Of a stretch of 41,203 nucleotides of DNA, positions 1 to 41,203 are shown piece by piece. Under the pieces are notes generated by a model. The model had not been told where the DNA came from and did not search any database. It saw nothing but the letters and a program-made list of their open reading frames with translations. The stretch is taken from NCBI GenBank assembly GCA_943324505.2, contig CALPLW020000004.1, positions 1 through 41,203 of the forward strand, read 5' to 3'. A program made the translations under genes and the position numbers. Position 1 is the stretch's first letter; each line of letters opens with the position of its first letter. The DNA comes from Comamonas sp. lk (lineage in GTDB: Bacteria; Pseudomonadota; Gammaproteobacteria; Burkholderiales; Burkholderiaceae_C).

Positions 1-1
1 A

Positions 2-487
2 ACACCGGCTGCGAAAAAAGCCGCTCCAGCAAAGAAGGCTGCACCTTCCAAGACCGTAGCGGCTAAAAAAGCCGCGCCGGCCAAGAAGGCAGCGCCTGCT
101 AAAAAAGCCATAGCAGCCAAAAAGGCAGCACCGGCCAAGAAGGCAGCACCTGCTAAAAAAGCCGTAGCAGCTAAAAAGGCAGCACCGGCCAAGAAGGCAG
201 CGCCTGCTAAAAAAGCCGTAGCAGCCAAAAAGGCAGCGCCAGCCAAAAAAGCTGTCGCAGCAAAGAAAGCGGCTGCGAAGAAGGCTCCCGCCAAGAAAGC
301 CGCTGTCGCCAAAAAGGCTGCAGTAGCGAAAAAACCAGCAGCCAAGAAAGCAGCCAAGAAGCCGGCAGCCAAGAAAGCCGCGAAAGCACCCGCTGCGAAG
401 GCATCGCCTGCTCCTGCTGCTCCAGCCGCTCAGACCACGCTGAACCCACAGGCGGCTTGGCCGTTTCCCACGGCCAGCAAGCCCTGA
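2..487 (+). CDS. Histone H1-like (Lys/Ala/Pro-rich) DNA-binding protein, C-terminal part; 5' end outside window
   Basis: Open frame from nt 2 reads TPAAKKAAPAKKAAPSKTVAAKKAAPAKK... to the tail QTTLNPQAAWPFPTASKP* (TGA 485-487); a strong terminator follows. This frame is missing from the supplied ORF track because it has no start in the window. Confidence 0.85.
   Translation, partial: TPAAKKAAPAKKAAPSKTVAAKKAAPAKKAAPAKKAIAAKKAAPAKKAAPAKKAVAAKKAAPAKKAAPAKKAVAAKKAAPAKKAVAAKKAAAKKAPAKKAAVAKKAAVAKKPAAKKAAKKPAAKKAAKAPAAKASPAPAAPAAQTTLNPQAAWPFPTASKP
80..241 (+). repeat. Three tandem 54-bp repeats (18-aa unit AKKAAPAKKA(I/V)AAKKAAP) in the H1-like gene
   Basis: Units 80-133, 134-187 and 188-241 are nearly identical (gccaagaaggcagcRcctgctaaaaaagccRtagcagcYaaaaaggcagcRccR). 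Confidence 0.9.
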
Positions 488-509
488 ATCAGTTCTTGGT
501 TCAGCTCAA

Positions 510-540
510 AGCCCGGCACCTCACGGTGTCGGGCTTTTTT
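510..540 (+). terminator. Rho-independent terminator of the H1-like gene
   Basis: GCCCGGCACC-TCAC-GGTGTCGGGC followed by TTTTTT. Confidence 0.88.
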
Positions 541-565
541 ACGGATGGATTCGACAGGGTGAGGG

Positions 566-1177
566 TCACGGGTAAAAGGCGACCAGCCGGTAGCCATTGA
601 CCGCGGTTGCAACCGGGCTTGCCAACACGACCTCCAAAGAGGGCGACCACTCCGAACCGGCCTTAATCGCTTCAGCGCCGGTCAACAAATCTTCGGGTTC
701 GAAAACGCGCCGCACCAGAACATTGTCTTGTGCATCAGTCAGGGTCAACTCGATCGACGGAAGGGCGAGGGCAAGACCGGCCATGTTTTTCAGCGAGACA
801 GACAAGCGAAATACACTCCCACCCACGCGCGTGAAAGATGAACTGTCAATCACAATGGCCTCGATTCTTCGCAGCGCCTTGACGCTGCAGTTCAGGGGCT
901 CGCAAAGGTGCTCGAGCGGGCTGGCCAGGCTTGGGTAGCTGGCGGCAATCTGATCACGTTCATGGACTGCTATTTGCAGTGCGAGAACCAACAGCAGCGC
1001 AAAGCTGAGTGAGGCCAAAGCGGCCAAAACGACTGGGTTGCTGTCGTGCTGAGTTGGCGGCGGAGGCTGCAAAAAAGATACGCCATCCGCAGGCAAAACG
1101 CCCTGCACGAGCACTGGCGGGGTGGACTCCTCCCTCGCCAGACCGGACGTCAGCGGCTGGCGGTCATCAGGATCCAT
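566..1177 (-). CDS. DUF3426-family membrane-anchored protein lacking the usual N-terminal zinc ribbon
   Basis: One TM segment (NPVVLAALASLSFALLLVLALQIAV), then a DUF3426-like C-terminal domain (LASPLEHLCEPLNCSVKALRRIEAIVIDSSSF...LALPSIELTLTDAQDNVLVRRVFEPEDLL). ORF can extend to 1210. Overlaps the end of prmA. Confidence 0.75.
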   Translation of the reverse strand: MDPDDRQPLTSGLAREESTPPVLVQGVLPADGVSFLQPPPPTQHDSNPVVLAALASLSFALLLVLALQIAVHERDQIAASYPSLASPLEHLCEPLNCSVKALRRIEAIVIDSSSFTRVGGSVFRLSVSLKNMAGLALALPSIELTLTDAQDNVLVRRVFEPEDLLTGAEAIKAGSEWSPSLEVVLASPVATAVNGYRLVAFYP

Positions 1178-2055
1178 CCGTCTTCCCGATCCGTCACTTC
1201 CAACTGACAAAAGGGCGCATAGGCGTCGACCAACTCCTGCTGCTGACGCTCCAGGATACCGGCCAGCACCAAGCTCCCAGGCGTCGCAACGCGCGACCAG
1301 AGCAGAGGTGCCAAGACCTTGAGTGGCGTTGCCAGAATATTGGCCAGCACGGTCTGATAAACACCCTCTGCCGTCTCCGGAAATCCGGCCTTGACGATGA
1401 CCTGATTCGCAGATGCGTTCAGCAGGGTGGCAGCGATGGCAGCGCTATCAATGTCGACGGCGTCAATGTCCGTTGCACCAAATTTAGCTGCACCGATGGC
1501 TAGGATTCCGGACCCACAACCGTAATCCAGCACTCGACCAAGGCCATGTACACCCGACCGACCCCGCCCTGCAATCCAGCGCAGGCACATTCGGGTGGTG
1601 GGGTGCGTCCCCGTGCCAAAAGCCATACCGGGGTCCAGTCGAATCACAATGCGCGCCTGGCCTGGCGGCTCATGCCATGTAGGAACGATCCAGAATTCCG
1701 GCGTGATGTCGACCGGGGCAAATTGCGACTGTGTCAAACGCACCCAATCCTGCTCCGGCACGTCTTGTATCCCCAGAATCTGACAACCGACGAAGAAATC
1801 CTGGGCACGCAGCAGACCCTGCGCCTCCTCGGCCAGGGCTTTCGACGGGAACAGGGCACTGATACGCGAGCGCTGCCAACCATCCTTGGGAGGCAACATT
1901 CCGGGTTCACCAAAAAGGGCCTGCTCAGCGTCGGTTTGGGCATCCGCATCTTCGACACTCACACTGAGCGCGTCAAGGGCATCCAGTGCGTCACTGACCT
2001 GCTCCACCAGAGGCTGTGGACAAATCAACGTGAATTCAAACACATTCTGGCTCAC
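1150..2055 (-). CDS. prmA: Ribosomal protein L11 methyltransferase
   Basis: PrmA-like protein with GMAFGTGTHPTTRMCL and VLDYGCGSGILAIGAAKFGA motifs; directly downstream of accC. Confidence 0.95.
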   Translation of the reverse strand: MSQNVFEFTLICPQPLVEQVSDALDALDALSVSVEDADAQTDAEQALFGEPGMLPPKDGWQRSRISALFPSKALAEEAQGLLRAQDFFVGCQILGIQDVPEQDWVRLTQSQFAPVDITPEFWIVPTWHEPPGQARIVIRLDPGMAFGTGTHPTTRMCLRWIAGRGRSGVHGLGRVLDYGCGSGILAIGAAKFGATDIDAVDIDSAAIAATLLNASANQVIVKAGFPETAEGVYQTVLANILATPLKVLAPLLWSRVATPGSLVLAGILERQQQELVDAYAPFCQLEVTDREDGWILMTASR

Positions 2056-3405
2056 TCAACGCGTGCGGTGGCCCAGCCACTCTTCAAGGTAATGAATATT
2101 GGTACCACCGCTCATGAACTTCGCATCCACCATCAACTCACGATGTAGCGGAATGTTGGTGTTGATGCCCTCCACGACGGTCTCACCCAATGCGGTTCGC
2201 ATACGCGCCAGCGCCTGTTCACGCGTGTCGCCGTGCGCAATGATTTTCCCCACCATCGAGTCGTAATTCGGAGGCACGAAATAGTTGGTGTAGATGTGCG
2301 AGTCGACCCGCACACCAGGGCCGCCTGGGGCATGCCACATTGTGATGCGGCCTGGCGATGGCACAAACTTGTAAGGATCTTCCGCGTTCACGCGGCATTC
2401 GATGGCATGCCCGCGCATCTGGATCTGGCGCTGGGTAAACGGCAGTCTTTCACCGGCAGCCACCATAATTTGAGTCCGCACGATGTCAATGCCGGTCGTC
2501 ATTTCCGTGACGGGGTGCTCCACCTGCACACGCGTGTTCATCTCAATGAAATAGAACTCTCCATCTTCGTAGAGGAACTCAAATGTTCCGGCTCCCCGGT
2601 AACCAATTTTCTTGCAAGCGGCAACACAGCGCTCACCCACGCGCTCGATCAGTTTGCGCGGCACGCCAGGGGCTGGGGCCTCCTCAATGATTTTTTGGTG
2701 CCTGCGCTGCATGGAGCAATCACGCTCGCCCAGGTAAACCGCATTTTTATGCTTGTCCGCCAGAATCTGGATTTCAATGTGCCGAGGGTTCTGGAGAAAC
2801 TTCTCCATGTACACCGAGGGATTGCCAAAGGCGCTTTGCGCCTCGGCCTTGGTCATGGCCACGGCATTGATCAGGGCCGCCTCGGTGTGCACGACACGCA
2901 TGCCGCGCCCGCCGCCGCCGCCTGACGCCTTGATGATGACCGGATAACCCACCGTGCGTGCAATACGGCGAATTTGCACTGGATCATCAGGCAATTCACC
3001 CTCTGATCCGGGCACACAGGGCACGCCAGCCTTGATCATCGCCTGCTTGGCCGAGACCTTGTCGCCCATGATCCGAATCGATTCGGGCGTCGGACCAATG
3101 AACTGGAAACCGCTCTTCTCAACCCGTTCGGCAAAATCGGCGTTTTCGCTGAGGAATCCGTAACCCGGGTGAATGGCTTCGGCGTCAGTGACCTCGGCCG
3201 CCGAAATGATGGCTGGCATGTTGAGGTAGCTCAGTGCCGACGGCGCGGGGCCGATACAAACGGCCTCTTCAGCCAATTTGACGTACTTGGCCTCGCGATC
3301 AGCTTCAGAGTACACCATCACGGCCTTGATGCCGAGTTCCTGGCAGGCGCGCTGGATGCGGAGGGCGATCTCACCCCGATTGGCAACAAGAATTTTCTTA
3401 AACAT
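2056..3405 (-). CDS. accC: Acetyl-CoA carboxylase, biotin carboxylase subunit
   Basis: [58 protein letters not shown]. Confidence 0.98.
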
Positions 3406-3423
3406 GGACTGGGTGGATACGGA

Positions 3424-3897
3424 TCACACAAGCACAAAAAGAGGCTGGCTGTATTCCACAGCCTGCCCGTTTTCGCACAAAATTTGTACCACTGTGCCGG
3501 AGACATCGGCCTCAATTTCATTGAGGATTTTCATGGCTTCAATGATGCAGAGGGTGTCACCGGCCTTGACCGCGTCGCCAACCTCAACAAACGATTTCGC
3601 TCCCGGCGACGCCGAGCGGTAAAACGTGCCGACCATCGGCGACTTCACCGTGTGCCCGACGGGCGCCACAGCCGGCACAGCAACAGGTGGCACTTCAGGT
3701 GGCGCCGGCATCGCCGGGGCCAAGGTGGCTGGCAATGGTTGTTGCTGCGCATACTGAACCATGCCCCCTCCACCCTTGACAATTCGTACCTTGCCTTCGG
3801 GTTCAGTGATTTCCAGCTCGGACACATTGGACTCTGACACGAGGTCGATCAGGGTCTTGAGTTTTCTTAAGTCCATCGGATCTCCAGCGATTTTCAA
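3424..3897 (-). CDS. accB: Acetyl-CoA carboxylase, biotin carboxyl carrier protein
   Basis: [25 protein letters not shown] and biotinylation motif [13 protein letters not shown]. Confidence 0.97.
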
Positions 3898-3983
3898 ATA
3901 ACGATTACCTAATTCACCTTAAATTTGGCGAATGTCGGCTAAGTATAGGGAGTTTATGCCTCCACTAAGCAGTCTGGCCGGGC

Positions 3984-4595
3984 TCAGATGAGGCGCTGCC
4001 ACGCAGACAGATCGGTGTCCACCACTTTGCCCATTTTACGGTGCGCAACCACCCCGTCCTGACCGATCACGACGGTAAACGGCAGACCACCACTGAGATT
4101 GCCCAGACTCTTACTCAGTTCCATGCCCGGAAAACCCGCTAACACGACCGGAAACGCCACGGGTGAACGAGCTAAAAACCGCTGCACCGCGTCTCTCTGA
4201 TCGACGGCAATACCAAGAACTTGCCAGCTTTTGGCAGAATTTTCCCGATAAAACCGATCCAATAGCGGCAATTCTTCGACACAAGGCGGACACCAAGTGG
4301 CCCAAAAATTGAGCAGCAAGGGGCGGCCACGCAAGGCCTGCAGCGCCAGCGTTCCCCCGTCTGGAGTGGCCAATGACAAGGACCAAAAATCCACGCCCGC
4401 CACGGTGTCAGTCGGGGCTGACGCAACCGGCCCGATGCCTGGGGTCCGCTGACGCCACCAGGCCAGACCAGCGCCAGCCAGCAAAGCCGCCCCGCCCAGG
4501 CTGCCCAGCAGCCACTGCCGGCGCGAGCCACGACTTCTGGAGGTACTGTCGCGCATCGGGCCGACAGTTGGATCAGGGAGATCAGGCTGTGTCAT
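3984..4595 (-). CDS. TlpA-family thiol:disulfide interchange protein (redoxin)
   Basis: N-terminal TM anchor and thioredoxin motif LLNFWATWCPPCVEELPLL; start MTQPDLPDPT at 4595 (ORF extends to 4607). Confidence 0.93.
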   Translation of the reverse strand: MTQPDLPDPTVGPMRDSTSRSRGSRRQWLLGSLGGAALLAGAGLAWWRQRTPGIGPVASAPTDTVAGVDFWSLSLATPDGGTLALQALRGRPLLLNFWATWCPPCVEELPLLDRFYRENSAKSWQVLGIAVDQRDAVQRFLARSPVAFPVVLAGFPGMELSKSLGNLSGGLPFTVVIGQDGVVAHRKMGKVVDTDLSAWQRLI

Positions 4596-5214
4596 ATGGC
4601 AGATCATGCAACAAAGCGCGCACCGCTGTCAGGTCGCCGCGTGGTGCCCGCCCCTTCGCGTCGGGCCTGAGCGCGCCGCGAACGTCGTCACGGTCGTAGA
4701 TCAACAGGTGGACACCTACCTCTTCGCCCAGGCCAGAGCAAAAGGCATGCACACTCAATGCATCAACGGTTCCCCCGTGAAAACCTGTGACGGTTCGGGG
4801 CACATAGCGAACCTGATGGTCAATCAGGAAGATTTCGGCAGATTTGCTGTCTTCACAAAACAGTTGAATGTAAATGTCGCTCCAATGGGTGGCCGTGCCG
4901 TGCCAGACGGCTCCGCCCAAATAAGGCGAAAAGGATGTCAAGCGCGTCATCCAGGTCAACGCCAGCGCGCGCAGGGCCTGCAACTCTTGCGCCTGGCTCT
5001 CAGGACAAAAAGTGGCAATGTAATCCACAACCGCATCTTCGAGCGCGTCGTTGTCCGGCAGGGCTGTTCGAGCCGGCAAACCCAAGGCCTTGGCCGCCCG
5101 GTGCTTGGCCGCACCGTAGTCAAGCCCCTCCTCAACCACCAGTTGGGCCGCCACTGCAGAAATTTCGAGTTTCGAGGATTGCATAGCTTGCCATTTTGCC
5201 TGTAACCGCCCCAC
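4582..5214 (-). CDS. Conserved hypothetical protein divergent from mpl
   Basis: 210-aa ORF with no overlapping better ORF, compact divergent arrangement with mpl and overlap with tlpA. An internal start, MQSSKLEISAVAAQ, at 5184 is plausible. Confidence 0.8.
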   Translation of the reverse strand: MGRLQAKWQAMQSSKLEISAVAAQLVVEEGLDYGAAKHRAAKALGLPARTALPDNDALEDAVVDYIATFCPESQAQELQALRALALTWMTRLTSFSPYLGGAVWHGTATHWSDIYIQLFCEDSKSAEIFLIDHQVRYVPRTVTGFHGGTVDALSVHAFCSGLGEEVGVHLLIYDRDDVRGALRPDAKGRAPRGDLTAVRALLHDLPYDTA

Positions 5215-5227
5215 CTAAAATCTGGCC

Positions 5228-6664
5228 ATGCATATTCATATTCTCGGCATTTGCGGCACCTTCATGGGCGGACTGGCTGCCTTGGCGCGAGAAGCCGGCC
5301 ACCGTGTGACAGGGTGTGATACCGGCGTCTACCCGCCCATGAGCGACCAGCTGCGCGGGCTGGGCATTGCGCTGATTGAGGGTTACGGCACCGAGCAACT
5401 GGCGCTGCAGCCTGACCTGTTCGTGGTCGGCAATGTGGTGAGCCGTGTTCACAAGGCGGATGGCCAGCCCAAATTTCCTTTGATGGAGGCCATCCTGGAT
5501 GCCGGCCTGGCCTACACCAGCGGCCCGCAATGGCTGGCCGAACACGTGCTGCAGGGGCGTCATGTGATCGCTGTCGCCGGCACCCACGGCAAGACCACCA
5601 CGACGGCCATGGTGGCTTGGATTCTGGAGCAGGCCGGCTTGGCGCCCGGCTTTTTGATCGGTGGCGTACCCATGAACTTTGGTGTGTCTGCCCGCTTGGG
5701 CGGCGCGGCGGTGGTACCGCCAGGCGCGCGGCCGCTGTTCGTGATCGAGGCGGATGAGTACGACACCGCTTTTTTTGACAAGCGCAGCAAGTTTGTTCAC
5801 TACCGGCCTCGCACCGCCGTCCTGAACAACTTGGAATTTGACCACGCCGACATTTTTGACGACCTGGCGGCCATTGAGCGACAGTTTCACCACTTAGTTC
5901 GAACCATTCCCGGCACTGGACCGAATGGCGCCGGGCGCTTGGTTGTCAATGGCCTGGAGGAAAGCCTGAGCCGGGTGCTGCACATGGGTTGCTGGAGCGA
6001 AGTTCGCAGCTTTGGTACTGGGGTCAGCGATTTCGCGGCGCAAGGTGAACCGCAGGATTTCCGGGTGCTGCAACAGGGCCGGGAGGCAGGTCATGTGCAG
6101 TGGGGGCTGACCGGGGTCCACAACCAGCTCAACGCATTGGCCGCCATCGCGGCAGCAGAGCATGTTGGGGTGTCACCTGCCGCTGCGGCACAGGCTCTGG
6201 CCAGCTTCAAGAACGTCAAGCGCCGTATGGAAGTACGCGGACGCGTCGCGCTGGCCGGCGGCGACATCACTGTCTATGACGACTTTGCCCATCACCCTAC
6301 GGCGATCCGCACCACACTGGACGGTCTGCGCCGTCAACTGGGCTCGACCGCGCGCATCCTGGCGGCGTTCGAGCCGCGCAGCAACACCATGAAGCTCGGC
6401 GCCATGGCGGCTCAGCTGCCCTGGAGCCTGGCCGACGCCGACCTGGCGTTTTGCCACGCGGGTGGCCTTGATTGGGACGCCCGCGCTGCCCTGACCACCA
6501 TGGGGCCAAAAGCACAGGTCGCCGATAGCATCGATGCCTTGCTGGCACAGCTGCTTGCGGCCGCGCAGCCCGGCGACCACATCCTGTGCATGAGCAACGG
6601 TGGTTTCGGCGATATTCACACCAGGCTACTCCAGTCACTACAAAAAAAGCAGCAAGCTCTCTAA
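5228..6664 (+). CDS. mpl: UDP-N-acetylmuramate:L-alanyl-gamma-D-glutamyl-meso-diaminopimelate ligase
   Basis: [61 protein letters not shown]. Confidence 0.97.
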   Translation: MHIHILGICGTFMGGLAALAREAGHRVTGCDTGVYPPMSDQLRGLGIALIEGYGTEQLALQPDLFVVGNVVSRVHKADGQPKFPLMEAILDAGLAYTSGPQWLAEHVLQGRHVIAVAGTHGKTTTTAMVAWILEQAGLAPGFLIGGVPMNFGVSARLGGAAVVPPGARPLFVIEADEYDTAFFDKRSKFVHYRPRTAVLNNLEFDHADIFDDLAAIERQFHHLVRTIPGTGPNGAGRLVVNGLEESLSRVLHMGCWSEVRSFGTGVSDFAAQGEPQDFRVLQQGREAGHVQWGLTGVHNQLNALAAIAAAEHVGVSPAAAAQALASFKNVKRRMEVRGRVALAGGDITVYDDFAHHPTAIRTTLDGLRRQLGSTARILAAFEPRSNTMKLGAMAAQLPWSLADADLAFCHAGGLDWDARAALTTMGPKAQVADSIDALLAQLLAAAQPGDHILCMSNGGFGDIHTRLLQSLQKKQQAL

Positions 6665-6712
6665 GTAATTCGTGGCCTGCAGGCCTGCAGAACCTTCAAA
6701 TGCCAGGACTCA

Positions 6713-7819
6713 TCAGCCGGCCCGACGCGCCTTGACAGCCTCGGACAAGACCGACAGCACCTGCAATGAGTCGTCCCAACCCAGGCAGGCATCAGTGATG
6801 CTTTGGCCGTAGGCCAGACCAGCCGCGTTGTCTTGGCCCGGCGTGAATTTTTGCGCCCCGGCTTGCAGGTGGCTTTCCACCATGACGCCAAAAACGCTGC
6901 GCGAGCCAGCCGCCAGCTGGCCGGCGATGTCACGGGCCACATCGACTTGTTTCTGATGCTGCTTGCTGCTGTTGGCGTGGCTGCAGTCCACCATCAGCGT
7001 GGGCGGTAATTGGGCTTTCTGCAAATCCTGGCAGGCAGCGGCTACGCTGGCGGCATCGTAATTTGGCGCCTTGCCGCCGCGCAGAATAACGTGGCAATCC
7101 CGGTTGCCATGGGTTTGCACAATCGCCACTTGGCCGTTTTTGTGCACCGACAAAAAGTGGTGGCCCCCAGCGGCGGCCTGGATGGCGTCGGTGGCGATTT
7201 TGATGTTGCCATCGGTGCCGTTTTTGAATCCGATCGGCGCCGACAGGCCGGAAGCCAGCTCGCGGTGCACCTGGCTCTCGGTGGTGCGGGCGCCAATCGC
7301 GCCCCAAGAGATCAAGTCACCCAGGTATTGAGGCGAGATCACGTCAAGGAACTCACTGCCAGCCGGTAGTCCAAGCCGGTTGATGTCAATCAGCAACTGT
7401 CGCGCGATACGCAGGCCCTCATCGATGCGAAAGGTTTCATCCAGATAGGGGTCGTTGATCAGGCCTTTCCAGCCCACCGTCGTCCGCGGCTTCTCAAAAT
7501 AGACCCGCATCACGATCTCCAGCGTATCGGCATACTGATGGCGCTGGGCCAGCAGGCGGCGGGCGTACTCCATGGCAGCCGCCGGGTCGTGGATGGAGCA
7601 GGGACCAATGACCACCAGCAGTCGGTCGTCGGTACCGGCCAGGATGTCGTGGATACGGTGGCGGGTGCTGCTGATCAGGGACTCGATGGCCGTGCCATGA
7701 ATCGGAAAAAAGCGGATCAGGTGTTCTGGGGGCGGCAGCACGGTGATGTCCTTGATGCGTTGGTCGTCGGTCTGGCCGGTACGGTCGGTCGGGTGGGTGA
7801 CGGTGGCTTCGGGCTTCAT
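6713..7819 (-). CDS. aroG: 3-deoxy-7-phosphoheptulonate (DAHP) synthase, class I
   Basis: VVIGPCSIHDPAAAMEYA, RVYFEKPRTTVGWKGLINDP, GARTTESQVHRELASGLS, VDCSHANSSK. Confidence 0.97.
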   Translation of the reverse strand: MKPEATVTHPTDRTGQTDDQRIKDITVLPPPEHLIRFFPIHGTAIESLISSTRHRIHDILAGTDDRLLVVIGPCSIHDPAAAMEYARRLLAQRHQYADTLEIVMRVYFEKPRTTVGWKGLINDPYLDETFRIDEGLRIARQLLIDINRLGLPAGSEFLDVISPQYLGDLISWGAIGARTTESQVHRELASGLSAPIGFKNGTDGNIKIATDAIQAAAGGHHFLSVHKNGQVAIVQTHGNRDCHVILRGGKAPNYDAASVAAACQDLQKAQLPPTLMVDCSHANSSKQHQKQVDVARDIAGQLAAGSRSVFGVMVESHLQAGAQKFTPGQDNAAGLAYGQSITDACLGWDDSLQVLSVLSEAVKARRAG

Positions 7820-7860
7820 GGCGGACTCCTTATTCGATCAATGGGCAAAAGAAAAATACA

Positions 7861-7890
7861 TAAAAAAACCGCCGGGGGTGCCGGCGGTTT
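7861..7890 (-). terminator. Attenuator (rho-independent) terminator in the aroG leader
   Basis: Minus strand reads AAACCGCCGGC-ACC-CCCGGCGGTTTTTTTA: GC-rich stem plus a run of T. It lies between the leader-peptide stop and the aroG ATG. Confidence 0.88.
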
Positions 7891-7922
7891 CTGGAAGATC
7901 GGGACGTTTGGGTCAGGGACGT

Positions 7923-7991
7923 TCAGAACTCTCTACCGCCGGGGGCGTTGGAGAACCAAAAGTAGCTAAAGTAAAACGACGCGAATTTCAT
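7923..7991 (-). CDS. Putative aromatic-amino-acid leader peptide MKFASFYFSYFWFSNAPGGREF
   Basis: 22-codon ORF on the minus strand with FYFSYFWF (Phe/Tyr/Trp) run, ending upstream of the terminator before aroG. Below the ORF-track length cutoff. Confidence 0.82.
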   Translation of the reverse strand: MKFASFYFSYFWFSNAPGGREF

Positions 7992-8024
7992 GCGAACAAA
8001 TGTAGCACAGTGGCTGGCACAGCC

Positions 8025-9485
8025 TCAGGCCGTACCGCCAACGGTCAGGCCGTCAATGCGCAGGGTGGGTTGACCCACACCGACCGGCACGCTCTGCCCT
8101 TCCTTGCCGCAGGTGCCAACCCCACTGTCAAGCTTCATGTCGTTGCCGATCATGGACACGCGCTTGAGGCACTCGGGGCCGCTGCCAACCAGGGTGGCGC
8201 CTTTGACCGGGTACTGGATCTTGCCGTTTTCGACCCAATAAGCCTCACTGGCTGAAAACACAAATTTGCCCGAGGTAATGTCGACCTGGCCACCGCCAAA
8301 GTTGGTCGCATACAAGCCTTTTTTGATACTGGCCACGATCTCTTCGGGCGCCTTGTCGCCGGCCAGCATGTAGGTATTGGTCATGCGCGGCATGGGCACA
8401 TGGGCATAGCTCTCGCGCCGGCCATTGCCGGTGGGTGCCACGCCCATCAACCGGGCATTCATGCTGTCCTGAATGTAGCCCTTGAGGATGCCGTCCTCAA
8501 TCAGCACATTGCGCTGGCTGGCGTTGCCTTCATCGTCCACATTGAGCGAGCCGCGCCGGTCGGCCAGGGTACCGTCGTCCAGTACCGTGACGCCCTTGGC
8601 CGCCACGCGCTGGCCGATGCGGCCACTGAAGGCGCTGGAGCCCTTGCGGTTGAAATCGCCTTCCAGCCCATGGCCTATGGCCTCGTGCAGCAGGATGCCT
8701 GGCCATCCCGGGCCAAGAACCACGGTCATTTCACCCGCTGGCGCCGGCCGGGCCACCAGGTTGGTCAGGGCCGCCTGTACCGCTTCATCAACATAGCGGC
8801 CAATGCAGGCGTCGTCAAAATAAGCCAGGCCAAAACGGCCTCCGCCACCGGCTGAGCCCATCTCGCGACGGCCTTTTTGCTCGGCAATGACCGTGACCGA
8901 CAGGCGCACCAGCGGGCGCACGTCAGCGGCCAGCGTGCCATCGGCGCGGGCCACCAGCACCACGTCGTACTCGCTGGCCAGGCCAGCCATCACCTGAACA
9001 ACCCGCGGGTCTTTACTGCGCGCCAGCTGCTCCACGCGCTCAAGCAAACCGACCTTGGCCGTACTGTCCAGCGTGGCGATGGGGTCCAGATCACGGTACA
9101 GCGAGCGGGCCTCGGCGATGCGGCGTTTGCCGGCCTTGACCCGGGCACCCTGCGCTTGGGCGGCGATTGAACGCACCGTGCGTGCGGCGTCCAACAAAGA
9201 CGCCTCGGAAATATCATCCGAGTAGGCAAAAGCGGTTTTTTCACCGCTGACGGCTCTTACCCCAACACCTTGGTCGATGCTGAAGGACCCAGTCTTGACA
9301 ATGCCCTCTTCCAGGCTCCAGCCCTCGCTGCGGGTGTACTGAAAATACAGGTCGGCCTCGTCGACCCGGTGCGCCTTGATCTCGGCCAGAGCGCGTAGCA
9401 GGTGGGATTCGTCCAGGCCGAAGGGCGTGAGCAGCAGGGACTTGGCAATAGCCAAGCGTTCAAGGGTGGGTTCGCGTGAAATCAT
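8025..9485 (-). CDS. tldD: Metalloprotease TldD
   Basis: LLHEAIGHGLEGDFNRKGSSAFSGRIGQRVA (HExxxH-containing TldD motif) and GGGQVDITSGKFVFSASEAYW. Confidence 0.96.
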   Translation of the reverse strand: MISREPTLERLAIAKSLLLTPFGLDESHLLRALAEIKAHRVDEADLYFQYTRSEGWSLEEGIVKTGSFSIDQGVGVRAVSGEKTAFAYSDDISEASLLDAARTVRSIAAQAQGARVKAGKRRIAEARSLYRDLDPIATLDSTAKVGLLERVEQLARSKDPRVVQVMAGLASEYDVVLVARADGTLAADVRPLVRLSVTVIAEQKGRREMGSAGGGGRFGLAYFDDACIGRYVDEAVQAALTNLVARPAPAGEMTVVLGPGWPGILLHEAIGHGLEGDFNRKGSSAFSGRIGQRVAAKGVTVLDDGTLADRRGSLNVDDEGNASQRNVLIEDGILKGYIQDSMNARLMGVAPTGNGRRESYAHVPMPRMTNTYMLAGDKAPEEIVASIKKGLYATNFGGGQVDITSGKFVFSASEAYWVENGKIQYPVKGATLVGSGPECLKRVSMIGNDMKLDSGVGTCGKEGQSVPVGVGQPTLRIDGLTVGGTA

Positions 9486-10384
9486 GGCTTCATTCTAGGG
9501 CCGCGGCCCAGCCAGTCAAACAAAGCAGCATCATCGAGCGCGTCCAAGCCGGCGGCGCTGGCGCTGGCAAAGACGTCGCGCGCGCTGGGGCCCAGTGGCC
9601 CTGCAAACCCGGCAGCCTGGGCTGCTGCAACCGCCAGCCGCGTGTCTTTTTGCAGCAGCGTCAGGTGCGCACGCGGCGCATAGTCACCGGCAATGGCGCG
9701 GCGCATACGGTCAGAACCGATCCAGCTTTGTCCGCTGGACTGCTCGATCACATCCAGGGTGCGGCCCAGGTCCAACCCCATTTTTTGCGCCATCACCAGC
9801 ACCTCGGCCGCACCCACCAAGTTGATGGCGGCGGCCAGGTTGTTGACCAGTTTGGTGCGGGCGCCGTCACCCACGCGCTCGCTGACGTGGAACACCCGGC
9901 TTGAGAGTGCATCCAACAGTGCCCGGCAGTGTTCCAACACAGTGCTGGCGCAGGCCACCATCAGGCTCATGCTGCCGTCCAGGGCGCGCACCGGTCCGCC
10001 CGACATCGGCGCATCCACCGCGTGCAGGCCGAAGGGGACCAGGCGCCGGGCGAAAGCCTCCACGTCCTCAGGCGCCAGCGTCGGGCACAGCATCACCACG
10101 CTGCCCACGGGCATGGCAGGGGCCAGCCCATGCGGGCCGAACAGCACCGCCTCGGTTTGCGCCGCATCCACCACGGCCACGATGCACACTACAGAATTCA
10201 TAGCAGCAACATCAGGCAGGACGTGGCCTACAGCCCCAAATGGTGCAAAAAGTTGCAGGCGCTCAGGCCGCACATCGCAGACCTGTACCGGCCAGCCCAG
10301 GCCCAGCAAGCGCTGCGCCATGGCGCCACCCATATTGCCTACCCCGACCACGCTGACTGGAAAGGGCGCCACCGGTTCGGTCAT
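9482..10384 (-). CDS. NAD(P)-dependent oxidoreductase of the 3-hydroxyisobutyrate/6-phosphogluconate dehydrogenase family
   Basis: VVGVGNMGGAMAQRLLGLGWPVQVCDV, DAPMSGGPVRALDGSMSLMV, KLVNNLAAAINLVGAAEVLVMAQKMGLD. Confidence 0.92.
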   Translation of the reverse strand: MTEPVAPFPVSVVGVGNMGGAMAQRLLGLGWPVQVCDVRPERLQLFAPFGAVGHVLPDVAAMNSVVCIVAVVDAAQTEAVLFGPHGLAPAMPVGSVVMLCPTLAPEDVEAFARRLVPFGLHAVDAPMSGGPVRALDGSMSLMVACASTVLEHCRALLDALSSRVFHVSERVGDGARTKLVNNLAAAINLVGAAEVLVMAQKMGLDLGRTLDVIEQSSGQSWIGSDRMRRAIAGDYAPRAHLTLLQKDTRLAVAAAQAAGFAGPLGPSARDVFASASAAGLDALDDAALFDWLGRGPRMKP

Positions 10385-11535
10385 GACTGCACCAGCCGCT
10401 TGGATTTGGCAATCGACATCAACATACCCAGCGCCAATCCCAAGGTCACCATGGCGGTGCCGCCATAACTGATAAAGGGCAGCGGCACCCCTACCACCGG
10501 CAAAATTCCGCTCACCATACCCATATTGACAAAGGCATAGAAGAAGAAAATCATGGCCAAGGCACCCGCCAGCAAGCGGGCGAACACGGTGGGCGCTTCC
10601 AGCGCGATGCTCAGTGCGCGCAGCACCAGAAAGCCGAAGGCCATTACCAAAAACAAGTTGCCGAACAGCCCAAACTCTTCTGAAAACGCGGCAAAAATAA
10701 AATCAGTGGTGCGCTCCGGGATGAACTCCAGGTGGGTTTGCGTGCCCTGCATAAAGCCCTTGCCCCAGAAGCCACCCGAGCCGATGGCAATCATGCCCTG
10801 GATGATGTGAAAGCCCCGGCCCAAAGGGTCCCGACCGGGATCAAGCAGGGTGCAAATACGCTGCTGCTGGTAGTCGCGCAGACCGGGCCAGCTGACGCCG
10901 TCAGCGCACAACTGGGGCTCAAAGATCACCAGCAGCGTGACGGCCACCAGACCCAGCACCACCGGGGGAATGACCAGGCGCCAGCTCAAACCCGCAAAAA
11001 AAATGACCGACACACCGGCTGCCAGCACCAGCAGCGCCGTGCCCAGGTCAGGCTGCGTCATGATCAGCCCCACCGGCACGGCCAACAAAACAGCAGCCAC
11101 CAGAAAGTCAAGCGGGCGTAACTGACCTTCGCGTTTCTGGAACCACCAGGCCAGCATCAGCGGCATGGCAATCTTCAGGATTTCACTGGGCTGGATCACC
11201 ACCCCCAGGTTGAGCCAACGGCGGGCGCCTTTTTTGGTCACCCCGAACACCGCCACCGCTACCAGCAGCGTCACGCCGACGAGGTAAATCGGCACGGCAA
11301 AAGCCATCAGGCGCTGCGGCGGCACCTGCGCCATCACAAACATGATGCCTCCGGCGATCAGCATGTTGCGGGCGTGGTCCTCAAAGCGCGAGCCGTGGTC
11401 GAAGCCCGAGGAGTACATGGTGAGCAGCCCCGCGCAGGCCAGCAGGAACACGACAAATGCCAGTGGGCCGTCAAAACCACGGAACCAAGGGGTGATCCGA
11501 CGCCACAGGGGCACGGACTGAAATGTGACGGCCAT
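10381..11535 (-). CDS. rodA: Rod shape-determining protein RodA (SEDS glycosyltransferase)
   Basis: SEDS-family membrane protein: GARRWLNLGVVIQPSEILKIAMP, LIMTQPDLGTALLVL, GKGFMQGTQTHLEFIPERTTDFIFAAFSEEFG. Confidence 0.96.
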   Translation of the reverse strand: MAVTFQSVPLWRRITPWFRGFDGPLAFVVFLLACAGLLTMYSSGFDHGSRFEDHARNMLIAGGIMFVMAQVPPQRLMAFAVPIYLVGVTLLVAVAVFGVTKKGARRWLNLGVVIQPSEILKIAMPLMLAWWFQKREGQLRPLDFLVAAVLLAVPVGLIMTQPDLGTALLVLAAGVSVIFFAGLSWRLVIPPVVLGLVAVTLLVIFEPQLCADGVSWPGLRDYQQQRICTLLDPGRDPLGRGFHIIQGMIAIGSGGFWGKGFMQGTQTHLEFIPERTTDFIFAAFSEEFGLFGNLFLVMAFGFLVLRALSIALEAPTVFARLLAGALAMIFFFYAFVNMGMVSGILPVVGVPLPFISYGGTAMVTLGLALGMLMSIAKSKRLVQS

Positions 11536-11547
11536 GCTGGATTATCG

Positions 11548-11790
11548 TCACCCCAACCAAAGTTCGACAGCGCTGCGCCCCGACTGGCTGTGAAATTTCA
11601 ACTGCGCGCCAATGGCCTGCGCCCTCTCCTGCATCAGCCGCAGGCCCCGGCACATCGACCGCCCAATCCAGCTCAATGCCGCAGGCCGTCAGGCGTAGCT
11701 CAAGCCGGTAGCGCAGGCTGGCCAGCAGTGGGCTGATGTCGCCGGGTGGCAGGTGCATCGCATCCTGCGAGACGGCCGCCGGTTCCGGTA
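11548..11790 (-). pseudogene. Internally deleted remnant of a sensor histidine kinase
   Basis: One frame encodes MHLPPGDISPLLASLRYRLELRLTACGIELDWAVDVP; after GTGCCG the reading shifts to GLRLMQERAQAIGAQLKFHSQSGRSAVELWLG* (TGA at 11548-11550). These resemble the start and end of a NarX-type ATPase module with the middle missing. Confidence 0.65.
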
Positions 11791-11850
11791 AAGCCAAATT
11801 CCCTCGCCAATAAACACTCGCCCGCTCAGGCCTGCCGGCCTGACTATCCA

Positions 11851-11885
11851 AGCCCCGCGCCCCACCAGGCTGCGGGGCTTTTTTT
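11851..11885 (+). terminator. Orphan rho-independent terminator
   Basis: AGCCCCGC-N13-GCGGGGCT followed by TTTTTT on the plus strand; no plus-strand gene precedes it. Confidence 0.8.
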
Positions 11886-11937
11886 GCGCACTTTGATGCG
11901 TCATCATCATGATGCACCCGCATCAACAGGTGCCCAC

Positions 11938-12186
11938 ATGAGAACCACACTGGATATTGAAGACGACGTGCTGGTCGCGGCCAAGGAAATGGCCAGTCAG
12001 CAGCGCCTGTCGGCGGGACAGCTCATTTCTCGCTGGCTGCGGGAGGCGATGTCGGGCACTCAGCGCGCTGGGCAAGCCGATGGCGGCGAGGCACGTGCAG
12101 TGGCGGGTTTCCTGCCTTTTGCTTCGCAAGGTGTGTTGATCACCAACGCCCAGATTGACGCGCTGCGCGATGCAGAGGGCGTCTGA
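11938..12186 (+). CDS. VapB-like ribbon-helix-helix antitoxin
   Basis: MRTTLDIEDDVLVAAKEMASQQRLSAGQLISRWLREAMSG...GFLPFASQGVLITNAQIDALRDAEGV; stop overlaps the start of a vapC remnant (TGATG). Confidence 0.85.
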   Translation: MRTTLDIEDDVLVAAKEMASQQRLSAGQLISRWLREAMSGTQRAGQADGGEARAVAGFLPFASQGVLITNAQIDALRDAEGV

Positions 12187-12263
12187 TGCGCGCTTTGCTG
12201 GACGTCAATGTTGATGGCGCTGTTTGCTTGAAAGGCATGGATCCCCGTTCGGGCCAGGGATGA
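12186..12263 (+). pseudogene. Truncated vapC (PIN-domain toxin) remnant
   Basis: Starts in the TGATG overlap, encodes MRALLDVNV (PIN N-terminus), then diverges to DGAVCLKGMDPRSGQG*. Confidence 0.68.
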
Positions 12264-12302
12264 CGATGCGGCCCGGTGCCATTTGCAGGGACAATCCAGC
12301 CC

Positions 12303-14375
12303 ATGTACTTATTGTTTGAAGAAGCCGGCAAATTCATGGCCGGGCGGGTGTTGTCTGAGGCAGACACCTCGGCGCAGGTGGAGCTCGACAGCGGCAAGCG
12401 GGTCAAGGTCAAGGGCGCCAACATGCTGCTGAAGTTCGAGAAACCGGCGCCTGCCGCTTTGCTGGCGCAGGCGCAGGCGCTCAGCCCTGAGATCGAGCTG
12501 GAGCTGGCCTGGGAATTCTCGCCCGAGGACGAATTTGGTTTTGCCGATCTGGCGCGCGACTATTTTTCAGTCAACGCCACGCTGGAGCAGCAGGTGGCCA
12601 TGCTGCTGCGGCTGTTTGAGGCGCCGCATTACTTTCGCCGAGCCGGCAAGGGGCGTTTTCGCAAGGCGCCGGCCGAGGTCATTGCCCAGGCCCTGGCGGC
12701 GATCGAGAAGAAAAAGCAGCTGGCCTTGCAGATTGAACAATGGGTTCAACAACTGAGCCAGGGTGAGTGCCCGGCGCCGGTGCGGGAGCAGCTGTACAAG
12801 ATCCTGTTCAAACCCGACAAAAACGCGCCGGAGTACAAGGCGGTGGTGGAGGCCTCGCGTGCCACCCAGCTCGGGGTGCTGGAACTGCTGCAAAGAGCCG
12901 GTGCCATTGATTCACCCTACCAGTTCCACTGGCGGCGCTTTTTGTTGGAGAACTTTCCGCGCGGCACCGGGTTTCCGGCATTGGCCGCCCCGCCCATCCT
13001 TGAGGAGCTGCCCCTGGCGGCAGCGCAGGCTTTCTCGATTGACGACTCCGCCACCACCGAGATCGACGACGCGCTGTCTGTGCAGGGCCTGGGCAGCGGC
13101 GTGGTCACAGTGGGTATTCATATCGCCGCGCCGGGCCTGGCCGTGCTGCCGGGCAGCGCCATTGACCGGCTAGGGCGCGAGCGCCTGTCCACGGTGTACA
13201 TGCCCGGCTACAAGGTGACCATGCTGCCTGACGAGGTGGTGCAAAGCTATACCCTGCAGGAGGGGCGAGATTGCCCGGCCCTGTCCTTGTACGTGACGCT
13301 GGACGAGGCGACCCTGGAAGTGCGCAGCAGCGAGACCCGGCTGGAGCGGGTACCGATTGTGGCCAATTTGCGGCACGACCAGCTGGACGCCGTGGTCACC
13401 GAGGTCTGGCTGCAGGACCCAAGTTTTTTACATGAAATCGAACCGGAAGCCTTGTCGGATAAGCGTTCTTCGCTATCATTTTTGTACCGACTGGCCAAAC
13501 ACCTGAAGGCCGGCCGGGAACAGGTGCGCGGCAAGCCGGAGACCTTCAACCGGCCTGACTACAACTTTCGGCTGCTGGGTAACGACGGCCAGGAGCCGCA
13601 GGGCCACGAGCAGGTGCAGATCAGCACCCGCATGCGCGGCGCGCCGCTGGACCTGATCGTGGCCGAGGCCATGATCCTGGCCAACAGCACCTGGGGCGGC
13701 TGGCTGGCCGCGCTGGGCGTGCCCGGCATCTACCGCAGCCAGGCCTCATTGTTGCCCGGCATCAAGGTGCGCATGGGCACCAAGGCGCTGCCGCATGCCG
13801 GCATTGGCGTGCCGAGCTATGCCTGGAGCACCTCGCCGCTGCGCCGCTACACCGACCTGGTTAACCAGTGGCAGATCATTGCCTGCGTGCGCCACGGCAA
13901 GACCGCCGCGCTGGTGGCGCCGTTCAAAGCCCGTGACACCGACCTGTTTGCCATTATTTCCAGCTTTGACGCGGCCTACGCCGCCTACAACGGCTACCAG
14001 GGCGCGATGGAGCGATTCTGGACGCTCAAATACCTGCAGCAACAGGGCATCACCGAGCTGGATGTAAGCCTGTTCAAGGACAACCTGGCGCGCGCCGACG
14101 CGCTGCCCCTGGTGCTGCCGCTCTTGGGGGCTGCGGGTCTGCCGCGTGGCGCCCGGGTGCGGGTGCGGCTGGGGGAGATTGATGAGGTCACCCTGGACAT
14201 CAGCGCCACGGTGCTGGTGCGGCTGGACGCGGCCCCCGATGACGCTTCGGCGCCGGCCGATGCTGACGAGGCCGATGACGACAACGAGGTGGCAGGTCCG
14301 ATTGCGATCGCCGTTGACCTGGCCGAGCCAGACCCGGCGACAAGCCCTGGCGCGAGTGATCCGCCGGCACCGTGA
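12303..14375 (+). CDS. RNB-domain ribonuclease (RNase II/R family)
   Basis: SIDDSATTEIDDALSV, GVPGIYRSQ, YAWSTSPLRRYTDLVNQWQI. Likely start MYLLFEEAGKFMAGRV; ORF extends to 12276. Confidence 0.93.
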   Translation: MYLLFEEAGKFMAGRVLSEADTSAQVELDSGKRVKVKGANMLLKFEKPAPAALLAQAQALSPEIELELAWEFSPEDEFGFADLARDYFSVNATLEQQVAMLLRLFEAPHYFRRAGKGRFRKAPAEVIAQALAAIEKKKQLALQIEQWVQQLSQGECPAPVREQLYKILFKPDKNAPEYKAVVEASRATQLGVLELLQRAGAIDSPYQFHWRRFLLENFPRGTGFPALAAPPILEELPLAAAQAFSIDDSATTEIDDALSVQGLGSGVVTVGIHIAAPGLAVLPGSAIDRLGRERLSTVYMPGYKVTMLPDEVVQSYTLQEGRDCPALSLYVTLDEATLEVRSSETRLERVPIVANLRHDQLDAVVTEVWLQDPSFLHEIEPEALSDKRSSLSFLYRLAKHLKAGREQVRGKPETFNRPDYNFRLLGNDGQEPQGHEQVQISTRMRGAPLDLIVAEAMILANSTWGGWLAALGVPGIYRSQASLLPGIKVRMGTKALPHAGIGVPSYAWSTSPLRRYTDLVNQWQIIACVRHGKTAALVAPFKARDTDLFAIISSFDAAYAAYNGYQGAMERFWTLKYLQQQGITELDVSLFKDNLARADALPLVLPLLGAAGLPRGARVRVRLGEIDEVTLDISATVLVRLDAAPDDASAPADADEADDDNEVAGPIAIAVDLAEPDPATSPGASDPPAP

Positions 14376-15241
14376 ATCTGCGCCGGTTCAGCCCCCTGCA
14401 AATGGCGCTGGCCGTCTCGCTGGCGCTGCACGCCGCCTTGTTGACACTTCGCCTGGTGGACCCGGAGGCCTTCAAACGGGTGTTCGAGGAGGCGCCGCTA
14501 GAGGTGATCCTGGTGAATGCGCGCACGGTAGAAAAGCCAGACAAGGCGCAGGCTATCGCACAGGCCACCATGGCGGGCGGTGGCGAGGCGGCTCAAGGTC
14601 GCGCCACCAGCCCGCTGCCTCCCTCGCTGCGCACTGAAAGTGGTGACGACGCCCAGGAAGCAGCGCGACGCACCTTGCAAACCCTGCAAGAGCAGCAAAA
14701 CCTGCTCCTGGCGCAGGTGCGCAATCAGCTGGCTGCCCTGCCCCCGCCCGACCCGGCGCGGCCGGACAGCTCCGCTGAGCAGGTGCAACGCGAGGAAAAA
14801 CGGCGCCAGTTGGTCAGGGTGCTGGCAGAGATCGAGCGCCGGATCAACGAAGAAAACGCCCGGCCCAAACGGCGCTACATCAGCCCGGCCACGCGGGAGG
14901 CGGTCTACGCGGTCTACTACGACCACCTGCGTCGGGCCATCGAGGACAAGGGAACCGAAAACTTTCCACAGCTTGGCGGCCAAAAGCTGTATGGCGAGCT
15001 GACCATGATCGTGACCGTGAACCACGACGGTCGCCTGATCGGTACCGAGGTGGTTTCCAGCTCCGGCAACCGGGCACTGGACCGGCGCGCCGAAGCCATC
15101 GCGCGGGCAGCCGCGCCATTTGGCCGCTTCAACGAGGAGATGCGCCGCAGGGCCGACCAGATTCTGGTGGTGTCACGCTTCAAGTTCACCCGGGAAGAAG
15201 TGTTGGAAACCCAGCTGACCGCTGGTGGGGCCCGACCATGA
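14372..15241 (+). CDS. TonB-family energy-transducer-like protein
   Basis: N-terminal TM, long charged linker, C-terminal TonB-like domain (YGELTMIVTVNHDGRLIGTEVVSSSGNRALDRRAEAIARAAAPFG); GTG start overlaps the RNB stop. Confidence 0.82.
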   Translation: MNLRRFSPLQMALAVSLALHAALLTLRLVDPEAFKRVFEEAPLEVILVNARTVEKPDKAQAIAQATMAGGGEAAQGRATSPLPPSLRTESGDDAQEAARRTLQTLQEQQNLLLAQVRNQLAALPPPDPARPDSSAEQVQREEKRRQLVRVLAEIERRINEENARPKRRYISPATREAVYAVYYDHLRRAIEDKGTENFPQLGGQKLYGELTMIVTVNHDGRLIGTEVVSSSGNRALDRRAEAIARAAAPFGRFNEEMRRRADQILVVSRFKFTREEVLETQLTAGGARP

Positions 15242-15966
15242 CGGCCCTGCTGCGCTGGCTGGTCCTGCTGCTGCTGGCCCTGCTGGCCCTGCAGCTGTTT
15301 TTTGTGCTGCGGATCGCGACCATGGCAGTTCTGGACCCGCAGTCCACCGCCTTTCAACGGTCGGAGGCCTGGCGCATACAGATGGAACAAGACCGATTGC
15401 AGTGGCGCCAGCAATGGGTAGCCTATGGGCAGATCTCAGACAACCTCAAGCGGGCGGTGATCGCCAGCGAGGACGATGGCTTCTCCAACCATGATGGCGT
15501 GGACTGGGATGCGCTGGAGAAAGCCTGGCAGAAAAACGCCAAGGCCGAAGCCCGCACTGCAAAAAATGCGGCAGCGGCCAAAGCGGGACGAGCGCCCAAG
15601 GTGGTGGGTGGCTCCACCATCACCCAGCAGCTGGCCAAAAACCTGTTTTTGTCGGGCGAACGTACGCTGCTGCGCAAGGGCCAGGAGTTTGTGCTGACGC
15701 TGCTGCTGGAGACCCTGCTGAGCAAGCAGCGCATTCTGGAGATCTACCTCAACAGCGTGGAATGGGGCGAGGGCGTGTTTGGTGCCGAGGCCGCAGCCCA
15801 GCGCTATTTCCGCAAACCGGCAGCCAAGCTGACGGCCCTTGAGGCTGCTCGCCTGGCGGTGATGCTGCCGCGGCCGCGCTATTTTGAGAAACTGCCCAAT
15901 TCGGGCTACCTGGCTGAGCGGGCGGGGGTGATTGTGGAGCGACTGCCCAACGCGCAGCTGCCCTGA
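15238..15966 (+). CDS. mtgA: Monofunctional biosynthetic peptidoglycan transglycosylase
   Basis: GT51 motifs: [71 protein letters not shown]. Confidence 0.96.
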
Positions 15967-15986
15967 GCAGCGCTGGGCCACACACC

Positions 15987-16535
15987 ATGCGAATTCTTGG
16001 CATTGACCCCGGCCTGCGCACCACGGGCTTTGGCGTGATTGATGTCGCCGGCTCCGAGCTGGCCTACGTGGCCAGTGGCACCATCAGCACCACCCACCTT
16101 GAGAAGGGCCGGCTGCCGGAGCGTCTGAAGGTGCTGTTTGACGGTCTGGTGGAGGTTAGCACCCGCTATCAGCCGGATTGCGCGTCGGTGGAGATCGTTT
16201 TTGTCAATGTCAACCCGCAGTCGACGCTGCTGCTGGGCCAGGCGCGCGGCGCCTGCATCACGGCGCTGGTGTCACGCCAGCTGCCGGTGGCCGAGTACAC
16301 CGCCTTGCAGATGAAGCAGGCGGTGGTCGGCTACGGCCGAGCCGACAAAACCCAGGTTCAGGAGATGGTGCGCCGCCTGCTGGCCCTGCCCGGCCTGCCC
16401 GGGCCCGACGCCGCCGACGCGCTGGGCCTGGCCATCACCCATGCCCACGCCGCCAAAGCCATGGCCCGGCTGGCCCAGGCCGACGGCGTGCTGGGTGCTG
16501 GCAGTGGCAAGTACAAGGCGGGGCGCAGCCGTTAG
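15987..16535 (+). CDS. ruvC: Holliday junction endodeoxyribonuclease RuvC
   Basis: [53 protein letters not shown]. Confidence 0.98.
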
Positions 16536-16573
16536 CTGCATGGGGGGCTGGCGTCGCAGCGAGTGAGAGAGCC

Positions 16574-16750
16574 TCAGGCCAAACGCTCCAATATCAGCAC
16601 CGCAAAAAAACCGAAGCCCGAGATCAACACCCACTTGAGGATGATCAAGCCGTAGCGTCGGTAACGCGGCTCGCCGGTGCCGGCATAAAAGACAAAGGAC
16701 ACCACGGCACCGAGCAGCAGCAGCAGGATCAACCAGCGAAACAGCAGCAT
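16574..16750 (-). CDS. Small predicted membrane protein (58 aa)
   Basis: MLLFRWLILLLLLGAVVSFVFYAGTGEPRYRRYGLIILKWVLISGFGFFAVLILERLA: two hydrophobic segments, downstream of lpxC on the same strand. Confidence 0.7.
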   Translation of the reverse strand: MLLFRWLILLLLLGAVVSFVFYAGTGEPRYRRYGLIILKWVLISGFGFFAVLILERLA

Positions 16751-16775
16751 GGTGGCCTCGTCGGGCTGGTCCGGC

Positions 16776-17699
16776 TCACCATGCGCGTGCCAGTTGGGCA
16801 AAGCCCGCCGGCGCGCGCTTGTCGTCGGAAAAACTGACCACGTCCCAGGCGTCAGTGCGGAGCAGCAGCTCGTGCAGCAATCGGTTGTTGAGCGCGTGGC
16901 CGGAGCGGCGCGCGCTGTAACTGGCGAGCAGTGGCTTACCCACCAGGTACAGGTCGCCCATGGCATCGAGGATTTTGTGCTTGACGAACTCATCGTCATA
17001 GCGCAGACCTTCAGCGTTGAGCACCTTGTAGTCGTCCATCACAATCGCGTTGTCCAGCCCGCCGCCCAGCGCCAGTCCGTTGGCACGCATCATCTCGACA
17101 TCCTTGGTGAAACCGAAGGTGCGGGCTCGGGCGATGTCACGCGAGTAAGAGTCTGTGCTCATATCAAACACCACGCGCTGGCCGGTGGCGTCCACCGCCG
17201 GGTGGTCAAAATCGATCTCGAAGCTCAACCGGTAGCCATGAAAGGGTTCAAGCCGCGCCCATTTTTCTGCTGCACCCTGGCCCTCACGCACCTCAACCGG
17301 CGCCAGAAGCTGGATGAAACGGCGTGGCGCATTTTGCAGCACGATACCCGCACTTTGGAGCAGGAAGACAAAGGACGCCGCTGAGCCGTCGAGGATGGGC
17401 ACCTCTTCGGCCGTGATGTCCACATACAGGTTGTCGACCCCCAGCCCGGCACAAGCCGACATCAGGTGCTCCACGGTGTGCACCTTGACGCTGCCATTGG
17501 ACAGGGTGCTGGCCAGCCGGGTGTCGGAGACCGCTGCCGCCGACACCACGATGTCCACCGGCTCGGGCAGGTCGACCCGCCGAAACACGACGCCGGTGTC
17601 AACCGGCGCAGGGCGCAGCGTCAGCTCCACCCGCTGCCCGCTGTGCAGCCCGACGCCAACGGCGCGCGTCAGGGTTTTGAGGGTTCGTTGTTGCAGCAC
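16776..17699 (-). CDS. lpxC: UDP-3-O-acyl-N-acetylglucosamine deacetylase
   Basis: [63 protein letters not shown]. Confidence 0.98.
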
Positions 17700-17711
17700 C
17701 CTTCTAGTTTA

Positions 17712-18974
17712 CTAATCTGCCTGCTTGCGCAGGAATGCAGGGATTTCAAAATCCTCCATGCCGCCGGATGACAGCGCGTCGACCTTGGCCGAGGCCTGGG
17801 TGCGGTCACGCTGGCGCCAGACACTGGGTCGCTTCATGTCGTGGTAATCGGGCTGGGCCCTGCCCATCATGCCGGGTGCCGACGCACCCGCGCCGCCCAG
17901 GGAGGCCACGGTAGAGCCCGATGTGCCTGCTGTATTGAGCGCGGGCACATGGAACGGTGTGTTGTCGGTGCCGGTGCGCAGCACTTGCAGTTGCGGCTTG
18001 GCCCGATTGGCACCCTGGCGCGACAAACCAGTGGCGACCACCGTGACCCGGATGTTGTCGCCCAGGGAGTCGTCGTGGGCGGTGCCGTAGATGACATGGG
18101 CATCGGGCGAGGCAAAAGCCCGGATGGTGTTCATCGCCAGGCCGGATTCGCGCAACTTGAGCGAACCCTTGGCGGCGGTGATCAGCACCAGCACACCCTT
18201 GGCACCCGAGAGGTCAATGCCCTCAAGCAAGGGGCAGGCTACGGCCTGTTCAGCTGCGATACGGGCCCGGTCCGGACCGGCGGCTTGCGCTGTGCCCATC
18301 ATGGCCTTGCCGGGCTCGCCCATCACGGTGCGCACGTCCTCAAAGTCGACATTCACATGGCCCTTGACGTTGATGATTTCCGCAATACCGCCCACGGCGT
18401 TCTTGAGCACGTCGTTGGCACGGGCGAAGGCTTCATCCTCTGTCGCCTCCTCGCCAAGCACTTCCATGAGTTTTTCGTTGAGCACGACGATGAGCGAGTC
18501 GACATTGGCTTCCAGCTCGGCCAGGCCAGCTTCGGCATTGCTCATGCGCTTGTTGCCCTCAAAGTCAAACGGCTTGGTCACCACGCCCACGGTCAGGATG
18601 CCCATTTCGCGCGCCACCCGTGCGATCACCGGAGCGGCGCCCGTGCCCGTGCCGCCGCCCATGCCGGCGGTGATGAACAGCATGTGAGCGCCTTCGATCG
18701 ACGCCCGGATGTCTTCAATGGCCAATTCTGCGGCTTCACGGCCACGCTCCGGGATGCTGCCTGCACCCAGGCCAGTCAGACCGAGCTGGATGATGCGGTG
18801 CGCATCGCTGCTGCCCAGCGCTTGGGCGTCGGTATTGGCACAGATGAATTCCACGCCCTGAACCGAGCTGTTGATCATGTGGCTGACGGCGTTGCCACCA
18901 CCGCCACCGACGCCAATAACCTTGATCCGGGTGCCCTGGTTGAAAGTTTCTTCTTCGATCATTTCGATAGGCAT
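17712..18974 (-). CDS. ftsZ: Cell division protein FtsZ
   Basis: VIGVGGGGGNAVSHMI, GMGGGTGTGAAPVIA; likely start MPIEMIEEETFNQG at 18974 (ORF extends to 19037). Confidence 0.98.
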   Translation of the reverse strand: MPIEMIEEETFNQGTRIKVIGVGGGGGNAVSHMINSSVQGVEFICANTDAQALGSSDAHRIIQLGLTGLGAGSIPERGREAAELAIEDIRASIEGAHMLFITAGMGGGTGTGAAPVIARVAREMGILTVGVVTKPFDFEGNKRMSNAEAGLAELEANVDSLIVVLNEKLMEVLGEEATEDEAFARANDVLKNAVGGIAEIINVKGHVNVDFEDVRTVMGEPGKAMMGTAQAAGPDRARIAAEQAVACPLLEGIDLSGAKGVLVLITAAKGSLKLRESGLAMNTIRAFASPDAHVIYGTAHDDSLGDNIRVTVVATGLSRQGANRAKPQLQVLRTGTDNTPFHVPALNTAGTSGSTVASLGGAGASAPGMMGRAQPDYHDMKRPSVWRQRDRTQASAKVDALSSGGMEDFEIPAFLRKQAD

Positions 18975-19079
18975 TTTTGTTCTCCTGGTTAATAAATAAG
19001 TTGCAGTTGCTAAAAAAAGTGGTTCTGTTCTTTTCAATTCGACTTTGGCGTCATCAGGGCGGGCCGGTGCAGCGCCATC

Positions 19080-19113
19080 GCCCTGGGGGACTGGCGCGCT
19101 GGCGCCACAGGGC
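19080..19113 (-). other. Strong stem-loop in the ftsA-ftsZ intergenic transcript
   Basis: Minus strand GCCCTG-TGGCGC-CAGC-GCGCCA-gtccc-CCAGGGC: two stacked helices separated by an asymmetric bulge, no U tract. Confidence 0.55.
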
Positions 19114-19133
19114 CCGGTTGGTCGGGCAGGCCA

Positions 19134-20363
19134 TCAAAATATCCCGGCGAACCAGTCTTTGAGCTGGCCGGCCGCTGTTTTCATGGAACCATTTTTTTGC
19201 GCCACCTTGAAGCCGCGCAGGCGGGCCATGCGCGCCTCTTCGAGCAGCCCCATCACGGTGGCGGCCCGCGGTTGTGCCACCATGTCGGCCAGCGCGCTGG
19301 CGTACTTGGGGATGCCCCGGCGCACCGGCTTGAGGAAGATGTCCTCGCCCAGCTCCACCATGCCCGGCATGATGCAACTGCCGCCGGTCAGCACGATGCC
19401 GCTGGAGAGCATTTCTTCAAAGCCAGAGTCACGCAGCACCTGATGAACCAGTTGGAAGATCTCCTCGACGCGCGGCTCGATCACACCGGCCAGCGCCTGG
19501 CGGCTGAGCATGCGCGGGCCGCGGTCGCCCAGGCCAGGTACCTCAACCTGCGTGTCCGGGTCAGCCAGCAACTGCTTGGCGTAGCCGTTTTCGACCTTGA
19601 TCTCCTCGGCGTCCTTGGTGGGGGTGCGTAGGGCCATGGCGATGTCGCTGGTGATCAGGTCACCGGCAATCGGAATCACGGCGGTGTGCCGGATGGCGCC
19701 ATTGGTGAAGATGGCGATGTCGGTCGAGCCGGCGCCAATATCGACCAGCGCCACACCGAGCTCGCGTTCGTCCTCGGTCAGCACCGACAGGCTACTGGCC
19801 AGCGGGTTGAGCATCAGTTGCTCCACCTCCAGGCCGCAGCGGCGCACGCACTTGATGATGTTTTCGGCTGCGCTTTGGGCGCCAGTGACAATGTGCACCT
19901 TGGCTTCCAGCCGGATGCCGCTCATGCCAATCGGCTCGCGCACATCCTGGCCGTCGATGATGAACTCTTGCGGCTCAACCAGCAGCAGCCGCTGGTCGGT
20001 CGAGATGTTGATCGCCTTGGCGGTTTCGACCACCCGGGCCACGTCAGCGGCCGTTACTTCGCGGTCCTTGATGGCCACCATGCCGCTTGAGTTCATGCCC
20101 CGGATGTGGCTGCCGGTGATGCCGGTGTAAACCCGGGTGATCTTGCAGTCGGCCATCAGCTCGGCTTCTTTGAGCGCCTGCTGGATGCTCTGTACCGTGG
20201 CGTCAATGTTGACCACCACGCCGCGCTTGAGGCCGTTGCTGGCGGCAATGCCCAGACCGGCGAGCTTGAGCTCGCCGTTGGGCAGCACTTCAGCCACGAC
20301 AGCCATGACCTTGGAGGTGCCAATGTCAAGGCCTACGACCAAGTCTTTGTATTCTTTTGCCAT
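19134..20363 (-). CDS. ftsA: Cell division protein FtsA
   Basis: LVVGLDIGTSKVMAVVAEV, VDIGAGSTDIAIFTNG, GIVLTGGSCIMPGM. Confidence 0.98.
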   Translation of the reverse strand: MAKEYKDLVVGLDIGTSKVMAVVAEVLPNGELKLAGLGIAASNGLKRGVVVNIDATVQSIQQALKEAELMADCKITRVYTGITGSHIRGMNSSGMVAIKDREVTAADVARVVETAKAINISTDQRLLLVEPQEFIIDGQDVREPIGMSGIRLEAKVHIVTGAQSAAENIIKCVRRCGLEVEQLMLNPLASSLSVLTEDERELGVALVDIGAGSTDIAIFTNGAIRHTAVIPIAGDLITSDIAMALRTPTKDAEEIKVENGYAKQLLADPDTQVEVPGLGDRGPRMLSRQALAGVIEPRVEEIFQLVHQVLRDSGFEEMLSSGIVLTGGSCIMPGMVELGEDIFLKPVRRGIPKYASALADMVAQPRAATVMGLLEEARMARLRGFKVAQKNGSMKTAAGQLKDWFAGIF

Positions 20364-20391
20364 ATGTCGTCACCTGTTGTTGAGGTTGCCA

Positions 20392-21171
20392 CTACTTTTT
20401 CGATCCATCCTGCGCCACAGTCGTCACGCCACGCATACGCAGTGCGTAGCCGTCCTGGTGGCGCAAATCCGCCGTCTCCAGCGCCTCGGGCTTGCGCCCG
20501 TAACGCGCACTGACCTTGGTCAAGGTCTTCAGGAAAGCCTGGGTGCGGGCCCGTACCTCGGGCAAAGTGCCGGCGCCGAGTTCGATCACCGCGCCGGTGT
20601 CGAGCCGTGCTCGCCAACTGCCCCGGCCGCTGAGTTCGAGCTGTTCCAGCAACAGGTCCACAGGCTCGAACACCGGCTGGAGCCCCTGAAATGCCTCCCA
20701 GACCTGGGCCGACTGGCTGTCCGGCCCCTGCAATCGGGGCAGGTCATCGTGCTCAACCTCGCCAACGTTGGCCTCAAACACCTCGCCAAAACTGTTGACC
20801 ATGCGGGACTCTCCCTCCGGCCCCCAAAAGGCCACCGCCCGATGCTCCTCCAGTTGGACCCGCAAGCGGTTAGGAAACTCACGCCGCACCACCGCCTGGC
20901 GCACCCAGGGCACCGCCTCAAAAGCGACTCGGGCTTGGCCGAGGTCGAGCGTGAAAAATGTCCCGCGCAGATGCGGCGCAACGTTGGCGCGCAAGGTCAA
21001 GCTGTTGTTGTGGGTGACATCGCCAGTGACGGTAATGCCGCGAATGGCAAAAACCGTATGCCGCGACACAAAGATAGCTGTGCTCGCCAGCGCCATCACG
21101 GCCAGGACGGCCCACAAGACTTGCGCCGTGCGTTGCATCAGCCGGATGTCGACAGGCAGGGGCTTGTTCAT
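20392..21171 (-). CDS. ftsQ: Cell division protein FtsQ
   Basis: POTRA-type protein [52 protein letters not shown]..., overlapping the ddl stop; start at 21171. Confidence 0.94.
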
Positions 21172-22148
21172 GGCATTGCCCCGACCGCAGCAGGCGCCCG
21201 CGCATAGTCCAGCGTGGCTTGCGCCAGCACTGCCATACACAGGGCCGGGTAGTCGATGCCCGCGGCCCGTGCGGACATCGGCACCAGTGAGTGACTGGTC
21301 ATGCCGGGCGAGGTGTTGATCTCCAGCAGAAAGGGCTGGCGGTCACTGGCCCGGATCATCAAGTCGGCGCGGCCCCAGCCACGGCAACCCAGCGCGCGGT
21401 ATGCCGCCAGCACGATGCGGGAAATCTCGGCTTCCTCGGCCGCGGGCAGGCCGCTGGGGCAGTGGTACTTGACCACATCGGTGAAGTATTTGTTCTGGTA
21501 GTCATAGGCGCCCTGCGGCGCCTGGATACGCACCACCGGCAGCGTATGGGCCTGCGCCCCACTGCCCAGCACCGGGCAGGTCACCTCGTCGCCCTCAATG
21601 AAAGCCTCGCAGAGCACCTCGGCGTCGTAGCCAGCGGCCAGCTGAACTGCTGGCGCCAACTGGTCAGACTGGGTGACCTTGCTGACGCCGATCGACGAGC
21701 CCTCGTGCGGCGGCTTGACGATCAGCGGCAAGCCCAACTGCCGGCACACTGCACCCAATTGGTCGGTTGGCAGTACCTCCCCTGGCAGCACCACATGCGC
21801 CGGTGTCGGCAGGCCTTGCGCCTGCCAGAGTCGTTTGGTCATGACCTTGTCCATGGCGATGCTCGACGCCATCACGCCCGAGCCGGTGTAGGGCAGGCCC
21901 AGCATTTCCAGCGCGCCCTGCACCGTGCCGTCTTCACCGAAGCGGCCGTGCAGGGCAATGAAGCAGCGGGCAAAGCCGTCGCGCCGCAATTCGGCCAGAT
22001 CACGCTCGGCCGGGTCAAAAGCGTGGGCATCGACGCCCAGCGAGCGCAAAGCCTGTAACACGCCCTGGCCCGACATCAGCGAGACCTCGCGCTCGGCTGA
22101 GGCGCCGCCCATCAGCACGGCCACTTTTCCGGGATCAAATTGGCTCAT
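21168..22148 (-). CDS. ddl: D-alanine--D-alanine ligase
   Basis: [54 protein letters not shown]. Confidence 0.97.
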
Positions 22149-23574
22149 GGCCCTTTTCCCTCCTGGGCTTTTTGCTCTTCATTTGATAGCAGTTCCAGCA
22201 CGCGGGCTGGCACGCCGCCAATGGAGCCCGCACCCATGCACAAGACAACATCACCGGCACGGGCGTGGTCGGCAATCGCTTGCGGCAGATCGGCAATATC
22301 GTTAGTAAACTGGGGCTCCAGCCGGCCTGCCACTCGCAGCGCGCGCGCCAGGCTGCGGCCGTCGGCGGCCACGATAGGCGCTTCGCCAGCTGCATAGACC
22401 TCGGTCAACAGCACTGCATCGGCCTGCCCGATGACCTTGACAAAGTCCTCAAAACAATCGCGGGTTCGGCTGTAGCGGTGAGGCTGAAAGGCCAGCAACA
22501 GGCGCCGACCTGGGAAGGCGCCGCGCGCCGCTGCCAGCGTGGCCGCCATCTCGACCGGGTGATGACCATAGTCATCAACCAGGGTAAAACTGCCGCCCCT
22601 GGTCGCAACCTCGCCATAACGTTGGAAGCGGCGGCCCACGCCCTTGAAATGAGCCAGTGCCTGCTGGACGGCGCCGTCTGGCACATTGAGCTCGACGGCC
22701 ACCGCGATCGCCGCCAGCGCATTGAGCACGTTGTGCCGACCCGGCAGATTGAGCACCACGGGCAGATCAGGCAGCACCACGCCGTTACGGCGCTGCACCG
22801 TGAACTGCATCTGCCCGCCCGCCGCGCGCACATCGACAGCCCGCACCTGGGCCCCCTCTTCGAAGCCGTAGCTGGTCACCGGGCAGGTGACCTGGGGCAC
22901 GATGTCTCGGATCGCAGTATCGTCAGTGCACAGGATCGCCGTGCCATAAAAAGGCATGCGGTGCAGAAAGTCAACAAACGCCTGCTTCAGCCGGCCAAAT
23001 CATGGCCGTAGGTCTCCATGTGGTCGGCGTCGATGTTGGTCACCACCGCCATCACCGGCAGCAGGTTCAGGAACGAGGCGTCAGATTCATCGGCCTCGAC
23101 CACGATGTAATCACCCTGCCCTAGGCGGGCATTGGCGCCGGCACTGTTAAGGCGGCCACCAATGACAAAGGTCGGGTCCAGGCCAGCCTCGGCCAATACG
23201 CTGGCCACCAGGCTGGTGGTGGTGGTCTTGCCGTGGGTGCCGGCGATCGCGATGCCCTGCTTCAGGCGCATCAGCTCGGCCAGCATCAGCGCGCGCGGCA
23301 CCACCGGGATGCGCCTCTCCCGCGCGGCCAGTACCTCTGGGTTGTCGGCCTGCACAGCGGTCGACGTGACGACCGCGTCAGCGCCGGCCACATGGGCGGC
23401 CAGATGACCCACCTGGGTCTGGATCCCCAGCCCCGCCAGCCTGCGCAGTGTGGCGCTATCGGCCAGGTCAGAGCCAGAGATCTCATAGCCCAGGTTCAGC
23501 AGCACCTCGGCAATGCCCGACATGCCGGCGCCGCCAATGCCGACAAAATGGATATGCCGCACGGCGTGTTTCAT
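22145..23574 (-). pseudogene. murC: UDP-N-acetylmuramate--L-alanine ligase, split by a 1-nt frameshift (ORFs 22987..23574 and 22145..22957)
   Basis: N-half [18 protein letters not shown]...[14 protein letters not shown]...[17 protein letters not shown]-half resumes in another frame as [26 protein letters not shown]. The two halves together make a full MurC. Confidence 0.93.
22168..22195. repeat. Copy A of a short palindrome-containing dispersed element inside murC 3' end
   Basis: + strand ctttttgctcttcatttgatagcagttc; shares TTGCT.T..ATTTGATAGC..TT with the murE copy. Confidence 0.45.
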
Positions 23575-24644
23575 GGGGTCAAGGCCTCGCAGGCGGCCAC
23601 CAAGGCGGTGGTAGCCTCGGTTTTGGCCATTTCACGGGCCCGCGTGGCACAGGCCAGCAGCTCAGCACGTGTCAAGGCGGCCAGCATTGCGGCCAGGCGT
23701 TGCGGTGTCAGTGCTGGCTGTGGCAGCAACCAGCCCGCGCCCTGGCTGACCAAAAAGCGGGCGTTGTGGGTCTGATGGTCATCCACCGCCGACGGGAATG
23801 GGACGAACACCGCCGCCGCGCCGATGGCGGCCAACTCGGTCACGGTGCTGGCGCCGGCGCGGCAGATCACCAGGTCGGCCTGGGCAAAGGCCTGCGCCGT
23901 GTCATCGATGAAGGGCGTGAGCTCGGCTTGAACGCCAGCCGCTGCATAGTTGGCGCGCAGGTCGTCGATCTGCCGTTGACCGCTTTGGTGCGTGACGGTC
24001 GGCCGTTGCTCGGGCGGCAACAGCGCCAGGGCGCGCGGCACGATGTCGTTCAGTGCGCGGGCGCCCAGGCTACCGCCCAGCACCAGCACCCGCAGCGGTC
24101 CGCTGCGTCCGGCAAAACGCTGCGCTGGCTCGGCTATCCCAAGAAAAGCACTGCGCAGCGGGTTACCTACCCATAGCCCCTTGGCAAAAACCTGGGGGAA
24201 GGCCGTGAAGACGGCATCGGCAACGCCGGCCAGCACCCTGTTGGCCAGGCCTGCAACCGAGTTTTGCTCATGAAGAACCAGCGGCTTGCCCCACAGCACG
24301 CCCATCATGCCGCCCGGAAAGCTGATGAAGCCGCCCAGACCCACCACCACGTCAGGCTTGACCCGGCGCACCACCTGCAGCGCCTGCCAGAAGGCCCGCA
24401 GCAACCTAAGCGGCAACAGCGCCAGTGTGCCTAGGCCTTTGCCACGCACGCCCGAGAAATCAATGGCTTCAAAAGCAAATCCCTGCGACGGGACCAGCTG
24501 GCTTTCCATGCTGGGCTGGCCAGGGCTGCCGGTGCCACCCAGCCAGTGCACGCGCCAGCCGCGTTCGCGCAGCGCATGCGCCACCGCCAGCCCCGGGAAG
24601 ATGTGACCACCCGTGCCGCCGGCCATGATCAAGGCGCTTTTCAT
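23571..24644 (-). CDS. murG: Undecaprenyldiphospho-muramoylpentapeptide beta-N-acetylglucosaminyltransferase
   Basis: [70 protein letters not shown]. Confidence 0.97.
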
Positions 24645-25897
24645 ACCCGCCCCCCGTGCATCAGGATGCGGTTTTCGTGGTCTATGCGGAGCACAACGGC
24701 GATCGCTATCAGGTTAACCAGGATGGCAGAGCCGCCGTAGCTCATGAGCGGCAGCGTCAGACCCTTGGTCGGCAGAGCACCCAGGTTCACCCCCATGTTG
24801 ATGAAGGACTGGAAACCCACCCAGATGCCCACGCCCTGGGCCACCAACCCGGCAAACACCCGGTCCAGCGCGATCGACTGGCGACCAATGTGCATGATGC
24901 GCCGGGTCAGCCACAGGAATAGCCCAATGACGCACAGCACCCCCACAAGGCCAAACTCCTCGCCAATCACCGCCAACAGAAAGTCGGTATGCGCCTCTGG
25001 CAGCCAGTGCAATTTCTCGACGCTGCCGCCCAGTCCCACACCAAAGATCTCGCCACGACCGATGGCAATCAAGGAATGCGTCAGCTGATACCCCTTGGCC
25101 AAGGCGTTTTTTCCGCTCCACGGGTCCAGATAAGCAAAAATGCGTTCGCGCCGCCAATCGCTCAAGGCGATCATCAGGCCAAAGGCCACCAGCAGCACCA
25201 ATGCGATCAGGAAGAACATGCGCGCATTGACGCCACCCAGGAAAAGGATGCCCATCGCGATCACGGCGATCACCATGAAGGCGCCCATGTCGGGCTCCGC
25301 CAGCAACAGCACGCCCACCAGCGCCACCGCAGCACCCATGGGCATCACATGGCGCAGGAAACGGTCCTTCACCTCCATCTTGCGCACCATGTAATCGGCG
25401 GCGTACAACAGCACCGCAAACTTGGCCAGCTCGGACGGCTGAAAGCCGATCGGCCCCACGGAAATCCAGCGCCGCGCGCCGTAGACCACCTTGCCCACAT
25501 GCGGAATCAGCACCACCGTCAGCAGCACCAGTGACGCCACAAACAGCCAGCGCGCCGACTTTTCCCATTGCGCTACCGGCACCTGAAACGCCACCAGGGC
25601 GGCGATGAAGGCCACTGCCAGCCACATCACATGGCGGGTCAAGAAATAGCTGTGGGTGTAGCGGGCAAAGCGCGGGTTGTCCGGCATGGCGATCGAGGCC
25701 GAATACACCATCACCAGGCCCCACAGCATCAGGGTCACCGTGACCCAGACCAGCGCTTGGTCAATCCCGCTCACCGTGCTGGGCAGGTTGACGGTGTCCA
25801 TGCGGCTCGTCCCACTCAGACGCACCGGCAGCACATCAGCCGCCGGCTTGCGCAGCCGCCCGATCCAACCCTGCAGCCGACCGGTTGCGGCGCTCAT
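24641..25897 (-). CDS. ftsW: Lipid II polymerase / cell division protein FtsW
   Basis: SEDS family: [69 protein letters not shown]. Confidence 0.96.
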
Positions 25898-27414
25898 GCA
25901 GCAGCTCCCAGGCTCATCACACCGGCCTCGTCAGCCAACGCCTGCACGGCGGCGACAAAGGCGTGGGCCCGGTGTTCGTAGTTGTCAAACATGTCAAAGC
26001 TGGCGCAGGCAGGCGACATCAGCACCGCATCACCGGCATGGGCCAAGCCAGCTGCCCGGCTCACGGCGTCAACCATGCTCGCTGCGTCGAGCAGCGGCAC
26101 ACCGGTCGATGCCAGTGCGGCCCGGATCAGCGGTGCGTCGCGGCCGATCAAGACCACCGCCCGTGCATGGCGGGCCACGGGCTCGGCCAGCGGGCCGAAG
26201 TCCTGCCCCTTGCCGACGCCGCCCAGGATGGCAACCAGGCGCCGCTCCTGCCCCAGCCCGTTCAGGGCAGCGACCGTGGCGCCCACGTTGGTGCCCTTGC
26301 TGTCGTCGAAATATTCCACTTCTTGCACGATGGCGACCGCCTCAACCCGGTGCGGCTCGCCACGGTACTCGCGCAGGCCGTACAGCAGGGGCCCCAGCGC
26401 GCAGCCGGCCGCCTGGCTGAGCGCCAACGCCGCCAGCGCATTCAAGGCGTTGTGCCGGCCGCGGATGCGCAGGGCATCGGCCGGCATCAGCCGCTGCAGG
26501 TGCAGCTCCTGCACATCGCCTTTGCGAGGCTTGAGGGTCTCATCAGCCTCCAGCGCGCGCACCAACCAGACCATGCCATTGACCTCTTCGATACCGAAGT
26601 CACCTGGGCGCTGCGGCAGGTCGCCGCCAAAGGTGATGTAGTCACGCCACTGAGGGCGCTGCAGCCGGGCCCGGGTCGGTTCGGGCAACAAGGCCATCAC
26701 CAGCGGGTCGTCGCGATTAAGGACCATCAGGGCCTGCTGGCCAAACACCCGAGCCTTGGCGCCGGCGTAGGCGGCCATGCTGCCGTGCCAGTCCAGGTGG
26801 TCTTGGCTCAGGTTCAGCACCACGGCTGCTTTGGGCTCAAAGCCAGTGCTGGCATCGAGCTGGAAGCTTGACAGCTCCAGCACCCAGACCTCGGGCAAAG
26901 ACTCCTCCGCCAGCCGCTGGGTCAAGGTGTCCAGCAGGGTTGGCCCGATGTTGCCAGCCACCGCCACGGTTTTGCCGGCCCGCGCCACCAGTTGTCCCGT
27001 CAGCGCAGTGACCGTGGTTTTGCCGTTGGTGCCGGTCACGGCCAGGACCTGGGGCGCATAGCCGCGCTCGGTCCGCAGGCTGCCAAGCGCTTGGGAAAAC
27101 AGGTCTAATTCGCCGCCAAGCCACAGCCCGCTTGCCTTTGCCGCTTCTAAAACAGGAGCAGCGTCCACCGGCGACAAGCCTGGGCTGCGCAGCACCACGC
27201 GCACCGGGGTGCCCCTCACCAACTCGGCGTTCAGCGGACCGCTGACAAAGCGTATGCCCGGCCATTCCTGCTTTAGCGTCGTCAGCCCCGGCGGGGCGGG
27301 GCGGGTGTCGGCCACGGTCAACTGTGCGCCCGCCGCTGCGCACCAACGCGCCATCGCCAGCCCGGACGCACCCAGTCCAAGGATCAGCACATGTTGGTCT
27401 TGCAGATGCAGCAC
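25894..27414 (-). CDS. murD: UDP-N-acetylmuramoyl-L-alanine--D-glutamate ligase
   Basis: [78 protein letters not shown]. Confidence 0.97.
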
Positions 27415-27417
27415 CGC

Positions 27418-28596
27418 TTACCTCAGCTTCAGGGTGGACAGGCCCACCAGGCACAGCAGCATGGTGATGATCCAGAAGCGCACCACCACCTGGGTCTCTT
27501 TCCAGCCGCTTTTCTCAAAATGGTGGTGCAGCGGGGCCATTTTCAGGATACGCCGGCCCTCACCGTACTTGCGCCTGGTGTATTTGAAGTAAGTGACCTG
27601 CAGCATCACCGAGAGGGCCTCGACCACGAATATGCCACCCATGATGGCCAGCACGATTTCCTGGCGCACGATGACCGCAACAGTGCCCAGCGCCGCGCCC
27701 AAGGCCAACGCACCGACATCACCCATGAAGACCTGCGCCGGGTGGGTGTTGAACCACAAAAAGGCCAGCCCGGCGCCAGCCATGGCGGCACAAAAAATCA
27801 TCAGTTCGCCCGAGCCTGGAATGTGAGGAAAAAACAGGTATTTGGAGTAGACCGCACTGCCGGTGACGTAGGCGAACACCCCCAGCGCCGAGCCCACCAT
27901 CACCACCGGCATGATGGCCAGGCCATCGAGCCCGTCGGTCAGATTGACCGCGTTGCTGGAGCCGACGATGACCAAATAGGTCATGACGACAAAGCCCAAT
28001 ACCCCAAGGGGATAGCTGATTTCCTTGAAGAACGGCAACAGCAGGCCGGCCTTGGGCGGCAGGTTCAGGTCAAAGCCTGACTGTACCCAGCGGAAAAAAA
28101 GCTCAAGCACCCGCAGGTTGGAGTTCTCCGAGATGCTGAACACCAGGTAGAGCGCCGCCACCAGCCCGATCACCGACTGCCACATGTATTTGTCGCGCGA
28201 GCGCATGCCCTCCGGGTCCTTGTGCACCACCTTGCGCCAGTCGTCAGCCCAGCCGATGGCGCCGAAGCCCAGCATGACCAGCAGCACGATCCAGACAAAG
28301 CGGTTGCTCAGGTCGAACCAGAGCAGCGTCGAGACCGCGATGCACAGCAAGATCAGCACGCCGCCCATGGTGGGTGTGCCACTCTTGCTCAGATGGGAGG
28401 CCACGCCGTAACCCCGGATTGGCTGGCCGATTTTGAGTGCCGTCAGACGGCGGATCACCCAAGGTCCGGCCGCCAGGCCCATCAGCAGCGCCGTCAGGGC
28501 AGCCATGACGGCACGAAAGGTCAGGTACTGGAACACCCGGAAGAAACCCAACTCGGGCGAGAGCGACTGCAGCCACTGGGCCAAGCTCAAAAGCAT
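27418..28596 (-). CDS. mraY: Phospho-N-acetylmuramoyl-pentapeptide transferase
   Basis: [56 protein letters not shown]. Confidence 0.98.
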
Positions 28597-28617
28597 GACA
28601 GTGTCCTTGTAAGCTGG

Positions 28618-30039
28618 CTAAACCGCATCGTGCGCTGCCTCTTGGGGTTGCACAGAGGCCTCAAGGACCGTGATCACCTGCTCCATCTTCATGAAGCGGG
28701 CGCCCTTGACCAGCAAGCTGCCCAGTCTCGGCAGCTCGAGCAGCACAGCGGCCTGCAGCGTCGTCATGTCGTCAAAGTGGCGGCTGCTGCTGACGCTCAC
28801 CGCAGCGTGGCGTGCCAGGGCGCCCAGCGTAAATACCTGCTCAATGCCCAGCTTCTGCGCCATCGCGCCAGCCTGGGCATGGAACAGCGGACCCTCGTCG
28901 CCGACCTCGCCCATGTCGCCCAGCACCAAGAGTCGCGGCGCAGGCAGTGCGGTTAGCACCTCAATGGCGGCCTGCACCGAATCCGGGTTGGCGTTGTAGC
29001 TGTCGTCCACCAACGTCACCGCGTGACCGGCGACGCTGAGTTGGCGAGCGCGGGAGCGGCCCTTGACGGGCTCGAAAGCGGCCAAGCCCTGCGCCATGGC
29101 CCCCACAGGCACGCCTACAGCGCAGGCGCAGGCCACGGCCGCCAGAGAGTTGGTCACGTTGTGGCGACCGGCAATGTGCAGCGGGTACTGCAACGGCCCG
29201 GCCGGCGTCTGTACCGTGACCTGCCAGGCCGCACCTGACCACAGCGCGCCGATGCAGCGCACACCGGCAGCCGTACTGGTGCCGTCACCGTCAAAGCTCA
29301 GCACCGGTCGTACCCCGGCCAAACTGGCCCACAAGGGGCTGTAGGCATCCTGCGCCGGGAACACCGCCAGCCCGTTTGCAGGCAAGGCATGAATCACTGA
29401 GCCGTTTTCCTGGGCCACCGCCGCCACTGTGGCCATGAACTCCAGGTGCTCACGCTGTGCGTTATTGACGAGCGCGACCGTTGGCCGGGCCAGTGCTGCC
29501 AACACGGCGATCTCGCCGGGGTGGTTCATGCCCAGTTCCAGCGCGGCCACCTCGTGATGCGCGCGCAAGCGCAGCAGCGTCAGCGGCACGCCGATGTCGT
29601 TGTTCAGGTTGCCCTGGGTGGCCAGGTAAGACTCTGGCTTCCAGGCGCGCAGGATGGCGGCCAGCATTTGCGTGACCGTAGTCTTGCCGTTGCTACCGGT
29701 CACTGCAATCAATGGCAGGCTGAATTGGGCGCGCCAAGCGCTGGCCAACGCTGCCAGCGCCTGCCGGGTATCAGGCACCAGCAGCCCAGGCAGGCCAGCC
29801 GCTGCCAGCCGATCTGCGGCGCCAAACTCACACAGCGCAGCTACCGCGCCGCTGGCACGGGCCTGGGCCAAAAAGTCATGGGCATCAAATCGCTCGCCGC
29901 GCAGCGCAACAAACAAGTCGCCGGGCTGAAGGCTGCGGGTGTCGGTGTGCACGCGTTGCACTGTCACTTCGCCGCCGCCGGCCAATCGGGCGCCAGGCAA
30001 CCAGGCCAGAGCTTGGGCCAGGCTGAACATGTGGCTCAC
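28618..30039 (-). CDS. murF: UDP-N-acetylmuramoyl-tripeptide--D-alanyl-D-alanine ligase
   Basis: VTGSNGKTTVTQMLAAIL, TQGNLNNDIGVPLTLLRL, LVDDSYNANPDSVQAAIEVL. Confidence 0.97.
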   Translation of the reverse strand: MSHMFSLAQALAWLPGARLAGGGEVTVQRVHTDTRSLQPGDLFVALRGERFDAHDFLAQARASGAVAALCEFGAADRLAAAGLPGLLVPDTRQALAALASAWRAQFSLPLIAVTGSNGKTTVTQMLAAILRAWKPESYLATQGNLNNDIGVPLTLLRLRAHHEVAALELGMNHPGEIAVLAALARPTVALVNNAQREHLEFMATVAAVAQENGSVIHALPANGLAVFPAQDAYSPLWASLAGVRPVLSFDGDGTSTAAGVRCIGALWSGAAWQVTVQTPAGPLQYPLHIAGRHNVTNSLAAVACACAVGVPVGAMAQGLAAFEPVKGRSRARQLSVAGHAVTLVDDSYNANPDSVQAAIEVLTALPAPRLLVLGDMGEVGDEGPLFHAQAGAMAQKLGIEQVFTLGALARHAAVSVSSSRHFDDMTTLQAAVLLELPRLGSLLVKGARFMKMEQVITVLEASVQPQEAAHDAV

Positions 30040-31562
30040 GCCTGGGCTCCTTCATGGGTCTGCTGCCAGGCGGCGCGCACCTGGGCTGCATCGGAGAACG
30101 GCAGACGCTGCCCGGCCACCTCCTGGTAATCCTCATGGCCTTTGCCGGCAATCAGCACGACATCCTGGGGCGCTGCCAAGCCTAAGGCGTGCCTGATCGC
30201 CAGGGCCCGGTCAGGCTCGACCACGATCCCGGTCTGGCCGCCAAGCGCCGGCAGAATCTGCGCCAGGATAGCTTGTGGCGATTCGCTGCGCGGGTTGTCG
30301 CTGGTCAGCACAACCCGGTCGGCATGGGCGGCGGCCACCGCCCCCATCATCGGGCGTTTGCTGTTATCCCGGTCACCGCCGCAGCCAAACAGGCACCACA
30401 GTCGCCCACTCCGAGCCCGGGCCAACGGGCGCAAAGCCAGCAAGGCCTTGGCCAAAGCATCAGGGGTGTGGGCGTAGTCCACCACAGCAAGTGCCTGACC
30501 CGGCGCACTCAGGCATTCCATCCGGCCCGGCACCGGGCTTAGGTTGTCGCAGCTTGCCACCACATCGTTCAAGGTCACGCCCAAAGCCCTCAGGGTCGCC
30601 ATCACGCCGAGCAGATTGGCCACGTTGTAATGACCGATCAGCGCCGTGTTCAAACGGTGCTGCGCCTTGCCTTCGCGCACGGTGAAGCAAAGGCCCTGCG
30701 CTCCCTGCTCGATGTCGGTTGCGCGCAGCTTGGCCGGCCCGTCGACGCATGACACGGTCCAGAGCGCAAGACCCTGACGGGCCAGCTCAAGCGCCAACGC
30801 AGCGCCCTTTGAATCGTCGATGTTGATCACCGCCGCCCTCAGCCCGGGCCAGCGAAACAGGGCAGCCTTGGCGTCCCAATAAGCGGCCATGCTGCCGTGG
30901 TAGTCCAGGTGGTCCTGGGTGAAGTTGGTGAAGATGGCGGTGTCCACCCGGGTACCGGCCAGCCGCTGCTCGGCCAGTCCGATGGACGAGGCTTCAATGG
31001 CGCAAGCCTTTAGCCCCGCGTCGACAAAGTGGCGAAGGGTTTGTTGCAGCAGCACCGGGTCGGGCGTGGTCAAGCCGGTGGCGACGATGCCGTCATGTCC
31101 CGCGGATGCCCCGGGCGAGGGCACCCGACCCAGGCCCAAAGTGCCGATCAAGCCGCATGGAATGGCACTTTCTTGCTTTAAATTTGATAGCGCTTGCGCC
31201 AACCACCAGGCGGTGGAGGTCTTGCCGTTGGTGCCGGTCACTGCCAGCACAGCCAAAAGCTGAGAGGGTTCGTCAAAGTAGGCTGCGGCAATAGGCCCGC
31301 TGTTGGCTTTGAGTGTGCTGCAAGCGGCCACACGGGCGTCGTCAAAACCAAAGGCCTCGACCCCCTGCCACTCCACCAGGCAGGCCGCCGCACCGCGTGC
31401 CAGCACCTCGGGCACATAGTGGCGGGCGTCGCTGGCTGCGCCGGGCCAGGCAATGAAGCCGTCCCCCGCCCGCACCCGACGACTGTCGGTGCACAGGGTG
31501 CCGCCCACGCGCGTGCGCAGCCAGCGGGCGGCTTCGGCGGGCGTCTGCAACAACTGCATCAA
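30036..31562 (-). CDS. murE: UDP-N-acetylmuramoyl-L-alanyl-D-glutamate--2,6-diaminopimelate ligase
   Basis: [63 protein letters not shown]. Confidence 0.97.
   Translation of the reverse strand: MMQLLQTPAEAARWLRTRVGGTLCTDSRRVRAGDGFIAWPGAASDARHYVPEVLARGAAACLVEWQGVEAFGFDDARVAACSTLKANSGPIAAAYFDEPSQLLAVLAVTGTNGKTSTAWWLAQALSNLKQESAIPCGLIGTLGLGRVPSPGASAGHDGIVATGLTTPDPVLLQQTLRHFVDAGLKACAIEASSIGLAEQRLAGTRVDTAIFTNFTQDHLDYHGSMAAYWDAKAALFRWPGLRAAVINIDDSKGAALALELARQGLALWTVSCVDGPAKLRATDIEQGAQGLCFTVREGKAQHRLNTALIGHYNVANLLGVMATLRALGVTLNDVVASCDNLSPVPGRMECLSAPGQALAVVDYAHTPDALAKALLALRPLARARSGRLWCLFGCGGDRDNSKRPMMGAVAAAHADRVVLTSDNPRSESPQAILAQILPALGGQTGIVVEPDRALAIRHALGLAAPQDVVLIAGKGHEDYQEVAGQRLPFSDAAQVRAAWQQTHEGAQA
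31169..31200. repeat. Copy B of the short dispersed element inside murE
   Basis: + strand tttcttgctttaaatttgatagcgcttgcgcc; encodes ...AQALSNLKQES... on the minus strand. Locally AT-rich compared with the flanking GC-rich coding sequence. Confidence 0.5.
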
Positions 31563-33292
31563 AAGCTCTCCGGCTCGGCCACGGCCACGATCTGCGGTTT
31601 GACGTTCATGTCGGGCTGGATACCCAACAGCCGGAGCGTCTGCTGCACGGTTTCGCTGAACACCGGGGCGGCCACGTCGCCGCCAAAATACCTGCCCCCG
31701 GTGGGCTCATCGATCATCACGGCCACCACAATGCGCGGCTTGTCGATCGGCGCCAGACCGACAAAGAAGCCCCGGTACTTCTTGTCAGCGTAGCCCCGGC
31801 CTTCCACCTTGTGCGCTGTGCCGGTCTTGCCGCCGACCGAATAACCCATGGTCTGCGCCTTGGGCGCGGTGCCACCTGGGCCGGTGACCAGGTGCAGCAT
31901 GTTAAGTACCGCACTGGCATGCCCCGCCTCCATCACCCGCACACCAGCGGCGGGCTGGGTCGTCTTGAGCATGGTGACCGGCACCAGTTCCCCGTCCCGG
32001 CCGAACACGCTGTAGGCGTGCGCCAGCTGGAACAAGCTGGTGGACAGGCCGTAGCCGTAGCTCATGGTGGCCTGTTCGATCGGCTTCCAAGATTTGTAAG
32101 CGCGCAGCTTGCCACTGACCGCACCAGGAAACGGCAACTGCGGCTTTTGACCCAGGCCAACCTGGCTGAACATGGTCCACATCTCGCGCGGCTGCATCTG
32201 CATGGCGATCTTGACCGTGCCGACGTTACTGGATTTCTGAATCACCTCATTGACGCTGAGCATCGCGTGGGGGTGCGCGTCGCTGATGGTGGCGTTGCCG
32301 ATGTTGAGCCGCCCGGGTGCGGTCTGGATCATGGTGGTCGGCGTGACCAGGCCCTTGTCCAGCGCCAAGCCGATGACAAAGGGCTTCATGGTGGAGCCAG
32401 GCTCGAAGGTGTCGGTCAAGGCCCGGTTGCGCAGTTGTTCGCCACTCATGTTTTGTCGCGAGGCCGGCGAATAGCTGGGGTAGTTGGCGAGCGCCAAGAC
32501 CTCACCGCTCTGCACATCGAGCACCACCACGCTGCCCGCTTTGGCCTTGTGAAGCAGCACCGCATCGCGCAGCTTCTGGTAGGCAAAAAACTGCACCTTG
32601 CTGTCAATGCTGAGCTGCAGGTCACGCCCGTCGACCGGCGACACCTGCTCACCAACCGCCTCCACCACCCGGCCCTGGCCGTCCTTGATAACCCGGCGCG
32701 AGCCCGCGCGCCCAGCCAGCTCTTTGTTAAAGGCGAGCTCAATGCCTTCTTGGCCCTTGTCCTCAACATTGGTGAAGCCCACCACATGGGAGGCGGCTTC
32801 GCCTTCGGGGTACTGGCGCTTGTACTCCTCGCGCTGGTGAATGCCCTTGATTCCCAGGGCCATCACCTCCTTGGCCACGCTTAAATCTACCTGCCGCTTG
32901 AGCCAGACAAAGCCCTTGTCTTCGTCGGCCAGCCGCTTGTCCAGCTCGGTCAGCGGCAGCCCGAGCAACTGGGCGAGTTGCTTCAGCCGAACAGGGTCAC
33001 GCTCCACGTCTTCTGGCACGGCCCAAATGCTGGGTGCTGGGACGCTGGACGCCAAGATCAGGCCATTGCGGTCCAGCACCCGGCCTCGGTTGGCCGGCAG
33101 GTCGATCGTGCGGGCAAAACGCACGGCCCCCTTTTGCTGAAAAAAATCATTTTCAATGACCTGGATATGAACCGCTCGCACCGCCAGCACACCAAATCCA
33201 AGCGCAATCGCCGCCACGATCAGTTTGCTCCGCCAGACCGGGGCGCGGCTGGTCAGCAGCGGGCTGGAGGTATAGGCGATGCTGCGGCTCAT
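31559..33292 (-). CDS. ftsI: Peptidoglycan D,D-transpeptidase FtsI (PBP3)
   Basis: FEPGSTMKPFVIGLAL (SxxK), KSSNVGTVKIA (SxN), VGGKTGTAHKVEG (KTG). Confidence 0.97.
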   Translation of the reverse strand: MSRSIAYTSSPLLTSRAPVWRSKLIVAAIALGFGVLAVRAVHIQVIENDFFQQKGAVRFARTIDLPANRGRVLDRNGLILASSVPAPSIWAVPEDVERDPVRLKQLAQLLGLPLTELDKRLADEDKGFVWLKRQVDLSVAKEVMALGIKGIHQREEYKRQYPEGEAASHVVGFTNVEDKGQEGIELAFNKELAGRAGSRRVIKDGQGRVVEAVGEQVSPVDGRDLQLSIDSKVQFFAYQKLRDAVLLHKAKAGSVVVLDVQSGEVLALANYPSYSPASRQNMSGEQLRNRALTDTFEPGSTMKPFVIGLALDKGLVTPTTMIQTAPGRLNIGNATISDAHPHAMLSVNEVIQKSSNVGTVKIAMQMQPREMWTMFSQVGLGQKPQLPFPGAVSGKLRAYKSWKPIEQATMSYGYGLSTSLFQLAHAYSVFGRDGELVPVTMLKTTQPAAGVRVMEAGHASAVLNMLHLVTGPGGTAPKAQTMGYSVGGKTGTAHKVEGRGYADKKYRGFFVGLAPIDKPRIVVAVMIDEPTGGRYFGGDVAAPVFSETVQQTLRLLGIQPDMNVKPQIVAVAEPESF

Positions 33293-33612
33293 GGCTTCAC
33301 AGTCTCGGGCGGTGTCGCGCTGGCTGAGCCAAGAACGGAGCCAGTGCCAGCGTTCACGTAATGGGTGATCGCCGGCGTGGCCGAGCGCATCTGCAAGCGC
33401 TCTCTGGCCAGTTTTTCTACCCGCAGCGGCGTGGCCTGCGCGCGTTTTTCCACCTGCATGCGTTCGTTTTCAGTCTCAAGGAGGCGGGCCTCGTTGAGGG
33501 ACTTGTCCATGGCAGAGAACAGGCGGCGCGACTCGTACTGCACGTTCACGAGGTACAACGCACTGGCCAAGACAGCCAACAACAAGAGCAAGTTCAGCCG
33601 AGTCATGGCCAT
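33289..33612 (-). CDS. ftsL: Cell division protein FtsL
   Basis: Short bitopic protein MTRLNLLLLLAVLASALYLVNVQYESRRLFSAMDKSLNEARLLETENERMQVEKR between rsmH and ftsI. Confidence 0.92.
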   Translation of the reverse strand: MAMTRLNLLLLLAVLASALYLVNVQYESRRLFSAMDKSLNEARLLETENERMQVEKRAQATPLRVEKLARERLQMRSATPAITHYVNAGTGSVLGSASATPPETVKP

Positions 33613-33616
33613 AGTC

Positions 33617-34537
33617 TCAAGCGGTGGTCCGCTCGGCCACCCGCATGATGGCGCTGCGCGCTCGCGGGTTGGCGGTCACCTCGGCAGCGCCAGGTTTGAT
33701 GCGGGCCAGGGCTTTGAGCCTCATGACGCGGGGTGCGGCCAACGGGGCGCGGCGGTCATAGGGATCGCTGGCGTGACGGGCAATGAACTGCTTAACAATA
33801 CGATCCTCCAGAGAGTGAAAACTGATCACGACCAGGCGTCCACCAGGCGCCAGAACGTCAAGACTGGCGGCTAACGCCCGCTGTAACTCTTCAAGTTCAC
33901 TGTTGATGAAAATCCGAAAAGCCTGAAATGTGCGCGTTGCAGGGTTCTGACCCGGCTCGCGGGTTTTGACCGTGTCAGCCACGAGTTGGGCCAATTCGGA
34001 GGTGCTTGACATTGGGCCCCGCTCCTGTCGGCGAGCAACAATCGCCTTTGCAATGGCGCCAGCAAACCGTTCTTCACCGAAGTCACGTATCACCTCCGTT
34101 ATTTGATCCAGTTGGGCCGTATGAAGCCACTGCGCCACGCTCAGGCCGCGCGTGGTGTCCATGCGCATGTCCAGCGGGCCGTCGAATCGAAAGCTGAAGC
34201 CGCGCGCCGGGTTGTCGATCTGCGGCGAGCTGATACCCAGATCCAGCAACACCCCGGCCAAACTCGCCGTCGGCATGTCGCCCAGCTGGCCAAACGCCTG
34301 GTGCCGGCTCGAAAAGCGCGGATCCTGCAGCGCAGCCGCTTCCGCCAGTGCCTCCGGGTCCTTGTCGAAGGCCACCAGTCGACCGGCCGCGTCCAAGCGC
34401 GACAAGATCAACCTCGAGTGACCACCTCGCCCAAAGGTGGCGTCCACATAGGTGCCGGCCGCCGGGCCGGGCGCGCCCAACAGCGCGTCCACGGCTTCGT
34501 TCAACAAGACGGTGGTATGTGACCATGCTGTGTTCAC
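33617..34537 (-). CDS. rsmH: 16S rRNA (cytosine(1402)-N(4))-methyltransferase
   Basis: [62 protein letters not shown]. Confidence 0.98.
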
Positions 34538-34545
34538 CGCCGGTC

Positions 34546-34974
34546 CTAGAAAGAGAAGTCCTTGAAGACGTCGGGCATCGCACCCTGCATCGCCTGTGAC
34601 TCCTGCGCTTCATAGGTCGCCTTGTCCCACAACTCAAAGTGGTTGCCCATGCCCAGCAGCATGGTGTCGCGACTGATGCCGGCAGCGACGCGCAGTTCGG
34701 GCGACACCAGCACGCGACCGGTGCCATCGATCTCGACGTCCATCGCATTGCCAAGAAAAATGCGCTTCCACCACTGCGCGGACATCGGCAAGTTGGCAAC
34801 ACGCTCGCGGAATTTTTCCCACTCGGGGCGCGGAAACACCATCAGGCAACCGTGCGGGTGTTTGGTCAGGGTCAGCAGGCCGCCAGCTGTGGCGCTCAGG
34901 ACGTCACGATACCGGGTTGGCACCGACAGCCGCCCCTTGGCATCCAGACTCAATGACGAAGCCCCTTGAAACAC
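34546..34974 (-). CDS. mraZ: Transcriptional regulator MraZ
   Basis: [57 protein letters not shown]. Confidence 0.98.
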
Positions 34975-35021
34975 GACGATGCACCTACTTTTGATATTTG
35001 CTCAATAAAGGAAAGTGCAAG

Positions 35022-35057
35022 GCACTTTTCACCACTTAATTGCACTTTTTTGCACTT
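35022..35057 (-). promoter_or_regulatory. Four direct-repeat AAGTGS boxes at exact 10-bp phase upstream of mraZ (candidate MraZ operator)
   Basis: Minus strand AAGTGCAAAA AAGTGCAATT AAGTGGTGAA AAGTGC; + boxes at 35022-35027, 35032-35037, 35042-35047, 35052-35057. Confidence 0.82.
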
Positions 35058-35140
35058 TATCAGCAAATCCCCAAAAAAGCCATGGCCTGGCACCCGTTCT
35101 CGCTAATTTTTTCCAATGAAATCAAAGACTTAGAAGCGAC

Positions 35141-35162
35141 TCTGCCGGTAAAAACCGGCAGA
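35141..35162. other. Perfect 9-bp stem / 4-nt loop inverted repeat in the hslU-mraZ intergenic region
   Basis: TCTGCCGGT-AAAA-ACCGGCAGA; no downstream T run on either strand. Confidence 0.7.
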
Positions 35163-35243
35163 AATCTGTTCTAAATTAAGCACTTAGCACAGCTTGTGAA
35201 AGTGAAATATGAAGCCAATGCCAAGCACCGGCCGCCGTGACGC

Positions 35244-36566
35244 TTACAAAATGTAGCGGGACAGGTCCTCGTCGCGGCTGAGTTCACCCAGACGGGCGTC
35301 CACGTAGGCAGCGTCTACGGTCACGGTCTGCCCGGCCAGGGTGGTAGCGTTGAAACTGACCTCGTCAAGCAGGCGCTCCATCACGGTGGACAGTCGTCGC
35401 GCGCCGATGTTTTCGGTGCGCTCGTTAACGTCAAATGCGGTTTGCGCCAACCGCGCGATACCGGCCTCGGTGAAGTCGATGTGCACTTCTTCGGTCGCGA
35501 GAAGCGCCTGGTACTGGCGCACCAGCGAGGCATGGGTTTGCGTCAGGATAGCCACAAAGTCCTGGACCGAGAGCGACTGCAGCTCAACCCGGATCGGGAA
35601 GCGCCCCTGCAGCTCGGGAATCAGGTCGCTCGGCTTGCTCAGGTGAAAGGCACCCGAGGCAATGAACAGGATGTGGTCGGTCTTGACCGGGCCGTACTTG
35701 GTCGTGACCGTGGTGCCCTCCACCAGCGGCAGCAGGTCGCGCTGTACGCCCTGGCGGGACACCTCGGCGCCCTGCCCCTCGCTGCGCGAGGTGACCTTGT
35801 CGATCTCGTCGATGAACACAATGCCGTTCTGCTCCAGCATCTGCAGCGCTTGGGCGCGGATCTCGTCCTCGTTGATCAGTTTGGCGGCTTCTTCGTCGGC
35901 CAGCACCTTGAGCGCTTCGCCAATCGGCAGCTTGCGCGTCTGCCGCTTGCCCTGCCCCATCTGGCCAAACAGGCCGCGCAGCTGCTCGGTCATCTCCTCC
36001 ATGCCGGCCGGGCCCATCACTTCAAGCGCCGGGGCCGAACGCGCCACATCGACCTCGATGCTCCGCTCGGCCAACTGGCCTTCGCGCAGCTTCTTGCGAA
36101 AGCTCTGGCGAGTGGCACTTTCAGGCTCGCCGCCAGTCTGAGAGCCAAACTCGCCGCGCGGCGGCGGCACCAGGATGTCAAGCACCCTGTCTTCAGCCGC
36201 GTCCAAGGCGCGCTCGCGCACCTTGGCCATTTCGCTGCTGCGGGTCTGTTTGACCGCGATCTCGGCCAGGTCGCGGATGATGGCATCCACATCCTTGCCC
36301 ACGTAACCAACCTCGGTGAATTTGGTCGCCTCAACCTTGATGAAAGGCGCGTCGGCGAGCCGGGCCAAGCGGCGCGCGATCTCGGTCTTGCCAACCCCGG
36401 TGGGGCCGATCATCAATATGTTCTTGGGTGTGATCTCGGCACGCAGGCCGGGCTCGACCTGCTGGCGGCGCCAGCGGTTGCGCAGCGCAATGGCCACGGC
36501 GCGCTTGGCCTGGGCCTGGCCGACAATGTGCCGGTCCAGTTCAGCAACGATGTCCTGGGGCGTCAT
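35244..36566 (-). CDS. hslU: ATP-dependent protease ATPase subunit HslU
   Basis: [67 protein letters not shown] extends to 36608. Confidence 0.98.
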
Positions 36567-37111
36567 GGCAGGGTCTCGATGGTGTGGTTCATGTTGGTGT
36601 AGATGCACAGTTCGCCGGCAATCTCCAGCGAACGGCGCACGATGTCCTGGGCAGACAACTCGGTGTGGTTCAGCAGGGCCAGGGCAGCGGCCTGGGCGTA
36701 GGCACCGCCTGAGCCAATGGTGACCACGCCGTGCTCAGGCTCCAGCACATCACCGTTGCCAGTGATGATCAAAGAGGCGTCGCGATCAGCTACGGCCAGC
36801 ATGGCCTCCAAACGGCGCAGCACCCGGTCGGTGCGCCAGTCTTTGGTCAGCTCGATGGCCGCGCGCACCAAATGCCCCTGGTGTTTCTCCAGCTTGGCCT
36901 CAAAGCGCTCGAACAGGGTGAATGCATCGGCAGTGGCGCCGGCAAAACCGGCCAACACTTTGCCGTGGTAGAGCTTGCGCACCTTGCGCGCCGTGCCCTT
37001 GACCACGATGTTGCCGAGCGTTACCTGGCCGTCGCCGCCGATGGCGACCTGCGGGCCGTCAGGCGTGTTACGCCGCACGCTGATGATGGTGGTACCGTGA
37101 AATTGTTCCAT
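36563..37111 (-). CDS. hslV: ATP-dependent protease proteolytic subunit HslV
   Basis: [58 protein letters not shown] extends to 37147. Confidence 0.98.
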
Positions 37112-37182
37112 GAGGGTCTCAAGTCGGGTTGGCGCGGGCAAAAACAAGGCGTGCTCAGTCTACAGGTCAGAAAACTTCCAGC

Positions 37183-38310
37183 TTAACGGGTGCGCAGCAC
37201 CACTTCAGCGTGCTCGTTGATACCAATCACGTGGAAAAAAGCGGCCACCAGGTGGGGCACATCGTCAAAGCGCACCGTACCGCCAGCCTGCTGATGCGCC
37301 ATGGTCCAGGTGAGCAGGGTTCCGGCAGCTGAAAAATCAACCCGAACCAAATGCGTACATGACACCGCGACCGGCACGCCCGCCGGCAGCGGGCGCTGCA
37401 GTTCAGCCAGTGTTCCCGGCATGTCCCCCCGCAACTCGCCACGCAGCATCCACTCTGGGGCCGCCCCGACGCCCTGCTGCGCTAAAGGTGTCGACGGCGC
37501 CAAGGCGTCCGGCACCGAGAACCAGCCCGGCACGCTGCGCTCAAAGTGGCGGCCATACTCGCTAACGACAGCGTCAAACAGCGCCCGCTGACCCGTGGTG
37601 CGGCTCAAGTCCATCAGGGCTGCGGCCCTGCGCGGCGCCTCGGCACTCCGCAGCGGCGATGCCCGCAAGGCCGTATGAAGCACCTGCTGGGCACCCGCCA
37701 GGTCGCCGTTGGCGAAGCTCAGGGCAGCCCGCTCCAGTTCAACATCAGGTGCAGGCGCTGTGGGTTCGATGGTCAACAGGCCGGACGCCATCAACTCACT
37801 CGCCAGACCAGTGGCTTCAAGCGGGCGCCAGGCGTCGGCTGGCGACAACGGATCAACCAGGGCAATCGCCAAATGGGTGGCTTCAAAGTCGGTGACTTCC
37901 CAGGCGGGCGACGGCAAGGGTCGCATGCCGGCCCCCGCGCCACCAACCCGCCCCTTCAGCCAGTGGTGCGACATCTGGGCCTCAACCGCATCGATTTTTC
38001 GGATGGTGAGCGATTGAGCCTCTGGGTAGGGCATCACAGTGCTTTGAAAAAAGGCCTCTGCCCCCGTGTCTGAGGCGCCGGCGGCCGCGGATGGCCCCTG
38101 CCGCCTCTGCTGACGCAGTCGGTCAAGTTCCTCACGTCGCGCTTGGTCGTTTTTGCGTTTGCGCTCGATGGTTTCCTTGAGCGCGCGCTTGCCAAAGCCG
38201 CTGGCGGCTGACCCGGCCAGCGCAGCGTCTGGACGGCCGGCAGCGCCGACCCGGTGTATCAGTCCTGACAGCCAGTCAAGCCAGCCCGCGTTGCCGCCTG
38301 ATTTGGACAT
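37183..38310 (-). CDS. Hypothetical protein with a possible C-terminal STAS-like domain
   Basis: 375-aa ORF between dksA and hslV. C-terminal PVAVSCTHLVRVDFSAAGTLLTWTMAHQQAGGTVRFDDVPHLVAAFFHVIGINEHAEVVLR resembles an MlaB/SpoIIAA-type STAS fold. Confidence 0.8.
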   Translation of the reverse strand: MSKSGGNAGWLDWLSGLIHRVGAAGRPDAALAGSAASGFGKRALKETIERKRKNDQARREELDRLRQQRRQGPSAAAGASDTGAEAFFQSTVMPYPEAQSLTIRKIDAVEAQMSHHWLKGRVGGAGAGMRPLPSPAWEVTDFEATHLAIALVDPLSPADAWRPLEATGLASELMASGLLTIEPTAPAPDVELERAALSFANGDLAGAQQVLHTALRASPLRSAEAPRRAAALMDLSRTTGQRALFDAVVSEYGRHFERSVPGWFSVPDALAPSTPLAQQGVGAAPEWMLRGELRGDMPGTLAELQRPLPAGVPVAVSCTHLVRVDFSAAGTLLTWTMAHQQAGGTVRFDDVPHLVAAFFHVIGINEHAEVVLRTR

Positions 38311-38347
38311 GCACGCTGCCCTTGGTGCTCAGAACCCTGGGGTCTGA

Positions 38348-39289
38348 TCAGTCGCCAAACATTTTTTGCTTGAGCTCCCGCCGTTGCTGCGCCTCCAGCG
38401 ACAGTGTCGCTGTGGGGCGTGCAAGCAGGCGACCAACGCCGATAGATTCGCCTGTTTCATCGCAGTAACCGTAGTCACCGGCGTCAACGCGCATGATGGA
38501 CTGCTCGATTTTCTTGAGGAGCTTACGTTCACGGTCACGCGTACGCAGCTCCAACGCGTGCTCTTCTTCAATGGTGGCGCGGTCGGCGGGGTCGGGCACG
38601 ACCACCGTGTCTTCACGCAAGTGCTCAGTCGTATCGACCGCATTGCTCTGTATTTCCAATTTGAGCCTCACCAGCTTGGCCCGGAAATAGGCCAACTGCA
38701 CGTCATTCATATAGGCGTCGTCTGGCATGGCCATCAGATCAGCGTCGGTCAGCTGCGCCAGTGGCTTGGTTTTCCAGTTGTTGGCAAGTTTCGGGTCTTT
38801 TTTGATGGCAGAGGCCAGCGGTGGCACGATCAGCGGCGCCGGTATGGTCTGGGTGTAACTGGCTTTGGCGGCGGTCGACGCCACCGACTGGGCCATCGAG
38901 GGCACGGTCAGTTGCGCCAGGCGCGATGATGGCCGCCCCGAACGGGGAGGCACCGACGGCACCGATGCACTGATTTGAACTGGCGCAACAACCTGGGCGG
39001 TCGCGACTTTATCTGGTGTCACTTTCACGGATTCCTTGGGTTGGACTTTCACTGGCGCTTGAACATGCTTGACCGCGACAGCGGCCTTGGCCGGCAAGGA
39101 TTTCTTCGGCGCTGGCTTGACTGGTGTCTTGGCCGGCGTCGGGGCTTTTTTGGCAGGGGTCGCTTTTGGGGCGCTCTTCACGGGCACCTTGGTGGCGGGC
39201 TTGGCGACAGGGGCGGCAACTGGCTTACCCTTGATAGATGAGGCGGTCTTGGCGGACGCTGCCTTGGCTTTTCCGGACTCAGCTTTCAC
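38348..39289 (-). CDS. dksA: DksA-family RNA polymerase-binding regulator with H1-like N-terminal extension
   Basis: C-terminal DksA core (DPADRATIEEEHALELRTRDRERKLLKKIEQSIMRVDAGDYGYCDETGESIGVGRLLARPTATLSLEAQ). GTG start at 39289 preceded by GAGGAGATTCGAC; ORF extends to 39382. Confidence 0.9.
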   Translation of the reverse strand: MKAESGKAKAASAKTASSIKGKPVAAPVAKPATKVPVKSAPKATPAKKAPTPAKTPVKPAPKKSLPAKAAVAVKHVQAPVKVQPKESVKVTPDKVATAQVVAPVQISASVPSVPPRSGRPSSRLAQLTVPSMAQSVASTAAKASYTQTIPAPLIVPPLASAIKKDPKLANNWKTKPLAQLTDADLMAMPDDAYMNDVQLAYFRAKLVRLKLEIQSNAVDTTEHLREDTVVVPDPADRATIEEEHALELRTRDRERKLLKKIEQSIMRVDAGDYGYCDETGESIGVGRLLARPTATLSLEAQQRRELKQKMFGD

Positions 39290-39520
39290 GTCGAATCTCC
39301 TCGCAGAATGCGCATGCATATGCAATTCGCTGGTGGCTCGATGCCGGCTACCGCCTTCTCGACCCCACCCCATCACCTTCAAATTTTCAGCAAATTGCTC
39401 TTATCAGGATGCTTTTGCTGATCATCTTCGGCGCGCGAGTGTACAGGTTTCGGCAAGGCAAATACAGTCAATTGGAAAATCAAGGCAAAACTGGCCCTCT
39501 GCGTCGGTCCTGAGCACCAC

Positions 39521-40615
39521 TCAAACGACCAGGCACTGCGTCAGGCCCTGCAGGAAGATGTCGCGTGGTAAGTCAATGCCAATGAACACCATTTTGCTGC
39601 CGCGCGCCTCGTCGGCGCCCCAGGCTGGACCAAGATCGCTGCCCATGAGCTGGTGCACGCCCTGGAAAATCACCTTGCGATCCGTGCCTTTCATGTGCAG
39701 CACACCTTTGTAACGCAACATGCGCGGGCCATAGATGTTCACCACAGCGCCCAAAAAGTCTTCGAGTCGGGCGGGGTCAAACGGCTTGTCGGACTTGAAG
39801 ACAAAACTCTTGACATCGTCGTCATGGTGATGGTGGTGACCGTGGCCGGCAGGCTCATCCTGGTGCGAGGGATGGTCGCAATGCTCGCCGTGGACGTGGT
39901 CATCGTGGCTTTCGTGACCATGATCGTGACCGTGGTCATGACCATGGTCATGGGCCTCGTCCTTCAGAAAATCAGGGTCAATGTCCAGTTTGGCGTTGAG
40001 GTTGAAGCCGCGCAGGTCAAACACCTCGGCCAGGCTGACCTCCCCAAAATGCACGGCTTTTTGCGGGGCCCTCGGGTTCATGTGCTTGAGCCGGTGCATC
40101 AGGGCGTCCACCTCGGCCGGCGCCACCAGATCCGTCTTGCTGATAAAAATCTGGTCGGCAAAACCCACCTGGCGCCGCGCCTCTTGGCGGTCGTTGAGTT
40201 GCGTGGCGGCGTGCTTGGCATCCACCAGCGTCAAAATTGAGTCCAGCAGGTAGCTTTCAGCGATTTCGTCGTCCATGAAAAAGGTCTGCGCCACCGGGCC
40301 GGGATCGGCCAGGCCGGTGGTTTCGATCACCACACGGTCAAACACCAGCTCGCCGGTGCGTTTTTTCTCGGCCAGATCGCGCAGCGCGCCACGCAGGTCT
40401 TCGCGGATGGTGCAGCAGATGCAGCCGTTGCTCATCTGGATGATCTGCTCCTGGGTGTCGGACACCAGGATGTCGCTGTCGATGTTTTCCTCGCCAAACT
40501 CGTTTTCAATCACCGCGATTTTCTGGCCATGGGCCTCAGACAGCACGCGCTTGAGCAGCGTGGTTTTGCCTGAGCCGAGGAAACCGGTGAGTATGGTGGC
40601 GGGAATGAGTGACAT
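39521..40615 (-). CDS. COG0523/CobW-family GTPase (putative metal chaperone) with His-rich loop
   Basis: MSLIPATILTGFLGSGKTTLLKRVL, GCICCTIREDLRGAL (CxCC), HDHGHDHGHDHGHESHDDHVHGEHCDHPSHQ...HGHHHHHDDD; ORF extends to 40648. Confidence 0.95.
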   Translation of the reverse strand: MSLIPATILTGFLGSGKTTLLKRVLSEAHGQKIAVIENEFGEENIDSDILVSDTQEQIIQMSNGCICCTIREDLRGALRDLAEKKRTGELVFDRVVIETTGLADPGPVAQTFFMDDEIAESYLLDSILTLVDAKHAATQLNDRQEARRQVGFADQIFISKTDLVAPAEVDALMHRLKHMNPRAPQKAVHFGEVSLAEVFDLRGFNLNAKLDIDPDFLKDEAHDHGHDHGHDHGHESHDDHVHGEHCDHPSHQDEPAGHGHHHHHDDDVKSFVFKSDKPFDPARLEDFLGAVVNIYGPRMLRYKGVLHMKGTDRKVIFQGVHQLMGSDLGPAWGADEARGSKMVFIGIDLPRDIFLQGLTQCLVV

Positions 40616-40703
40616 GGCAATCCTGGGTGGGGGCGGAAGAAACTGCACGCGCAGGTCGGTCGGCGGAGGCAGGCGAAGAGTTTAGCGGGGAATTTGAGGG
40701 CGC

Positions 40704-41203
40704 TCAGCGCCGCATCACGACCAGGCCCTTCAAGTACTCGCCTTCTGGAAAGTTGAGGGTCATGGGGTGATCCGGGGCGCCGCCCAGGCGTTCGGTGATA
40801 AAGCCGTCAACGCCGGCGTCGCTGCCGGCCGAGGCCACGATCTTGTGAAACAGGTCGGCGCTGATGCCGCCCGAGCAGGAATAGGTGAACAGCACGCCGT
40901 CCGGCGCCAGCAGCTTGAAGGCCAGCCGGTTGATGTCTTTGTACGCCCGGGCCGCGCGCTCGGCGTGGGCCACCGTAGGGGCAAACTTGGGCGGGTCGAG
41001 CACGATCGCATCAAAACGCTGGCCCTCGCGGTCAAATTGGCGTAAGGCCGCATTAACGTCCGCATCCAGAAAACTGACGCGCTGCGCATCAAAACCGTTC
41101 AAGGCGACATTGGCCTCGGCCTGGGCCAGCGCCGGCCCCGAAGAGTCGATCGAGGTCACATGGCCAGCGCCACCGGTCAGGGCCGCCACCGTGAAGCCTC
41201 CGG
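40704..41203 (-). CDS. Class I SAM-dependent rRNA methyltransferase, RlmI-like (5' end beyond window)
   Basis: VTSIDSSGPALAQAEANVALNGFD, FDAIVLDPPKFAPTVAHAERAARAYKDINRLAFKLLAPDGVLFTYSCSGGI; frame stays open to the window edge. Confidence 0.9.
   Translation of the reverse strand, partial: GGFTVAALTGGAGHVTSIDSSGPALAQAEANVALNGFDAQRVSFLDADVNAALRQFDREGQRFDAIVLDPPKFAPTVAHAERAARAYKDINRLAFKLLAPDGVLFTYSCSGGISADLFHKIVASAGSDAGVDGFITERLGGAPDHPMTLNFPEGEYLKGLVVMRR

Follow-up and report, generated by a model that had tools for sequence, protein, structure and literature searches.

On the minus strand of the window, the 41,203-nucleotide stretch of DNA analyzed here, the spacer between tldD and aroG holds a short ORF rich in aromatic codons, followed by an intrinsic terminator in front of aroG. 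The aroG product scored 537 bits against the DAHP synthase family TIGR00034 (cut-off, 173; NCBIfam), and the product of tldD (8025-9485, minus), the next upstream gene on the same strand, which ends 33 nt 5′ of the leader, scored 677 bits against the TldD family (cut-off, 513; NCBIfam). The window genome encodes a second DAHP synthase, about 53-55% identical, whose gene lacks both leader and terminator; only a fragment of trpE, at a contig edge, was matched in this genome. DAHP synthase (aroG) is the first enzyme and the committed step of aromatic amino acid synthesis. The features of the locus are as follows.

6713-7819, minus strand: aroG, type I DAHP synthase of 368 aa, the putatively regulated gene (TIGR00034, 537.5 bits)
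7826-7831, minus strand: Shine-Dalgarno sequence of aroG, AAGGAG, read from the sequence
7892-7862, minus strand: terminator AGAAACCGCCGGCACCCCCGGCGGTTTTTTT, with its stem at 7892-7864 and its U run at 7868-7862 (terminator scan and fold)
7867-7875, minus strand: region 4, CCGGCGGUU, 3′ arm of the terminator (3:4 covariation and scan)
7881-7889, minus strand: region 3, AACCGCCGG, 5′ arm of the terminator (fold and covariation)
7923-7991, minus strand: leader ORF of 22 codons, MKFASFYFSYFWFSNAPGGREF, with candidate control codons 6-13, FYFSYFWF (ORF reading and homologous leaders)
7929-7947, minus strand: region 2, CGCCCCCGGCGGUAGAGAG, comprising a GGCGG core and GAGAG (GGCGG kept across leaders)
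7935-7942, minus strand: copy CCGGCGGU, partner of the terminator 5′ arm in the putative antiterminator 2:3 (fold and covariation)
7951-7955, minus strand: region 1, UUCUC, within codons 13-14 (pairs with the GAGAG of region 2 in the minimum-energy fold)
7999-8007, minus strand: predicted extended -10 promoter element, TGC-TACATT, whose hexamer ends 7 nt before the leader ATG

Three structural claims of an earlier note on this DNA were borne out by our reading: the 22-codon aromatic ORF, which runs from 7991 to 7923; the terminator some 35 nt behind it, the distance from the leader stop codon to the CCGCC of the 5′ arm being 35 nt; and the duplication of the terminator 3′ arm within the leader, where codons 17-19 (CCC GGC GGT) form a copy with 8 nt complementary to the 5′ arm. 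Between the end of the terminator and the aroG ATG (7819) lie 42 nt. A third helix, 1:2, which the earlier note had missed, was found here, with an inner part (7944-7947 with 7937-7940) and an outer part (7951-7955 with 7929-7933); it would complete a trp/pheA-type set, with weaker support than the other helices. Counted from the A of the leader ATG as 1, helix 3:4 joins 103-111 with 117-125, helix 2:3 joins 50-57 with 104-111, and helix 1:2 joins 37-41 with 59-63 and 45-48 with 52-55. The 130-nt leader RNA folded at -43.6 kcal/mol (z, -4.5), and the fold without regions 1 and 4, corresponding to the 2:3 state, reached -22.2 kcal/mol (z, -3.0). An end-product codon run, an intrinsic terminator, and an antiterminator sharing an arm with that terminator, three marks of an attenuator, were found in silico.

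The leader was the sole ORF of at most 40 codons in the window with at least six aromatics in nine residues, and no such aromatic mini-ORF appeared in 25 dinucleotide-preserving shuffles of the window. Comparison loci came partly from named genomes, through a protein search, and partly from relatives of the window genome; of the 111 aroG-bearing loci, about 80 carry a homologous leader. Across 592 kb of these loci, 84 aromatic mini-ORFs were found, of which 81 were aroG leaders (78 flagged by script; L043, L048, and L105 on inspection), and a chance ORF was ruled out by the shuffles together with this conservation. When 14 close relatives were compared over codons 6-13, single changes were synonymous in 115 cases and non-synonymous in 76, with 11% synonymous expected if random; these are pairwise counts, hence the events are not independent, and the changes fit translation of the leader ORF. 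Phenylalanine and tyrosine codons were present in nearly all leaders and one tryptophan codon in most, with tryptophan absent from 8 of the 10 Oxalobacteraceae-type leaders. The sensing of total aromatic aminoacyl-tRNA, an idea of the earlier note, should therefore be viewed with caution, the more so given the Phe-only response of a Phe-Tyr-Phe leader in Corynebacterium glutamicum (reviewed in PMC11802643).

The alternative pairings were also retained among the relatives. In 68 aligned leaders, with column shuffles and slid helices as controls, 97.2% of cells were paired in helix 3:4, 87.3% in helix 2:3, and 81.9% in helix 1:2, with 24, 18, and 11 two-sided changes, respectively, against 5.8, 8.1, and 4.6 in the shuffles. 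The slid controls gave lower percentages paired for all three helices; some slid versions of helix 1:2 had equally many two-sided changes, and helix 2:3 had no more pairs with two-sided changes than the shuffles, 424 of 500 of which reached its count. The helix cores are almost invariant, so the covariation support rests on a few flanking pairs. Collectively, covariation strongly backs the terminator 3:4, moderately backs the antiterminator 2:3, and lends modest backing to helix 1:2. Both partners change between families (CCGGCGG/CCGCCGG versus CTGGCGG/CCGCCAG), and in a swap test, own partners scored above cross-family partners for 2:3 (20.7 versus 18.1) and 3:4 (22.5 versus 18.8); for 1:2 the test was clear only in Oxalobacteraceae (14.4 versus 9.3), the Burkholderia-type leaders being not above cross-family. 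A candidate extension of the antiterminator, pairing the GAGAG of region 2 with the pyrimidine tract 5′ of region 3, was unconvincing (own, 10.5; cross-family, 9.8) and was rejected.

The tail of the leader bears directly on whether the peptide or the RNA is constrained. The tail of 76 of the 79 leaders in the main set contains the GGCGG of region 2 (12% expected). This GGCGG occupies codon phase 0 in 41 leaders and phase 2 in another 34, and is translated as GG or xA; its retention in two codon phases points to a constraint on the RNA and not on the peptide. A nascent-chain arrest of the TnaC/SecM type, in which the peptide would sense a free aromatic amino acid or a general block of translation instead of tRNA supply, might be suggested by the dense aromatic run and by the similarity of the leader peptide within the window's genus. 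Arrest peptides, however, retain specific residues, whereas the aromatics, in both order and identity, and the peptide tail (SVPGG, RPLADREG, NSNPKAVE) differ widely among the leaders, and the tail is constrained by RNA pairing, which makes arrest very unlikely.

Leader-bearing loci were found in Comamonadaceae, Burkholderiaceae, Oxalobacteraceae, a Bordetella-like genome, and Xanthomonas/Dyella, with MSAKFYFYFFWYLRPLADREG (Burkholderia), MTCFFFTGYFYFSNSNPKAVE (Rugamonas), and MNANRSFYFWYYGFPMPLAEEGVRSP (Xanthomonas) as examples of leaders before aroG. Polynucleobacter, two Cupriavidus loci, the sampled Rhodocyclaceae-type loci, and Citrobacter showed neither leader nor terminator, and the no-leader loci that were checked also lacked the terminator, except for a few divergent leaders. 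This joint occurrence is relevant to the view that the hairpin is a plain intrinsic terminator of the upstream tldD and the aromatic ORF incidental. The adjoining tldD on the same strand in the window and a tldD-like gene in 62 of the 79 leader loci would agree with that view, but the fetched flank of the other 17 contains no tldD, and both leader and terminator are missing from Polynucleobacter and several others in which tldD is present. Moreover, an incidental ORF would not retain aromatic codons across families, and a plain tldD terminator would need no matching GGCGG inside the ORF. A tldD terminator alone was ruled out because leader and terminator occur together, also without tldD, and this explanation is extremely improbable.

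Seven divergent loci with a leader or a related terminator (L024, L043, L048, L079, L099, L100, and L105) were left out of the 79-member set. The L024 leader, MRTTVRYHFWHFHIQHLTGAGVANA, has histidines among its aromatics and keeps the terminator. L099, a close relative, has TGTGCTACATT and an imperfect terminator, with MFWVPVPVAVLGCPWFPWFPWFPP as its only aromatic ORF, and its attenuator may be broken. In L079, from a genome labelled Devosia (an alphaproteobacterium), aroG is accompanied by the aromatic ORF MNLRAAYSYWYFSTGSRWQPKGAV and a CCGCC...GGCGG terminator, a possible case of transfer or of binning error. The AroG proteins of L047, L049, and L051, from genomes labelled Planctomycetota, Verrucomicrobiia, and Gemmataceae, are 67-69% identical to that of the window and have no leader; either binning error or gene transfer could account for them.

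The hexamer of the predicted extended -10 element ends 7 nt before the leader ATG, which places the predicted transcription start at the ATG or within 1-2 nt of it; a canonical -35/-10 pair was sought upstream of the leader in the window and was not found. In 51 of 53 Comamonadaceae-type loci (shuffles, 0.4%), an element of the form TGNTAnnnT, in most cases TGC-TACATT, stops 6-8 nt short of the leader ATG, and transcripts from loci of this type should therefore begin 0-2 nt from the ATG. None of the 84 leaders has a four-base Shine-Dalgarno sequence before its start, and such a sequence lies near the candidate aroG start in 75 of 83 aroG loci. Because the extended -10 element lies so close to the ATG and the leader lacks a Shine-Dalgarno sequence, the leader ORF is probably leaderless in Comamonadaceae-type loci. 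In the Burkholderia- and Oxalobacteraceae-type loci, TATAA- or TATAGT-like boxes were seen by eye 28-45 nt upstream; these leaders seem to have 5′ untranslated regions of some 20-40 nt, suggesting that the leaderless form is not universal.

A transcript starting at the leader ATG is known for the trpL attenuator of Sinorhizobium meliloti and is only predicted for the aroG leader; the S. meliloti system differs in being Trp-specific and in controlling trpE(G), and its terminated RNA (rnTrpL) and peptide (peTrpL) act in trans in addition to attenuation (PMC7298713). The transcript predicted at our locus, a short leaderless mRNA ending in a stable hairpin, resembles rnTrpL (PMC7298713), and a terminated RNA of about 130 nt, or its peptide, could be imagined to act mainly in trans; the element is, however, tied in cis to aroG at every locus examined, which leaves a main role in trans hardly credible.

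To relate these structures to translation, a ribosome was represented at 76 loci by masking all RNA as far as 16 nt beyond the start of the P-site codon, in transcripts that still lacked region 4; such masks are simple, and the folding is at equilibrium, kinetics being ignored. The mean 2:3 probability was about 1.0 for the best aromatic stall and 0.90 for a ribosome on the last aromatic codon. With the ribosome at the stop codon, the mean 2:3 probability before region 4 was 0.37, as the stop codon of some loci lies too far downstream for full masking of region 2, and the mean 3:4 probability at full length was 0.97, the same as in the free full-length RNA. In the window, the 2:3 probability was 1.00 at the best stall and at the last aromatic codon and 0.00 with the ribosome at the stop, and the 3:4 probability was 1.00 both in the free full-length RNA and with the ribosome at the stop. 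Before region 4 is made, 2:3 was preferred to 1:2 in the free window RNA (0.97), which suggests that default termination would depend on the order of folding.

These sequence-based results indicate that the element is very probably a ribosome-mediated transcription attenuator of aroG. We infer stalling, readthrough, the transcription start site, and the tRNAs that count, which would be combined as follows. Transcription would begin at or just 5′ of the leader ATG, and the ribosome would load on this 5′ end, which would be leaderless or nearly so. A shortage of charged Phe-, Tyr-, or Trp-tRNA would stall the ribosome within FYFSYFWF, where it would cover region 1 and leave region 2 free to pair with region 3; this antiterminator, formed before region 4 is made, would let the polymerase read into aroG. 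If the aromatic tRNAs were charged, the ribosome would reach the stop and cover region 2, helix 3:4 with its U run would form, and transcription would end about 40 nt 5′ of aroG. In an untranslated leader, 1:2 could form first, with 3:4 terminating as the default state. The earlier note had proposed such pheA/trpE-type logic and had looked to close relatives for the aromatic codon run and the alternate pairing. The run is kept in the relatives, as is the choice between 2:3 and 3:4 with their shared arm (pairing, swap test, and GGCGG core), and the logic is supported by this conservation, the alternative pairing, and the ribosome-masked folds.

None of the Rfam families, including the Trp leader RF00513 and other amino-acid leaders, matched the window at the gathering score, the best lax match being sroD (19.9 bits against 50), and a known Rfam element was thereby ruled out. 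In our search of the literature, mainly open-access, no paper was found that describes an aroG leader from Burkholderiales or Xanthomonas; the putative aroG attenuator is absent from Rfam release 15 and from the open papers searched. Aromatic leaders such as pheL and trpL are classical cases of attenuation. By described features, the closest precedents appear to be E. coli pheL/trpL and Corynebacterium glutamicum aroR-aroF. A paper on regulation in proteobacteria lists trpE and pheA as attenuated and places DAHP synthase genes under TyrR and TrpR (PMC5343134). Like E. coli pheL-pheA and trpL-trpE, the window locus has a leader peptide with candidate control codons, mutually exclusive 2:3 and 3:4 helices with a putative 1:2 helix, and a U-run terminator before the gene (PMC5343134). 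Unlike these, the window leader would control the common first step (DAHP synthase) and not an end branch, aroG leaders hold Phe, Tyr, and usually Trp codons with no Shine-Dalgarno sequence before the ATG, and region 2 of the window lies inside the leader ORF, just 3′ of the control codons. In C. glutamicum, as far as a review describes the system, a DAHP synthase gene likewise stands behind an aromatic leader peptide with ribosome stalling, but the system is actinobacterial with a short FYF run, and its Phe-Tyr-Phe leader responded to Phe and not to Tyr (Neshat et al. 2014; reviewed in PMC11802643). The uORFC-13-1 motif of Acholeplasma aroF also combines a predicted uORF with Phe codon(s) and a terminator before a DAHP synthase gene but is described with a different structure and only from Acholeplasma and environmental sequences (PMC8632094). 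An attenuator has also been predicted before a proteobacterial DAHP synthase gene in Vibrio (aroA-Ialpha-Y>tyrA), but this is a database prediction for an operon with tyrA in another lineage (PMC1173090).

In a broader scenario, which we regard as tentative and rather unlikely as a whole, one leaderless attenuator would read all three aromatic aminoacyl-tRNAs and gate entry into the shikimate pathway, would be ancestral in Burkholderiales and shared with relatives of Xanthomonas, and would take the place that the repressors TyrR and TrpR hold in E. coli, while its terminated RNA may also act in trans. For a large bacterial group, the aroG leader is a predicted regulator of the committed step of aromatic synthesis, with predicted sensing via tRNA charging and not via a DNA-binding repressor. 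How a single leader weighs three amino acids could be cleanly tested on it, as could attenuation on a leaderless mRNA outside alphaproteobacteria. A new Rfam family could be seeded from the alignment of the covariance model built in this analysis (130 positions). The model gave one significant match in the window genome and, with fast filters that make the hit counts lower bounds, matches in at least 76 of 300 sampled Burkholderiales genomes, 224 of which have AroG by protein search, and in at least 7 of 369 genomes of the class. With the model, 35 loci were fetched, two of which were the window itself, and every one had aroG downstream and an aromatic leader. In three genomes of one genus (G407:C1, G535:C1, and G633:C1), two tandem aroG genes lie directly behind a single leader match, and one attenuator may serve both copies.
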